A stretch of DNA of 56,665 bases from Faecalibacillus intestinalis (GTDB taxonomy: Bacteria > Bacillota_I > Bacilli_A > Erysipelotrichales > Coprobacillaceae). A model generated the notes under the pieces. It was not told where the DNA came from. It did not search any database and saw only the letters and a list, made by a program, of their open reading frames with translations. Below, in pieces: positions 1 to 56,665 of this stretch (position 1 is the first letter of the stretch; every line of letters begins with the position of its first letter). The stretch lies in the NCBI RefSeq assembly GCF_003024685.1, contig NZ_PYLQ01000018.1, positions 1-56,665 of the forward strand, in the 5' to 3' direction. The position numbers were made by a program, and so were the translations under genes.

Positions 1-281
<281 letters not shown>

Positions 282-445
282 CTTATTTCTTTCAGACAAT
301 CTCTTAGTCTGTTTAGCTCTTTTTTATTTCTTAAACTTAATTGACGTTGTGTTTTATTCTTTCCTGTTCAGTTTTCAATGTCCTCTCACTTGACTCTCTC
401 GTCGAGTGCCCATTTATATTACCATCCCCTCTCCCTTTTGTAAAG
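282..445 (-). promoter_or_regulatory. rRNA operon promoter and 16S leader
   Basis: On the minus strand TTTACA (444-439) and TAATAT (421-416) are separated by exactly 17 bp, a good vegetative sigma promoter about 135 bp upstream of mature 16S. The leader between them and 16S contains GAAAACTGAAC, a phrase often seen in Firmicutes rRNA leaders. The rest of the gap to nifJ (445-625) is very T-rich on the plus strand; I see no gene there. Short ORFs on the plus strand here are low-complexity shadows. Confidence 0.75.
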
Positions 446-625
446 CTTTTTTTCTGTATTTTTTTATTTTTTTCTCTCTTTCCCTTTTTTTCTGCCTTTA
501 TATCAACGTTTTTTCCATTGATCTTTTTTGATGCTTTTTTATGATTTGGTGTTTATAGAGCATTTTAGATACTAAAGAATAAATTTATTACTTTTAAAAA
601 TCGATTATTTTATATTTAATAACTA

Positions 626-660
626 CAAAAAAATCCATTTGGAATTAACCAAATGGATTT
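626..660 (-). terminator. Rho-independent terminator of nifJ
   Basis: A perfect 12-bp stem (AAATCCATTTGG with its complement, loop of 6) lies at 631-660, followed on the minus strand by a T run. It sits 8 bp beyond the nifJ stop. Confidence 0.9.
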
Positions 661-668
661 CATTTTAA

Positions 669-3600
669 CTATTGAGCCATTTTTTCTAGACGAGCACGAC
701 GTTTTTGTGCATCAGCTTGACATTTAGCCATTAATTGTTCTGCATGTTCTGGATTTACTTTTAATAATTGTGAGAATCTGTTTTCACCTAATAAGTAATC
801 TTTAAATCCTTCAAAGTTTGGAGTCTTAGAATCTAATTGTAATGGATTCTTTCCTTGTTCTTCTAATCTTGGATCATATCTTAATAAGTTGAAATATCCA
901 CAATCAATTGCACGTTTTTGTTCAGCTTGATGATTTGCTAAACCACCTTTAATACCATGTGCTTGACATGGAGCATAAGCAATAATTAATGCTGGTCCAT
1001 CATAGCTTTCAGCTTCTTTCATTGCTTTAATTGTTTGTGCAGGATTTGCACCCATAGCAATTTGTGCAACATAAACATGACCATAAGCCATAGCAATTTG
1101 CGCTAAATCTTTCTTAGCTCCTGTTTTACCACCAGCAGTAAATTTAGCGATTGAACCAGCTTGAGATGATTTAGAAGATTGTCCACCTGTATTTGAATAT
1201 ACTTCAGTATCCAATACTAAAATATTAACATTTTCATTATTAGCGATAACATGATCTAATCCACCATAACCGATGTCATAAGCCCATCCATCTCCACCAA
1301 CAATCCATTGAGATTTAGAAACTAAGTTACCTTTATTATCTAAAACTTCTTTAATCGCATCATTTGAAGATGCTTCAACTAATTTTAATAATTCTGGAAC
1401 AATTGCTTTTTCTTCGCTTCTTTGTCCTTTTACAGATAAGTATTTTTCAATAGTTTCTTTTAATTCAGGTTCACAAGCATCTTTAGCATTTTCCATTACT
1501 TGAATCATATGAGCTTCATTATAGTTTTGAGCTAATTTCATACCATAACCAAACTCAGCATTATCTTCAAATAATGAGTTACACCATGCTGGACCTTGAC
1601 CATTTTTATCAGTTGTAAATGGTGTAGATGGTGTAGAACCAGAATAAATTGAACTACATCCTGTAGCATTTGCAATCATCATATCTGATCCAAATAATTG
1701 AGTTGCTAATCTATAATATGGAGTTTCTCCACATCCTGGACAAGCACCAGATACTTCAAAGTATGGTCTCTTGAATCCAACACCTTTTACAGTAGTTGTA
1801 GGATATTTATCATCACGATATTCTACTTCTTTATAGATATAATCAGCTAATGGAGCATGTTCTAATTCTTCATGAACATTAACCATTTTTAAAGCTTCAC
1901 CTTTTTTATTTCCTAAACATTGTTCAACACATAAACCGCATCCAACACAGTTATCTGGTGAAACTTGAATTCTATAAGATAATCCGTCAACCCCTTTACC
2001 CATAGGTTTTAAAACATCATTAGAGATATCTTCTGGTGCATTAGCAATTTCTTCATCAGTCATTAAGAACGCACGAATTGTAGCATGAGGACAAACCATA
2101 ACACAGTTATTACATTGGATACAGTCATCTTTATTCCATTGAGGAACCATAGTCGCAATTCCACGTTTTTCCATATAAGCCATTCCAGATTTCATAGAAC
2201 CATCTAATTTATCCATGAATGCTGAAACTGGTAAGTCATTACCATCTAATGCGTTGATTACAGAAACGAAATTATCAAAATGATCATCACCTGTTAATTT
2301 CTTAGTTTCTTGGATTTCTAAATCAGCCCATTTTGGATCAACTGTTACTTCTTCAATTGCATCTTTACCAGCATCAATTGCTTTGTAGTTTAATTGAACA
2401 ATGGCATCACCTTTTTTACTATAAGATTTTTTAGCCATTTCTTTCATATATTCAACAGCTTTATCAATTGGTAAAATTTGTGGGTTTAATGCAAAGAATG
2501 CAGATTGTAAAATAGTATTTGTACGACGTCCCATTCCAATTTCCATAGCAATCTTATTAGCATTAATAATATAGAATTTAGCATTCTTTGTAGCTAATTG
2601 TTTTTTCACTCTATTTGGTAAATAGTCAGCAACTTCTTCTTTAGAAAATTCTGTATTTAATAAGAATGAACCATTTTTCTTTAAGTTTTTCAACATATCA
2701 TATTTTAATACATAATTATCTAATGAGCATGAGATAAAGTCTGCATTATTTACATAATATGTAGCACGAATTGGTGAAGCCCCAAATCTTAAGTTAGAAC
2801 GAGTTGTTCCACCTGCTTTTTTACTATCATAAGCAAAGTAAGCTTGAGAATATAAATCTGTATGATCACCAATAATTTTAATAGATGATTTATTAGCTGA
2901 TACAGTACCATCTGATCCTAAACCATAGAATAGACATTCTGTATAGTCACCTGTTACATTAAATTCTTCAGTTGGTAATGATAAATGAGTAACATCATCA
3001 ACAATACCAATAGTAAAACTATTGAATGGATTATCAGAATTCAAATGATCATAAACAGCTTTAATTTGAGCAGGATTTGTATCTTTAGAACCCATACCAT
3101 AACGTCCACCAATTAAAACATCCGCATCTTTTACAACACTGCATACATCTAAGTATAAAGGTTCACCAGCAGATCCTGGTTCTTTTGTACGATCTAATAC
3201 CGCAATTTTCTTAGCTGAAGCAGGTAATACTTTTAATAAGTATTTTGCTGAGAATGGACGATATAAATGAACTTTAACTAAACCAACTTTTTCTCCAGAT
3301 TTAGCCATTTCATCAATTGTATCTTTAATTGTTTCAGTAACAGAACCCATAGCGATAATAACTCTATCAGCATTTGGATCACCATAATAAGTAAATGGTG
3401 CATATTCTCTACCTGTTACTTCTGAGATTTTTTTCATGTAATCAGCAGCGATTTCTACAACTGCATCGATGTGTTTATTTTGAGCTTCTCTACCTTGGAA
3501 GTAGATATCATCGTTTTCAGCTCCCCCACGTTCAATTGGATTTGTATGAGGATTTAATGCATTTGCTTTAAATTTAGCTAAAGCTTCTTTATCTAATAAG

Positions 3601-4178
3601 CTTTCTAATACATCATAATCCATAACTTCTACTTTTTGAATTTCATGAGATGTTCTAAATCCATCAAAGAAGTGCATTACTGGAACAGACCCTTTAATTG
3701 CTGTTAAGTGAGCAACTCCCCCTAAATCCATTACTTCTTGTACTGAGTGTGAACAAATCATTGGAATACCTGTTTGACGACAAGCATACACGTCTTGATG
3801 ATCTCCAAAGATATTAAGTGAACGAGTTGCTAAAGCACGTGCAGCAACATGGAATACACCTGGTAAATTTTCACCAACAATTTTATAAAGGTTTGGGATC
3901 ATTAATAACAATCCTTGAGATGCAGTAAATGTAGTTGCTAGAGCACCACCTTGTAAAGCCCCATGAACTGCACCTGCAGCACCTGCTTCTGATTGCATTT
4001 CAATAACATTCACAGGAGACCCAAAGATATTCTTCATTCCATTTGCAGCCCATGCTTCAGCATGTTCAGCCATTGGAGATGAAGGTGTGATTGGATAGAT
4101 ACTTGCTACTTCAGAAAATGCATATGCAACATGAGCAGCAGCTTGGTTCCCATCCATTGACAAATATTTCTTAGCCAT
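669..4178 (-). CDS. nifJ: Pyruvate:ferredoxin (flavodoxin) oxidoreductase
   Basis: Single-chain PFOR of 1169 aa, the usual length. It oxidatively decarboxylates pyruvate to acetyl-CoA and CO2 and reduces ferredoxin in the cytoplasm. Seen in order: N-terminal TPP domain (YPITPSSPMAEHAE), a central domain, two [4Fe-4S] ferredoxin motifs (CIQCNNCVMVCP and CVGCGLCVEQC), then the C-terminal TPP/Mg domain with CPGCGETPYY, GGDGWAYDIGYGGLDH and TEVYSNTGGQ. All cluster cysteines are present, so it should be active. RBS AAAGGAGG lies 8-15 nt upstream and a TATAAT -10 is at 4214-4209. It is monocistronic, with its own terminator. With ackA, ppdK and the D-lactate dehydrogenase in this window it outlines pyruvate fermentation. 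Confidence 0.98.
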   Translation of the reverse strand: MAKKYLSMDGNQAAAHVAYAFSEVASIYPITPSSPMAEHAEAWAANGMKNIFGSPVNVIEMQSEAGAAGAVHGALQGGALATTFTASQGLLLMIPNLYKIVGENLPGVFHVAARALATRSLNIFGDHQDVYACRQTGIPMICSHSVQEVMDLGGVAHLTAIKGSVPVMHFFDGFRTSHEIQKVEVMDYDVLESLLDKEALAKFKANALNPHTNPIERGGAENDDIYFQGREAQNKHIDAVVEIAADYMKKISEVTGREYAPFTYYGDPNADRVIIAMGSVTETIKDTIDEMAKSGEKVGLVKVHLYRPFSAKYLLKVLPASAKKIAVLDRTKEPGSAGEPLYLDVCSVVKDADVLIGGRYGMGSKDTNPAQIKAVYDHLNSDNPFNSFTIGIVDDVTHLSLPTEEFNVTGDYTECLFYGLGSDGTVSANKSSIKIIGDHTDLYSQAYFAYDSKKAGGTTRSNLRFGASPIRATYYVNNADFISCSLDNYVLKYDMLKNLKKNGSFLLNTEFSKEEVADYLPNRVKKQLATKNAKFYIINANKIAMEIGMGRRTNTILQSAFFALNPQILPIDKAVEYMKEMAKKSYSKKGDAIVQLNYKAIDAGKDAIEEVTVDPKWADLEIQETKKLTGDDHFDNFVSVINALDGNDLPVSAFMDKLDGSMKSGMAYMEKRGIATMVPQWNKDDCIQCNNCVMVCPHATIRAFLMTDEEIANAPEDISNDVLKPMGKGVDGLSYRIQVSPDNCVGCGLCVEQCLGNKKGEALKMVNVHEELEHAPLADYIYKEVEYRDDKYPTTTVKGVGFKRPYFEVSGACPGCGETPYYRLATQLFGSDMMIANATGCSSIYSGSTPSTPFTTDKNGQGPAWCNSLFEDNAEFGYGMKLAQNYNEAHMIQVMENAKDACEPELKETIEKYLSVKGQRSEEKAIVPELLKLVEASSNDAIKEVLDNKGNLVSKSQWIVGGDGWAYDIGYGGLDHVIANNENVNILVLDTEVYSNTGGQSSKSSQAGSIAKFTAGGKTGAKKDLAQIAMAYGHVYVAQIAMGANPAQTIKAMKEAESYDGPALIIAYAPCQAHGIKGGLANHQAEQKRAIDCGYFNLLRYDPRLEEQGKNPLQLDSKTPNFEGFKDYLLGENRFSQLLKVNPEHAEQLMAKCQADAQKRRARLEKMAQ

Positions 4179-4239
4179 AATTAAAAAATTCCTCCTTTTG
4201 CTTCTATTATTATACTACTTTCCAAACATTTTGACTACA

Positions 4240-4255
4240 CGAATTCATGAATTCG
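4240..4255. promoter_or_regulatory. 16-bp perfect palindrome upstream of the nifJ promoter
   Basis: CGAATTCATGAATTCG is fully self-complementary and lies about 26 bp upstream of the nifJ -10 box, overlapping or just upstream of the expected -35. It could be an operator for a dimeric regulator. It does not match the Rex consensus (TTGTGAA...TTCACAA), so the regulator is unknown. Confidence 0.35.
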
Positions 4256-4270
4256 CTTACTATTTCTATC

Positions 4271-4300
4271 AAAAATAAAAAATAGGACCTTATAGTCCTA
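4271..4300 (-). terminator. Terminator after the 151-aa membrane protein gene
   Basis: The stem TAGGAC/GTCCTA (4283-4300, loop 6) is followed on the minus strand by TTTTTTATTTTT. It begins immediately after the stop codon of the upstream gene. Confidence 0.8.
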
Positions 4301-4756
4301 CTAATTTTTACTTGTTATATACGCTGTCATTGCTCCAATAGCTATAAAAACTAAAGAAAAAAGATTGCTAAACTGTCCTATCGCTAATTGAATAGCCATC
4401 ACCAAAGTAAGAGATTGACCCCAAAAAGCATAATATGTCAATATCGGTGTAAACAGCGTTCCAAGTAGATAGCATATCACTGAAATGACCCCAACTTTTT
4501 CGCTTCCATAACGCGCTATTTTTAAAACAATAAAGCCTGTAAAATAACCTGTTAAAATATCAAAATATGAAAAGCTCCACCCTATTTGTAAACTAATAAA
4601 ATCAAAAGCAATTGTTGAAAAAATGGCAATTACTGTGCCAACAACAAACATTTTTATATAATCACTTATTGATAAATGATAATCATTATTTTGATTAAAA
4701 AACTTTTTGGCCTCTTGCCTTTGTTTATATTCATTGTATTTTTCTTGTAAATTCAT
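4301..4756 (-). CDS. Small polytopic membrane protein, unknown function
   Basis: I do not recognise a family. The 151-aa product has a charged N-terminal segment (about residues 1-30, Lys/Glu/Gln rich) and then roughly four hydrophobic segments (about 33-55, 63-80, 88-108, 118-148), so it is an inner-membrane protein with a cytoplasmic N-terminal tail. RBS GGGGGG lies 5 nt before the ATG. It follows the rhomboid gene by 10 bp and is the last gene of the DprA-like/rhomboid/membrane protein unit, ending in a terminator. Function could relate to the rhomboid upstream (substrate or partner), but nothing in the sequence shows this. Confidence 0.75.
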   Translation of the reverse strand: MNLQEKYNEYKQRQEAKKFFNQNNDYHLSISDYIKMFVVGTVIAIFSTIAFDFISLQIGWSFSYFDILTGYFTGFIVLKIARYGSEKVGVISVICYLLGTLFTPILTYYAFWGQSLTLVMAIQLAIGQFSNLFSLVFIAIGAMTAYITSKN

Positions 4757-4766
4757 TATATCCCCC

Positions 4767-5381
4767 CTAATTTATTATTCTTTCTTTTTTTGAATCTATC
4801 TTTTCTAAAACAAACGTTGCAATAAATCCACCAATCATTCCGCCCAAATGACCCACTAAAGAAATCGAAGGAACAGCCACCGAAATAAAAAGCATCAATA
4901 CAACACTAGAAACAATTTGTTTAAACAAATAGCTATACACATCACCATATAAAACTGATAGTGCTAAAAGCGAACCAATAAGTCCAAAAACAACACCGGA
5001 AATACCACCCATCACACTATTTGTACCAATATTAAATAATAAAAATAACAAATAAGAAAATAATGTTGTCGAAATCATCGAAACTACAATAACGATAATA
5101 TATTTTTTCTCTTTTAATATTTTTTCCATTAACATTCCTAAATTATATAAAGAATAAACATTACAAAAAATATGCATTAAACCAAAATGAATAAAATTAG
5201 CTGTAATCAATCGGTAATATTCATGATAGTAATAAACATACAAAGGATTAAAACCTCCAACTTGTATCCCTTGCATAGCGGACATTGATAAACCATATTT
5301 TAACGAAGTATACAGATATGTAATAACATTCACAGCCATCAAAAAGTAAGTAATTTTATATATTTTATATTCTCGATTCAT
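4767..5381 (-). CDS. Rhomboid family intramembrane serine protease
   Basis: Polytopic protein of 204 aa with six hydrophobic segments, the minimal bacterial rhomboid core. Visible family residues: His65, His70 and Asn74 in the HFGLMHIFCN stretch (oxyanion/structural), catalytic Ser128 in GGISG (GxSG), and catalytic His178 in the last segment GHLGGMIGG. The Ser/His dyad is complete, so it should cleave membrane-embedded substrates. It overlaps the 3' end of the upstream DprA-like gene by 17 bp, indicating translational coupling, and is 10 bp upstream of a small membrane protein gene. The substrate is unknown. Confidence 0.9.
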   Translation of the reverse strand: MNREYKIYKITYFLMAVNVITYLYTSLKYGLSMSAMQGIQVGGFNPLYVYYYHEYYRLITANFIHFGLMHIFCNVYSLYNLGMLMEKILKEKKYIIVIVVSMISTTLFSYLLFLLFNIGTNSVMGGISGVVFGLIGSLLALSVLYGDVYSYLFKQIVSSVVLMLFISVAVPSISLVGHLGGMIGGFIATFVLEKIDSKKERIIN

Positions 5382-6372
5382 TCGTATCTCCTATAAATTC
5401 AAATATTGACATTTGATCAATATTAACTTCTTCTATATTTTCTTTTTTATTAAGTTCATAAATCATCTCAAAACTTGTATCTGAAACAATATTTTTTATA
5501 TAAATCGGTACTGTTTTCATTTCTAGTAGTCTTTGATTTCCAAAACAATCATTATCAAGAACCAATGAAACAGTCCAATTATGATGCATATTATGCATGA
5601 TTGTAAACCAAGTAGCACCACTATTTATTTTACTTGAAACAACAATTTGAAACATTGACAAAGCACATACATAACTATTTCTATCAATAGCATGAGTAAC
5701 AGTAAATCTTTTAGCAGGATCAACAGCACTTAAAAAAACAACCTTCCCCATTCTAATACTCTTTTTATATTCTTGTATTTTATTTAGCATATTTTCACAA
5801 ACAAAGCAAATTATTTGACTATGATGATGCAATCCATAATGAAAGGCCTCTTGATCAATTCCTTTACAATCATTAGAAATTAACCATTTATCTTCATTAT
5901 TGAGCTTATCAACAAGTCGTTTAACATATCCTTTTTCTTTTTTAGAAACTGTTTGCAATCCCGTAATAGAAATACCTTCAAATTTCACCGGTAATGTTCC
6001 TGCAATAAATAAGCAAAGGGGTGCACTCTTTTTCATTTTCTTGATTAGATTTTGAGGATACTCTTCATCATATTTAGTAATAATACGAATTCCTTGTTGT
6101 TCATATTCATGCAATTTTTTTAAAAAAAACTGTATCGATTTCATTCGTCGCACAATTTTATATGCACTATATTCAGAAATATCTAATATGTCCATTAATT
6201 CATCACTATTTAACCCAAAAAGACTGCCGGGACCATTTAACCCATGAACTTTTAAATTTTTTTCGACTTCCAACCACTCGTCACTTGTTAAAGCAGCTTC
6301 ATCATATGCATATAAATCACATGTACATAACATCGTTGCCAAACTATTTAAATTCAACATTATTTTTTCCAT
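5365..6372 (-). CDS. Divergent DprA/Smf-like protein (SLOG-type Rossmann fold)
   Basis: About 335 aa. The middle and C-terminal parts follow the DprA order: YDEEYPQNL plus a strand LCLFIAG (compare YP..L.....P..L...G), then ISITGLQTVS in place of the usual GSR loop, LISNDCKGIDQEAF matching the GxxxGID motif, and a late segment (FTVTHAIDRNSYVCALS, then SGATWFTI) matching the RNR..I..L and GS..T regions. The N-terminal 90 residues may be the SAM-like domain of DprA. The nucleotide/DNA-binding motifs are altered and no C-terminal winged helix is evident, so canonical RecA loading is doubtful. I chose the ATG at 6372 because AAAGGTGAG lies upstream; a GTG at 6381 is possible. It overlaps the rhomboid gene, an unusual partnership for DprA. 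Confidence 0.65.
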   Translation of the reverse strand: MEKIMLNLNSLATMLCTCDLYAYDEAALTSDEWLEVEKNLKVHGLNGPGSLFGLNSDELMDILDISEYSAYKIVRRMKSIQFFLKKLHEYEQQGIRIITKYDEEYPQNLIKKMKKSAPLCLFIAGTLPVKFEGISITGLQTVSKKEKGYVKRLVDKLNNEDKWLISNDCKGIDQEAFHYGLHHHSQIICFVCENMLNKIQEYKKSIRMGKVVFLSAVDPAKRFTVTHAIDRNSYVCALSMFQIVVSSKINSGATWFTIMHNMHHNWTVSLVLDNDCFGNQRLLEMKTVPIYIKNIVSDTSFEMIYELNKKENIEEVNIDQMSIFEFIGDTNESRI

Positions 6373-6411
6373 AATACTCACCTTTATGATTATTATAGAC
6401 CAATCTTAACA

Positions 6412-6444
6412 TAAAAAAAAGCTATGATGATATTTCATCATAGC
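6412..6444 (-). terminator. Terminator of the esterase/cupin unit
   Basis: A perfect 10-bp stem GCTATGATGA/TCATCATAGC with a 4-nt loop at 6421-6444 is followed on the minus strand by eight T residues. It closes the unit containing the esterase and the broken cupin gene. Confidence 0.9.
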
Positions 6445-6479
6445 AATCATTAAAAGACAACAACTAATAACATTTCAAA

Positions 6480-6771
6480 TTATTCTTTTCCATAGACTGC
6501 ATGTGGTAACCCAGCAGGCATTACAATTGATTCTCCTTCATGTAAAATATATTTTACACTATCGATTGTAATTTCTCCTTCACCATCCAAACAAGTCACA
6601 AAAGCATCTCCACCACTTTTATGAGAACTAATTTCTTCTCCTTTATCAAAAGAAAAAAGTTACACTTAACGCTTCATTTTGTGCTAATGTTTTAGAAACA
6701 ACTTGTCCTTTTTGATAAGCAACTTCTTCTTTTAATTTTAATACTTTTTGTTTATCAATATTTTTTAAAAT
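6480..6771 (-). pseudogene. Cupin domain protein, frameshifted and lacking a start codon
   Basis: Conceptual translation of the minus strand gives a small cupin of about 97 aa: KQKVLKLKEEVAYQKGQVVS then, after a frame change near 6652-6664, DKGEEISSHKSGGDAF and EGESIVMPAGLPHAVYGK up to a TAA at 6482-6480. These match the conserved single-domain cupin widespread in Firmicutes (HxH-like metal region and the PAGxPHAV motif). The frame break falls in a T/C-rich run where SVT-LFSFD would be expected. Where the ATG should stand (6771) there is ATT, after a good RBS (AGAGGAAAG). Two lesions argue for a real pseudogene rather than one sequencing error. It lies just downstream of the esterase gene. 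Confidence 0.8.
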
Positions 6772-6813
6772 ATTCTTTCCTCTAATAATAATATTTTACC
6801 ATATTCCTATTTA

Positions 6814-7713
6814 TTAGTCATGAGCTATGCTCTTTTTTATAAATTTAATTACTTCATCAAGCATTTCTTCACAAAAGAACATAGGTCCACCATGATCTGC
6901 CCCTTTCATACGATAAAAAATAACTTCTTTATTTTTATCTTTTAAAGCCTTATAAAGTTTAACACTTTGTTTAAACGCAACTAAACGATCCTTTGTTCCA
7001 TGAGCAATTAAAATAGGTGGAATATCACCATCTAAATATGTCATTGGACTTGTTTGGCGAGCGATATCTAAATATTCTAAAACATTTTTTCTTCCAATTA
7101 AATATCCCTCTGGACTATCGGGTTGTTGATGATTTTCTGTTGTTGGGAAGCCATCTTCCATCGTAATATCAACCACACCATAAAAATCAATAATAGCACG
7201 TACTTCATTAGAATATTCAGAATATAAATTACTGTTAAATAATGGTAATTTACTTGTAAGTCCACTTACTAAAGCTACATGTCCACCCGATGAATCACCA
7301 AATAAAAAAACATTTTGTTCATCAATAAAATATTCTTCGTGATGTTTTCTTAAAAAACGAATTGCTGTTTTGGTATCTTCTATTTGTGCTGGAAAAGGCA
7401 CTAAATCACTTTCACGATATTGTACAATAGCTACAACAAAACCTTGTTTACATAAATAATTAAGTTGTCCTACATGTTGATAAACATTTTGTTTATGCCA
7501 AGCAGACCCTTGAACATAGACAATTAGTGGATATTTTTCATTTTCCATCACCCTTTTACGAGGTACTAATATTTGTAAAACACGACTGATTCCATCAATA
7601 TTCATATATTCAACATCCGGAATATACATAGTATCCATTTCTTGATCAGATATGATACGTGTTTGCATTCCCTCAATAAAAGTTTCATCTTCTATCATTT
7701 CTTCATACGTCAT
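6814..7713 (-). CDS. Alpha/beta hydrolase (HSL/BD-FAE-type esterase)
   Basis: A cytoplasmic esterase-like protein of 299 aa with no signal peptide. It has the order of the hormone-sensitive-lipase-like group: an oxyanion-region strand VYVQGSAWH (QGS where HGG is usual), nucleophile elbow GDSSGG with Ser141, acid in HGTKDRL and catalytic His in GADHGG. The substrate is probably a short acyl or acetyl ester; close relatives are annotated as carboxylesterases or acetylxylan-type esterases. RBS TAGGAGATG precedes the ATG. It is probably cotranscribed with the broken cupin gene directly downstream. The catalytic triad is complete; substrate specificity cannot be read from sequence. Confidence 0.85.
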   Translation of the reverse strand: MTYEEMIEDETFIEGMQTRIISDQEMDTMYIPDVEYMNIDGISRVLQILVPRKRVMENEKYPLIVYVQGSAWHKQNVYQHVGQLNYLCKQGFVVAIVQYRESDLVPFPAQIEDTKTAIRFLRKHHEEYFIDEQNVFLFGDSSGGHVALVSGLTSKLPLFNSNLYSEYSNEVRAIIDFYGVVDITMEDGFPTTENHQQPDSPEGYLIGRKNVLEYLDIARQTSPMTYLDGDIPPILIAHGTKDRLVAFKQSVKLYKALKDKNKEVIFYRMKGADHGGPMFFCEEMLDEVIKFIKKSIAHD

Positions 7714-7780
7714 TTTATCATCTCCTAATTTTTATTATTTCACTAAAAAAAGAAAACTTCAATAATTGAATTTCACACAA

Positions 7781-7808
7781 ATAAAAAGAGAGTAGTTTTC
7801 ACTACCCT
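7781..7808 (-). terminator. Terminator of ppdK
   Basis: An 8-bp stem (AGGGTAGT/ACTACTCT, one G-U pair, loop GAAA) at 7789-7808 is followed by TTTTTAT on the minus strand, 10 bp after the ppdK stop. Confidence 0.85.
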
Positions 7809-7817
7809 CCTTATAAA

Positions 7818-10451
7818 CTATTTACCCATTTTTTCTTTAACAGCAGCTTGAGCAGCAGCTAAACGTGCTAATGGTACACGGTATGGAGAACATGAAACAT
7901 AAGTTAAACCAATTCTATGACAGAATTCAACAGTTCTAGGATCTCCACCATGTTCACCACAGATACCTAATTTAATATCTGGACGAACTGGTTTAGCTTT
8001 ATTAATAGCAATTTGCATTAATTGTCCAACACCATTTTCATCAATGTGAGCAAATGGATCAGATTCAAAGATGTTCTTAGTATAATATTCATTTAAGAAT
8101 TTAGCAGCATCATCACGAGAGAATCCATAAGTCATTTGAGTTAAGTCATTTGTACCAAATGAGAAGAATTCAGCTTCTTTTGCGATTTCATCTGCAGTTA
8201 ATGCAGCACGAGGAATTTCAATCATTGTACCAACTTTATATGGTAATTCAACACCTGCTTCTTCGATAATTGCATCAGCCGTTTTACATACGACATCTTT
8301 AACATATTTTAATTCTTTAATATCTCCAACTAATGGAATCATAATTTCAGGAACAACGTTTTGTCCTTCTTTATTAACAGCAATTGCAGCTTCAATAACA
8401 GCTCTTGTTTGCATTTCAGCAATTTCTGGATAAGTTACTGCTAAACGGCATCCACGATGACCCATCATTGGGTTGAATTCTTTTAATGATTCAACACGTG
8501 CTTTTAACGCATCAAATGTCATACCTAAACTTTCAGCTAAAGGTCTGATTTCTTCATCTGTATGAGGTAAGAATTCATGTAAAGGTGGATCCAAGAAACG
8601 AATTGTTACTGGATAGATTTCCATTGCTTTAAATAATTCTTTAAAGTCAGATCTTTGATATGGTAAGATTTTTTCTAATGCTTCTTTTCTTGCTTCTACT
8701 GTTTCAGCGGTAATCATACGTCTGAAGTTGAAAATTCTTTCTTCTTCGAAGAACATATGTTCTGTTCTACATAAACCAATACCTTCTGCCCCAAATTTAC
8801 GAGCTTGTAAAGCATCTCTTGGAGTATCAGCATTTGTTCTAACTTTTAATGTACGTACATCATCAGCCCATGACATGAATGTTTCAAAGTCACCACTGAT
8901 TTCAGGTTCTACAGTTTTGATTCTTTCACCATAAACATTACCTGTACTTCCATCTAATGACATATAGTCACCTTCATGATATTTTTTACCATCTGGTGTC
9001 ATTAATACTTTAGCTTCTTCATCAACTCTTAAGCTTCCGCATCCACACACACAGCAAGTACCCATACCACGAGCAACTACAGCTGCATGTGATGTCATAC
9101 CACCACGGATAGTTAAGATACCATGAGCAATATTCATACCTTCGATATCTTCTGGTGAAGTTTCAAGACGAACTAATAAGATATCTTGAACACCATTTTT
9201 ATGAGCTTCAATAACATCTTCTGCAGTGAAATAAATACGTCCTGTTGCAGCACCTGGAGAAGCAGCTAATCCTGTAGCTACAACTTGAGCACATTTCAAT
9301 GAAGTTTCTTCAAAGTTTGGATGTAATAATTGATCTAATTGTCTTGGTTCTACTTTTAATAAGGCTTGTTCTTTAGTAATCATTCCTTCATTTACTAAAT
9401 CAACTGCAATTTTTAAAGCGGCTTGTGCAGTTCTTTTACCATTACGAGTTTGTAACATGAACAATTTACCATTTTCAATAGTAAATTCCATATCTTGCAT
9501 ATCTCTATAATGTTCTTCAAGAATGTCACATACTTTACAGAATTGTTCATAGCATTCTGGCATAACATCATTTAATGTTGCAATTGGTTGAGGTGTACGA
9601 ATACCAGCAACAACGTCTTCACCTTGTGCATTCATTAAGTATTCACCGAATAATTTCTTTTCACCAGTTGCAGGGTTACGAGTGAAGGCAACACCTGTAC
9701 CAGAAGTATCTCCTGTATTACCATAAACCATTTGTTGAACGTTTACAGCAGTTCCCCATGAACCAGGAATATCATTTAAACGTCTATAAGTGATTGCACG
9801 ATCATTGTTCCATGAACGGAATACAGCTTTGATAGCTTCCATTAATTGAACTTTTGGATCTTGTGGGAATTCAACTCCCGCATGTTTTTTGTATTCTTCT
9901 TTATAAATAGCAACAACTTCTTTTAAATCTTCAGCAGTTAAATCTGTATCAAATTCAACTCCTTTTTCTTCTTTGATATCATCAAATTTTCTTTCAAATG
10001 AGCTTTTTGGGAATCCCATAACAACATCTGCGAACATTTGAATGAATCTTCTATAACTATCATATACGAATCTTTCATTATTTGTAATTTTAGTAAACCC
10101 AGTAGCTACTTCATCATTTAAACCTAAGTTTAAAACAGTATCCATCATACCTGGCATTGATTCTCTTGCTCCAGAACGAACAGATACTAACAATGGATTT
10201 GTTGGATCTCCTAATTTTTTTCCAGTTTCAGCTTCTAATTCAGCTAATTTATTATCAATTTGCGCACAAATTTCAGGCGAAATTTGTTTTCCATCTTCAT
10301 AATAAGCAGTGCAAGCTTCTGTTGATACAGTAAATCCTTGTGGAACAGGTAAACCAATGCTTGTCATTTCAGCTAAGTTTGCACCTTTACCTCCAAGGAT
10401 GACTCTCATATCTTTATTTCCTTCTTTGAATGAGTAAACATATTGTTTCAT
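7818..10451 (-). CDS. ppdK: Pyruvate, phosphate dikinase
   Basis: Interconverts pyruvate, ATP and Pi with PEP, AMP and PPi; in anaerobes often used glycolytically to gain ATP from PPi. It is 877 aa, the normal length. N-terminal ATP-grasp domain begins GGKGANLAEM; the central swivelling domain has the phospho-histidine loop TIRGGMTSHAAVVARGMG; the C-terminal PEP/pyruvate barrel has FSFGTNDLTQMTYGFSRDD and GICGEHGGDP with the catalytic-Cys region following (SCSPYRVP). An in-frame TTG at 10460 lies 1 nt from AGGAGG, too close; the ATG at 10451 has a 10-nt spacing and is the better start. It is monocistronic with its own promoter and terminator. Confidence 0.97.
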   Translation of the reverse strand: MKQYVYSFKEGNKDMRVILGGKGANLAEMTSIGLPVPQGFTVSTEACTAYYEDGKQISPEICAQIDNKLAELEAETGKKLGDPTNPLLVSVRSGARESMPGMMDTVLNLGLNDEVATGFTKITNNERFVYDSYRRFIQMFADVVMGFPKSSFERKFDDIKEEKGVEFDTDLTAEDLKEVVAIYKEEYKKHAGVEFPQDPKVQLMEAIKAVFRSWNNDRAITYRRLNDIPGSWGTAVNVQQMVYGNTGDTSGTGVAFTRNPATGEKKLFGEYLMNAQGEDVVAGIRTPQPIATLNDVMPECYEQFCKVCDILEEHYRDMQDMEFTIENGKLFMLQTRNGKRTAQAALKIAVDLVNEGMITKEQALLKVEPRQLDQLLHPNFEETSLKCAQVVATGLAASPGAATGRIYFTAEDVIEAHKNGVQDILLVRLETSPEDIEGMNIAHGILTIRGGMTSHAAVVARGMGTCCVCGCGSLRVDEEAKVLMTPDGKKYHEGDYMSLDGSTGNVYGERIKTVEPEISGDFETFMSWADDVRTLKVRTNADTPRDALQARKFGAEGIGLCRTEHMFFEEERIFNFRRMITAETVEARKEALEKILPYQRSDFKELFKAMEIYPVTIRFLDPPLHEFLPHTDEEIRPLAESLGMTFDALKARVESLKEFNPMMGHRGCRLAVTYPEIAEMQTRAVIEAAIAVNKEGQNVVPEIMIPLVGDIKELKYVKDVVCKTADAIIEEAGVELPYKVGTMIEIPRAALTADEIAKEAEFFSFGTNDLTQMTYGFSRDDAAKFLNEYYTKNIFESDPFAHIDENGVGQLMQIAINKAKPVRPDIKLGICGEHGGDPRTVEFCHRIGLTYVSCSPYRVPLARLAAAQAAVKEKMGK

Positions 10452-10485
10452 TTCAATCAATCCTCCTAATTAATCAACTAATATA

Positions 10486-10514
10486 ATTATACACATGATA
10501 GCCCTTACATTCAA
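10486..10514 (-). promoter_or_regulatory. ppdK promoter
   Basis: TTGAAT (10514-10509), 17 bp, TATAAT (10491-10486) on the minus strand, ending about 35 bp upstream of the ppdK start. Confidence 0.65.
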
Positions 10515-10577
10515 GTGTAAATTGATACCGCTTTCATAATTTTTGTTAATTATGTTGATTCTATCGCCTTTAATTTT

Positions 10578-10620
10578 TTAAAAAAAATTGAACAAGAAAC
10601 AGCCTAACGGCTATTTGCTT
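10578..10620 (-). terminator. Terminator overlapping the end of the helicase gene
   Basis: CAAGCAAATAGCC pairs imperfectly with GGCTGTTTCTTG around loop GTTA, followed on the minus strand by a run of eight T. The helicase stop codon (10606-10604) lies inside the stem. Confidence 0.75.
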
Positions 10621-12187
10621 GCTCTATTTCTACTTTTCGTCCATTTAATTTTTCTTTTTGACAATGTCTCATCACTTTTTTTACAGCTTTATCATTAATA
10701 TTTACAAACGTAAACTTTCTTTTAATATCAATTCCTTGAATATCACTTTCTCTAATATTTGCCTTTGAGACCAAGAAATGAATAATATCTTTTTTCTTTG
10801 CTTTATCCATAGATCCTACCGTTAAAAATAAACGTGTATAACCTTCACTTGCACCTTTTTTACGTTTTGATGAAGATTCAAGTTTTTCTTTCGTATAAGG
10901 AAAACCAATCTGTTGATTTAAAGATAATTCTATTAAAGCTGCCGTTACATCTTTTAACATATGATTTTCAATTTGATTTACCAAATCTTTCATTGGTTTA
11001 TGTTCTCCATGTAAAATCATATCTTCTAATTTATACATTAATTCTGTTACTTTATGTTGGTGAATTTGTGTTAATGTTGGTACTTCTAATTTTTCAATAT
11101 GAGATTTTGTTTTTCTTTCAATCTCTTTTAAATAGCGTTCTTCTTTCCCTACAACAATTGTATAGGCTTTTCCTTCACGATTCGCACGACCTGTACGACC
11201 AATACGATGTACATAAAGATCTACTTCTTGAGGTAATTCATAATTGATAACATGGCTAATATTTTCTACATCAATCCCTCTAGCGGCAACATCTGTGGCA
11301 ATTAAATAATGAATTGTTCCCTCTTTGAATTTCTTTAAAGTTCGCATACGATGATCTTGATTTAAATCACCATGCATTGCTTCTACATTATAGTTAGCCT
11401 TTTGCATTTGTTCCGTTACTTCATCAACGCTTCTTTTAGTACGACAGAAAATAATTCCTGATTGTACCGTTTCACTATCAATAATACGGCATAATGTTTC
11501 AAAACGGTCTTTTTGTTTAACTTCAAAGTAATATTGTTTAACTGTGTTAGCTGTCACTGTTTTTTGTTTAACTTGAATATGCTTATAATCTGGTTTCATA
11601 TAATTTTTCGCAATTTTTTTAATACCTTCTGGCATCGTTGCAGAAAACAACATCGTTGTATGTTCTGGATTTGTCTTAGAAATAATCGTTTCAATATCTT
11701 CTACAAATCCCATATTCAACATTTCATCAGCTTCATCTAAAACCACGTAAGAAACTTCATCTAGTTGAAGTACTTTACGTCTCATTAAATCCATCATTCT
11801 TCCCGGTGTTCCTACGACAATATCAACACCTTTTTTAATCGATTTAATTTGTTTTTCAATACCACTACCACCATAAACACAAGCAAAACGTAAAGAACTG
11901 TATTTTCCAAGTTTTTTTAATTCTTCATGAATTTGCATGGTAAGTTCTCTTGTTGGTGATAAAATATACGCCTGTGGTTTCTTTTTTCTTTCTTTTAAAT
12001 TTGTAAGTAAAATACTTGAAAACGCCAAAGTTTTTCCTGTTCCTGTTTGTGCTTGTCCAATGACATCATAGCCTTCCAAAATAACAGGGATAATATTTTC
12101 TTGAATAGGTGTTGGTTTTTCAAAACCTAATTCATTGATTGATTTTAATAATTCTTCACTTAATCCTAATTTTTCAAATTTGTTCAT
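10604..12187 (-). CDS. DEAD-box ATP-dependent RNA helicase (DbpA/Csh type)
   Basis: An RNA helicase of 527 aa, cytoplasmic. Motifs in order: Q motif (GFEKPTPIQ), Walker A AQTGTGKT, PTREL, DEAD, SAT, then the second RecA domain ending HRIGRTGR. The C-terminal about 75 residues (from YTRLFLTVGSMD to the end) resemble the DbpA RNA-binding RRM domain, which in E. coli and B. subtilis targets 23S rRNA hairpin 92 during 50S assembly. A role in ribosome biogenesis or cold-phase RNA remodelling is therefore likely; the exact orthologue (dbpA versus cshA/deaD) is open. RBS GAGGAGAAA precedes the second of two nearby ATGs; the first is out of frame. Confidence 0.92.
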   Translation of the reverse strand: MNKFEKLGLSEELLKSINELGFEKPTPIQENIIPVILEGYDVIGQAQTGTGKTLAFSSILLTNLKERKKKPQAYILSPTRELTMQIHEELKKLGKYSSLRFACVYGGSGIEKQIKSIKKGVDIVVGTPGRMMDLMRRKVLQLDEVSYVVLDEADEMLNMGFVEDIETIISKTNPEHTTMLFSATMPEGIKKIAKNYMKPDYKHIQVKQKTVTANTVKQYYFEVKQKDRFETLCRIIDSETVQSGIIFCRTKRSVDEVTEQMQKANYNVEAMHGDLNQDHRMRTLKKFKEGTIHYLIATDVAARGIDVENISHVINYELPQEVDLYVHRIGRTGRANREGKAYTIVVGKEERYLKEIERKTKSHIEKLEVPTLTQIHQHKVTELMYKLEDMILHGEHKPMKDLVNQIENHMLKDVTAALIELSLNQQIGFPYTKEKLESSSKRKKGASEGYTRLFLTVGSMDKAKKKDIIHFLVSKANIRESDIQGIDIKRKFTFVNINDKAVKKVMRHCQKEKLNGRKVEIEQANSR

Positions 12188-12234
12188 TCATTTTCTCCTC
12201 AAGTTTTTCGAGTATAACATAATTCATTTTAAAT

Positions 12235-12265
12235 TGCAAAAAAAAGAATGCATTAACATACATTC
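12235..12265 (-). terminator. Terminator of the dehydrogenase/phosphoesterase operon
   Basis: AAGAATG/CATTCTT stem with a 10-nt interior/loop (about 12243-12265), followed on the minus strand by eight T. It overlaps the dehydrogenase stop codon region. Confidence 0.75.
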
Positions 12266-13635
12266 TTTAAATCACCCTTTAAAAAACCTTGAATATTATC
12301 AACGACTAAATCAAACAAACGATTTCTTGCTTCTACTGTTGCCCATGCAATATGAGGTGTCATTAAAAGTTTTGAAGCATCATTAATTTGTAGTAAAGGA
12401 CTCTCTTTTGCAAGTGGTTCTCTTTCAAAAACATCGAGTCCTGCCCCGGCAATTTCATTATTTTGTAAAGCTTCAACCAGTGCTTCTTCATCAACAATAC
12501 CACCACGTCCTACATTAATTAAAATCGCTTCTTTTTTCATTAACTTAAATGATTCTTCACCAATTAATCCTTTAGTTTGTTCATTTAAAGGACAATGAAT
12601 AGAAACAATATCACTTGTTTTTAATAATGTTTCTAAATCAACTGAGAGATAATCTTGCTTCGTATTATTTCCACTTGTTGAATAATACTGAACTTGGCAG
12701 CCAAAAGCTTCAGCAATTTTTGCAACCGTACGTCCAATATTTCCCATACCAATAATACCCCATGTTTTTTCATGTAATTCATAAAAACGAGGTCCAATAT
12801 AACTAAACATACCACTTTCACTATATTGACCACTTTGAACATAATGATGATAATAACTATTTTTATGTAAAAGTTCTAAAGCTAAAGCAAAAGTATGTTG
12901 CGCAACACTTAAAGAAGAATACCCTGCCACATTGCATACCGTAATACCACGACGATGACAATAACCTAAATCAACATTATTGACACCTGTTGCTGTAATA
13001 CAAATAAGTTTTACTTTCGAAGCATATTGTAAGACTTCTTCGGTAAGTAAACATTTATTCGTAATAATGATATCTGCTTCTTTAATACGTTCAATGACTT
13101 CTTCTGGATTACTTTGTTTATAAATCGTTACTTGTCCAAATTGATTCAACTTAGAAAGATCAACATCCTCTCCTAAACAAACACTATCTAAAAAGACAAC
13201 GCTAGAACTCTTTTTTTTTAAAATATTTAAAATATCTTCATAAGATTTTCCTGAAAAGAATTTTCCTAAATTGATTGCTTCATTAATATCTAAAATAGAG
13301 CTTTCATGATAAATCCCTTTCATTTCATTATCTTCAAATTCAAAACTTAAATATTTATTTAAAAGACAAATTCCTAATGCTCTTGATGTCATTTCTTTAT
13401 CTTTTTCAATTGTATCTAATATATTTTGAATAAAAGAAGCATCCTCTTGAACACATTTAGTAAGGGCTTCTTCTACTTCAATCCCTTCAAATAAATGATT
13501 TCTAAAACCATCATGATAAAGAAATGGTAAAACCACATCATAAACACTCATTGGAACATGCCCATACCCTTTTGTAAAGTTATATAGGATTGCAAGTCCT
13601 AAATTTTCATCTTTCATCTTATCTACTAACTTCAT
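12253..13635 (-). CDS. D-isomer-specific 2-hydroxyacid dehydrogenase with extra N-terminal domain
   Basis: A protein of 460 aa, about 140 longer than typical family members. Residues about 145-460 form the NAD-dependent D-2-hydroxyacid dehydrogenase: VFLDSVCLGE at its start, ATGVNNVDL, the NAD loop GIIGMGNIG, NVGRGGIVDE (catalytic Arg), DVFEREPL (Glu) and TPHIAW (His). The specific substrate (glycerate, lactate or another 2-oxo acid) is not evident. Residues about 10-125 are a separate helical domain (AILYNFTKGYGHVP, VVLPFLYHDGFRN, ALGICLLNKYLSF) whose pattern resembles the middle component of three-component ABC (ABC-3C) systems; that is my inference from recall. RBS GGAGG is 8 nt upstream. 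The start overlaps the upstream phosphoesterase by 17 bp. Confidence 0.88.
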   Translation of the reverse strand: MKLVDKMKDENLGLAILYNFTKGYGHVPMSVYDVVLPFLYHDGFRNHLFEGIEVEEALTKCVQEDASFIQNILDTIEKDKEMTSRALGICLLNKYLSFEFEDNEMKGIYHESSILDINEAINLGKFFSGKSYEDILNILKKKSSSVVFLDSVCLGEDVDLSKLNQFGQVTIYKQSNPEEVIERIKEADIIITNKCLLTEEVLQYASKVKLICITATGVNNVDLGYCHRRGITVCNVAGYSSLSVAQHTFALALELLHKNSYYHHYVQSGQYSESGMFSYIGPRFYELHEKTWGIIGMGNIGRTVAKIAEAFGCQVQYYSTSGNNTKQDYLSVDLETLLKTSDIVSIHCPLNEQTKGLIGEESFKLMKKEAILINVGRGGIVDEEALVEALQNNEIAGAGLDVFEREPLAKESPLLQINDASKLLMTPHIAWATVEARNRLFDLVVDNIQGFLKGDLKNVC

Positions 13636-15085
13636 TTTGATCCTCCATAAATAATTTTATTTTTACACGATGTCTTTCTTGTTTTGTAAGATCATCATAG
13701 AATACAAAACAATACTTAAACACTTGATCTTTACGATTATATTTCAATAAATTATAACTTAAATAACTGCTTTTTCTTTCTCTGGTACCTCCTCCACAAG
13801 AAGAACCTCCTGCCATAATATACGTATTTCCTTTTTTTACAACACAAGGAATATGCTTGTGTCCATGGAAAATATAACGTACATGATGTTTTTCTAACCA
13901 ATACATTACATCTTGAGCATCCACAAGGGCTTTTGTCGAGTCAGCAATTTTTCCCATGAATAGTTTTTCATTCCATTTTATTTTCAAAAAATCATCTTTT
14001 CTAAGTGGCATTAAATGATGATGCATCATAGCAATCAAAGTATAATCCTCTAAATGATTAATAGATAATAACTCATCTTCAATTTCTTGTAAAAGTCTTT
14101 GCCCAACCATTCCCCTTGCTAGATTTCCTTGAGAAGTAGAATCTATTTTGATCACAATCATTTTAACATCCGGATAAACTTTAATATTTTCTCCTAGCAA
14201 ATAAGCTACCACTTTTGTCTTTTGTTTTTTTAAAAGATTCAAGCCATAAACAATGACGTCATGATTTCCTAAAACAAACGTTACATCACTATGATATTTC
14301 CTTTTTAAACGATTCATAAAATGAGAGGCTGCATACATATTTTTACGATTAGGCGAATTCATTAGATCACCCGTAATCAAAAATTTAAGTTGGTGATCAT
14401 GAGGAAGCATATGATAAAGTTCATCTAGACTATCCTGTAATACAATAAGTCCATTGTCTGTTTTCTTTGTTCCTAAATGAAGATCGCTTAGTTGTATAAA
14501 ATATTGATCTTCATTTGTTTGACATTTCTTTTCAAAAATCTTATTTGTTTCTATTAGTCTAAAACATTCTTTTACTTCCTCTATGTTTTTTACAGGATAA
14601 AAAACACTTTGCTCTCCTTTAAATATAAAAACACCAGGCCAACGATCTATTTGATAAAGAGCATTTAAAAACAGATGAAAAGGTCCATATAAAGAGATAT
14701 CTTCTTTCAATGCCTTTTTTATACGAAAAACGCGCATCAAATCATGATTATAACTATTATCAAAATTTTCAAAGAATTGCTGATCGATTCCCAATAATAA
14801 AATGACTTGATATTTTTCTTTTTCCTTTGCTATATATTTATGAAAATCATGTGCATAACTTGTTTTAAAAGCCGTATCATAAGTTTCAAAGTTTTTACTT
14901 CTAAAAAGTAACTCACATTCATTTTTTTGAATTTGATGTACAAATGGAAATTTTATATTTTGTTTTGTTAACCAATTTTTAAATTCTACAAGTTGTTCAT
15001 AACTTGCATACACATACCTAAATGACTTATTACCGTCTTTAAAAATAAAATTAAAATAGAGATTCATCAAATCATATTCATTCAT
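13619..15085 (-). CDS. Calcineurin-like metallophosphoesterase with N-terminal extension
   Basis: About 488 aa. The phosphoesterase core is in the C-terminal half, with all metal motifs: SDLHLG (DxH), TGDLMN (GDxx), LGNHD (GNHD/E), MMHHHL, and HGHKHIP (GHxH). The first about 190 residues are an unrecognised domain rich in aromatic and charged residues. The substrate is unknown (nucleotide, phospholipid or nucleic acid are all possible). Start: the ATG at 15085 lies 7 nt after GGGAGGT; an upstream ATG at 15112 falls in the preceding terminator T tract and is rejected. It overlaps the 2-hydroxyacid dehydrogenase by 17 bp, so the two are coupled. Confidence 0.85.
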   Translation of the reverse strand: MNEYDLMNLYFNFIFKDGNKSFRYVYASYEQLVEFKNWLTKQNIKFPFVHQIQKNECELLFRSKNFETYDTAFKTSYAHDFHKYIAKEKEKYQVILLLGIDQQFFENFDNSYNHDLMRVFRIKKALKEDISLYGPFHLFLNALYQIDRWPGVFIFKGEQSVFYPVKNIEEVKECFRLIETNKIFEKKCQTNEDQYFIQLSDLHLGTKKTDNGLIVLQDSLDELYHMLPHDHQLKFLITGDLMNSPNRKNMYAASHFMNRLKRKYHSDVTFVLGNHDVIVYGLNLLKKQKTKVVAYLLGENIKVYPDVKMIVIKIDSTSQGNLARGMVGQRLLQEIEDELLSINHLEDYTLIAMMHHHLMPLRKDDFLKIKWNEKLFMGKIADSTKALVDAQDVMYWLEKHHVRYIFHGHKHIPCVVKKGNTYIMAGGSSCGGGTRERKSSYLSYNLLKYNRKDQVFKYCFVFYDDLTKQERHRVKIKLFMEDQNEVSR

Positions 15086-15110
15086 GTGTGTCACCTCCCA
15101 CATATTATAC

Positions 15111-15139
15111 ACAAAAAAAAGCCTAACGAATAGGCTTTT
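15111..15139 (-). terminator. Terminator of the tsa-rex-asnS operon
   Basis: AAAAGCCTA/TAGGCTTTT stem with loop TTCGT followed by eight T on the minus strand, directly after the asnS stop codon. Confidence 0.9.
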
Positions 15140-16520
15140 AGAATTTTAAATTTCTTGGAGTTCTTGGGAATGGTTCAACATCTCTAATATTTTGCATACC
15201 TGTTAAATACATTAAGAAACGATCGAATCCTAAACCAAATCCAGCATGTTTACATCCACCAAAACGACGTAGATCCATGTACCATTGTAATCCTTCTTTG
15301 GCCATTCCTTTTTCATCCATAATTTTTTCTAAGACATCATATCTTTCTTCACGTTGTGATCCACCAACAAGTTCACCAATTCCTGGAACAAGTAAATCAC
15401 AAGCAGCTACTGTTTTACCATCATCATTTAAACGCATATAAAATGCTTTGATTTCTTTAGGGTAATCTGTTAAAAATACTGGTCCACCAACAATTTTTTC
15501 ACAGATATAACGTTCGTGTTCTGAGTTTAAATCCATACCCCATTCTACTTTATTTTCAAATTTAACATCTGCTTTTAATAAATAATCGATTGCTTCTGTA
15601 TAAGTCATACGTTTAAAATCACTATCTCTAACTGCTTTGATACGTTTGATACATTCTTTATCAATCATGCTTTCAAAGAATTTCATTTCTTCTGGTGCAT
15701 TATCTAAGACATAATCAATACAGTATTTAACCATATCTTCAATTAAATCCATATCATCTTCTAAGTCAGCAAAAGCAATTTCAGGTTCAATCATCCAGAA
15801 TTCACTAGCATGTCTTGAAGTATTTGAATTTTCCGCTCTAAAGGCAGGTCCAAATGTATAAACATCACGATATGTTAAAGCAAAAGCTTCAACATGTAAT
15901 TGTCCTGTAACTGTAAGATAAGCTTCTTTTCCAAAGAAATCTTTATCAAATTCAGTATTATCGATTGTTGTTGCTCTAAACATTTCTCCAGCACCTTCAC
16001 CATCATTTGAAGTAATGATTGGTGTATGGACATAAACGAATCCTTGGTTTTGGAAGAATTCATGAATAGCCATCGATAAAACAGATCTTAATCTAAAGAT
16101 TGCATAAAAAGTATTTGCTCTTGGTCTTAAGTGAGGAATTTCTCTCATGTATTCAAAAGAATGTCTTTTCTTTTGTAATGGGAAATCTTCATCACAAGTT
16201 CCTTCAACCACTAAATGTGTTGCTTCAATTTCAAAAGGTTGTTTTCCATCTGGTGTTAATTTTAATTTACCAGTTACTTTAACAGCACTTCCTGTAGAAA
16301 TATGAGAAGCTTCTTCATAATTATCAATAATTTCATCTAAATAAACAACTTGTACATTTTTAAAATATGTTCCATCATTTAAAGCTAAAAATCCGACTTT
16401 CCCACTATTTCTATTTGTACGGATCCATCCTTGTAATTCAACATATTCAATACCATCTAATTGATTTCTATCATTGATATATAATTCATATAATTCTCTT
16501 ACTGTAATAAATTCAAACAT
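15138..16520 (-). CDS. asnS: Asparaginyl-tRNA synthetase
   Basis: Charges tRNA-Asn with asparagine; 460 aa, normal for class IIb AsnRS. N-terminal OB-fold anticodon-binding domain ([18 protein letters not shown]), then the class II core: motif 2 [21 protein letters not shown] and motif 3 [15 protein letters not shown], with GEGAGEMF in the active site. The start at 16520 (MFEFITV) has RBS AGGGAGAG; a longer ORF starting at 16544 would overlap rex more and lacks an RBS. It is the last gene of the Ntdp-tsaE-tsaB-rimI-tsaD-rex operon, with its terminator immediately after. Confidence 0.97.
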
Positions 16521-16530
16521 TTTTCTCTCC

Positions 16531-17163
16531 CTATTCTTGATCATTTGATTTCATTTTAATTACTAATTCTTGAATAGCTACCACAACATCTACTGTTTGG
16601 ACTTCAACGCCTTCTTGAACCATAAAATGACTATGCGTAAAATCTACAATTCCTTTAATGCCTAATTTCATTAAACGATCCACTGTTTCTTGAACATTTT
16701 CTGAAATCGCCAAAATAGCAATTTTACAATCACTTGGAAAAGTTTCTTCCAACTTGTCAATATGACAAATTTTCACACCAAATCTTTCCCCTTCTTTATT
16801 TTTATCCATATCATAACCACAAACAATCTTACCTACTGTATATTGCCAACGATTATATTTTAAAATGGCACTTCCTAAATTACCAACCCCAATTAAAATA
16901 ATAGGTTCATCTAATCCTAAACCTAAAACTTCACTTAAACCATCTATAAGATGTTTAACATCATAGCCTCTTCCACGTCTACCAAAATTATCCGTTTTTG
17001 ATAAATATGTAAAATCACGCCTAATTGTTGTATCTTGTATTCCTGTAATTTCAAACAATTCACTCGATAAACATGTTTCTTTTCCTTCATGTTGCATTTT
17101 TCTAAGCGCTTTTAAATAAACAGGAAAACGGGACATTGTCGCTTTTGATATTTTTTTCTCCAC
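16531..17163 (-). CDS. rex: Redox-sensing transcriptional repressor Rex
   Basis: NADH/NAD-responsive repressor of fermentation genes; 210 aa, typical. N-terminal winged helix (about 1-80; [27 protein letters not shown]) and a Rossmann domain with GVGNLGSAI that binds NAD(H), followed by a C-terminal swapped helix region. The start is GTG at 17163, 6 nt after AGGAGGGG. It sits between tsaD (1 nt gap) and asnS, in one operon. The nearby fermentation genes (nifJ, ackA, D-lactate dehydrogenase fusion) are natural target candidates, but I found no clear Rex palindrome in front of them. Confidence 0.95.
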
Positions 17164-17164
17164 A

Positions 17165-18187
17165 CTAATCCCCTCCTATTGATTCTAATTCTAAATCAAG
17201 ATGTGGTTTAATGCCAAGCGATAAATCACTAAACTTATTATTATCATACATAACTTTTCCTGCTAAAGCAATCATCATTGCATTATCTGTACAACATTTC
17301 ATTGGTGGAAGAGACAATTGTACGTCTTCTAACATGTCAACTTGCTCTTTCATCTTTTCTCTTAAACCCCTATTAGCAGAAACCCCACCAGCTAACATAA
17401 TTTCTTTAACACCATATTCTTTAGCCGCTCGAATCGTTTTATCGACCAAAACATCAACAACAACATTTTGAAAAGACGTTGCTAAATCATTTTGATTGAT
17501 TTCTAATCCTTTTTGTTTATGATTATGTGCTAAATTAATAACCGCTGATTTTAACCCACTAAAACTAAAATTATAACTATCATCATCTAATGGTTTAGGT
17601 AAAGCATAACTTGCCTTTCCTAAATGTGCCATCTTATCTAAAACAGGCCCTCCAGGATAAGGTAAATTTAAAACTCTTCCCACTTTATCATATGCTTCTC
17701 CAACAGCATCATCTAAAGTTTCACCAATCACTTCAAAAGAATAAGGATGTTTCATCAAGACAAGCTCTGTATGCCCACCACTGACTACAAGACATAGTGC
17801 TGGATAAACAATATCTTTTTCATAATTATTTGCATAAATATGCCCTGCAATATGGTGAACCCCAATTAATGGTTTATCATAAGCCAAAGAAAGTGTTTTA
17901 GCAACTTGTAAACCAATATGTAAAGAGCCAACAAGTCCTGGACCTTTTGTTACACAAATAGCATCAAGATCTTCCATTTTTATATTTGCTTGTTTTAACG
18001 TTTCTTTTAAAACAACAGATACACATTCAACATGCTTACGGCTGGCAATTTCAGGGACAACACCACCATACATTGCATGTATGTCGATTTGACTTGCCAC
18101 GACACTACTCAAAAATTCTCTTTGATCCTTTAAGACAGCCATCGCCATTTCATCACAACTCGATTCAATTGCTAGTAATAATGACAT
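17165..18187 (-). CDS. tsaD: tRNA N6-adenosine threonylcarbamoyltransferase TsaD
   Basis: Catalytic subunit of the TsaB-TsaD-TsaE complex that transfers threonylcarbamoyl from TC-AMP to A37 of ANN-decoding tRNAs. It is 340 aa, normal. Visible: LAIESSCDE at the N-terminus, metal ligands in HHIAGHIYAN (HxxxH), GGHTEL, SFSGLKSA, GGVSANRGLR, and the late CTDNAMMIA. RBS GGAGGGATAGAG precedes the ATG. It lies in the same operon as tsaE, tsaB and rimI, the complete bacterial t6A module apart from tsaC, which is not in this window. Confidence 0.98.
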   Translation of the reverse strand: MSLLLAIESSCDEMAMAVLKDQREFLSSVVASQIDIHAMYGGVVPEIASRKHVECVSVVLKETLKQANIKMEDLDAICVTKGPGLVGSLHIGLQVAKTLSLAYDKPLIGVHHIAGHIYANNYEKDIVYPALCLVVSGGHTELVLMKHPYSFEVIGETLDDAVGEAYDKVGRVLNLPYPGGPVLDKMAHLGKASYALPKPLDDDSYNFSFSGLKSAVINLAHNHKQKGLEINQNDLATSFQNVVVDVLVDKTIRAAKEYGVKEIMLAGGVSANRGLREKMKEQVDMLEDVQLSLPPMKCCTDNAMMIALAGKVMYDNNKFSDLSLGIKPHLDLELESIGGD

Positions 18188-18189
18188 CT

Positions 18190-18630
18190 CTATCCCTCCA
18201 ATTCCTTGATCATTAAATACGCATCTTCACCATTGCTATAGTATCTTTTTCTAACAGCAACATTTTTAAACCCAAATTTTTGATATAAAGCAATTGCTTT
18301 TACATTTGAAACACGTACTTCTAAATTAACATTTTGATAATGTAATTCTTCACTTTTTTCAAGAGCGTATTCCATCAGTTGGCTTGCATACCCTTGTCCT
18401 TGAAAATGTCGATCTGTCGCAATTGTTGTAATTTGACATTGATCACCTAAAAACCATAATCCTATGTATCCAATAATTTGATTTTCTTTTTCAAGAATAT
18501 AATAACCCGCCATAGGATTCTCTTTTAATTCATGTATAAAATCTTCTTCATTCCATGGTGATAAAAAAAGATCTTTTTCTAATTCTACAATTCTTTTTAA
18601 ATCATCAACTTTCATTTCTCTTATTGACAT
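18190..18630 (-). CDS. rimI: Ribosomal-protein-alanine N-acetyltransferase RimI-type GNAT
   Basis: GNAT acetyltransferase of 146 aa, the standard RimI length. It carries MSIREMKVDDLKRIVELE, the acetyl-CoA loop (QGQGYASQLM, matching Q/RxxGxG/A), the NLEVRVSNVKAIALYQKFGF block typical of RimI, and YYSNGEDAYLM. In Firmicutes rimI is regularly embedded among the tsa genes, as here. It overlaps the tsaB end by 10 bp and ends 2 nt before the tsaD ATG. The substrate is presumably the N-terminal alanine of S18 or other protein N-termini. Confidence 0.95.
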   Translation of the reverse strand: MSIREMKVDDLKRIVELEKDLFLSPWNEEDFIHELKENPMAGYYILEKENQIIGYIGLWFLGDQCQITTIATDRHFQGQGYASQLMEYALEKSEELHYQNVNLEVRVSNVKAIALYQKFGFKNVAVRKRYYSNGEDAYLMIKELEG

Positions 18631-19226
18631 ATTTTTTTAGCCTCAACTTCCTTAATATATCTTGGAACAAGACCATCAACATTTTCTATTTCTTTTTCTA
18701 AAGTAGAAAGTGTATAAATATGATCGGCAAGATCCACTTCTTTTTCAGGTATTCCTACTAAATGTGTATCACCAACAATTTCATAATCACTATATTGTTT
18801 TTGATAATTTTCAAATTCATCAATATTTATTAAACAATCATCAACAATAACTTTTCCTTCATTGTAAATTCCTAGAAATAATTTATGGCTTCTTGCATCT
18901 AAAATAGAAATAGCTTTTTTCATTCCTGCCATCGCCTTTAAAGAAGAAACAGTTTTTACCTTAATATTCATCGTTGCATTTAATGTTTTCGCAATCGTTA
19001 AAGCAACACGTACACCGGTATAAGAACCCGGTCCAATAGTAATGACCATTTCATCAAAATCGCTCATTTTTAAATAATTTTCTTGTAATAACTTTTGTAA
19101 ATAAACGATTGCATACTCAGATTGCTTTCGATTTCCTTCTTCTTGTAAAGAAGCTAAACATTTTTGATTTTCATATAAAGCTACTACTAAATACTTATTA
19201 GCACTATCCATGACAATTGTTTTCAT
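18621..19226 (-). CDS. tsaB: t6A biosynthesis protein TsaB
   Basis: A 201-aa TsaD paralogue of the ASKHA fold that scaffolds the t6A complex. Seen: N-terminal IVMDSANKYLVVAL, the conserved ITIGPGSYTGVRV region, then ILDARSHKLFLGIY. It is shorter than TsaD and lacks the metal-binding HxxxH, as expected. The ORF opens with TTG, but the ATG at 19226 after AAGGAGATT is the better start. It overlaps tsaE by about 23 bp and rimI by 10 bp, consistent with translational coupling in the operon. Confidence 0.96.
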   Translation of the reverse strand: MKTIVMDSANKYLVVALYENQKCLASLQEEGNRKQSEYAIVYLQKLLQENYLKMSDFDEMVITIGPGSYTGVRVALTIAKTLNATMNIKVKTVSSLKAMAGMKKAISILDARSHKLFLGIYNEGKVIVDDCLINIDEFENYQKQYSDYEIVGDTHLVGIPEKEVDLADHIYTLSTLEKEIENVDGLVPRYIKEVEAKKICQ

Positions 19227-19674
19227 ATTCAATCTCCTTTACAAGTTCTTCGTATTTTTTACCAATTGGTTTTAAAATAAATTCTCTACGATCATCATCG
19301 ATTCTTTTTATCGTCATTGCTAAACGTTCTTGAGGTAAAATATTTTCTAAAAATTCTGGCCACTCAACCACACAAATATCGTCACTATCAAAAATTTCTT
19401 CAAAGCCTAAATCTTCACTTTGTCCTTCTAAACGATAAGCATCAAAATGAGATAATTGATAATTTCCTTGATATTGTTTTAAAATTGTAAAAGTTGGTGA
19501 ATTAATAATTCTTTTAATTCCTAAACCCTTTCCTATTCCTTTAGTAAAGGTTGTTTTGCCTGCACCCAAATCACCATTAAGTGTCAATAACATATGCGGT
19601 TTTAGTAATTTTCCTAAATATTCACCAAAAGCTAATGTTTCATCTCTATTATTTATAGTAATCACTTTTTCCAT
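19204..19674 (-). CDS. tsaE: t6A biosynthesis ATPase TsaE
   Basis: A 156-aa ATPase needed for turnover of the TsaB-TsaD complex. Walker A is GDLGAGKTTFTKG, followed by the conserved NSPTFT and HFDAYRL motifs and VVEWPEFLE. RBS GAGGG stands before the ATG. The gene overlaps the end of the upstream Ntdp-like gene by 26 bp and the beginning of tsaB by about 23 bp. Confidence 0.97.
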   Translation of the reverse strand: MEKVITINNRDETLAFGEYLGKLLKPHMLLTLNGDLGAGKTTFTKGIGKGLGIKRIINSPTFTILKQYQGNYQLSHFDAYRLEGQSEDLGFEEIFDSDDICVVEWPEFLENILPQERLAMTIKRIDDDRREFILKPIGKKYEELVKEIEYENNCHG

Positions 19675-20206
19675 AATAACCCTCTTTTAAATCTTGATAA
19701 AAACTATACCATTTCTTAGTAAAATTCTGATCAAATGGTCCTCCCTTTTTTACTGCTAAATCAATCAAAACATCTAGTTGTTTCTTTAAAATTTTGTCTA
19801 ATTCATCACTATAGCCCATTTCACGAGCATGTTGACGATATTCTTCTTGATCTAAAATACGATAGTTTCCATCTGGAAATACTTTTAAATCTAAATCATA
19901 ATCAATATATTTTAAAGCCTCTCCATCATATAAAGTTGGTGAAGCAATATTACTATAATAATACACTCCAGTTTTTCTAATCATACAAATGACATTGTAC
20001 CATTTATGTTTGGGCATATACCAAATAGCAGGTTCACGTGTATGCCACATTCTGCCATCTGATTCTGTCACCAATGTCCGATTATTAATAACAATGTAAT
20101 GATCATCCGTTTCTTGCAAAACAAGTCCCTTTGACCAACATCTATGTATTTTACCATTATGTTTATATCCATGTATTAAGATTTTCTTTCCTACAATATC
20201 TTCCAC
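19649..20206 (-). CDS. DUF402 / nucleoside tri-diphosphate phosphatase (Ntdp-like)
   Basis: About 185 aa, matching the UPF0374 (YgaC / SA1684) family of metal-dependent nucleoside tri- and diphosphatases. It has the FomD-like barrel signature: IHGYKHNGKIHRCW near the N-terminus, NRTLVTESDGRMWHTREPAIWY, then DYDLDLKVFPDG with the metal-binding acidic residues. I start it at a GTG (20206), 7-8 nt after AAGGAG; an upstream in-frame ATG (20242) would lie over the -10 box. It is the promoter-proximal gene of the tsa-rex-asnS operon, overlapping tsaE. Confidence 0.88.
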   Translation of the reverse strand: MEDIVGKKILIHGYKHNGKIHRCWSKGLVLQETDDHYIVINNRTLVTESDGRMWHTREPAIWYMPKHKWYNVICMIRKTGVYYYSNIASPTLYDGEALKYIDYDLDLKVFPDGNYRILDQEEYRQHAREMGYSDELDKILKKQLDVLIDLAVKKGGPFDQNFTKKWYSFYQDLKEGYYGKSDYYK

Positions 20207-20234
20207 ACCAAACGACTCCTTATTAACATTTACA

Positions 20235-20262
20235 TTATACACAAATTCATCTTTCTTTCAAA
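20235..20262 (-). promoter_or_regulatory. Promoter of the Ntdp-tsa-rex-asnS operon
   Basis: TTGAAA (20262-20257), 16 bp, then an extended -10 TGTGTATAAT (TATAAT at 20240-20235), directly downstream of the thiT terminator and about 30 bp upstream of the first gene's GTG. Confidence 0.7.
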
Positions 20263-20263
20263 G

Positions 20264-20287
20264 AAAAAAAGACTCGAAACGAGTCTT
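20264..20287 (-). terminator. Terminator of thiT
   Basis: AAGACTC/GAGTCTT stem with loop GTTTC followed by a T run on the minus strand, overlapping the thiT stop. Confidence 0.9.
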
Positions 20288-20801
20288 ATAAATGAACTGC
20301 TTTTTTAAGCCTTGGATATAAAATCACAAACAAAATAAAGCAAGCAATGATTGTTGCAATATTATAAGGTAAGTTATAAGTTAAGTTTGCTTGTAATGGT
20401 GTTTGGAAAGCATACCATCCTGAAATCAAATGACAAATCGTTTTTAAAACACCCATTACGATAATTCCAACAGGTAGTTCATACTTACCCACCTTTAATA
20501 AAGGAATAAGTGGTGTAAGTCCAATTAAAACCATTGGTAATAAATAATCAAAGATTACCGATAAAGGACCATAAAATGTTGCAAGTCCTAAAGCAAAATG
20601 TAGACCTAAACAAACAAGTGAAACAATCAAACTGTAACCCCAATTCATCAAATAGCCACATAAAATAATTGCAACAAGCGAAAAAGCACAGTTACCACCT
20701 TTTGGCATCTCATAAAATTTTGTGCAATATTCTAAAACAACTTGCATTGCCGCAAACATTGCCATATAAGCCATATTCTTCGTAGTTAATTTAACTTCCA
20801 T
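20286..20801 (-). CDS. thiT: Energy-coupled thiamine transporter ThiT (ECF S component)
   Basis: About 171 aa, six predicted membrane segments, the size of ECF-type S components. Conserved ThiT features are present: a small-residue N-terminal helix (MAYMAMFAAMQVVL), and HFALGLATFYGP and SGWYAFQTPL regions near the ligand site, including aromatic residues that stack thiamine. It binds extracellular thiamine and needs the shared EcfA/A'/T module, which is not in this window. The ATG at 20801 has AGGAGG at 6 nt; an ATG two codons earlier is too close to the RBS. A TPP riboswitch with a terminator lies directly upstream and confirms the substrate. Confidence 0.95.
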   Translation of the reverse strand: MEVKLTTKNMAYMAMFAAMQVVLEYCTKFYEMPKGGNCAFSLVAIILCGYLMNWGYSLIVSLVCLGLHFALGLATFYGPLSVIFDYLLPMVLIGLTPLIPLLKVGKYELPVGIIVMGVLKTICHLISGWYAFQTPLQANLTYNLPYNIATIIACFILFVILYPRLKKAVHL

Positions 20802-20827
20802 AGTCATCCTCCTTTAAATGAGGCAAA

Positions 20828-20857
20828 ATAAAAACCTTTTTACATACGCAAAAAGGC
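20828..20857 (-). terminator. Riboswitch-controlled terminator before thiT
   Basis: CCTTTTT/AAAAAGG stem (20835-20856) followed by TTTTTATTTT on the minus strand, between the TPP aptamer and the thiT RBS. This is the expression platform: TPP binding should favour termination. Confidence 0.85.
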
Positions 20858-20861
20858 AAAT

Positions 20862-20952
20862 AAACTATTTTGCACTCTCTACGCTAGCATTACCTAGTTC
20901 AGATTATAAGGGACAAGGTTTTAACCTTTCTCAGCATTTTGCGCCCCTGGCA
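20862..20952 (-). ncRNA. TPP (THI-box) riboswitch
   Basis: The minus strand carries the THI-box in order: GGGGCGC, CTGAGA, then CTGAACTAGGTAATGCTAGC and GTAGAGAGTGC. These are the pyrimidine-sensor (CTGAGA) and pyrophosphate-sensor (GGTAATGCTAGCG) segments. It lies between the thiT promoter and the riboswitch terminator, so it should repress thiT when TPP is abundant. Confidence 0.96.
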
Positions 20953-20958
20953 AGTCTT

Positions 20959-20987
20959 ACTATAAATCAATCTCTTCTTTTTTTCAA
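20959..20987 (-). promoter_or_regulatory. thiT promoter
   Basis: TTGAAA (20987-20982), 17 bp, TATAGT (20964-20959) on the minus strand, placing the start of transcription just before the TPP aptamer. Confidence 0.75.
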
Positions 20988-21019
20988 TCTTTTTATAGTT
21001 TTTTCTTCCTTGTCGGTGT

Positions 21020-21048
21020 TATAATGGAAAAGTATTAATAAGGAGGAC
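21020..21048 (+). promoter_or_regulatory. ackA -10 box and ribosome binding site
   Basis: TATAAT at 21020-21025 with no convincing -35 box, then AAGGAGG at about 21040-21046. The RBS supports the ATG at 21058 (spacing about 11) over a TTG at 21049 only 2 nt away. Confidence 0.55.
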
Positions 21049-21057
21049 TTGAATGTT

Positions 21058-22248
21058 ATGTCAAAAATTATTTCCGTAAACGCTGGAAGTTCATCTTTAA
21101 AATTCCAATTATTTGAAATGGATGATGAAACTGTTATTACTTCTGGTGTTATTGAAAGAATTGGTTTAGAAGATTCTATTTTTACTATTAAGTATAATGG
21201 AGAAAAAGATGTCACAACTTTACCAATCGAAAACCATAAAGTTGCTGTTCAACTTTTATTAGACACTTTAATCAAAAAAGAAATTGTTAAAGATTTAGAC
21301 GAAATCAAAGGTGTAGGTCATCGTGTAGTTCAAGGTGGAGCTTATTTTGATCAATCAGTAATCATTGATGATGATGTAGTTGCTAAAATTGATGAATTAA
21401 AATCATTAGCACCTTTACACAACCCTGCTCACTTAACTGGATATTATGCTTTTAAAGAAGCAATTCCTAATGCTGGAGCTGTTGCTGTATTTGATACAGC
21501 TTTCCATCAAACATTAGAACCAAAAAGTTATATTTATCCAATTCCTTACAAATATTATGTAGAAAACAAAGTACGTAAATACGGTGCTCATGGAACAAGC
21601 CATTTCTATGTTTCATCTCGTTGTCGTGAAATGATGGGAAACCCTAAACACTCACGTATTATCGTTGCTCACCTTGGAGCTGGTGGTTCTTTAACTGCTG
21701 TTAAAGATGGTAAATCAATCAATACATCTATGGGATTTACACCTCTTGCTGGTATTATGATGGGAACACGTTCTGGAGATGTTGATCCTTCAGTTATCGA
21801 TTATTTAATCGAAGAAGTTGGTTTAGATATGAAAGAAGTCATCAAGATGCTTAATAAAGAATCTGGATTACTTGGTGTTTCTGGTGTATCAAGTGACTTT
21901 AGAGATGTACAAGAAGCTGCTGCCAACGGTAATGAAAGAGCGCAACTTGCCTTAGATATTTTCTTTAGAAGAGTTATTGCTTATATCGGTCGTTACTTCA
22001 TTGCTTTAGGTGGAGTTGATGCTATTTGCTTTACAGCAGGTATTGGAGAAAACTCATTCTTTGCAAGAAAAGAAATTTGTAATTTATTAGCTGAAGCTTT
22101 AGGTATTGAAATTGATGATGATGCAAACGTTAATGGTAAAGGTGATCGTTTAATTTCTACGCCAAATAGTAAAGTTAAAGTTTACGTTATTCCAACAAAC
22201 GAAGAATTAGTTATCGCTAGAGATACTAAGAGATTGTTAAATTTATAA
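21058..22248 (+). CDS. ackA: Acetate kinase
   Basis: Converts acetyl phosphate and ADP to acetate and ATP, the main substrate-level ATP step of acetate fermentation. It is 396 aa, normal for the family. ASKHA-fold signatures: ISVNAGSSSLKFQL at the N-terminus, VFDTAFHQT, HGTSHFY, HLGAGGSLTAVKDG, GDVDPSVIDY, and FTAGIGENS near the C-terminus with the adenosine-binding region. It is monocistronic, ending in a bidirectional terminator shared with the gene facing it. No phosphotransacetylase gene is visible in the window. Confidence 0.98.
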   Translation: MSKIISVNAGSSSLKFQLFEMDDETVITSGVIERIGLEDSIFTIKYNGEKDVTTLPIENHKVAVQLLLDTLIKKEIVKDLDEIKGVGHRVVQGGAYFDQSVIIDDDVVAKIDELKSLAPLHNPAHLTGYYAFKEAIPNAGAVAVFDTAFHQTLEPKSYIYPIPYKYYVENKVRKYGAHGTSHFYVSSRCREMMGNPKHSRIIVAHLGAGGSLTAVKDGKSINTSMGFTPLAGIMMGTRSGDVDPSVIDYLIEEVGLDMKEVIKMLNKESGLLGVSGVSSDFRDVQEAAANGNERAQLALDIFFRRVIAYIGRYFIALGGVDAICFTAGIGENSFFARKEICNLLAEALGIEIDDDANVNGKGDRLISTPNSKVKVYVIPTNEELVIARDTKRLLNL

Positions 22249-22254
22249 GATAAA

Positions 22255-22280
22255 AGAAAGGTCTCCTCGTGAGACCTTTT
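22255..22280. terminator. Bidirectional terminator between ackA and the MazF-like gene
   Basis: AAAGGTCTC/GAGACCTTT stem with loop CTCGT (22257-22279). Plus-strand transcripts gain TTTT after it, minus-strand ones CTTTCTTTT, so it can serve both convergent genes. Confidence 0.8.
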
Positions 22281-22836
22281 AATATTCATCATCTTCATCA
22301 AAAATAATATGTTTTATGTGATTTTCTATTTCTTTTTTATCCGTAATTACATTGCAAAATCTTTTTCTAATATCTAATCTTTGAAGATCAACAACACGCA
22401 TATCACTCAACTGCATACGACTCCTTATTGGATATTTTCTTATTTTTGCACGAATATCTAATTCATATTCAGTTGCTTCTGGCGAATCTTCTTTAATAGA
22501 TGTACAGGGAATAACGAGCATTTTCGACCCAAAATCTTTTAAAACGTAGCACCAATGCCCATCCATCAATTCTTTAGGGAATCCTCTACCAATGTTAAAA
22601 TAGGCCATTTGGTGAACCATAGGTCGACGAGAAACATGATAATAAGTTTGATCAGGTTCTGGATTCTCTTCTTCAACTAATTGACAATAAAAATACTCTA
22701 ATTGTCTTGTTTGATGCAATAAAGAATAGGTATACTTTTCTACATCATAGCATTCTGTTTCTTTCAAATTTTTTAATGATTTTTTCATTTCGTCCATATT
22801 ATATTCTACAGACATCTCACTTTTTTTATTTTCCAT
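22279..22836 (-). CDS. MazF/PemK-like domain protein, standalone
   Basis: A protein of 185 aa. Residues about 80-160 follow the MazF/PemK barrel pattern: GRGFPKELMDGHWCYVLKDFG, then LVIPCTSI, and SRMQLSDMRVVDLQRLDIRK (compare the S..LL.Q...ID..R region of MazF). Residues 1-75 are charged and probably helical. MazF proteins are sequence-specific mRNA endoribonucleases; whether this divergent member cleaves RNA is unknown. RBS GGAGG is present. No antitoxin-sized gene lies next to it: ackA converges from downstream and glmS diverges upstream. The family assignment is from pattern recall and is moderately sure. Confidence 0.55.
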   Translation of the reverse strand: MENKKSEMSVEYNMDEMKKSLKNLKETECYDVEKYTYSLLHQTRQLEYFYCQLVEEENPEPDQTYYHVSRRPMVHQMAYFNIGRGFPKELMDGHWCYVLKDFGSKMLVIPCTSIKEDSPEATEYELDIRAKIRKYPIRSRMQLSDMRVVDLQRLDIRKRFCNVITDKKEIENHIKHIIFDEDDEY

Positions 22837-22903
22837 AAAAATACCTCCATTATTATATCGCCAAAAAAAATCATTTTTTCTTCTTTTTTTAAAAAATTTG
22901 TAG

Positions 22904-22932
22904 TTGATTTATAAATAAGTACTCTATATAAT
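22904..22932 (+). promoter_or_regulatory. glmS promoter
   Basis: TTGATT (22904-22909), 17 bp, TATAAT (22927-22932), about 30 bp upstream of the ribozyme. Confidence 0.8.
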
Positions 22933-22939
22933 AGATGCG

Positions 22940-23112
22940 GTTATAAAATGAGATTTGAAAATAGAGCGCCAGGACTGCATTGCAGTTGACGAGGACTAGA
23001 CTTATCGAAAAATTCGGCGGATGGTCTAGAGGTATGATACTACCTAAACGATGAACAAAAACTACAAGTGATTGTAAAACAAATTCATCTGGTATCCTCT
23101 TTTTTATAACCA
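22940..23112 (+). ncRNA. glmS ribozyme/riboswitch
   Basis: The core AGCGCCAGGACTGCA...TGCAGTTGACGAGG...ATCGAAAAATTCGGCGGATGG is the conserved glmS self-cleaving ribozyme, followed by its P3/P4 region up to about 23112. Cleavage is expected between A22965 and G22966 when glucosamine-6-phosphate binds, destabilising the glmS mRNA. An ORF on the opposite strand here is spurious. Confidence 0.96.
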
Positions 23113-23142
23113 CACATATAAATATATAAAGGAGGATTTTTT

Positions 23143-24966
23143 ATGTGTGGAATTACTGCCATTAGTGCAAACAAAGAAGCCCTACCATTCTTACTTCAAG
23201 GGCTAGAAAAACTAGAATACCGTGGATATGATTCAGCGGGTATTACAACAATTGAAGGAAACCATTTATTTACAAAAAAAGCTAAAGGCCGTCTTCAAAA
23301 TTTAAAAGATTTATTAAAAGATGAAAATGTTTTAGGTCATGTTGGGATTGGTCATACTAGATGGGCTACTCATGGAATCCCATCAAATTTAAACTCTCAT
23401 CCTCATACTAATAATGATGAGACTATTTCTTTAGTTCATAATGGAATTATTGAAAATTATAGAGAACTTAAAGAAATCTTAATTTTACAAGGATATCAAT
23501 TTCATTCTGAAACAGATAGTGAAGTTGTTGTTCATATGATGGATTATTACTATAAAAAAGAAAAAAATTTACAAAAAGCATTAGAAAGAGTTATTACAAG
23601 AATTGAAGGAAGCTATGCTTTATGTATTGTTTCAACAATTGAGCCTGATAAAGTCTTTATCGCTAAAAAAGACAGTCCATTAGTTATTGGAAAAACAGCT
23701 GATGCTTCTGTCGCTGCCAGTGATATTCCAGCTATTTTAGATTATACAAAAGATGTTTATTTCTTAGAAGATTATGAAATCGCTATTTTAAATAAAGGAA
23801 ATGTTTCTTTCTTTGATCAATACGGAAATCCTATCGAAAAAGAAATCACTACTATTCCTTATGATAATGAAGCTGCTCAAAAAGGTGGATATGATACATT
23901 CATGTTAAAAGAAATTCATGAACAACCATATGCTATTGCTGAAACTTTAAGAGGACGTGTTGAAGGAACAGATCGTATCATTTTACCTGAACTTGATGCC
24001 ATTCATGATAAATTCAAAACTTTCAACAAAGCTTACTTTGTTGCTTGTGGAACTGCTTATCACGCTTGTCTTTCAGGAGCAAATATTTTAGAAAGATTAA
24101 CAGGAATCCCTACTTTTACTCAAGTTGCCAGTGAATTTAGATATTGTGATCCTATCGTTGATGAAAAAACAATGTGTGTCTTTGTTTCTCAATCAGGAGA
24201 AACAGCTGATACAATGGCTGCTTTACGTTTAGCTAAAGAAAAAGGCTGTACAACAATTGCAGTTGCAAACGTTTTAGGATCATCCATTTCTCGTGAAGCT
24301 GATCATACAATTTATACATGTGCTGGTCCTGAAATTGCTGTTGCTTCAACAAAAGCTTATACAACACAATTAATTGTCTTATTATTACTTGGTATGTATA
24401 TTTCTCAAGCTTTAGGAAATGAAAATGAAGATTATAAACGTATTATTGAAGGTATTGCTTCATTACCTCAACATATTGAAAACATCTTAAAAGATGAAAA
24501 AACATTTGAACATTATGCATCTTATTTAAAAGATTTAAAAGATACTTATTATATTGGTAGGAGTTTAGATTATGCTACTGTTTTAGAAGGAGCTTTAAAA
24601 TTAAAAGAAGTTTCATATGTCCATGCTGATGCCTATATTGCAGGTGAGTTAAAACATGGTCCAATTGCATTAATTGAACAAGGAAGTTTAGTGATTGCTG
24701 TAGCAACACAACCAAATATTGCTGCTAAAACAATTTCTAACATTCAAGAAACAATTGCTCGTGGTGCTAATGTTATCTTATTTACAATCGATGGACAAGA
24801 AGTAGGAAATGTTAAAGAAACATATATCTTACCTGACGTTGATCCAATCTTACAATCTGTTTTAGTTGCTGTACCTTTACAACTGATTGCTTACTATGCA
24901 GCTGGTCTTAAAGGTTGTGATGTTGATAAACCACGTAACCTAGCTAAATCAGTTACAGTTGAATAA
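23143..24966 (+). CDS. glmS: Glutamine--fructose-6-phosphate aminotransferase (isomerizing)
   Basis: Makes glucosamine-6-phosphate from fructose-6-phosphate and glutamine, the first step of peptidoglycan amino-sugar synthesis. It is 607 aa, standard. The N-terminal glutaminase begins MCGITAI, with Cys2 as nucleophile after Met removal, and has GHTRWATHG and the SETDSEVV region. Two SIS domains follow: ACGTAYHACLSG, SQSGETADTMAAL, STKAYTTQ, and the terminal DKPRNLAKSVTVE. RBS AAGGAGG is 7 nt upstream. Expression is governed by the glmS ribozyme in its leader, a feedback loop on the product. Confidence 0.98.
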   Translation: MCGITAISANKEALPFLLQGLEKLEYRGYDSAGITTIEGNHLFTKKAKGRLQNLKDLLKDENVLGHVGIGHTRWATHGIPSNLNSHPHTNNDETISLVHNGIIENYRELKEILILQGYQFHSETDSEVVVHMMDYYYKKEKNLQKALERVITRIEGSYALCIVSTIEPDKVFIAKKDSPLVIGKTADASVAASDIPAILDYTKDVYFLEDYEIAILNKGNVSFFDQYGNPIEKEITTIPYDNEAAQKGGYDTFMLKEIHEQPYAIAETLRGRVEGTDRIILPELDAIHDKFKTFNKAYFVACGTAYHACLSGANILERLTGIPTFTQVASEFRYCDPIVDEKTMCVFVSQSGETADTMAALRLAKEKGCTTIAVANVLGSSISREADHTIYTCAGPEIAVASTKAYTTQLIVLLLLGMYISQALGNENEDYKRIIEGIASLPQHIENILKDEKTFEHYASYLKDLKDTYYIGRSLDYATVLEGALKLKEVSYVHADAYIAGELKHGPIALIEQGSLVIAVATQPNIAAKTISNIQETIARGANVILFTIDGQEVGNVKETYILPDVDPILQSVLVAVPLQLIAYYAAGLKGCDVDKPRNLAKSVTVE

Positions 24967-24971
24967 AAAGA

Positions 24972-25008
24972 AAACTCTATGATTCCTATTTCATAGAGTT
25001 TTTTTATC
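24972..25008 (+). terminator. Terminator of glmS
   Basis: AAACTCTATGA/TCATAGAGTTT stem, loop of 8, followed by TTTTTTATCC on the plus strand. Confidence 0.9.
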
Positions 25009-25022
25009 CTTTTATTCTTTTA

Positions 25023-25046
25023 ACAAAAAAAGCGCTTAGGCGCTTT
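25023..25046 (-). terminator. Terminator of rpsO
   Basis: AAAAAGCGC/GCGCTTTTTTT hairpin with a 4-nt loop (25027-25047), T run on the minus strand, 4 bp after the rpsO stop. Confidence 0.88.
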
Positions 25047-25051
25047 TTTAA

Positions 25052-25318
25052 CTATCTTCTTAATCCTAATCTTTGTACTAAAGAAGCATATCTTTCGATA
25101 TCTTTATTTTTTAAGTATTTTAATAAATCTCTTCTTCTACCAATTTTCTTTAATAAACCTCTATTTGAGTGTTTATCTTTTGGATGTTGTTTGAAGTGAC
25201 CATTTAATTTGTTGATATCTGCAGTTAATACAGCGATTTGTACTTCTGGAGAACCAGTATCTCCTTCTTTAGTAGCATATTCTTTCATGATAGCTTGTTT
25301 TTCTTGTTTTGTTAACAT
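25052..25318 (-). CDS. rpsO: 30S ribosomal protein S15
   Basis: Primary 16S-binding protein of the platform; 88 aa, the usual length. The sequence follows S15 throughout: [44 protein letters not shown] and the C-terminal [13 protein letters not shown], which includes the helix-junction contact residues. RBS GGAGG lies upstream. It is monocistronic here, whereas pnp often follows in other Firmicutes. Confidence 0.98.
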
Positions 25319-25433
25319 TTCTTTTATCCTCCATATGTTAATTTCTTGGCAATATCCAAGCTATACGTTGAGTATTCGCATATCCTAGACATTGTTGCAC
25401 GACTATTATAACAAAACATATATAAATTTCAAA
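25319..25433 (-). promoter_or_regulatory. rpsO promoter and leader
   Basis: TTTGAA (25433-25428), 17 bp, TATAAT (25410-25405) on the minus strand, overlapping the end of the permease gene. The roughly 85-nt leader contains short self-complementary stretches (for example CTTGGATATTGCCAAG at about 25346-25361). S15 leaders in several bacteria bind S15 for autoregulation; whether this one does is inference. Confidence 0.55.
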
Positions 25434-26442
25434 GACTTTTTTTAATTATTTTGTAAATCTCTTGAAAATTATTTTTTTGTCTAAAATTATTTAAAACTAA
25501 CAAAACAAAAGGTGCAACCATAACCCCCCAAATACCCATCAATTTCATAAACAGATACATAGCAACAAACATATAGAGAGCTGGTATTTTGATTTTTTTA
25601 GATAAAAGATGTGGTTCTAAAATATTCCTTATCAGAGCAATGATCCCATAAAGAATTAATAGTTTTAATGATAGAGATATTTGATTTAATAAAGCAAGAG
25701 TAATGATCCAAGGAAACATAATCATCTCAATTCCTAATACTGGAAAAAAGTCAAAGAAGGCAATAAAAAAAGAAAGATTCAATGCTTGTTTGATTCCTAT
25801 CACTTGAAAGCCTAAAAAAAGCCCTATAAATGTGATAACAAATAAAATACTATATGTTTTTATAATGATAATAAACGTCTCTGTAAAAGAAGATATAAGG
25901 GTCGTATAAAGACTTTCTTTTTTTCTTTGAATAAGTGGTTGATGAAATAAAAAAAGCATTGTTAGAAAGAAATGAATAAACAGACAAGCAATAAAATGAA
26001 CCATATTCATCGCAAGCGATAATACATAATGAATACTTGTTGAAAGAATATTTTGAATGAGAGTTTGAATTTGTTGATAAAATTGCGTAAAAAAAGAAAT
26101 GAGATATTGATGGCTAAGAAGTTCTTGATAAACCGTTTCTATAAAGCTCGGTAGAAAAGAAAGTGTTTTAATAAAAAAAAGACATGAAAAGAAAACAAAG
26201 AGAAAGAAACAAGAATACAAAAGAATAAAAATGATGATTGTCATAATTATTGAAAAAACTTTATTTTTTATATGCAATTTTTCTAATATCAAGTCAATAA
26301 AAGGTTTTAATAAAATAGCGGATAAATAACTTAAAACGACAATCAGACATTTTTTTAATAAAATATAAACTATCAAACATCCTATACTAAAAATAATTCC
26401 ATAATATAAAAAATTAATTAACCAACGTTTTTTCTTTTCCAT
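25429..26442 (-). CDS. AI-2E family transporter (PerM-like permease)
   Basis: A polytopic membrane protein of 337 aa with about seven to eight hydrophobic segments and the characteristic family order: two N-terminal helices, a long amphipathic middle region (about 95-150), then FFDFFPVLGIEMIMFPWI and a late GIWGVMVAPFVLLVLNNF motif close to the C-terminus. The family includes TqsA and YtvI-type permeases exporting or exchanging unidentified solutes; the AI-2 name is historical. No Shine-Dalgarno stands before the ATG: the start is only 28 bp from the end of the upstream gene, directly after its terminator, and a TATACT sequence lies 1 nt before it. Translation may be leaderless or depend on readthrough. 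Confidence 0.8.
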   Translation of the reverse strand: MEKKKRWLINFLYYGIIFSIGCLIVYILLKKCLIVVLSYLSAILLKPFIDLILEKLHIKNKVFSIIMTIIIFILLYSCFFLFVFFSCLFFIKTLSFLPSFIETVYQELLSHQYLISFFTQFYQQIQTLIQNILSTSIHYVLSLAMNMVHFIACLFIHFFLTMLFLFHQPLIQRKKESLYTTLISSFTETFIIIIKTYSILFVITFIGLFLGFQVIGIKQALNLSFFIAFFDFFPVLGIEMIMFPWIITLALLNQISLSLKLLILYGIIALIRNILEPHLLSKKIKIPALYMFVAMYLFMKLMGIWGVMVAPFVLLVLNNFRQKNNFQEIYKIIKKSL

Positions 26443-26451
26443 AGTATAAAA

Positions 26452-26486
26452 TATAAAAAAAGAAGATGATTATTCATCATCTTCTA
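26452..26486 (-). terminator. Terminator of the HPrK/PEPCK-like gene
   Basis: GAAGATGAT/ATCATCTTC stem around the stop codon, followed on the minus strand by TTTTTTTATATTTT. Confidence 0.85.
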
Positions 26487-28227
26487 ACATTTTTAATTCT
26501 TTTTCACCTGTAATATATTTTAAGATTTCAGTAGCTGCTTCTTTAGGACCATTATGTTCATTACCTTTAATTCCTAAACGAGTACGTAATTGTCCAACCT
26601 TAACTCCTTGATCAAACATACGTTGGAAATAATCTTGTAATAATGGTTCACATTGATCTTGTCTTTGTACAGGTCCAAATGGATTTGCAAAGTAGCTTCC
26701 TACTAAACCATATTCAGTTGTTGTTCCTTTAGCCATACGATTACCAGCTCTAAAGACTTTAAGAGCATCATCAACATTATCAAAGAAACTTAATGAATCT
26801 CCATTTTCTTCATAATTGTTTGCATATAAGAACATATCAACATCATGCTTAGCAACTACATCTTTATATTCTGTAATTGGAATAACGATACGAGCATTGA
26901 CTTTATCAGGATTCATGAAAACAGACCTATCTAATTCTTTAAAACTATAACCTGCATCTAAATCATCAAGTCTTACGAAAGCCCCAATTTCTGTACCTGA
27001 TGTTTTAACAGTTCCTTTTTCGTCTAATGATAATAACCCCATGTCATCATAAACAGTGATTAAATCTCTGATATAAGCTGCTCCATAAACTTTAATTTGT
27101 TCGATTGTTTCAGACTTACCAGCTCCACTATCACCCATAACAACGATATTTTTTGTTTCTCCACTTTGTAAAGTGATTTGAACCATTGCCCCATGGACTG
27201 GAAGTTGTTTTTTATTGATTTTTCTTACATTGTGTAATGTAAGCATCATTTTCTTCATGTAACCGAAATAATCAAATTCATCGTTTGCTGAAAGTAAAGC
27301 AACCATCATATCATTTTCATCATCTTGATAGAAATATTGATGTTTTTTACCATCTTCATATCCATAAACATAAATCATATCTGGTTTTCTATTACGATAT
27401 TCTTCTTCAGTTGCTAATTGGAATAAGTTACATAAAGTAACACCTTGTGCCATATAAGCGACATTGAAATAAACAAAACATAATAGATCTCCTACTTTTG
27501 CAGGATAACAGAACCATTGATCTTGATCAAATTTTAAATCTTCAATTGGGTTTTTCTTTGTTTCAGGGAAAACCCCATCTCTTTTATTACGTTTTGAATA
27601 TGTAATAAAAGGTGGATGAATAATAACTGATTCAATAAATGGAATATTGTCTAAACAACGATATTCATATGGTAAAAATGAACGCATATTTGAAACACGT
27701 AACCCTGCATTGACACCTGCAGTGATTTGACGTAAAACATTTTCACTTTGTCCAATACATTTATTTTTAATTGATCGATATACTGATAAAACAAGCGCTT
27801 CAAAGTTAGCTTGTGCATCAGCGAATTGAACGTTTTGATATCCCCCTCTTGATTCTTCGTTATAAACCACACTATAACGTTGTAAACGACGCCAGAATAA
27901 ATAGATATCTTCAATTACTTGTGTAAATTCATCCATATCTCTAAAATATGGAGCAAATTTAGGATAAATTGAAGCTAATTCCTTAGGATCCATAACGAGT
28001 AATAATCTAAAAACCGTTCTTAAATCATCAACAATATCAATACTTTCTTTTTGAACTTCTCTCAAGTATTCATAAGCTGTTGTTTTCTTTCTTTTGATAT
28101 CGTGTACATACCCTTTAAGTACACGCGCAAAAGATTCGCTTTCAATCAACTCACAACGTGATTGACAGTATTCTTCTGAAAAGTTAAGAATTGCATTTCC
28201 TCTAGTAATTTTAAATTTATATGACAT
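26470..28227 (-). CDS. HPrK/PEPCK-superfamily P-loop protein, uncharacterised
   Basis: About 585 aa. A large N-terminal region (1-340) has no motif I know. From about residue 342, LPVHGAMVQITL leads into the P-loop MGDSGAGKSETIEQI (about 365-378), which matches HPr kinase/phosphorylase (HG.LV......GdSGiGKSE) better than ATP-type PEPCK (GLSGTGKTT). VYDDMG follows where HPrK has its ADD acidic pair. The remaining 200 residues (FANPFGPVQRQDQC, GIKGNEHNGP) resemble the nucleotide-binding shell of the superfamily. Kinase, phosphatase or carboxykinase activity cannot be decided. Start: the ATG at 28227 has GGAAAGGATGA upstream; an ATG at 28260 lacks an RBS. It is monocistronic, with its own terminator. 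Confidence 0.7.
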   Translation of the reverse strand: MSYKFKITRGNAILNFSEEYCQSRCELIESESFARVLKGYVHDIKRKKTTAYEYLREVQKESIDIVDDLRTVFRLLLVMDPKELASIYPKFAPYFRDMDEFTQVIEDIYLFWRRLQRYSVVYNEESRGGYQNVQFADAQANFEALVLSVYRSIKNKCIGQSENVLRQITAGVNAGLRVSNMRSFLPYEYRCLDNIPFIESVIIHPPFITYSKRNKRDGVFPETKKNPIEDLKFDQDQWFCYPAKVGDLLCFVYFNVAYMAQGVTLCNLFQLATEEEYRNRKPDMIYVYGYEDGKKHQYFYQDDENDMMVALLSANDEFDYFGYMKKMMLTLHNVRKINKKQLPVHGAMVQITLQSGETKNIVVMGDSGAGKSETIEQIKVYGAAYIRDLITVYDDMGLLSLDEKGTVKTSGTEIGAFVRLDDLDAGYSFKELDRSVFMNPDKVNARIVIPITEYKDVVAKHDVDMFLYANNYEENGDSLSFFDNVDDALKVFRAGNRMAKGTTTEYGLVGSYFANPFGPVQRQDQCEPLLQDYFQRMFDQGVKVGQLRTRLGIKGNEHNGPKEAATEILKYITGEKELKMLEDDE

Positions 28228-28414
28228 TTTATCATCCTTTCCACCAATAAGATTCCCCATAAATTGCCTTATTGATTGACATTATCTTACCATAATTTTT
28301 TTCACAAGCAAAATAAAAACAGTAAAAATATGATTTATTTTTCGATTTTTTTGCTTAAAGTTATACAATTAAGATTTGTTTATCATACGGATGTTTTTTT
28401 ATTACATATCTATA

Positions 28415-28442
28415 CAAAAAAAGACTCCTATAAAGGAATCTT
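28415..28442 (-). terminator. Terminator of the spoIIA-sigF-lepB unit
   Basis: AGATTCCT/AGGAGTCT stem (one G-U), loop TTAT, followed by seven T on the minus strand; it contains the lepB stop codon. Confidence 0.88.
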
Positions 28443-28934
28443 AAAAAAGACTTTACCAATGACATCATTATCAAAATCAAAATAGCCTAATTTTCTAGAA
28501 TCTAAAGAATGATTACGATTATCCCCCATGACAAACACTTTTCCTTTAGGAATATCAATAGAAAGATCTTCTGTATTCATATTCTCTTTAATGTAATTTT
28601 CTTTTATCTTTTTACCATTAATATACACTTCATTATTTTTAATATCTAGATGATCCCCACCAACAGCAATAACTCGTTTAATAATAAGCGTATCATCTAA
28701 ACCATCATCATAATCTACAATAATAATATCATTTCTTTTAGGTTGACTATGTTTATAAAAAACTTTATCAATCAAAACAATATTATTTTGAAAATAAGTA
28801 TTTTCCATACTTGAACCATTAACTCTTGATATTTGCACAAACTGTAAAAATATAAAAGTTGCAATAACTGTTAAAACAATGACTCTTACATATTCCAATA
28901 TAATTGAAGTCGTACTTTCTTTTCTTTCATTCAT
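28428..28934 (-). CDS. lepB: Signal peptidase I
   Basis: Membrane-anchored serine protease that removes Sec/Tat signal peptides; 168 aa, the short Gram-positive type with a single N-terminal transmembrane helix (about 14-34). Box B holds the catalytic Ser in VNGSSMENT; the general-base Lys is in LIIKRVIAVGGD; box E is VFVMGDNRNHSLDSRKLG. RBS AGGTGATTTT precedes the ATG. It lies 27 bp after sigF in the same orientation with a terminator right after, so it may be transcribed with the sporulation operon; whether it is sporulation specific is unknown. Confidence 0.95.
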   Translation of the reverse strand: MNERKESTTSIILEYVRVIVLTVIATFIFLQFVQISRVNGSSMENTYFQNNIVLIDKVFYKHSQPKRNDIIIVDYDDGLDDTLIIKRVIAVGGDHLDIKNNEVYINGKKIKENYIKENMNTEDLSIDIPKGKVFVMGDNRNHSLDSRKLGYFDFDNDVIGKVFFKIPL

Positions 28935-28960
28935 AAAATCACCTGAATGAATTATATCAC

Positions 28961-29686
28961 TTAATGAGATTCATTCAAATGTTTTCTTAATTTTGTAATG
29001 ATTTTCTTTTCTAATCTAGATACTTGTACTTGAGAAATATTTAATCTTTGCGCCACTTTTTCTTGATTGAAATCCAACTGATATCTCATATATAAAATAA
29101 GTCTTTCTTTTTCATCAAGTTTTTCTATTTCTAATTTCAATGCAATTTTTTCAAACCACATTGTATGATGTTTATCTTCTATTCTTTCCTCCATTGAAAT
29201 TGTAGATCCATCTTTTTCATATATCGGTTCAGAAAGTGAAGTTGGATAATAAGAAGCATCTATAGCTTCTACAACATCCATGACATCTACTTCCAGTTCC
29301 TTTGCTATTTCTTGAACCGTCGGTTCATAACCATAAAGTGTAATTAATTTTTCTTTTGCTTTGTTAATTTTGATATTCAATTCCTTAAGTGAACGAGAAA
29401 CCTTGATTGTCCCATCATCCCTAAAATAGCGTTTGATTTCTCCCATAATAATAGGCACCGCATACGTTGAAAATTGAACACCATAATGAACATCAAAATT
29501 ATTAATAGCTTTCATGAGACCAATACACCCTATTTGAAAAAGATCTTCTTTATCATAATAATTATTCTTAAAACGATGAACAATCGACCAAACTAAACCT
29601 AAATTATTTTTTACAATTAATTCCTTAGCTGTTTCATCCCCTTGTTGTGCTAATTGAATATTGTTTAAAACAGCTTCTTTATTCAT
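28961..29686 (-). CDS. sigF: Forespore RNA polymerase sigma factor SigF
   Basis: A sigma-70 family member of 241 aa. Region 2 has NLGLVWSIVHRF, EDLFQIGCIGLMKAINNFD and FSTYAVPIIMGEIKRYFRDDG (the sporulation-sigma hallmark); region 3 PTVQEIAKELEVD; region 4 LDEKERLILYMRYQLDFNQEKVAQRLNISQ. Its context directly after spoIIAA and spoIIAB identifies it as SigF (SpoIIAC) rather than SigG. The ATG at 29686 overlaps the spoIIAB stop by 8 bp, so translation is coupled. Activity is held by SpoIIAB and released by SpoIIAA after asymmetric division. Confidence 0.93.
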   Translation of the reverse strand: MNKEAVLNNIQLAQQGDETAKELIVKNNLGLVWSIVHRFKNNYYDKEDLFQIGCIGLMKAINNFDVHYGVQFSTYAVPIIMGEIKRYFRDDGTIKVSRSLKELNIKINKAKEKLITLYGYEPTVQEIAKELEVDVMDVVEAIDASYYPTSLSEPIYEKDGSTISMEERIEDKHHTMWFEKIALKLEIEKLDEKERLILYMRYQLDFNQEKVAQRLNISQVQVSRLEKKIITKLRKHLNESH

Positions 29687-30104
29687 GGACAATTCTTTTT
29701 TTCATTATGAGTTGAGTTCCTAATTCTAAAGAAGATTCGATTGTCATTTCATCACATAATGCTTCAATAATACTCAGTCCCATTCCAGCATGTTCTAATT
29801 CTTTTTTAGAAGTAAACATCGGTTGTCTTGCTTTTTCAATATCTTGAATACCTTGTCCTTTATCAATGACATAGATTGTAAGCAAATCATCTTCGATATA
29901 AGCTTTAACCTTTACAAGACAGCCTTTATCACCGTTATAACCATGAATGATGGCATTAGAAACAGCCTCTCCTACAACCGTTTTAATTTCTACAATTTCA
30001 TCTACCGTAGGATTTAAACAAACCACAAAAGAGGCAATACATGTTCTTACAAAAGGTTCATTTTCTAAAGTTGCACTAAAAGATAATGACATTTCATTTG
30101 TCAT
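29679..30104 (-). CDS. spoIIAB: Anti-sigma F factor SpoIIAB
   Basis: A GHKL-type serine kinase of 141 aa that binds SigF and phosphorylates SpoIIAA. Motifs: VGEAVSNAIIHGY (N box), VIDKGQGIQDIEKA (G1), then MGLSIIEALCDEM (G2) with the short ATP lid of anti-sigma factors. It overlaps spoIIAA by 4 bp and sigF by 8 bp, the normal tight arrangement. Confidence 0.95.
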   Translation of the reverse strand: MTNEMSLSFSATLENEPFVRTCIASFVVCLNPTVDEIVEIKTVVGEAVSNAIIHGYNGDKGCLVKVKAYIEDDLLTIYVIDKGQGIQDIEKARQPMFTSKKELEHAGMGLSIIEALCDEMTIESSLELGTQLIMKKRIVHE

Positions 30105-30424
30105 ATTTGCGCCTCCTTTAAATATTCCATAATTTCAAATAATCCACTTAACTCAAAAACCTTATAAGCTGTATTAGACAATCTTCTAAGTGATAATTTT
30201 CTTCCTTCTTTAGATAATTGTTGATACCTGCCTAAAACCAACCCTACCCCTGCACTATCGATAAAAGTCGTATGTTTAAAATCAAAAATGACATCATCAT
30301 CATTAATCGCTAGAAGTACATTTAATTTATTTCGATAATACGCAACATTATAACCATCTATTTCTCCGTAAAATGAAATAATCAGTTGTCCATTTTCAAT
30401 TTCATGTTCCATTTTATTTTCCAT
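30101..30424 (-). CDS. spoIIAA: Anti-anti-sigma F factor SpoIIAA
   Basis: A STAS-domain protein of 107 aa that, when unphosphorylated, displaces SigF from SpoIIAB. The phosphorylatable Ser is in FIDSAGVGLVLGRY, matching the family motif DSSGxGxxxGR. RBS AAGGAGATG is upstream. It is the first gene after the dacF terminator, preceded by a Spo0A-box-like site, so it probably heads its own transcript spoIIAA-spoIIAB-sigF(-lepB). Confidence 0.95.
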   Translation of the reverse strand: MENKMEHEIENGQLIISFYGEIDGYNVAYYRNKLNVLLAINDDDVIFDFKHTTFIDSAGVGLVLGRYQQLSKEGRKLSLRRLSNTAYKVFELSGLFEIMEYLKEAQI

Positions 30425-30473
30425 TTTTTCATCTCCTTAAATGCATCTTAGCTCATCTTAAAAAGAAAAAAAA

Positions 30474-30487
30474 TAGATTCGACAAAA
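30474..30487 (-). promoter_or_regulatory. Candidate Spo0A box upstream of spoIIAA
   Basis: The minus strand reads TTTTGTCGAATCTA (30487-30474) and contains the exact 0A-box core TGTCGAA (30484-30478), about 55 bp upstream of the spoIIAA start and downstream of the dacF terminator. Spo0A~P activating spoIIA is established in spore formers; use of this particular site is inference from the match and position. Confidence 0.65.
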
Positions 30488-30501
30488 CTAGAAATAATGA
30501 C

Positions 30502-30535
30502 AAAAAAAGAGTCTAAATCAACGATTTATAGACTC
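30502..30535 (-). terminator. Terminator of dacF, separating it from spoIIAA
   Basis: GAGTCTATAAATC/GATTTAGACTC stem (one bulge) at 30509-30535, followed by seven T on the minus strand, and containing the dacF stop codon. Confidence 0.88.
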
Positions 30536-31655
30536 TCAATAATTTATCTAAAAAATTCATTTTTTTGACATCTTTTTCTAAATATAAAGAATAACTTGCA
30601 ATTGTCTTATTTTGTTTTTTCACTACTAATTCTCCTATTTCCTGATTTTTAAAAACAGGAAGTTCTATTTGATTATATTTGATTTTCGTTTTCACTTCTC
30701 CCTTACTTGCTCTATCATTTAAATAATAAATATCTTTAGGTGTAATAACTTTAACTTCTTGATCAACCAAATCTTTGATCTTTAACGTATCTAACACTTC
30801 TCCTTTAGAATAGAGTTTTATTTGTTGATACTTAGAATAACCATAATTCAATAAACCTTTCATATCTTCATTCCGTGTTTGGGGCTTATCTTCATTCATT
30901 AAAACACCTATTAAACGTAAATTATCTTTTTTACACGTTGTTACAATACAATACCCTGCTTCTTTGGTATAACCTGTTTTTAAGCCATCGACCCCTTGAT
31001 ATTGTTTTAAAAGTTTATTTGTATTAACAAGCCAAAATTTTTGATGATTTTTTTCACGAATGTAACTATCATATAACGATGTTACTGAAAACAGTTTTTT
31101 CCCACCTATTTTAATTAAATACGCTCCCATGGTTGCTAAATCTTTAGCACATGTGTAATGTTCAACGTCATGAAGTCCTGTGCAATTTTTAAAATGTGTA
31201 TTCACCAGTTTCAATTGTTTAGCCTTTTCATTCATCATTTTAACGAACTCTTGATGACTGCCAGCAATTCCTTCTCCAATTAAAACAGATGCATCATTTG
31301 CAGAAGCAATTGCCACACATTTAAAAAGTTCATTAACACTCATTTTTTCATTTTCTTCTAAATAAACTTGACTTCCTCCCATACTTGCAGCATAGGCTGA
31401 ACAACTAAGTGTATCATTCCAATTAATCCTTTTTTCTTTAATAGCTTCAAATAATAAAATCATTGTCATAATTTTTGTCGTAGATGCAGGATATAATCTT
31501 TTCGTTTCATTTTTATGATATAAAACTTGTTGACTATTTGCATCAATCAAAATTGCACTTTCTGCCCCACTTGCAAGATTTGTTGCATGAACAACATTGA
31601 TTTGACAAAAAAGCATCATGATCCCTATTAATAAACATAATCCTTTTTTTAACAT
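30513..31655 (-). CDS. dacF: D-alanyl-D-alanine carboxypeptidase (DacF-type, S11)
   Basis: A penicillin-binding DD-carboxypeptidase of about 380 aa that trims D-Ala from peptidoglycan stem peptides outside the membrane. A signal peptide covers the first about 24 residues (KKGLCLLIGIMMLFCQINVVHA, cleavage after Ala). S11 motifs: YPASTTKIMT (SxxK), ASANDASV (SxN), DGLKTGYT (KTG). A C-terminal beta domain and a terminal amphipathic anchor follow. The ATG at 31655 has AGGTGG at 6 nt; an ATG at 31670 overlaps the RBS. Position just upstream of spoIIAA matches B. subtilis dacF, although here a terminator lies between them. Confidence 0.93.
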   Translation of the reverse strand: MLKKGLCLLIGIMMLFCQINVVHATNLASGAESAILIDANSQQVLYHKNETKRLYPASTTKIMTMILLFEAIKEKRINWNDTLSCSAYAASMGGSQVYLEENEKMSVNELFKCVAIASANDASVLIGEGIAGSHQEFVKMMNEKAKQLKLVNTHFKNCTGLHDVEHYTCAKDLATMGAYLIKIGGKKLFSVTSLYDSYIREKNHQKFWLVNTNKLLKQYQGVDGLKTGYTKEAGYCIVTTCKKDNLRLIGVLMNEDKPQTRNEDMKGLLNYGYSKYQQIKLYSKGEVLDTLKIKDLVDQEVKVITPKDIYYLNDRASKGEVKTKIKYNQIELPVFKNQEIGELVVKKQNKTIASYSLYLEKDVKKMNFLDKLLRVYKSLI

Positions 31656-31793
31656 GTAAAACCACCTCATGACATTGTATGTTTTTTTGTCATTTTCTTG
31701 ATAAAAACGAAAAAAAAGAGAAAACTACTTTTCCCTAGATTATTTCTATTTCATGATAACAAAAATCAATTGTCTATATATCTCGATAATTTT

Positions 31794-32239
31794 TTATGTC
31801 ATCGTATCAATTGAATCGCATAAAGCAATAATACGTAATCCTAAAGGAATTTCTTTCCCGTTGAGGCCATATCGTTCATGATGATGTAAAACAATTTTAC
31901 TAAAAGGTGCTAACAAATGTGATTTATCAAGAATATTCGCACCTATTTGAGGGTGTGTTTTCATCATTTCCCATTCTTGTTCATCTAATTTTCCTTCTTT
32001 ATTTAAAATCGCATCATCAATTCCTATTTTAACAATATCATGCAAATGGGCAGCAATATGCATCATCCGATTTAAACCAAGTAATCTACAAAGAATTTCT
32101 ACCATATCACTTACGCTTTTTGAATGTCCTGCCGTATAAGGACTTTTAGCATCTAATGCCGCCATGATACATCCAATAATTTCATGATACTCTAACAATG
32201 TACTTTTTTACATTGACATTTTCTTGTATGTCTGCTCAT
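31794..32239 (-). pseudogene. HD-GYP domain c-di-GMP phosphodiesterase, broken remnant
   Basis: The readable part encodes AALDAKSPYTAGHSKSVS, AAHLHDIVKIGIDD (HD motif), THPQIGANIL, LHHHERYGLNGKEIPLGLRI and CDSIDTMT, the ordered HD-GYP signatures. It stops at TAA right after DTMT, where intact proteins continue with SDRPYR and a further 40-60 residues. A good RBS (AGGAGG) and ATG stand at 32239, but that frame ends after 15 codons; a one-base change in the A6 run near 32210 would join it to the HD frame. So there is both an N-terminal frameshift and a C-terminal truncation. It lies just downstream of the GGDEF-EAL gene. Confidence 0.8.
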
Positions 32240-32277
32240 TTCTAGCCTCCTGTTATCAAACGCTAACAATTATAACA

Positions 32278-32308
32278 AAGAAAAGATGATTTTTCATCAT
32301 CTTTTCTT
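32278..32308 (-). terminator. Terminator of the SBP/GGDEF-EAL unit
   Basis: AAAAGATGAT/ATCATCTTTT stem with loop GAAAA followed by CTTTG on the minus strand, overlapping the end of the coding region. Confidence 0.8.
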
Positions 32309-35257
32309 CCAATAATTTTTAATTGTTTGTATAGATTCATCAAAAACTTCTTGAGGGTTTGATTGAGGATAAGATAAGTAATAACCTTGTAAATAATCCA
32401 CCCCTAACTCTAAGACTTTAAGAAGTTCTTCTTTCGTTTCAATACCCTCTGCAATAATATAAGCCTCTCTTTGATGTGCATACTCAACAATATTTGAAAC
32501 AAGTTGTTGCTTATCAAAATCTTTATCAATATCTCTTACAATAGTAAGATCAATTTTTATGTATTTTGGATTTAAATTTAATAAATTAATTTCTGTATTA
32601 TAACCACTACCATAATCATCCAACGCAAACATTCCTGAAAAACCTTCGGTTTCTCTTTTACGAACCAAAGCTTCTTCTGACATATTTTCTTCTTCTGTTA
32701 CTTCTACGACGATTTGTGATTGAATATGACTAAAACAGTGATGGAAGCGTGTACGGTCTTCATCATTTAAAGACACCGATGCAATAGAATTAATAAATAA
32801 TAAAGCATCTTCTTTAACTAATTTATTTTTTCTTAATTGATCAAAAGTTTCTGTTGATTTAAAAATACAAATTCTTTCTACATCTTCCAGTTTATTTTCC
32901 TCACGTGCAATTTTTAAAATCATTTCAGGATTTTTCAAAGTAGCAAGTTGACTACGCATTAAAGCTTCATAAGCGATAATTTCTCCATTTTTTGCAGAAA
33001 GGATCGGTTGGAAATGATATGCTAATTGTTCCTTTTCAATTAATTGATGGAATTCTAAACGCATTTGTCGATTAAGTTTTTCATCTTCATAAAGAGCCTT
33101 ATCAAATTCTGCAAGATTTCCTTTTGTAGATTTCTTAACTTGATACATTGCAAAATCTGCATATTTTTTCAAAAAGTCAAAATAAACACTATTTTGAGGA
33201 TACCAAGAGATTCCAATAGAGGCACTTAAATTCATTTTATTACCATTAGGTAATAAAACTGTTCTATGTTGCATAATTGATGTCATTGAAATAAGTCTTT
33301 GTCGTATTTCTTCTTGACTGTCATAACCATATAAGAATAAATAGAACTCATCTCCTGAAACGCGCGCACAAATTGTTTTTTCAGGAACATTTTCTTGGAA
33401 ACATTTTCCACATTGGTGAATATAGTTATCACCCCAATCATGTCCAAAAGCATCATTGATTTTTTTCAAGTTGTCTAAATCAATCATCACCAAGGCAGCA
33501 ATTTTTAGTTGTTCAGAGTGTTCAAATAGATAATCCATGTGTCTTTGGAAAGAAAAACGATTATATAATCCTGTTAAAACATCAAAATCACGTTCATGTT
33601 CAATACGTTGTCTTTCTAAATAATTTGTCGTAATATCTTCGGCAATACCAATTTCACGATCTGCTTCTTTTCTCATTTTCAAACGTACATAACGTAGGCC
33701 TACATATTTTTTTATACAGTAAATACGTTCGTTTTCATTTTCAATTTCAACTTGATAATCTCTTTCTACTTCTTTAAATAATTCTTCAAATTGTTCATAA
33801 CTTAAAGGAAGAGTGACCTTATCAATACCAAGCAACAAGAAGAAATTGTCTGTGACATAGACATTTTTACTTTCCTTTTTAATTTCAAAACCACCAATAT
33901 CAATACTTGCCATATTCATAATATTTAAGAATTTTGTCGACGTTTCCAAAACTTCTTGACTTAAAGCAGTAATTGCGGATGAAAACTGATCAATTTCTTG
34001 AATACCTGTTGCGTGTAATTCTGGTATTTCTTTTACTAGTCTTGAATTATCTACTTCTTTAGAAAGGCGACTGATGGGTCCAGATATTTTTCTAGACACA
34101 TAAAAGATTCCAATTAATGAAACAATTCCTACTAATACAATCATTGAAATTTGTAGGTAAAAAATATGATTAGAGAATGTATAAAGTTGATTTCGTTCAA
34201 CAAGTGATACCAATTGCCATTGGTGTTTAGAGAAAGGACCATTACTATTATAAATATTCAAATTTTGAACTGCTGCATAATATTCTTTCCCATTTAAAAA
34301 GACAAAATTATTTTTATCATTATCTTCTGTTAAATAGAATTTTTTTAATTGTTTACGCTTTACTGATGCCGAGGAAACAACTAAAGAATTGTGTTGATCA
34401 TTCGTTTCTACAGAAAGGACATAGCTTCCTTGATTATCATTTTTAAGTTCATCGATCGGCATTAAATTTTCTAAATAAGAAGTAAGAAGTTCAACACCCA
34501 CCACTCCATAAACGGTTCCATCTGGTAAAATAAGTGGCATCGAATAAGAAATTGCAGAATTATCATCATTTTTTAAATGATAGCTTTTTTCATTCCAATA
34601 GCCATATTCCTTTACTTCCATCTTTATTTTATCATGATATGCTTTTTCAAAAGGTTTATAGAGTAAAGTGTTTTCTTCTGTTGAAAGATCAAAGGTCGAT
34701 TCCCAATGCGTATCCGTTGAAATATTAAGAGAACGAACAACTTCCACGGGTGCTTTTTCCATAAGCAAATCACCATATTCTTTTACAAAAAACGTATTAG
34801 GGTCATTGTTTCGAATATAGATTCCTGGTTTATTATCTTTATTTTCTCTTAAATCATGTGTATTTAAAATAACAAAAATTCCTGTTGCTTCTTTACTATA
34901 AAGCGTTGAAATCAATTCCTTAGAAATCTCATTTAAAAGTGGCGCACTTGCTTTACTTGAAGAATCCAATGTTTGTAAAGAAATGACATCTTGGTCAATA
35001 AGTTGTTGAGTACGTTCATTAATTGTTTGTGAAATCGTTGATAAATTAGACCACTTTTGAATCATTTCATTTTGTAGATAGCTTCTTCTATTTTCTGTTT
35101 GTTGTATCAAAATATCTCTAGCATTTTTATCAAGCTGATCATTAATCCCCAAAATCCAATAACTTCCTGTCATTAAGACAATTTCAACAAGAACCACTAT
35201 TAAAAGTGGCCTTAAAATCGTCCGATATACCGTTTTAGAATTTCCCATCTTATTCAT
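32297..35257 (-). CDS. Membrane-bound GGDEF-EAL sensor protein (c-di-GMP turnover)
   Basis: A 986-aa protein. Transmembrane helix at about 15-37, an extracytoplasmic dCache-like sensor at about 40-360, second helix at 365-388, a HAMP-like linker, a PAS-like segment (about 445-545), GGDEF domain (555-715) with SGDEF at 634-638 in place of GGDEF, and an EAL domain (735-980). EAL catalytic residues are all present: EALMR (764), FINSIA, VEVTEEE, LDDYGSGYN, YIKID, AEGIET, YLQGYY. Phosphodiesterase activity is therefore likely; cyclase activity of the SGDEF site is uncertain, and no RxxD I-site is seen. It lies 15 bp after the solute-binding lipoprotein gene, suggesting that the lipoprotein presents a ligand to the sensor. 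Confidence 0.92.
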   Translation of the reverse strand: MNKMGNSKTVYRTILRPLLIVVLVEIVLMTGSYWILGINDQLDKNARDILIQQTENRRSYLQNEMIQKWSNLSTISQTINERTQQLIDQDVISLQTLDSSSKASAPLLNEISKELISTLYSKEATGIFVILNTHDLRENKDNKPGIYIRNNDPNTFFVKEYGDLLMEKAPVEVVRSLNISTDTHWESTFDLSTEENTLLYKPFEKAYHDKIKMEVKEYGYWNEKSYHLKNDDNSAISYSMPLILPDGTVYGVVGVELLTSYLENLMPIDELKNDNQGSYVLSVETNDQHNSLVVSSASVKRKQLKKFYLTEDNDKNNFVFLNGKEYYAAVQNLNIYNSNGPFSKHQWQLVSLVERNQLYTFSNHIFYLQISMIVLVGIVSLIGIFYVSRKISGPISRLSKEVDNSRLVKEIPELHATGIQEIDQFSSAITALSQEVLETSTKFLNIMNMASIDIGGFEIKKESKNVYVTDNFFLLLGIDKVTLPLSYEQFEELFKEVERDYQVEIENENERIYCIKKYVGLRYVRLKMRKEADREIGIAEDITTNYLERQRIEHERDFDVLTGLYNRFSFQRHMDYLFEHSEQLKIAALVMIDLDNLKKINDAFGHDWGDNYIHQCGKCFQENVPEKTICARVSGDEFYLFLYGYDSQEEIRQRLISMTSIMQHRTVLLPNGNKMNLSASIGISWYPQNSVYFDFLKKYADFAMYQVKKSTKGNLAEFDKALYEDEKLNRQMRLEFHQLIEKEQLAYHFQPILSAKNGEIIAYEALMRSQLATLKNPEMILKIAREENKLEDVERICIFKSTETFDQLRKNKLVKEDALLFINSIASVSLNDEDRTRFHHCFSHIQSQIVVEVTEEENMSEEALVRKRETEGFSGMFALDDYGSGYNTEINLLNLNPKYIKIDLTIVRDIDKDFDKQQLVSNIVEYAHQREAYIIAEGIETKEELLKVLELGVDYLQGYYLSYPQSNPQEVFDESIQTIKNYWKKR

Positions 35258-35272
35258 AACGATAATCTCCTA

Positions 35273-36697
35273 TTAATCTTCATATGTTTGTAATTGCGTT
35301 TTTGTTTCTTGATACCATTGTTCAAAGTATTCATCACTATTAAATGAAGCTGTTGCTTGATCAAGATCTTGCCCATTTTTTAAATTGGTTTCAACAACTT
35401 GACGATCTTCAGTCGCTTTATCTGCCATCATTGATTGTAAGTAGGCTCTTGCTGTTGTTCCTTGTTTAAAAGCTTTTGGAGAATACATTGCATTTTCTTT
35501 TACTGTGTCAATTGAAACTTCTACAACTTTTTGAGTATCCATATTGTTGTTATTATCAACAAGTGGTTCTACTTTATTAGCTTCTTTTTTAACAGGAAGA
35601 TATCCTGTTTCTTTAGAAAATTGTACGTTTTGTTTAGTATCTGTTAACCATTTTAAAAATTCAACAGCAGCTTGTTGTTTTGTTTTTGTTGTTTTCATTA
35701 CAGCCATTCCTGCACCTTGTTGAATCGCATAATTTTTACTATCTTTAAATTGAGGACATGGTAAGGTTTCCATTTTAATTGAATATGTTTCATCATTACT
35801 ATTTGTTACGGTTTTAGGAAAATAAGTTGCTGAAGAACTCGATCCAACATAACCAATAATATTTCCTGTTTTAATGTCATCTGTTCTAAAGACACCAGAA
35901 GCAGTAAAATAACCTTTAATATAAGGAATATAATAATTATCCCATAATTTACGTGCAACTTTTTCATTATAATCAAGTTTCATTTTTCCATTTTTAACTT
36001 TAAAGATTTCATGTCCTAATTGCATAGAACCCGCCAAAATATAGTTTGCCATCGCATCACGACCAAAGAACGCTTTTCCATCATTTGGTTTTGGTGTTAA
36101 ACTATCCGTCCATTCATAATATTTTTGTGAAACTTCTACAAGTCCTTCAATTGTTGATAAATCTTTAGAACTTACATTGGTTGCTTTTGCAAAAATATCA
36201 AAATCTGTTTTATTGATTGTTAAAATTTCTGTTGATTTTGCAACAGGAAAAACTTTCAATTTTCCATTATTTAAAATATTCCCATCTTGAACATATCCCT
36301 CAATATATTCATCAAGTTCATCATCACTAAAATATTTATTTAAATCAACAATACCATGCATTTGATCAATTGTATAAGCAATGTCATTATAGGCTGAAAA
36401 CATATCTGGAATCTCACTTGCTCCTACTTTCTTTTCAATAGAATCTTTAAGATTTTTTTCCAAATCATTTACCGTTCCACAAGAAACACTTTCAACATAT
36501 ATCCCATTTTCTTTCCCTTGTGTACGATTAAATTTCTTAACTAACGTATTAAACGAACTTAATTGATCTCCGTTATAATAGGTCCATACTGTAATATCAA
36601 CAGGATTTGATGAAGAATAAAGTTCTTCTTTTTGACTCCCACATCCTGATAATAAAACCCCTAAAATAATAAAACTACTCATAATTCCCTTTTTCAT
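35273..36697 (-). CDS. Extracellular solute-binding lipoprotein (sugar ABC type), orphan
   Basis: About 474 aa with a lipoprotein signal peptide (KKGIMSSFIILGVLLSGC; lipobox LLSG-C), so it is tethered to the outer face of the membrane. The mature part follows family 1 carbohydrate-binding proteins (ITVWTYYNGDQLSSFNTLVKKF, then a late AAVEFLKWLTDTKQNVQFSKETGYLPV). No ABC permease or ATPase gene is adjacent; the next gene, 15 bp downstream, is the GGDEF-EAL sensor. A role as ligand receptor for that sensor is more plausible than uptake. The ATG at 36697 follows AAGGTGG; an upstream start at 36718 has no RBS. Confidence 0.88.
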   Translation of the reverse strand: MKKGIMSSFIILGVLLSGCGSQKEELYSSSNPVDITVWTYYNGDQLSSFNTLVKKFNRTQGKENGIYVESVSCGTVNDLEKNLKDSIEKKVGASEIPDMFSAYNDIAYTIDQMHGIVDLNKYFSDDELDEYIEGYVQDGNILNNGKLKVFPVAKSTEILTINKTDFDIFAKATNVSSKDLSTIEGLVEVSQKYYEWTDSLTPKPNDGKAFFGRDAMANYILAGSMQLGHEIFKVKNGKMKLDYNEKVARKLWDNYYIPYIKGYFTASGVFRTDDIKTGNIIGYVGSSSSATYFPKTVTNSNDETYSIKMETLPCPQFKDSKNYAIQQGAGMAVMKTTKTKQQAAVEFLKWLTDTKQNVQFSKETGYLPVKKEANKVEPLVDNNNNMDTQKVVEVSIDTVKENAMYSPKAFKQGTTARAYLQSMMADKATEDRQVVETNLKNGQDLDQATASFNSDEYFEQWYQETKTQLQTYED

Positions 36698-36810
36698 ATT
36701 TTTCCACCTTCTTGGCACCTATTATCTCATAAAATCTCCTTTCTATCGAGGATTTTCTATGAAATTAATACATATTTACTTTTTATAATGAATTAAAAAA
36801 GAAATCATTT

Positions 36811-36886
36811 ACTGTGATTTCTCTTTTCATATAATAATTTAAAATCTACCTAAAGAAAAAGAAGTATCTTTTTACAGATACTTCCT
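36811..36886 (-). terminator. Two tandem hairpins after lctP
   Basis: First hairpin GAAGTATCT/AGATACTTC (36861-36884) with TTTTTCTTT after it on the minus strand; second AGAAATC/GATTTCT (36815-36834) with TTTTTT. Both lie between lctP and the lipoprotein gene. The first is a clear lctP terminator; the second may be a backup. Confidence 0.75.
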
Positions 36887-36904
36887 AAATCATTTATTTT
36901 TAAT

Positions 36905-38470
36905 TTAAGCAATTCCAAAGATTGCCCAGACGTATTGTCCAAAGAAACATACGAGTGCACTAATAATAATGAATAAAGCAGCGTATGGTAATACTTTTTT
37001 AAGTAATTCTCCATCTCTACCCGCTTCATCAACAGCGACTAATCCAATAGCAATACTTTGTGGTGCCATCATTTTACCAGTAGCAACACCTAAGCTGTTT
37101 GCGGCAGCAAGCCAATATTTATTAGCACCAATACTTGCAGCAGTAGACATTTGAACTGATCCAAATAAAGCACTTGAACTTGTACCTGATCCTGTAACGA
37201 ATGTACCTAATGCTCCTAACATTGGGGCAAAGAATGGATAAACAGGTCCAAATACTGAAAATAAAGCGGCAACGGCAGCAATCATTCCTGAATATTGCAT
37301 AACACGAGCTGTTGCTAAAATAAATAACATTGTTAAAATTGTAAACATCATTTGTTTTAATGTTGCAATAAAGACAGCAACCATTTCTGATACTTTTGCT
37401 TTTTGGATAAATCCACCAACGATGGCACATAAAATAATTAAGACACCTGGTGTATTGATCCATGTAAATGTTGTCATACTTGCGTTTTTGTATGTTGAAA
37501 TTTTTACACTTGTCGCAAATGATGATAACGCATCATGGATTGGTGGTACTAAATTACTTGTAAGTAATAAAACAACAAAGATTAAAATAAACGGTGATAA
37601 CGCTTGTAAAGTTTTTCCTACTTTTAAAGGACTTCCTTTTTTTACTTCTAAACGATATTCATCAGGAATAGCGTCTGGATTTGTAAATTTCATACTAGCT
37701 AAAATTGTACATACTAATGAGATAACTGAAGCTGCAACCCCCGCAAGTTCAGCACCAACAAAATATGAAACAACCATTTCTGGAATTAAGAAAGATAATC
37801 CTGAAACTAAAACAACTGGTACAATTCCTTTAAAGGCAGAACCTTTTCCTTTTGTACTTTTTCCTAAAATATAAACCATCACAAATGGTGTTAAAATAAT
37901 TAAAACACTTAAAGCACAAGAAGTTGCAAAAGCAATTAAGTTATTTTCTAAACCTAAGTTTGTTGCAAGTGTTACTGTAGGAATAGCAATTGACCCAAAT
38001 GGTGTTGGTGTTGAATTGGCAACTAAACAAACAAGACAGGCTAGAATTGGATCAAAATCTAAAACCCATAACATACTTGCTGGAATCGCAACTGCTGTAC
38101 CAAATCCAGCCATTGCTTCCATGAAACCACCAAATGACCATCCAATTAATAAAACTAAAACACGTTTATCAGCGGATACACTTGTAAGTAATTTTTTAAT
38201 CATATCGATTGATCCTGTACGTAAAGATAAGTTATACGTAAAAACTGCTGCAATAATAACGATAACAATTGGCCACATTGCAAACGCAAAACCTTCTAAA
38301 ACAGAAGTTAATGTATCTGACATTGAGAATCCAAAATATGTTAATGCTTCAACCGCAGCAATAATTAAGGCACCTAAAGCAGCCTTATATCCTGGCCATT
38401 TTAAACCACATAAAGCGATTACTAACCAGATAATAGGTAATAAACCTAAGATAAAATTAATAATTAGCAT
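36905..38470 (-). CDS. lctP: L-lactate permease family transporter
   Basis: A polytopic membrane protein of 521 aa with about 12-13 helices, belonging to the LctP family (lactate:proton symport, also glycolate). Recognisable stretches: LIINFILGLLPIIWLV at the start, LLIGWSFGGFMEAMAGFGTAVAIPAS, NSTPTPFGSIAIP, and the late GSGTSSSALFGSVQ and TGKMMAPQSIAIG motifs. RBS GAGGGGGAAA stands before the ATG at 38470; the in-frame TTG at 38491 lies upstream of the RBS. Divergent from the HPr-D-lactate dehydrogenase gene, with 137 bp between starts, implying joint control of lactate production and transport. Confidence 0.93.
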   Translation of the reverse strand: MLIINFILGLLPIIWLVIALCGLKWPGYKAALGALIIAAVEALTYFGFSMSDTLTSVLEGFAFAMWPIVIVIIAAVFTYNLSLRTGSIDMIKKLLTSVSADKRVLVLLIGWSFGGFMEAMAGFGTAVAIPASMLWVLDFDPILACLVCLVANSTPTPFGSIAIPTVTLATNLGLENNLIAFATSCALSVLIILTPFVMVYILGKSTKGKGSAFKGIVPVVLVSGLSFLIPEMVVSYFVGAELAGVAASVISLVCTILASMKFTNPDAIPDEYRLEVKKGSPLKVGKTLQALSPFILIFVVLLLTSNLVPPIHDALSSFATSVKISTYKNASMTTFTWINTPGVLIILCAIVGGFIQKAKVSEMVAVFIATLKQMMFTILTMLFILATARVMQYSGMIAAVAALFSVFGPVYPFFAPMLGALGTFVTGSGTSSSALFGSVQMSTAASIGANKYWLAAANSLGVATGKMMAPQSIAIGLVAVDEAGRDGELLKKVLPYAALFIIISALVCFFGQYVWAIFGIA

Positions 38471-38495
38471 TATTTTTCCCCCTCTTGACAAACCT

Positions 38496-38528
38496 ATTAT
38501 AGTGATATTTTATAAAATTTCCATCACT
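38496..38528 (-). promoter_or_regulatory. lctP -10 box with overlapping inverted repeat
   Basis: On the minus strand TATAAT lies at 38501-38496. Directly upstream, AGTGAT (38528-38523) and ATCACT (38506-38501) form an inverted repeat around an internal ATTTTATAAAAT palindrome. The repeat covers the -35 position, so a repressor or activator could act here. The regulator is unknown. Confidence 0.45.
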
Positions 38529-38571
38529 TTTGTAATTTTTCTCAATTTCTTCTTTATTCTCATTTTTTTTG

Positions 38572-38603
38572 TGCTAAAATGGTCTTGCAAAATGGAGGAG
38601 ATT
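38572..38603 (+). promoter_or_regulatory. Extended -10 and RBS of the HPr-LDH fusion gene
   Basis: TGCTAAAAT (38572-38580) is an extended -10; no good -35 is visible. GGAGGA at about 38593-38598 sets the ATG at 38608. Confidence 0.55.
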
Positions 38604-38607
38604 TAAA

Positions 38608-39909
38608 ATGAAAGAAATTAGTTATGTAGTTAATAACACATTAGGTATTCATGCAAGACCTGCTGCATTGCTTGCTCAATGTTGCGTGAATTTCAAAAGC
38701 CAAGTAAGAATTCACTTAGGTGATAAAGTGGCTGATGGAGACAACGTTCTTCAAATCTTAGCATTAGGTGCTAAAAAAGGTGATACTTTAAGAGTGGATA
38801 TCGATGGTGATGACGAAGAAGTTGCAGCAAAAGCAATCGAAGAATTATTACATGGTGCTTTTGAAGAAAAGAAACCTGTAGATGTTTTAAAAATTGCATT
38901 CTTTGGAACTAAAGATTATGATAGAACTTTCTTTAGTGAATTAGTAAAAGATAAAGGTCAAGGAACTTACAATTCAGATATCAAATATTTTGATTCTCAA
39001 TTAGGACCTGAAACTGCTGGTTTAGCTCAAGGTTATGATGCTGTATGTATCTTCGTTAACGATAACGCTTCAAGACCAGTTGTTGAAAAATTACATGAAT
39101 GTGGTGTTAAATTAATCTTATTACGTTGTGCTGGATTCAACAATGTTGATTTACAAGCTGCAAAAGAATATGGAATTACAGTTTTACGTGTTCCTGCTTA
39201 TTCACCATATGCAGTTGCTGAACATGCAATGGCAATTCTACAAGAAGCAAACCGTCGTTTACACAAAGCTTATACAAAAGTTAAAGATAATAACTTTGCT
39301 TTAAGTGGTTTATTAGGTTTAGACCTACATAATAAAGTTGCTGGTATCATGGGTACTGGTAAAATCGGTCAATGTATGGCTAGAATTTGTAAAGGTTATG
39401 GTATGACAGTTTTAGGATGGGATGCTTATCCTAACCAAGCATTAGTTGATGAAGGTTTATTAACTTATGTAAGTAAAGAAGAATTATTAAAGAGAGCTGA
39501 TTTAATTTCTTTACACTGTCCATTAATTATGGGAGATAATGGAACTTATCATTTAATTAACGATGAAACAATCGCTTTAATGAAAGATACAGTTATGTTA
39601 GTTAATACAAGTAGAGGACCTATCATTGATCCTGAAGCATTAATTAGAGCATTAAAACAAGGTAAATTCCATGCTGTTGCTTTAGACGTATATGAAGGTG
39701 AAGATAATAACGTTTATACAGATAAAAGTGATGTTGCTATCACAAACGATATCACAGCTCGTTTACAAATGTTCCCTCAACTTGTTTTAACAAGTCACCA
39801 AGCATTCTTTACTCGTGAAGCTTTACAAGCAATCGCTGTTGTTACAATGGAAAATGCACGTAACTTCAATGAAGGTAATGAATTAGGAAACGCTGAATGT
39901 AAAGCATAA
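38608..39909 (+). CDS. HPr domain fused to D-lactate dehydrogenase (LdhA-like)
   Basis: A protein of 433 aa. Residues 1-88 are a complete HPr domain: GIHARPAA with phospho-acceptor His15 and Arg17, and the DNVLQILALGAKKGD block aligned to HPr 45-59, where the HPrK target Ser46 is Asn46. Residues 93-430 are an NAD-dependent D-lactate dehydrogenase close to E. coli LdhA in pattern: LRCAGFNNVDL, PAYSPYAVAEHA, NAD loop GTGKIG (249-254), NTSRGP with Arg336, DVYEGE with Glu363, TSHQAF with His397. All catalytic residues are present, so it should reduce pyruvate to D-lactate. Fusion to a phosphocarrier suggests control by PEP/PTS phosphorylation at His15 (inference). Start has RBS GGAGGA; monocistronic; divergent from lctP. 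I know of no characterised example. Confidence 0.95.
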   Translation: MKEISYVVNNTLGIHARPAALLAQCCVNFKSQVRIHLGDKVADGDNVLQILALGAKKGDTLRVDIDGDDEEVAAKAIEELLHGAFEEKKPVDVLKIAFFGTKDYDRTFFSELVKDKGQGTYNSDIKYFDSQLGPETAGLAQGYDAVCIFVNDNASRPVVEKLHECGVKLILLRCAGFNNVDLQAAKEYGITVLRVPAYSPYAVAEHAMAILQEANRRLHKAYTKVKDNNFALSGLLGLDLHNKVAGIMGTGKIGQCMARICKGYGMTVLGWDAYPNQALVDEGLLTYVSKEELLKRADLISLHCPLIMGDNGTYHLINDETIALMKDTVMLVNTSRGPIIDPEALIRALKQGKFHAVALDVYEGEDNNVYTDKSDVAITNDITARLQMFPQLVLTSHQAFFTREALQAIAVVTMENARNFNEGNELGNAECKA

Positions 39910-39914
39910 TAATA

Positions 39915-39940
39915 ATGGAGCCAAGTGTGGCTCCTTTTTT
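39915..39940 (+). terminator. Terminator of the HPr-LDH gene
   Basis: GGAGCC/GGCTCC stem (39917-39934) with a 6-nt loop, followed by TTTTTTATT on the plus strand. Confidence 0.9.
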
Positions 39941-39951
39941 ATTACTTAAAA

Positions 39952-40215
39952 TTATGATATTATTTTTAATAATTCTTGGGTTAATTTTGAATCTAAAGCA
40001 GTAAATAGCTTTTTACCTTGGTTGTTTGTGAATACATAGCATACATCGTTTTTTTCTTGATATTGTAAGGCACTTTTGTATTTAGGAAGTTCAAATCTAA
40101 CTCCATTTTTAATCTTATCTAAAACATATTCTTTTTCTCCAAAAGTACTATCAATCACCACTTTATTGTTTTCAATATCAATCACTTTAATTGTCGTAAG
40201 ATGAACATCAAACAT
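39952..40215 (-). CDS. Hypothetical protein, 87 aa
   Basis: Not recognised. A small soluble protein, probably beta-rich (alternating hydrophobics in TIKVIDIENNKVVIDSTF and RFELPKY), with no signal peptide or membrane segment. Coding potential is supported by RBS AAGGAGGGA and a TATAAT at 40242-40237. The IS200/IS605 right end begins about 12 bp upstream of that -10 box, so the original -35 region has probably been replaced by transposon DNA. It converges with the HPr-LDH gene. Confidence 0.65.
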   Translation of the reverse strand: MFDVHLTTIKVIDIENNKVVIDSTFGEKEYVLDKIKNGVRFELPKYKSALQYQEKNDVCYVFTNNQGKKLFTALDSKLTQELLKIIS

Positions 40216-40249
40216 ACATAATCCCTCCTTTTTTATAAATTATAATACT

Positions 40250-40400
40250 TACTTGTTTGACACTCCCCATGTCTAAAGGCAGGGGATTCCTGCTACCTGC
40301 CAACATTGTTGGCTGACCAGTTCGTTTCTGATAGGTCGCAGTGCAAGTTAGGGGTATGCCATTACCCTTCCTAGAGCAGAACCTATAGTTCTCTAGGCAG
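40250..40400 (-). ncRNA. Putative omega (reRNA) of TnpB at the IS right end
   Basis: In IS200/IS605 elements the RNA guiding TnpB spans the end of tnpB and the right end, with the guide read from flanking DNA. Here 40255-40400 has stem-forming stretches (for example CCCCTGCCTTTAGACATGGGG at 40266-40286) and runs into the flank at about 40254. The guide would then be the next roughly 16-20 nt, beginning ACAAGTAAGTATTATAAT. This is inferred from family knowledge plus position; no promoter or end was determined. Confidence 0.55.
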
Positions 40401-41478
40401 TATATCTGTTACCAATATACTCAGTTGAGTTGCATATATTTATTGCTCCTAGCAGATCCCTGTGTGTTTGATATCCACATCTGCATATATAATTCCTGTC
40501 TTTTGCATGATGAACACTTCCACATATCGGACAAATCTGACTTGTATACGCTGGATCTACATACTCAACTTCTATGCCTGCAAGTTTTGCTTTGTATTCT
40601 ATAAATGTAGCTAGTCTATAGAATGACCATGTATGCAGGCTATGATTGTTTTTTCGACTTGTTCTTGTCGTAGAGCGTATGTTTTGAAGTCGCTCTAATT
40701 TGATTACTGATACGTCATGAGCTCTTGCTGTATTTACAATTTCACGACTTAGCTTATGATCTATATCTTTCATGATACGTTGTTCTTTGTTGTTGATTTT
40801 GACAACCGCCTTTGGCTTCTTTGCTTTTTTTTGAAATCTTTTTCTAAGATTGTTGAAGTGTCTTCTTATATATTTGTTTTTTCTCCCATTTCCATAAAAC
40901 TTGATACTTCCATCTGGACAGTAACTTACCGCAGGACATTTGATTCCAAGATCAACACCCATGACATTGTCATTTGAAGAAGCAGCATCTTCTTTGGTAT
41001 CATAGACGATTTGTGCTACGAGGTCATGTCCTTTTACAACAATACGCATCGTTCCTAATTTACTGGATGAAAAAATTGATTTCTGTCTTTCTGACATTTT
41101 TGTCTTGACTGATATACGTTTTGACTTTCCATTGATGATTACTGGAAAGTTAATACAGTCATCATTGATCCTAAAGTTTTGGTTGTTGATATAACAACAC
41201 ATTTTTTTCAAAACAGGAAGTTTTACTTGAGTATCTGAATTTCTTAAAACCTTATTATATTTTCTTATGATGGACTTGGCATCTCGAATACATTGATTGC
41301 ATAAGGCACTTGGAAGAGCAGCATTTACATCTGCTGTTGTTATTTTTGTAATAGCTCTTCCATTGATTGCATCAAGAACAAGATAATTGACTGTAGAAAT
41401 ATACTCCGACATCGTTGCCTTGATTAATTCTGTCCGATATTTATTTGGATAAAGCTTGACTGTTTCTGTTAATTGCAT
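40393..41478 (-). CDS. tnpB: RNA-guided endonuclease TnpB
   Basis: About 361 aa. RuvC-like nuclease core: MGVDLGIKCPAV (first Asp), IKLERLQNIR (Glu), and a C-terminal zinc ribbon CPICG...CRCG followed by THRDLLGAINI with the last catalytic Asp. The N-terminal half has the WED/REC-type pattern including the TVKLYPNKY opening. The catalytic residues and zinc cysteines are all present, so it may be active as a programmable nuclease that preserves the IS. A GTG starts right after the tnpA stop, but the ATG at 41478, 5-8 nt after AGGTGAT, is more likely. Coupled to tnpA. Confidence 0.93.
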   Translation of the reverse strand: MQLTETVKLYPNKYRTELIKATMSEYISTVNYLVLDAINGRAITKITTADVNAALPSALCNQCIRDAKSIIRKYNKVLRNSDTQVKLPVLKKMCCYINNQNFRINDDCINFPVIINGKSKRISVKTKMSERQKSIFSSSKLGTMRIVVKGHDLVAQIVYDTKEDAASSNDNVMGVDLGIKCPAVSYCPDGSIKFYGNGRKNKYIRRHFNNLRKRFQKKAKKPKAVVKINNKEQRIMKDIDHKLSREIVNTARAHDVSVIKLERLQNIRSTTRTSRKNNHSLHTWSFYRLATFIEYKAKLAGIEVEYVDPAYTSQICPICGSVHHAKDRNYICRCGYQTHRDLLGAINICNSTEYIGNRYTA

Positions 41479-41487
41479 AGATATCAC

Positions 41488-41880
41488 CTAAACGTTTTTT
41501 TGATCTTCAATATACTGCTTGATTACAGAAAGTGGTGCATCACCTACTGTAGATACAAAATAGCTATTGGTCCATAGCGATGGGATCCTTGATTTCAACC
41601 AAGGAAACTCCTGTCTCAACACTCTAGAAGAATAGCCCTTGATTCTTTTAACTGCTTTGTGAATTCCATATTGTGGATCTACTTCCATAAGCAAATGTAC
41701 ATGATCTGGCATGATTTTCATTTCAATGATTTCGACATTCAATTGATCACAGGTTTCTTTAATCAACTCCTTTAAGCGATCATCCACACCATCTACAAGA
41801 ACGGGACGTCGATATTTTGGACAGAATACAACATGATATTTACAGGAATAGGTCACATTATTATTTGATTTGCACTTCAT
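41488..41880 (-). CDS. tnpA: IS200/IS605-family Y1 transposase
   Basis: A single-strand transposase of 130 aa, of normal length. The HUH motif is H60-V-H62 (MPDHVHLLMEV) and the catalytic Tyr is Y123 in IKQYIEDQ. KYHVVFCPKYRRPVL at the N-terminus is typical. It acts on single-stranded IS ends folded as hairpins. All key residues are intact, so transposition is plausible. The TAG stop lies directly before the tnpB GTG/RBS. Confidence 0.95.
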   Translation of the reverse strand: MKCKSNNNVTYSCKYHVVFCPKYRRPVLVDGVDDRLKELIKETCDQLNVEIIEMKIMPDHVHLLMEVDPQYGIHKAVKRIKGYSSRVLRQEFPWLKSRIPSLWTNSYFVSTVGDAPLSVIKQYIEDQKNV

Positions 41881-41941
41881 GAATATATTATACTACCAAA
41901 AGCTATCTAATGATATATGTTATTGATAAAAGCTTAAAAAA

Positions 41942-41985
41942 GTTGCCTTATATATCCACAGCTAAAGCTGGGAGCTTTACGGCAA
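41942..41985. repeat. IS left-end hairpin
   Basis: GTTGCC (41942-41947) pairs with GGCAAC (41980-41985), enclosing AGCT/AGCT and CCAC..GGGAG internal arms. This is the imperfect subterminal palindrome expected at the left end for TnpA binding. Confidence 0.7.
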
Positions 41986-42026
41986 CATTTGGTAAAACTT
42001 GTGTTTTCAATTGTAAGTACATAATA

Positions 42027-42054
42027 TTTACACATAATAATGTTATAATATAAT
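42027..42054 (+). promoter_or_regulatory. Promoter of the 72-aa membrane protein gene
   Basis: TTTACA (42027-42032), 16 bp, TATAAT (42049-42054), about 20 bp upstream of the start. Confidence 0.65.
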
Positions 42055-42074
42055 AAAGATAAGAGGTGATCTAT

Positions 42075-42293
42075 ATGAAGCTTATTTATTTAGTAGTTTT
42101 TATTATTATCATCATTATTGGAATTTATCTTTATTTATTCATCCAAGATAGAAAAAATAAAGGTAAAGAAAACAAAGAAACTTACTTAAAAACAAAAGAA
42201 CTTCATGATTTATCCAGAGATGTTCATAGTGACAACTATGAAATTTCAAGAGCACAAGCACATATGACTTTCCGCAGTCCCGGAGGCATGTAA
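42075..42293 (+). CDS. Small single-span membrane protein, 72 aa
   Basis: Not recognised. One very hydrophobic N-terminal helix (residues about 3-24, rich in Ile) is followed by a highly charged Lys/Glu/Asp tail that ends with FRSPGGM, so a bitopic protein with a cytoplasmic tail is likely. The ATG at 42075 follows AGAGGTGAT; a GTG three codons earlier overlaps that RBS. It has its own promoter and a downstream hairpin. The IS lies just upstream without touching the promoter. Confidence 0.65.
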   Translation: MKLIYLVVFIIIIIIGIYLYLFIQDRKNKGKENKETYLKTKELHDLSRDVHSDNYEISRAQAHMTFRSPGGM

Positions 42294-42317
42294 TCTTACA
42301 CTCTAACCCTATCATAT

Positions 42318-42344
42318 TGAAAAGGATGTACAAAACATCCTTTT
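42318..42344 (+). terminator. Hairpin after the 72-aa gene
   Basis: GAAAAGGATGT/ACATCCTTTTC, an 11-bp perfect stem with a 5-nt loop. The T-rich 3' arm gives a weak terminator on the plus strand. Confidence 0.65.
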
Positions 42345-42352
42345 CATTTAAA

Positions 42353-42388
42353 TAAAAAAAGAGTCTTACGCCTAAGCGTAAAACTCAC
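42353..42388 (-). terminator. Terminator of the NCS2 permease gene
   Basis: GAGTTTTACGC/GCGTAAGACTC stem (one G-U) with a short loop, followed on the minus strand by seven T. Confidence 0.88.
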
Positions 42389-42395
42389 TTCTTCA

Positions 42396-43718
42396 CTATT
42401 TAGGTAAGAACACTAAGAAGATTACAAAACAGATATCTAAGATCCATACGATTGGCTTAATTTCTTTAATTTTACCAACACCAATCATAGAAACGGTATA
42501 TGTAATAAATCCAATAGCAATACCATTTGAAATAGAATAAGCTAAGATCATAAAAATAACTGTCATGAATCCACTTGCTGCATAAACAATATTATCCCAT
42601 TCAATTCCTTTTAATTGTTGTGCCATTAAAATACCAACAATAATTAATGCAGGCGCTGTCACTGCACTTGTAACGCATGAAAGTAATGGTGAAAAGAAAA
42701 CAGATAATAAGAAGCATACCCCAGTAGTAACCGCAGTTAAACCAGTTCTTCCCCCTACTTCAACACCTGAAGTTGATTCAACGAATGATGTAACAGTTGA
42801 AGTTCCAGCAATAGAACCAATAACTGTACCGATTGAATCAGCTAATAAAGCACGATCTACGTTTTCTGGATTTCCAGTTTCATCAACTAAGTTTGCTCTG
42901 TTACATACAGCAACTAAAGTCCCTGCAGTATCAAAAAAATCAACGAATAATAATGAGAAGATTGCGACATAACATTGTGGATGTGAAGTTAATTCTCCAA
43001 GTCCTGAAGCAAATGCTCCTACTAATGAAAAATCAAAGTCAAATGAAATAACTCCAGTAGGAATTTCTGGCATTCCTTTAACACCACAAACTCCAGCAAT
43101 AATTCCCACAACAGCTGTAACAACTAAACCATAGAAAACAGCTCCAGGAACATTTTTAGTTAAAAGTAATAAAGTAATTAAAATACCAACTACTGCTAAA
43201 ATAACTGTTGGTTCTTGGAAGTTACCAAGACCGACAAATGTTGATTCATTTGCGACAATAATACCTGCATTTTTTAGACCAATGAAGGCAATAAAGAAAC
43301 CAATACCTGCCCCAATTGCTAATTTAAGTTGTGCAGGAATAGCATTAATAATCATTGTTCTAATTCCTGTAATAGAAATAACTAAGAAAATAATACCTGA
43401 GACAAAAACACAGGCTAAGGCTCCTTTATAAGATAAGCCCATACCAAAACAAATTGTATAAGTAAATAATGCATTCACACCCATACCAGCAGATAAAGCC
43501 ACTGGATAGTTTGCAACAAGTCCCATAATAATGGTAGCTACAGCAGAAGCAATAGCAGTTGCAAGGAATACCCCTTGTACAGACATTCCCGTTTCACCAA
43601 GCATTGCTGGATTGACTGCTAAAATATAAGCCATTGCTAAGAATGTTGTCACACCAGCTAAAATTTCAGTTTTTACTGTAGTGCCTTTTTCACTTAATTT
43701 AAAAAACTTGTCTAACAT
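42396..43718 (-). CDS. NCS2 family purine permease (AzgA/PbuG type)
   Basis: A membrane protein of 440 aa with about 13-14 segments. It opens with the AzgA/PbuG/GhxP hallmark (FFKLSEKGTTVKTEILAGVTTFLAMAYILAVNP), then AGMGVNALFTYTIC, LFVDFFDTAGTLVAV and EVGGRTGLTAVTTG. The family imports hypoxanthine, guanine or adenine by proton symport; which base cannot be told. RBS AGGGAG is upstream. The 72-bp region upstream shows no purine riboswitch. Confidence 0.93.
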   Translation of the reverse strand: MLDKFFKLSEKGTTVKTEILAGVTTFLAMAYILAVNPAMLGETGMSVQGVFLATAIASAVATIIMGLVANYPVALSAGMGVNALFTYTICFGMGLSYKGALACVFVSGIIFLVISITGIRTMIINAIPAQLKLAIGAGIGFFIAFIGLKNAGIIVANESTFVGLGNFQEPTVILAVVGILITLLLLTKNVPGAVFYGLVVTAVVGIIAGVCGVKGMPEIPTGVISFDFDFSLVGAFASGLGELTSHPQCYVAIFSLLFVDFFDTAGTLVAVCNRANLVDETGNPENVDRALLADSIGTVIGSIAGTSTVTSFVESTSGVEVGGRTGLTAVTTGVCFLLSVFFSPLLSCVTSAVTAPALIIVGILMAQQLKGIEWDNIVYAASGFMTVIFMILAYSISNGIAIGFITYTVSMIGVGKIKEIKPIVWILDICFVIFLVFLPK

Positions 43719-43779
43719 AAATTTCTCCCTTCTTCAAACGTTATTATCGTACATTATTTTTAGACAATTGACAAGCAAA

Positions 43780-43807
43780 CAAAAAAGCACTTACATAAAA
43801 AGTGCTA
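43780..43807 (-). terminator. Terminator of the DUF554 gene
   Basis: AGCACTT/AAGTGCT stem with a 7-nt loop (43786-43806) followed by TTTTTT on the minus strand, overlapping the stop region. Confidence 0.82.
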
Positions 43808-44504
43808 ATAACAAGGGCATAAATACCGCTGGTAAAAGATTGCCTACTTTAATTTTTGTATGAAAACATAAATTTGTCCCTACCGCAAATATTAAAACCG
43901 AACCCACAAAAGAAATATTAGAAATCATTATTGTCGTAAAATAAGGTGCTAGAAAAGAAGCACAGACTGTCAGCAATCCTTGATAAACAAAAATAGGAAT
44001 TGCGGAAAAAATTGTTCCCACCCCAAGTGTTGAAGCAAAAACCATAACGATTACAAAGTCCATTACGGCTTTTGAAATCAAAACACTTGAATCATGTAAC
44101 AAACCATCTTGAAAAGAACCCACAATAGCCATGGCTCCTACACATATAACAAGTGAAGTAGAAACAAAACCATCAATGAATTTAGAATCATTACTTTTAA
44201 CTTTATTTTTTAAATAGATCCCAAATTGTTCAATTCTTTTTTCAATATTAATAAACTCTCCTAATAACGCTCCAAAGCATAACGATAAAACAAGAATTAA
44301 AGAACCGGTGGATTCTAATCCTTCTTTAGATATCTTTAACATCCCTGTCATCGCCCCTGAAATACCAACAAACAAAACTGCTAAACCAATTCCTTGCATA
44401 ATCGTTTCTTGATACCTATTTTTTAAACCATTTTTATACAATAGACCAATAATACCACCTGCAACAACAGCTATGGTATTAACAATTGTTCCTAATCCAA
44501 ACAT
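43791..44504 (-). CDS. DUF554 family membrane protein
   Basis: A polytopic protein of 237 aa (about seven segments) matching the YdfK/YqgA DUF554 family: GLGTIVNTIAVVAGGIIGLL at the N-terminus, GIGLAVLFVGISGAM, ALLGEFINIEKRIE, and FVSTSLVICVGAMAIVGSFQDGL. The function of the family is not established. The start overlaps the end of the broken HAD gene by 13 bp, so it was translationally coupled to it. That may reduce its expression now. Confidence 0.88.
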   Translation of the reverse strand: MFGLGTIVNTIAVVAGGIIGLLYKNGLKNRYQETIMQGIGLAVLFVGISGAMTGMLKISKEGLESTGSLILVLSLCFGALLGEFINIEKRIEQFGIYLKNKVKSNDSKFIDGFVSTSLVICVGAMAIVGSFQDGLLHDSSVLISKAVMDFVIVMVFASTLGVGTIFSAIPIFVYQGLLTVCASFLAPYFTTIMISNISFVGSVLIFAVGTNLCFHTKIKVGNLLPAVFMPLLLALFM

Positions 44505-45331
44505 TCAAACAATCCTAACCTTTCCATTTCATAATACACACCATCATTTTCAACACTTTCACAAATGTTATCAGCACTTGCTTTTAATTCTTGGCAGGCA
44601 TTTTTCATTGCTACACCATAATTGCAAACTTGTAACATTTCATAATCATTCATACTGTCACCAAAAGCAATCGTATCTTCCATTTTCATATGAAGTGTTT
44701 CAACGACCTTTTTAATAGCAAGTCCCTTATCCATTCCTTTTTTGATGATTTCACCATTGATAGAATGTTGGCTAAACATTTCATGAACAATAAAATGATA
44801 ATTTGGTAAGAGTATTTTTGTTTTTTCAATATCTTCTCTATTAAAAGCAATAAAACAAAGTTTATGAATTCCTTGATCTTGATATTTGCTTATATCAACC
44901 ATATGATATTCTTTCTTTTGTTGTTCTTTTAATCTTTCAAATTCTGAATTTGTTCCTTCATCACCTAACAGAGCATGTGCAAAGTAATGTCGTAATTCTT
45001 CACTCGCAAAAGTCATATAAGTTGATTCTAAATTATAAAGAATATGATTTTGCTCAAAAACTTTTCTTGCTTGTTCAACTTCTTCTTTATCTAAATAAGT
45101 TGTTTCAATCATTTCCCCTTTAATTTCAAGATAACCACCCGCTGAACAAATACAACCATCAAAATCATCTGACATAATACTTTCAATACCGACACGATTT
45201 CTTCCTGTACATAAAAAAATCTAATGCCCATTTTCTCTTGCTTTTTTAATTCCTTTTTTTACAAAATCTGATAAAGGATAATTTGGTGTGACTAATGTTC
45301 CATCTATATCTAAAAATACTATTTTTTTCAT
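44492..45331 (-). pseudogene. Cof-type HAD phosphatase interrupted by an in-frame stop
   Basis: Translation from the ATG at 45331 (RBS AAGGAG) gives MKKIVFLDIDGTLVTPNYP (motif I, DxDGT) through KKARENGH, then a TAG at 45223-45221, then IFLCTGRN (motif II) in the same frame and on to AFGDSMNDYEML (motif IV) and the normal C-terminus, 279 codons in all. The family has Lys at the stop position (HKIFLCTGR), so a single AAG/AAA to TAG change explains it. A downstream ATG at 45175 could give a 227-aa fragment lacking the catalytic Asp. A single-base lesion may be true or a sequencing error. Confidence 0.85.
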
Positions 45332-45383
45332 ATATATCTCCTTATAGCGTTTCTATTTTAATCATATTTTATCTTTTTAGCAA

Positions 45384-45408
45384 TAAAAAAAGAGAGCAAT
45401 GCTCTCTA
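45384..45408 (-). terminator. Terminator of the mntP-CaCA operon
   Basis: AGAGAGC/GCTCTCT stem, loop ATT, followed by TTTTTTATTG on the minus strand, overlapping the stop of the exchanger gene. Confidence 0.88.
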
Positions 45409-46350
45409 ACGTATAATGATATAGGCTAAGTAAGCAACATAAAGAAGAAGCATAATAATTCCTTCTTTACGATCAATTTTATGTTTCGTAAATCCAAAAT
45501 ATAAAACTATTAAAGAAAAAATAGTTAAAATAAGAATATCAATAATATTTTCAAAGATAAAAGTAATTGGACTAATTGTTGCTGCAATACCTAAAACAAA
45601 TAAAATATTAAAAACATTTGAACCAATAACATTTCCAAGAGCCATATCTACTTCACCTTTTTTAGCAGCTACCATTGAAGTAACAAGTTCTGGTAAAGAA
45701 GTTCCAAGAGCAACAATGGTAAGACCGACTAAGTTTTGTGACATTCCTAAAGATAAAGCAATATTGGAAGCACTATCTACTACAAAATCTCCACCAAATT
45801 TAATAGCGATTGCTCCACCAACAATATAAACCAAGCTTAATCCCATTGAAATAACTTTAATTTCTTCTTCCTCTTGATATGTATTCATGGCTTTTTTAGC
45901 CGAAACAATCATGTAAACAATATATCCTACAAATAAAATCAAAAGAACAATTCCATCAATATGTCCTAATATCATCCCAAAATAACCTAAGATCATTAAT
46001 AAAATAGCACATAAAACAGAAAATGGAAATTCTCTTTTAAGCGTATTTACTTGTACTGCAATCGGTACAAATAAAGCAGAAATACCACAAACAACCATTA
46101 AATTAAAAATATTAGAACCTACGGCATTTGCTACCGCTAAAGCATTATTTCCTTCCATCGAAGCTGTAATACTGACAGCACATTCAGGTAAACTTGTTCC
46201 CATGGCCACAATTGTTAAACCGATGATTAATGAAGGAATATGAAATCTTGTAGCAATAGAAGAACTTCCTTCTACAAAAAAATCTGCCCCTTTCATTAAT
46301 AAAATAAAACCAACAATAAGAACTAATAATGATACAAATACATTTGTCAT
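45406..46350 (-). CDS. CaCA-family cation exchanger (YrbG type)
   Basis: A membrane protein of 314 aa with two inverted repeats of five helices. Both alpha-repeats are visible: GLTIVAMGTSLPECAVSITA...NAVGSNIFN and GLTIVALGTSLPELVTSMVA...NVIGSNVFN. These carry the acidic/Asn residues that bind cation in Na+/Ca2+ exchangers. It is 13 bp after mntP, downstream of the same yybP-ykoY riboswitch, so Mn2+ could be a physiological substrate here (inference); classical relatives move Ca2+ against Na+ or H+. RBS AAAGGAGAG is present. Confidence 0.92.
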   Translation of the reverse strand: MTNVFVSLLVLIVGFILLMKGADFFVEGSSSIATRFHIPSLIIGLTIVAMGTSLPECAVSITASMEGNNALAVANAVGSNIFNLMVVCGISALFVPIAVQVNTLKREFPFSVLCAILLMILGYFGMILGHIDGIVLLILFVGYIVYMIVSAKKAMNTYQEEEEIKVISMGLSLVYIVGGAIAIKFGGDFVVDSASNIALSLGMSQNLVGLTIVALGTSLPELVTSMVAAKKGEVDMALGNVIGSNVFNILFVLGIAATISPITFIFENIIDILILTIFSLIVLYFGFTKHKIDRKEGIIMLLLYVAYLAYIIIR

Positions 46351-46363
46351 AACTTTCTCTCCT

Positions 46364-46933
46364 TTAAAATAGACCTAAATGTTCTAATAAAATTTTTAAA
46401 CCAATCACAATTAAAATAATACCACCAGCAATCTCTGCCTTATGTTCATATTTTGACCCAAAAACTTTACCAATATAAACACCAATAAAAGAAATAATAA
46501 AAGTCGTACAACCAATAATGCTCATACATTCAACTATTGGATAATTTAAAAAAGCAAAAGTAATTCCTACCGCTAATGCATCAATAGATGTCGCAATCGC
46601 AAGTAAAAATAATTCCTTTAAATCTAATTTAAATTCTCCTTCATCTTCATCGTCTTCTGCTTTAATACCATCAATCAACATCTTACCACCAATAATACTA
46701 AGTAAAATAAAAGCAATCCAATGATCAATACTTGTAATATAGCTTTCAAAACCTCTACCTAAAAACCAGCCAATAAAAGGCATTAGTGCTTGAAAGCCAC
46801 CAAAAAATAAAGCGATGATAAAAACATCTCTCTTCTTTACTTTTTGCATTGATAAGCCTTTACAAATTGATACTGCAAAAGCATCCATGGAAAGACCTAC
46901 TCCAATCAAAAAGATTTCAATAAATAAACTCAT
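46364..46933 (-). CDS. mntP: Manganese efflux pump MntP
   Basis: A membrane protein of 189 aa, exactly the family size, with six helices. Conserved features: LSMDAFAVSICKGL in helix 1 (Asp), FGGFQALMPFIGW, and ATSIDALAVGITFAF in the second half (the paired Asp). The start is the ATG at 46933 after AAGGAG; a longer ORF to 46987 would extend into the riboswitch terminator and is rejected. The yybP-ykoY riboswitch upstream responds to Mn2+ and supports the assignment. It exports excess Mn2+. Confidence 0.96.
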   Translation of the reverse strand: MSLFIEIFLIGVGLSMDAFAVSICKGLSMQKVKKRDVFIIALFFGGFQALMPFIGWFLGRGFESYITSIDHWIAFILLSIIGGKMLIDGIKAEDDEDEGEFKLDLKELFLLAIATSIDALAVGITFAFLNYPIVECMSIIGCTTFIISFIGVYIGKVFGSKYEHKAEIAGGIILIVIGLKILLEHLGLF

Positions 46934-46960
46934 ACCAAATTCCTTTCTCCTTAAAATAAA

Positions 46961-46994
46961 AGAGACCCATGCATAAAAAATATGCATGAGTCTC
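46961..46994 (-). terminator. Riboswitch-controlled terminator before mntP
   Basis: GAGACTCATGCATA/TATGCATGGGTCTC, a long stem with a short T loop, followed by TTTTATTTT on the minus strand. Its 5' arm shares CTCAT with the 3' side of the aptamer closing stem, so Mn2+ binding should prevent termination. Confidence 0.85.
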
Positions 46995-47068
46995 GTTCTT
47001 TAAGATTTGCCAGGCTATACGCCATGATGTTGACAAACCGCGTCCTAAGACGTGTACTACTCCCTCAT
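46986..47068 (-). ncRNA. yybP-ykoY manganese riboswitch
   Basis: The minus strand has the family landmarks in order: ATGAGGGAGTAGTA (P1 5' side and GGAGTAG loop), TTTGTCAACATC (the conserved GTCAACA), and AACGAGACTCAT (loop plus P1 3' side). P1 pairs ATGAG with CTCAT. It precedes mntP and overlaps its terminator. ORFs across it on the same strand are spurious. Confidence 0.92.
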
Positions 47069-47079
47069 TCAACAGCTTG

Positions 47080-47108
47080 ATAGTATCAAAGTCCTCGACA
47101 TAAATCAA
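47080..47108 (-). promoter_or_regulatory. Promoter of the mntP riboswitch transcript
   Basis: TTGATT (47108-47103), 17 bp, TACTAT (47085-47080) on the minus strand, just after the stop of the MFS gene. Confidence 0.65.
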
Positions 47109-47109
47109 G

Positions 47110-48279
47110 CTATTTTTTAACTTTCATACTCATAAATTTACAAATAAAGATAATAATCGCACCAATGGCTGTCATTAAATAAACAAAAACAAATAAAGCA
47201 TTCAATCCAATCGTATCTTGTAAAACTCCACCAAGAACATTTCCTAAGGTTGAACCTATTCCTGATGTCATAATCCCAATCATTGTTTGTCCTGACATTT
47301 GATCTTGGGTTTCTAGATTATAAGTTACATAATATGTAATAACTCCTGTAAACAATCCATAAGAAAGACCTTGGAACATCATACCAATAATTAAAACAAT
47401 TAAATTAGGAGCTAAACCAATTGTATAATTTCGACAAAGATAGAAAATAGAAGCTACTAAAATAAGTGTTACACTATTAAATTTCTTCATTAACTTAGGA
47501 ACTGTCATCATGACTGGTAATTCACTAAAAGCCATTGCAAACATAGCTACTCCGTATAAAGAAGTATTTCCTCCTAGATTTTTAACAATATTAATTAAAT
47601 AAGTACCGATTGCTGTTGCTCCCGAAAACATAAAACAAAAACCTAAAAGTAAGAAAAAGAAAATTTTATATTTTTTAATAACAGTAATCACAGATCCTTC
47701 TTCTTGAACTTCTTCTTTTGTTTCTGTAATTTTTGATTCTGGTAAATGATATAAAATAAATAATGTCACTAAAGCAAAGATACAATATGCAATTGATAAA
47801 ACATTAGCTCCTAAAAAAGAAACCACTTGTCCAAAAATAAGCGCACTTGTTGCCCATGAAGCTGAGCCAATTCCTCGTGCTAAACCAAAGTTGACATATG
47901 TCCCTTCATTAATATAATTCATAGCAATCATTGTAAGCATGGGTACTGTGGACATATTTAAAGCATACATAACAACATAGAAAACCATCACTAAAAATGC
48001 TGGTATTGGTAAAAATGCCATCGCAATATATAACAAAACTGTTGTTAACATTAAAATTGTCATTAATTTTTTAATAGTCATCCCTTTTATTTTAGAAATA
48101 AGTGATGACATAAATGGTGATAAAAAGATTGTTGCTATACAAGAACCTCCTGTAACAATCCCTATCTCAGTATTTGTAAGCCCTTTTGATTGTAAAAAGA
48201 CAGCAATAAAACCATTAATACAACATCCAGTAAACCAATAAAATAAATGTAAAAAATTATATTTTGCTTTTAGTGACAT
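47110..48279 (-). CDS. MFS transporter (MFS_1-like / PPP-nucleoside-symporter type)
   Basis: A membrane protein of 389 aa with 12 predicted helices and a central cytoplasmic loop (LPESKITETKEEVQEEGS) separating the two six-helix halves. The N-terminus YNFLHLFYWFTGCCINGFIAVFLQSKGLTNTEIGIV resembles the LacY/3-phenylpropionate-like MFS_1 group, which carry disaccharides, nucleosides or aromatic acids. The substrate is not readable. RBS GGGAGG is present. No clear terminator separates its stop from the mntP promoter 1 bp further on. Confidence 0.85.
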   Translation of the reverse strand: MSLKAKYNFLHLFYWFTGCCINGFIAVFLQSKGLTNTEIGIVTGGSCIATIFLSPFMSSLISKIKGMTIKKLMTILMLTTVLLYIAMAFLPIPAFLVMVFYVVMYALNMSTVPMLTMIAMNYINEGTYVNFGLARGIGSASWATSALIFGQVVSFLGANVLSIAYCIFALVTLFILYHLPESKITETKEEVQEEGSVITVIKKYKIFFFLLLGFCFMFSGATAIGTYLINIVKNLGGNTSLYGVAMFAMAFSELPVMMTVPKLMKKFNSVTLILVASIFYLCRNYTIGLAPNLIVLIIGMMFQGLSYGLFTGVITYYVTYNLETQDQMSGQTMIGIMTSGIGSTLGNVLGGVLQDTIGLNALFVFVYLMTAIGAIIIFICKFMSMKVKK

Positions 48280-48353
48280 ATTTCTTCCTCCCTAGTCGTA
48301 AAATATATTTTAACATAATTTTTTAAAGATGATGCTATTTTCATAATTTGAAA

Positions 48354-48381
48354 AAGAAAAGAAAGGGTTATCCCTTTCTAA
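48354..48381 (-). terminator. Hairpin after the flavoenzyme remnant
   Basis: GAAAGGG/CCCTTTC, loop ATAA (48361-48378), followed by TTTTCTTTTTC on the minus strand. Confidence 0.75.
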
Positions 48382-48700
48382 AGTTTTAAAGCAAGTTGAG
48401 TAGTTTTAAAAATAGCTTTTTTAGCGTCACCAACTTTACTTGCATCGACAATTAAATAAACATGTTCAATTTTTATTTCTTAATAAAGGTTTTAATTTGC
48501 TTTTGAACCAAAAGTTAAAACAATCGTATCAAAATGAGAAAGTATTTCTAATTGATTATGTTTTTCATAAACAATACCATCTTGATCAATTTTGATAACT
48601 TTACTTTCTAAAGTAAATTCTACATGAAGTTGTTTTAAATGATCTAATAAATTAAATCTTAGTCTTTTAGAGGCAAGTGGTGCTTTGTATCATCAAAATC
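48378..48700 (-). pseudogene. Remnant of an NADH:flavin oxidoreductase C-terminal domain
   Basis: The minus strand translates in one frame as PLASKRLRFNLLDHLKQL, FDTIVLTFGSKAN, stop, NLY, stop, EIKIEHVYLIVDASKVGDAKKAIF, ending LALKL at 48378. This is the C-terminal NAD(P)-binding part of Old-Yellow-Enzyme/enoate-reductase-type flavoproteins (compare VYLIGDAxxVGDAxxAI). Two internal stops and loss of everything upstream (the region to 48730 shows no continuation) mark it as decayed. Together with its terminator it fills most of the gap between the two flanking genes. Confidence 0.75.
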
Positions 48701-48733
48701 ATTCTAAAACACTTGATTTATTTTTAGAGTATT

Positions 48734-48772
48734 AAAAAAACATAGATTAGATTATCTAACCTATGCTTTTTA
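48734..48772 (-). terminator. Terminator of the Xaa-Pro peptidase gene
   Basis: GCATAGGTTAGAT pairs with the AATCTATGT arm (about 10 bp), followed by TTTTTTT on the minus strand, 1 bp from the stop codon. Confidence 0.88.
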
Positions 48773-49849
48773 TTAATCATTACCAATAACTTTCAAATCT
48801 TTTGGATAACTATTTAAGACCTTACATCCATCTTCTGTTACAAGTACAAGATCTTCGATTCTTACTCCAAATTCACCTTGTAAATAAACACCTGGTTCAA
48901 TAGAGAAAGTCATACCTTCTTGAACTTCAATATCATAGTTTTGCGAAACATCGCCCCATTCATGAACATCACGTCCAATAAAATGACCTAAACGATGATT
49001 AAATTCAACAGTATAACCACCTTCAGCAATAATATCTCTTGCACATTTATCAATATCACATAATCGAACACCTGGTTTAATCATGGCTTCTGCTGCCTTT
49101 TGAGCTTTTAAAACAAGTTCATAAACCGCTTTTTGTTTTGGTGAAACTTCTTTATAAAAAACAGTTCTTGTCATATCTGAACAATATCCTTTATATAAAC
49201 CACCAATATCAATAACAATGCTATCTCCTGGTTTTAAAGTAGAATCATCACCACTATGATGATTATCAGCTCCATTTTTACCATAAGCAACTATTGGTTC
49301 AAAAGAATTTCCTGTACAACCATGTTTTTGGTAAATACCAGCAAGTTGATCAGAAACTTCTTTTTCAGTTAAGTTTCCCTTGGCACAAATATTAATAACT
49401 TCATCTACTACTAAATCATTAATTTTAGAAGCTTCTATCATTAATTGTTGTTCTTTTTCATCTTTAACCATTCTTACACGATCAACACATTCAGAACCAA
49501 GTTCAAAATGACATTCATCTACTAAATCCATCAATGGCATTAAAAATCTAGCTGGAAAGTTTTTATCGATACCAATTGAACAAGCGCCATCAAATTCATC
49601 AGCAAGTAATTGAAGATAATTATCTGTATCACTATACCATACTTGTTCAATATCAATTTCACGATCTAAATAAAATAAATTATTCATAAATAATTTATGA
49701 TGTCCATCACTTGATAAAAGAAGTAAATACATTCTTTCCCCTGGATTATTTTTATAATTAATTAAATAATCAATGGATGATGGATCACTAATAATTAAAT
49801 GCGTTAATTGTCTTTTTTGCATTTCTTTGAGTACTTTTTCTAATCTCAT
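48773..49849 (-). CDS. M24 family metallopeptidase (Xaa-Pro aminopeptidase/prolidase)
   Basis: A cytoplasmic peptidase of 358 aa. The N-terminal creatinase-type domain (1-125) is followed by the pita-bread fold with all five metal ligands: VIDIGGLYKGYCSDMTRT (two Asp), HRLGHFIGRDVHE (His), FSIEPGVYL (Glu), GVRIEDLVLV (Glu). Length and order fit Xaa-Pro aminopeptidase/prolidase (PepQ/YpdF). It releases the residue before proline from small peptides. It is monocistronic. Confidence 0.93.
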   Translation of the reverse strand: MRLEKVLKEMQKRQLTHLIISDPSSIDYLINYKNNPGERMYLLLLSSDGHHKLFMNNLFYLDREIDIEQVWYSDTDNYLQLLADEFDGACSIGIDKNFPARFLMPLMDLVDECHFELGSECVDRVRMVKDEKEQQLMIEASKINDLVVDEVINICAKGNLTEKEVSDQLAGIYQKHGCTGNSFEPIVAYGKNGADNHHSGDDSTLKPGDSIVIDIGGLYKGYCSDMTRTVFYKEVSPKQKAVYELVLKAQKAAEAMIKPGVRLCDIDKCARDIIAEGGYTVEFNHRLGHFIGRDVHEWGDVSQNYDIEVQEGMTFSIEPGVYLQGEFGVRIEDLVLVTEDGCKVLNSYPKDLKVIGND

Positions 49850-49922
49850 CTTTAAATCCCCCTACTGCATTTATTTTAATACGTTTTATTTTAAATTAAA
49901 AGAAATATAATTACTTTATTTA

Positions 49923-49942
49923 CAATGCTTATAAAGCATTAT
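49923..49942. repeat. Near-palindrome upstream of the MFS gene
   Basis: AATGCTTATAAAGCATT is almost self-complementary (one offset base) and lies about 75 bp upstream of the following plus-strand gene, in an AT-rich promoter region. It could be an operator; no regulator is identifiable. Confidence 0.3.
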
Positions 49943-50018
49943 ATTGGATCAATTATAAGTATTAGACATTATTAATAAACATTTATAAAATAAAGACAGT
50001 AAAAGGAGGAAGATGTTT

Positions 50019-51212
50019 ATGAAAAAACATTGGTTGGTATTAGTTTGTTGCTGTGGCTTAGCTGCTGCATCGATTGGAATTTCTATTAATTCATCAGGTG
50101 TTTTCTATACACCTGTTTCAAAGAATTTACATATGTTAAGAGGAACATTTTCAATGCATATGACATTATTTTCCCTTGCAACTGCTATGATGTCATTATT
50201 TGTTCCAAAAATCTATGAAAAATTTGCTTTTAAAAAAGTACTTACTATCAGCGTTATTGTTGCCGTTGCCTCTACAGCAGCTATGGCACTAGGAAAAAAT
50301 GCTTTAACATTTTATATTTTAGGAGCTGTTCGTGGGATGTCGACAAGTTTATTTTCCATCGTACCTATTACAATCATTATTAATGGTTGGTTTGAAAAGA
50401 AACATGGACTTGCAACAAGTATTGCTTTTGGTTTTAGTGGTTTAGGCGGAACAATTTGTTCACCTATTTTATCAAGTATCATTAGTTCATTTAATTGGCA
50501 AATGGGCTATTTATTAAAAGCCATCATTATTTTATTATTATGCCTACCAGCTTGCATTTATCCTTTTAAAATGACAGCCTTTGATGAAGGACTTGTTCCC
50601 TATGGCTATCAAGAAAGAAAAGAAACTATACAAAAACAAACAACTTCTTCTTTCCATTTTATTTCTGTTTCATTTATTGCTTTCTTTATCTTTGGAATGT
50701 TGATTAGTTGTATTACAAGTGTGACTCAACATTTACCAGGATACGGAGAATCTTTGGGGTATCCACTTACAACATGTGCCATGTTGTTATCTGCGGGAAT
50801 GATGGGAAATATTGTTTCTAAATTGATTATCGGTAGTTTAAGTGATTATTTTGGAGAAATGAAAGCAACACTTATGATGATTGGAGTTAATATTTTAGGA
50901 ATTATTTTACTCATGATTGGTAAATCAATGGTTCTACTTATTATCGGAGCTTTTATGTTTGGTTCTTGTTATTCTTTAGGTGCCGTTGCCATACCTTTAC
51001 TTACAAAATATTTCTTTAAAACAGAAAATTATGCAAAAGCTTTCCCAACAATTTCTTTTGCTTCTAATGTGGGAGCTGCTATTTCTTTATCCATGGTTGG
51101 TTATATCTATGATTTCTTTGGTTCTTATCTTTATGCATTTATAATCGCTTTAACAATGATTATGATCAGTCTTGCTTTATTGTTTATCGTAACAAAAACC
51201 AAGGAAAATTAG
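50019..51212 (+). CDS. MFS transporter (OFA/monocarboxylate-like)
   Basis: A carrier of about 397 aa with 12 helices. N-terminal segment VLVCCCGLAAASIGISINSSGVFYTPVS and the domain order resemble the oxalate/formate antiporter and monocarboxylate transporter branch of the MFS, in which small organic anions are exchanged; the substrate is inferred only at that level. AGGAGG lies 9 nt before the ATG at 50019, while the ATG at 50013 is only 3 nt from it. The stop overlaps, on the opposite strand, the stop of the convergent MBL gene within one terminator hairpin. Confidence 0.83.
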   Translation: MKKHWLVLVCCCGLAAASIGISINSSGVFYTPVSKNLHMLRGTFSMHMTLFSLATAMMSLFVPKIYEKFAFKKVLTISVIVAVASTAAMALGKNALTFYILGAVRGMSTSLFSIVPITIIINGWFEKKHGLATSIAFGFSGLGGTICSPILSSIISSFNWQMGYLLKAIIILLLCLPACIYPFKMTAFDEGLVPYGYQERKETIQKQTTSSFHFISVSFIAFFIFGMLISCITSVTQHLPGYGESLGYPLTTCAMLLSAGMMGNIVSKLIIGSLSDYFGEMKATLMMIGVNILGIILLMIGKSMVLLIIGAFMFGSCYSLGAVAIPLLTKYFFKTENYAKAFPTISFASNVGAAISLSMVGYIYDFFGSYLYAFIIALTMIMISLALLFIVTKTKEN

Positions 51213-51228
51213 TTCCTTGGTTTTTCAA
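51199..51228. terminator. Shared bidirectional terminator with both stops in the loop
   Basis: AACCAAGGAA/TTCCTTGGTT stem (51199-51226) with loop AATTAG. The plus-strand stop TAG (51210-51212) and the minus-strand stop TAA (51211-51209) overlap in the loop. The plus strand has TTTTT after the stem; the minus strand has TTTTTG. Confidence 0.85.
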
Positions 51229-51808
51229 ATATAACCGTTTGTTTTTGCGTTTCTTGATTGACTTCAATAACATCTTTTACATAACAGATATCTTTTCTAT
51301 TTTTTATAAACTCTTCGTTGGTTGATAAAACATCATAACCCACATCACCACTACGATAATGCATTGGTATAACAATGCGTGGTTGAATCTGATTGATATA
51401 TTCTAAAGCTTCCTTTGTATCAATTGTATAATAACCTCCAATAGGAATCATTAAAACACCACAATTCTTGATTTTTGAAAGATCATCAATCATACAGCCA
51501 ATATCTCCCATATGCACGACTTTCATATTTTCATAAGTTAAAATATGAATCGTATTTTTACCACGACGACTACCTAAATGATGGTCATGATACGTTTTAA
51601 TTTTTTCTACTTTAAATTCTTTAGGCAATACATCTACACAATCTCTAGCATTATGATCATTATGTCCATGAGAACATAAAACTAGATTTCCTTTTAAATG
51701 AAGTTTGTTTAATCCTGGAATTGAACCTTCTTGATAAGGATCAAAAATAACTGTTCCATCACTGCCTGTTATTTCAAAACAAGAATGTCCATACCAAATA
51801 ATTTTCAT
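51209..51808 (-). CDS. MBL-fold metal-dependent hydrolase (UPF0173/UlaG-like)
   Basis: About 199 aa. Metallo-beta-lactamase motifs: IIWYGHSCFEI, then LCSHGHNDHNA (HxHxDH), VVHMGDIG (Asp) and IPMHYRSGDVG (His), the order of the UPF0173/YtkL/UlaG group. Substrates of this small type are mostly unknown; UlaG itself opens L-ascorbate-6-phosphate lactone. The start is the ATG at 51808, whose RBS AAAGGAG overlaps the stop of the upstream EIIB/ROK-like gene, so the two are translationally coupled and probably act in one carbohydrate-phosphate process. Confidence 0.88.
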   Translation of the reverse strand: MKIIWYGHSCFEITGSDGTVIFDPYQEGSIPGLNKLHLKGNLVLCSHGHNDHNARDCVDVLPKEFKVEKIKTYHDHHLGSRRGKNTIHILTYENMKVVHMGDIGCMIDDLSKIKNCGVLMIPIGGYYTIDTKEALEYINQIQPRIVIPMHYRSGDVGYDVLSTNEEFIKNRKDICYVKDVIEVNQETQKQTVIFEKPRN

Positions 51809-51812
51809 CAAA

Positions 51813-53219
51813 TCACTCCTTTGCACTTAAAATCATTGCACCTAATAATATATATTCTAAAATATTTTCCACTTTAATAATCTTTGGATATACTTTTAAA
51901 GAATATTGACTCAATGATTTTTTTATTTCATTACTCACATCTTGACTATCTAAAATCAAATCACTATAAACAACTATCGCCTCTGGTGATACAATTGCTA
52001 TAATACTCATAATATTTTTACTAACAAGTTCCAATGTGCCTTCTGGTGTATTCGCAAGTGTAAAATAATCATTAGAAAGTTTTAATGGTAAAAGTGCTAC
52101 TTCTCCAGCAAGATGATCCATTCCTCTTACTAGTTGACCATTAACAATTATGCCACTTCCAGCCATACGTCCAATAGGTTGGAATAAAAAAGCAATAGAT
52201 TTATATTGGTTTTGTGAAGCATAATAGCCTACAACAGCAGCATTAACATCATTAATCAAATAAATTTCCTTTTCATATCTCTTCTCCAACAATTCCTTAA
52301 GTTGATGATTTCCACCCTCAATAATCCCCGAATAAACGTTTCCTTCAACCATCACTCCTGGTAAAGCAATAGAAATCACATCAATCATTTCATTTTGTAA
52401 AACAACTGTATCTAAAGCATCCAGAACATCATGTAATTTGATATTACTTTTAATAATATTACTATCTAATACAATTTCTTGTAGATTATTATATAAACGA
52501 TAAGAAATATGACTATTTTCCCCATTAGCGTTAATAGAAACCGCTAAAATATTTTTCTTTGTTTTAATTTCCATCATTGATGCAAGAGGTTCTACTGTAC
52601 TATCATATTTCTTTTCCTTATTTTTTATAGACTCTTCAACAAAAGTAATCAAAGCTCCTACATTATAAGAAGCAAAAATTTGTGTAGGTATCTTTAAAAC
52701 CAATTTATTTTTAAATACTTTTTCCACTTGTAATTTAACATAAGAAACTTGAGGAGCTAGTAAGATGACATCATAATTTTGAGCAACATTATATATTTTT
52801 TGATATGAAGTAGCAGCTACTTCCATATTTAAATTTAAAACTTTTATTCCATTTTTGATTTTATCTGCAAAAAATGCTGTTGTCATCCCGCCACTACAAC
52901 AAAGTAAAAGACGACATATTGGTTGATTAACCATTTTTTGAATACATTGATCCATTTCTTCAAATAAAGAAATAGCATGTTTCAATGTTTTGAATTGAAA
53001 ATGAAGATAAAAAGCCATTTCATCTGTTCTTTTATTCATTACACATAATTCTATGATACATTGTGGATTAAAAGTCACATAACTATAACAGTATTCATTT
53101 TCAATAATAATCGCATCCGGATCCGTTTCACTTGGATAAAGATAATAATAATCTCTTTTTTGATTACTGATCCACTTTCTAAATATGGCAGTTTGTATCT
53201 CTCTTAAATAATCATCCAT
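51813..53219 (-). CDS. EIIB-like domain fused to a ROK-like domain
   Basis: A 468-aa protein in three parts. Residues 1-100: unrecognised, Tyr/acidic-rich. Residues 101-190: a PTS lactose/cellobiose EIIB-like domain, RLLLCCSGGMTT (Cys108 at the phosphocysteine position), and VILLAPQVSYV. Residues 222-468: ROK-like ASKHA fold, with IALPGVMVEG, LINDVNAAVVG (Asp324 at the catalytic base position) and GSGIIVNGQLVRGMDHLAGEV. The N-terminal ROK phosphate loop DxGGT is replaced by SINANGEN and the zinc CxxGCxE motif is missing, so sugar kinase activity is doubtful. A phosphorylation-responsive sensor is more likely (inference). Its stop overlaps the RBS of the MBL hydrolase gene. Confidence 0.82.
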   Translation of the reverse strand: MDDYLREIQTAIFRKWISNQKRDYYYLYPSETDPDAIIIENEYCYSYVTFNPQCIIELCVMNKRTDEMAFYLHFQFKTLKHAISLFEEMDQCIQKMVNQPICRLLLCCSGGMTTAFFADKIKNGIKVLNLNMEVAATSYQKIYNVAQNYDVILLAPQVSYVKLQVEKVFKNKLVLKIPTQIFASYNVGALITFVEESIKNKEKKYDSTVEPLASMMEIKTKKNILAVSINANGENSHISYRLYNNLQEIVLDSNIIKSNIKLHDVLDALDTVVLQNEMIDVISIALPGVMVEGNVYSGIIEGGNHQLKELLEKRYEKEIYLINDVNAAVVGYYASQNQYKSIAFLFQPIGRMAGSGIIVNGQLVRGMDHLAGEVALLPLKLSNDYFTLANTPEGTLELVSKNIMSIIAIVSPEAIVVYSDLILDSQDVSNEIKKSLSQYSLKVYPKIIKVENILEYILLGAMILSAKE

Positions 53220-53385
53220 TTCAATCCCACCTTTATTATTATTTTACCATAATCCTGCCCACTAAAGAAAGCTCTTACAAAAATAGAAAATATTTCTCAA
53301 AAAAAATCCAACCTTTACTCAAAAAGTTAGAAAATTATTCCTAATATATCTTTCCTTATAAACAATCATCTTCGAAAATAAAATA

Positions 53386-53444
53386 TAAAAAGCATAACAA
53401 GCAATAAGAACCTATCTAAATTCTATTGCATGTTATGCATTGAA
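53386..53444 (-). terminator. Large hairpin after the truncated Rpn copy
   Basis: On the minus strand GCATAACA-T-GCAATA pairs with TATTGC-TTGTTATGC across a 20-nt loop, followed by TTTTTATATTTT. A related GCATAAC/GTTATGC hairpin stands after the full-length copy (about 53865-53915), indicating the duplication included its terminator. Confidence 0.75.
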
Positions 53445-53447
53445 TTA

Positions 53448-53822
53448 TTAGTTAATAATTTTTAAAACATCTTCTTCATTTGTTACATTAAAAATATGAC
53501 GTGTTAATATATTAAGTTTTTCAATAGGTGCTTTTGATAATTGATTTGTTAGATTATTTGATAGATTTCCAAACTAAATTTCTAATTGTTCTTTTAACGT
53601 ATTTTGTTTTTCTTCCAATTTTCCTTCAATAACTCCTTCAGACCTACCTTCTTTTCTAAACCCTTCTGCCATTCTTTCCATTCCTTCACACATATCCATT
53701 TCATCTCCTTCTAGAACGTTTTCAACTTGATCTATACTTCCTATAATAATGGCTGCATAGAGAAAGTTTTCTTTTTTCATTCTCTTTAATCTTTTTAAAT
53801 CTTCATAGCTTCCTTTATACAT
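53448..53822 (-). pseudogene. Truncated tandem copy of the Rpn-family gene (3' part)
   Basis: This matches the last about 125 codons of the adjacent full gene at roughly 90 percent by eye, starting at MYKGSYEDLKRLKRMKK and ending DVLKIIN at 53448. A TAG at 53576-53574 (where the full copy has Lys in GIKFG) leaves an open frame of 82 aa (53822-53574). An 11-codon stretch (region of EARSKSKYKAE) is shortened to RSEG. The strong internal SD and ATG (SD 53710-53705, ATG 53699) are preserved and would give a 41-aa peptide. The PD-(D/E)XK nuclease domain is absent. It may be debris or a free-standing C-terminal-domain ORF. Confidence 0.75.
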
Positions 53823-53916
53823 TGCTGTTATGTTAATAAATTGTTGTTGAATTTAATATGCAAATAAAGGCATAACATTGCATATTGATCCATATAGCTT
53901 GTTATGCTCTTGTTTA
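53823..53916. other. Junction between the two Rpn copies
   Basis: About 94 bp holding the first copy's hairpin (GCATAAC...GTTATGC) and an AT-rich stretch directly before the truncated copy. I see no promoter with both boxes; transcription of the second ORF probably depends on readthrough. Confidence 0.4.
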
Positions 53917-54192
53917 TCAATTAATAATTTTTAAAACATCTTCTTCATTTGTTACATTAAAAATGTGACGTGTTAATACATTAAGTTTTTCAATAGATGC
54001 TTTTGATAATTGATTTGTTAGATTACTTGAAAGACTTCCAAATTTAATTCCTAATTGTTCTTTTAACATATTTTGTTTTTCTTCTAATTTTCCTTCAATA
54101 ATTCCTTCTGCTTTATATTTACTTTTACTTCTCGCTTCTCCTTCTTTTCTAAATCCTTCTGCCATTCTTTCCATTCCTTCGCACATATCCAT
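53917..54192 (-). CDS. Candidate internal ORF of the Rpn gene (RpnS-like small protein)
   Basis: Inside the Rpn reading frame, GAAGGAG (54204-54198) stands 5 nt before an ATG at 54192, a better ribosome binding site than that of the full gene. In-frame initiation would give a 91-aa protein equal to the variable C-terminal domain (MDMCEGMERMAEGF to KIIN). For E. coli rpn genes, internally initiated small proteins that bind and inhibit the full-length nuclease have been described; that this is one is inference. The same SD/ATG is conserved in the truncated neighbour copy. Confidence 0.5.
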   Translation of the reverse strand: MDMCEGMERMAEGFRKEGEARSKSKYKAEGIIEGKLEEKQNMLKEQLGIKFGSLSSNLTNQLSKASIEKLNVLTRHIFNVTNEEDVLKIIN

Positions 54193-54870
54193 CTCATCTC
54201 CTTCTAGAACATTTTCAACTTGATCTATACTTCCTGTAATGATGGCTGCATAGAGAAAGTTTTCTTTTTTCATTCTCTTTAATTTTTTTAAATCTTCATA
54301 GCTTCCTTTATACATTGCTTGGATAGCTTCTATAAAGTAACGAGTTTGCTCATCACTGATCTTACTTGTATCCATTTCTTTAACATCTACAAGAATGATT
54401 TTCCAATCATTAAAGTATTTCTTTAATTCTTCGGGTATTTCAAAATAATCACTGAGTTTTAAAGGAGCATTCCATTTCTTTGGTCCTGTATAAAGTACTA
54501 CTATTATTTGAGGAACTAATCTTTTATACTCTTTATTTTCTGCCTGTTTTAAATATTCCAACATTTCATAGATTCCACAACGAATAACCATCGTTTCATC
54601 AATACTACTTTGATGCTCTATTCCTAGTATACAGTAGATTCCATTAATATCACTTTTAACGACAATATCCCTTCTTCTTTTTTTATCTTCTGCTCTTTTC
54701 GAATCATTGATAATAAAAGAAATATCATTTTCATAACGTACCAATCTATCAGGATGAATGATTTGTTTCCCTTCAAATATAGCTGCATTATAAAAAGATG
54801 CAAAACTGACATCATTACTGAATACTGTTCGACAAGCACCATCAGCTGTTAACTTATTTAGAGGTTCCAT
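53917..54870 (-). CDS. Rpn family recombination-promoting nuclease / putative transposase
   Basis: About 317 aa. N-terminal PD-(D/E)XK nuclease domain: KLTADGACRTVFSND, RRRDIVVKS (Asp), and YCILGIEHQSS (ExQ), the Rpn/YhgA-like (Transposase_31) pattern. Next comes the middle region (QIIVVLYTGPKKWNAPLKL, DYFEIPEELKKYF) and a variable C-terminal domain (about 195-317) rich in Lys/Glu. Rpn proteins are DNA endonucleases linked to recombination and phage defence. The ATG at 54870 has AGTAGG at 8 nt; an ATG two codons earlier is closer. TATAAT at 54928-54923 is the likely -10. A strong internal SD/ATG lies at 54204-54190. Confidence 0.88.
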   Translation of the reverse strand: MEPLNKLTADGACRTVFSNDVSFASFYNAAIFEGKQIIHPDRLVRYENDISFIINDSKRAEDKKRRRDIVVKSDINGIYCILGIEHQSSIDETMVIRCGIYEMLEYLKQAENKEYKRLVPQIIVVLYTGPKKWNAPLKLSDYFEIPEELKKYFNDWKIILVDVKEMDTSKISDEQTRYFIEAIQAMYKGSYEDLKKLKRMKKENFLYAAIITGSIDQVENVLEGDEMDMCEGMERMAEGFRKEGEARSKSKYKAEGIIEGKLEEKQNMLKEQLGIKFGSLSSNLTNQLSKASIEKLNVLTRHIFNVTNEEDVLKIIN

Positions 54871-54922
54871 ACACATTACCTACTTTCTTTTAAAGTAACA
54901 TATCTAGATTTATTACAAGTAG

Positions 54923-54988
54923 ATTATAACATGTATGAACTCAATATTTGTCCCAAGTTTGTCTCAAATTTGTCTCACAAATGTCTCA
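54923..54988 (-). promoter_or_regulatory. Rpn promoter region with four 11-bp tandem repeats
   Basis: On the plus strand GTCCCA at 54950 and GTCTCA at 54961, 54972 and 54983 recur with exact 11-bp period; on the minus strand this reads TGAGACA repeated. The array lies about 20-60 bp upstream of the TATAAT (54928-54923), where the -35 box is poor. One-helical-turn spacing suggests a protein binding cooperatively on one face of the DNA. Confidence 0.6.
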
Positions 54989-55044
54989 TTTCTTATACTT
55001 ATTTTATCTTTCTCTTTTTACTATTTCAATGGACGTTTAGTCCA

Positions 55045-55067
55045 AAAAAACAGGATTGCTCCTGTTT
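55045..55067 (-). terminator. Terminator of the ABC transporter operon
   Basis: AAACAGGA/TCCTGTTT stem with loop GCAA (55049-55068) followed by seven T on the minus strand, just after the stop. Confidence 0.9.
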
Positions 55068-55068
55068 T

Positions 55069-55818
55069 CTATAAATGCATTTGTGTTGTTACTTTAACAA
55101 TTTCTTTATAATAATCATCTTGTGATTTTGTATTACGATCAATTGATAAATCTAACTGACCATCTTTCATATAATAAACTTTCTTTGAATAAGAAGCTAC
55201 AAAACTATCATGAGTAACCATAATAATAGTTGTGTGTTTTTCTTCATTGATTTTAACTAGATATTCCATCAGCTCCCTAGCATTTAAACTATCGAGATTT
55301 CCTGTTGGTTCATCCGCAAAGATGATCTTTGGCTCATTAATCAACGCTCTCGCAATTGCTGCTCTTTGTTGTTGTCCCCCTGAACATTGGGAAGGATATT
55401 TATCAATGATTTCTTCAATATTTAACATTTTTGTAAGTTCATGAAGCCTTTCTAGTTGTGTTTGTTGATTTACTTTATTGAGTCTAGGTGAAAATAAAAT
55501 ATTATTTTTGATTGTTAATGATTCAATAAGATTATAATTTTGAAAAATAAATCCAATTTCTTCTTTTCTTAGATTTGCTTTCTCTTTTTCCGATAATAAA
55601 AGTAAATCTTTTTGATTAAGAAAAATTTGTCCATGAGTTGCTTCATCAATCGTTGACAAGATATTAACAAGTGTTGTTTTTCCTGAACCAGAGGCTCCCA
55701 TAATACAAATAAAATCTCCTTTTTCTACTTTAAAGTCTAACCCATTTAAAGCCACCTTAGGATGAACACCATAAGGATTATAAACTTTCTTTAAATTTCT
55801 AATTTCCATGTAACTCAT
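55069..55818 (-). CDS. ABC transporter ATP-binding protein (MacB/BceA/LolD type)
   Basis: An ATPase of 249 aa. Walker A GASGSGKTT, Q-loop FIFQNYNL, signature CSGGQQQRAAIARAL, Walker B KIIFADEPTGNLD, H-loop MVTHD. ADEPTGNLDS and the N-terminal IRNLKKVYNPYG are typical of the MacB/BceA group that pairs with FtsX-like permeases, often for antimicrobial-peptide resistance or lipoprotein export. The start overlaps the permease gene by 20 bp. No two-component system gene is visible in the window. Confidence 0.95.
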   Translation of the reverse strand: MSYMEIRNLKKVYNPYGVHPKVALNGLDFKVEKGDFICIMGASGSGKTTLVNILSTIDEATHGQIFLNQKDLLLLSEKEKANLRKEEIGFIFQNYNLIESLTIKNNILFSPRLNKVNQQTQLERLHELTKMLNIEEIIDKYPSQCSGGQQQRAAIARALINEPKIIFADEPTGNLDSLNARELMEYLVKINEEKHTTIIMVTHDSFVASYSKKVYYMKDGQLDLSIDRNTKSQDDYYKEIVKVTTQMHL

Positions 55819-56665
55819 AATTTTGACCTCTTTTCTTTAAATAAACAATGAACTCAGCCATTCCATAAGGAACAATAAATTCAAGTAAAACAATACCAAC
55901 AAGTCCTAAATCAATCGATGCACGAATTAAAAACGTACACGCAATACTTAAAATATAAATACCAGCAAAGATCCATAAAACAAAGTAAAAGCCATTTCCT
56001 TCTTTATAAGAAATCTTCTTAACTTCTTTATTTGTAAGTCCTATCTTACATAAGTTTTTAAAATGTTCTTTCTTTTCTAAAGCATCAATATCAAAACGAC
56101 TAACAACACTTAAACATAAAACAAAATTAATTAAAACAGCTCCTATGTGTAAGGCAATATGCAACATCTTCATATGAATTGATGAGAAAATAAATGTTGG
56201 TATTAAAATTACAGCTAACATAATAAAGACAATTAATAGTTTGCTTTGTTGCATAAATAGAGCTAAATCACCTAAAACAATCGTATCTTCGCCTTTTAGA
56301 TTCAATGAATCAACCATTTCATTTAAAGTATGAGGTATAAAATAATAGAACAAACCATAAGCACTAATAGCCCCAATACAAGAAGCAATCGCAAATCCTG
56401 CATCTAATTCTTCTCCTACATACATCGCATAAAGTCCTAAGAAATAACCTAAGATATAAATATAATCAGGAATGATAAAGACACGATGATCTTCTTTTTG
56501 TGTTGTAATATATTTATCTTTAATAAGTGATGATAAAGAATTATTGTTGATATAGTTGATTTGCATAGCGATTAAAATAACTAAAATACAAACAACTAAA
56601 ATTCCTAACATCTTAAATAATTTAAAGTTAAAATAGAAAATACTTTGATGAATATGACAATAACG
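55799..56665 (-). CDS. FtsX-like ABC permease (partial, 5' end outside the window)
   Basis: The frame stays open to the right edge: upstream of the internal ATG at 56611 the codons continue (RYCHIHQSIFYFNFKLFKM), so that ATG is not the start. The visible about 288 aa include about seven hydrophobic segments and end with a cytoplasmic KKRGQNYELHGN. Membrane pattern and coupling to a BceA/MacB-type ATPase (20-bp overlap) indicate an FtsX-superfamily permease; the extracellular domain, if any, lies beyond the window. The substrate is unknown. Confidence 0.8.
   Translation of the reverse strand, partial: RYCHIHQSIFYFNFKLFKMLGILVVCILVILIAMQINYINNNSLSSLIKDKYITTQKEDHRVFIIPDYIYILGYFLGLYAMYVGEELDAGFAIASCIGAISAYGLFYYFIPHTLNEMVDSLNLKGEDTIVLGDLALFMQQSKLLIVFIMLAVILIPTFIFSSIHMKMLHIALHIGAVLINFVLCLSVVSRFDIDALEKKEHFKNLCKIGLTNKEVKKISYKEGNGFYFVLWIFAGIYILSIACTFLIRASIDLGLVGIVLLEFIVPYGMAEFIVYLKKRGQNYELHGN

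Follow-up and report, generated by a model that had tools for sequence, protein, structure and literature searches.

A predicted Lac/Cel-type EIIB domain fused to a ROK domain of repressor lineage: a candidate PTS-reading regulator in Coprobacillaceae

One gene of Faecalibacillus intestinalis joins an EIIB domain of the PTS to a ROK domain in a single polypeptide, which raises the question of whether such a protein acts on sugars as an enzyme or reports on them as a regulator. The gene lies in a stretch of 56,665 nucleotides (contig NZ_PYLQ01000018.1, hereafter the window). The original prediction, made from the sequence alone, described an EIIB-like domain with Cys108 in its P-loop and a degenerate ROK-like domain, considered the protein to be a phosphocysteine-dependent sensor rather than a sugar kinase, and took the next gene for a translationally coupled, UlaG-like metallo-beta-lactamase (MBL)-fold hydrolase. 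Here, we have examined each domain, its relatives and its genomic surroundings.

Domain layout and the EIIB active site

The gene occupies positions 53219–51813 on the minus strand and, with its TGA stop codon included, codes for a protein of 468 aa. From its start it comprises an N-terminal domain (aa 1-100; 52920..53219), an EIIB domain (aa 101-200; 52620..52919), a linker (aa 201-222; 52554..52619) and a ROK domain (aa 223-468; 51816..52553). Strong purifying selection acts on all three domains: compared with the orthologue of F. faecis (Coprobacillaceae), which is 93% identical, dN/dS was 0.094 for the N-terminal domain, 0.018 for EIIB and 0.076 for ROK, so that the EIIB part is the most strongly constrained.

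On sequence grounds, residues 101-200 are a Lac/Cel-type PTS EIIB domain with an intact active site. Pfam PTS_IIB (PF02302) matched residues 104-180 (E 2e-9; 38.3 bits against a gathering cut-off of 23.6) and was found at E <= 0.01 in 39/39 members, and a profile of 39 sequences matched EIIB-chitobiose in the PDB at E 2e-15 over residues 99-195. Cys108 (codon 52898-52896) was aligned to the active-site Cys of EIIB, C-S-G-G-M-T-T standing against C-S-A-G-M-S-T. Together with Thr113, Ala136, Pro156, Gln157 and, in the N-terminal domain, His73 (codon 53003-53001), it was invariant in 59/59 aligned homologues, a set that takes in 14 stand-alone N+EIIB proteins of ~205 aa each. The original prediction had been staked on the conservation of Cys108 and on an EIIB fold being predicted, and both were borne out. 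A predicted structure of residues 1-205 had low confidence (mean pLDDT 58, with the P-loop region <50); despite this, its residues 122-204 best matched EIIB-Chb/Cel/Lac structures at Z 7.9-8.8 (8.8 for 1h9c and 8.7 for 1iib). The full-length AlphaFold model, built on a two-sequence alignment, reached a pLDDT of 42. Thus, the domain shares with EIIB proteins of the lactose/cellobiose/chitobiose family (1h9c, 1iib, 2wy2) the P-loop CxxG[ML]TT with the active-site Cys, the PQ motif and the predicted fold, but here it is located within a three-domain cytosolic protein, and no EIIA or EIIC gene adjoins it.

The N-terminal domain and its invariant His73 had been absent from the earlier description. 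No confident Pfam family and no PDB sequence relative could be found for residues 1-100, in which Glu57 is also kept in 58/59 homologues. The domain was predicted to be alpha-beta5-alpha, and TriTu- and frataxin-type folds were recovered at Z ~7.5, from a low-confidence model and at a level that can reflect a common arrangement. The best Foldseek match was 7zhm_C (E 4e-3), and PF24689 matched the domain in 7/47 members with a best E of 2e-4. The resemblance to the TriTu immunity protein or to a frataxin-like fold is weak and only suggestive; against a TriTu immunity protein, no toxin gene was seen adjoining and the domain of the window protein itself gave no significant sequence match. The invariant His73 may be a phosphate acceptor, or it may touch the active site of EIIB.

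Lineage of the ROK domain and distribution of the fusion

Pfam ROK (PF00480) matched residues 252-374 (E 1.4e-12; 48.2 bits against a gathering cut-off of 22.9), and the 39-member profile matched a ROK kinase at E 2e-15 over residues 234-379; ROK repressors, XylR, Mlc and Lmo0178 among them, were matched with weaker E-values. None of the motifs DxGGT, GTGxGG and CxCGxxGC could be identified in the window protein or in any of 70 ROK domains of its lineage, which agrees with the loss of the phosphate loop and the zinc motif noticed originally. Three true ROK kinases encoded in the same genome (L130-L132), used for comparison, kept DxGG[TS] and GTGIGG, and the zinc motif CxCGxxGCxE was missing there too. 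Ordinary ATP-dependent kinase activity is excluded for this domain.

A helix-turn-helix (HTH) domain was not detected by Pfam in any of 39 fused members, and the linker between EIIB and ROK (median 24 aa over fused members, by profile bounds) is too short to leave room for a winged HTH. One branch of the ROK tree (79/74) sets the fused proteins apart; next to them, HTH-bearing ROK proteins from loci with a split gene arrangement group together (98/91), and other winged-HTH ROK proteins fall outside. The ROK part thus belongs with ROK repressors. The possibility of a plain degenerate sugar kinase was rejected because the closest ROK relatives are winged-HTH repressors that lack the same motifs. 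In this respect the original contrast of sensor and kinase stands for the missing ATP loops, whereas the idea of a simply decayed kinase gives way to a repressor lineage.

At the split loci, N+EIIB is a separate gene that overlaps a downstream ROK gene by 4 nt (L088), 14 nt (L089), 1 nt (L090) or 29 nt (L091). The ROK proteins of these loci are 309–337 aa long and have ~60–80 additional N-terminal residues; in L089 and L091 both HTH_24 and ROK of Pfam were above cut-off. Over this extra region, L091 and a winged-HTH ROK paralogue encoded in the genome of the window (L033_7) matched the NagC model. The fused protein therefore has in common with NagC/XylR-type repressors the ROK sensor domain, its split and winged-HTH relatives weakly matching the NagC model, but differs from them in having no HTH and in carrying the additional N-terminal and EIIB domains. 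The N-EIIB tree is unrooted (no outgroup); in it, the split genes have one fused gene as their neighbour and the stand-alone genes are scattered, so we make no claim as to whether fusion or fission came first.

A match to the fused protein was found in 56/60 relatives, and most members of the family Coprobacillaceae have full-length copies. The N-terminal domain occurs in every sampled genome of the family, with 1 to 10 copies per genome, and hardly outside it: among 392 genomes of the phylum, its profile detected beyond the family only two sister-family genomes and one marginal 31-residue match, and a class-wide sample and a whole-protein search agreed with this distribution. No full-length relative was observed among the plasmids and phages searched, and two scans of viral contigs revealed no relatives. 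In the literature searched, from which subscription papers were largely absent, we found no description of this fusion among reports combining ROK with EIIB.

A PTS-reading regulator and competing readings

On the basis of these data, we give about an even chance to the fused protein being a PTS-reading regulatory protein, in which EIIB phosphorylation and the ROK ligand together set its state. The phosphotransfer, ligand binding, partner and output that we infer would be as follows. Phosphoryl groups would pass from HPr to a Lac/Cel-type EIIA and then to Cys108 of the EIIB domain; the genome has four EIIA-Lac/Cel and three HPr matches as possible donors, and EIIA-Lac/Cel was present in 36/36 good genomes of the family. 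The proposed relay thus withstands a check that could have refuted it, although the presence of donors is no proof of phosphotransfer. The ROK domain, whose lineage is that of NagC/Mlc-like repressors, would take a sugar or sugar phosphate as its ligand but not phosphorylate it from ATP; the pocket residues Pro287, Gly288, Asn323 and Glu373 are kept in 46-48/48 fused members. The phosphorylation state of EIIB and the ligand occupancy might jointly determine the conformation or the choice of partner. As the fused form lacks an HTH, its output would have to rely on contacts between proteins; a winged-HTH ROK paralogue or an EIIC could be the partner, or the N-terminal domain could mediate it. 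Speaking against this reading, the fused form has no DNA-binding domain, its paralogues share no conserved partner, neither an EIIA nor an EIIC gene adjoins the window gene, and the EIIB of the Mlc system described next is of another family (Glc type).

Two known systems are similar in part. In Escherichia coli, the ROK repressor Mlc is bound and sequestered by EIICB-Glc in its dephosphorylated state (PMC3901232), so that a ROK repressor responds to whether a PTS protein with an EIIB is phosphorylated. There, two proteins are involved, the EIIB is of the Glc type, sits on the membrane and is part of a transporter, and Mlc has a winged HTH, whereas in the fused protein the EIIB is of the Lac/Cel type and joined in cis, and the HTH is missing. 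In the split loci, the two partners lie in overlapping genes. Copies of the fused form have proliferated within a single family of gut bacteria. Second, EIIB-like domains occur in PRD regulators, in MtlR with the Cys conserved (PMC8560693); the fused protein has no Pfam match to a PRD or HTH and no EIIA domain, and carries ROK instead. If true, the reading as a PTS-reading regulator would add a class of regulators that respond to the PTS and have an N-terminal domain not described before. EIIB–ROK signalling would then become open to testing in a single soluble protein.

Foremost among the alternatives, and with a small but appreciable chance, is an antirepressor or decoy that pairs with winged-HTH ROK paralogues in mixed dimers and removes them from DNA, EIIB phosphorylation being the switch. 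The HTH is absent but selection still maintains the ROK fold, which is consistent with this, as is the presence of the related winged-HTH ROK L033_7 in the same genome; the mixed dimers are putative, however, and over the ROK part the two proteins share 27% identity. A small chance is also given to the EIIB domain working in trans for a Lac/Cel-family EIIC transporter, with the N-terminal and ROK parts as accessory regulators. The stand-alone N-EIIB gene of L062 follows an EIIC-cluster gene, and paralogues are located beside a plain EIIB gene (L034, L071, L076) or a GH1 gene (L065, and L071 via the EIIB gene), which would suit such a role, but there is no EIIC near the window gene or most fused paralogues, and several loci already have their own EIIB.

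It is unlikely that the protein is a cytosolic PTS-type phosphotransferase in which phosphorylated Cys108, replacing ATP, passes its phosphate to a sugar in the ROK pocket with Asp324 as the base. What speaks for it is that a putative phosphocysteine donor is fused in cis, that ROK enzymes with non-ATP donors exist (polyphosphate glucokinases; PMC12696579) and that, although the ATP loops are gone, Asn323 (47/48) and Glu373 (46/48) remain in the fused members, as does Asp324 in most of them. The catalytic Asp324, which the original prediction had found retained, is indeed present in the window protein but is not strictly kept among its relatives: it remains in 41/48 fused members, is Asn or lost in 7/48, and is kept in 22/22 winged-HTH ROK relatives, the reverse of what catalysis would predict. 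In addition, HTH proteins are among the relatives without ATP loops, a pattern that points to a repressor lineage. The related notion of a soluble PTS enzyme, a PEP-driven cytosolic sugar kinase that phosphorylates a sugar in the ROK pocket from the EIIB phosphocysteine with no membrane EIIC and no ATP, has a low probability.

Downstream hydrolase genes and other neighbours

The gene that follows the fused gene (51209..51808, minus strand) encodes an MBL-fold hydrolase of 199 aa (Lactamase_B_3, PRK00685-like) with an intact HGHNDH motif. Its start codon (ATG, 51808) lies 4 nt past the stop codon of the fused gene, and a Shine-Dalgarno-like AAAGGAG (51816..51822, minus strand) is contained within the last codons of the latter. 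This arrangement makes translational coupling plausible, and the MBL gene is probably coupled as proposed originally; the linkage itself was observed only in three Faecalibacillus genomes, namely those of the window, F. faecis and G001, the last having a HAD gene in between. A conserved MBL partnership was rejected, as the MBL gene was near only these 3 orthologues of the loci examined. The UlaG-like assignment found no specific support. The UlaG equivalog model NF008688 gave no match to the window MBL, and the best model, PRK00685, stayed below its cut-off (82 against 144 bits); the G001 orthologue scored 18.8 bits against 306 in the UlaG test. A UlaG-type enzyme (L-ascorbate-6-P lactonase) is thus unsupported. 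In a promoter and terminator scan of the locus, the predicted promoters were no better than those of shuffles.

The genes downstream of the paralogues vary widely, and no partner is common to all of them. A PHP, HAD or MBL gene starts <=20 nt away from 7/50 fused and 16/23 winged-HTH ROK genes and from 15/1244 background genes; the size of this enrichment is only indicative because the classes were picked after viewing the loci and related loci are not independent. A role of the fused protein in binding or controlling the product of the next gene, be it a phosphoesterase or an MBL, would find support in this enrichment but is unlikely, since the hydrolase classes were chosen post hoc, 43/50 fused genes have none and three unrelated enzyme folds are involved. 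In most genomes, the winged-HTH ROK genes of this family (L066, L105, L106, L108-L110, L112-L118) have a PHP-domain phosphoesterase gene downstream with which they overlap.

Several other features were noticed around the fused genes. A partial tandem copy of a look-alike of Rpn/PD-(D/E)XK-nuclease-family transposases (53574-53822 and 53917-54876, minus strand) is directly upstream of the fused gene, and an ORF pair resembling IS200/IS605 TnpA and TnpB is found at 40393-41880 (minus strand). The second fused paralogue of the genome (L032:9003-10394; G000:C1:213502-214890) immediately precedes NadA and a NadB-NadC fusion of 675 aa, and its equivalent (L070) in G004, a genome of the same genus, is followed by an HTH-3H regulator. 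Finally, the window contains another PTS-related fusion at 38608-39909 (plus strand), where an HPr domain (aa 3-81) is joined to a D-2-hydroxyacid (D-lactate-type) dehydrogenase. Its His motif LGIHARPAA is kept, and Asn seems to stand where the regulatory Ser is usually found; the fusion is full-length in 8/26 relatives, and its gene is divergent from a lactate permease look-alike (36905-38491, minus strand).
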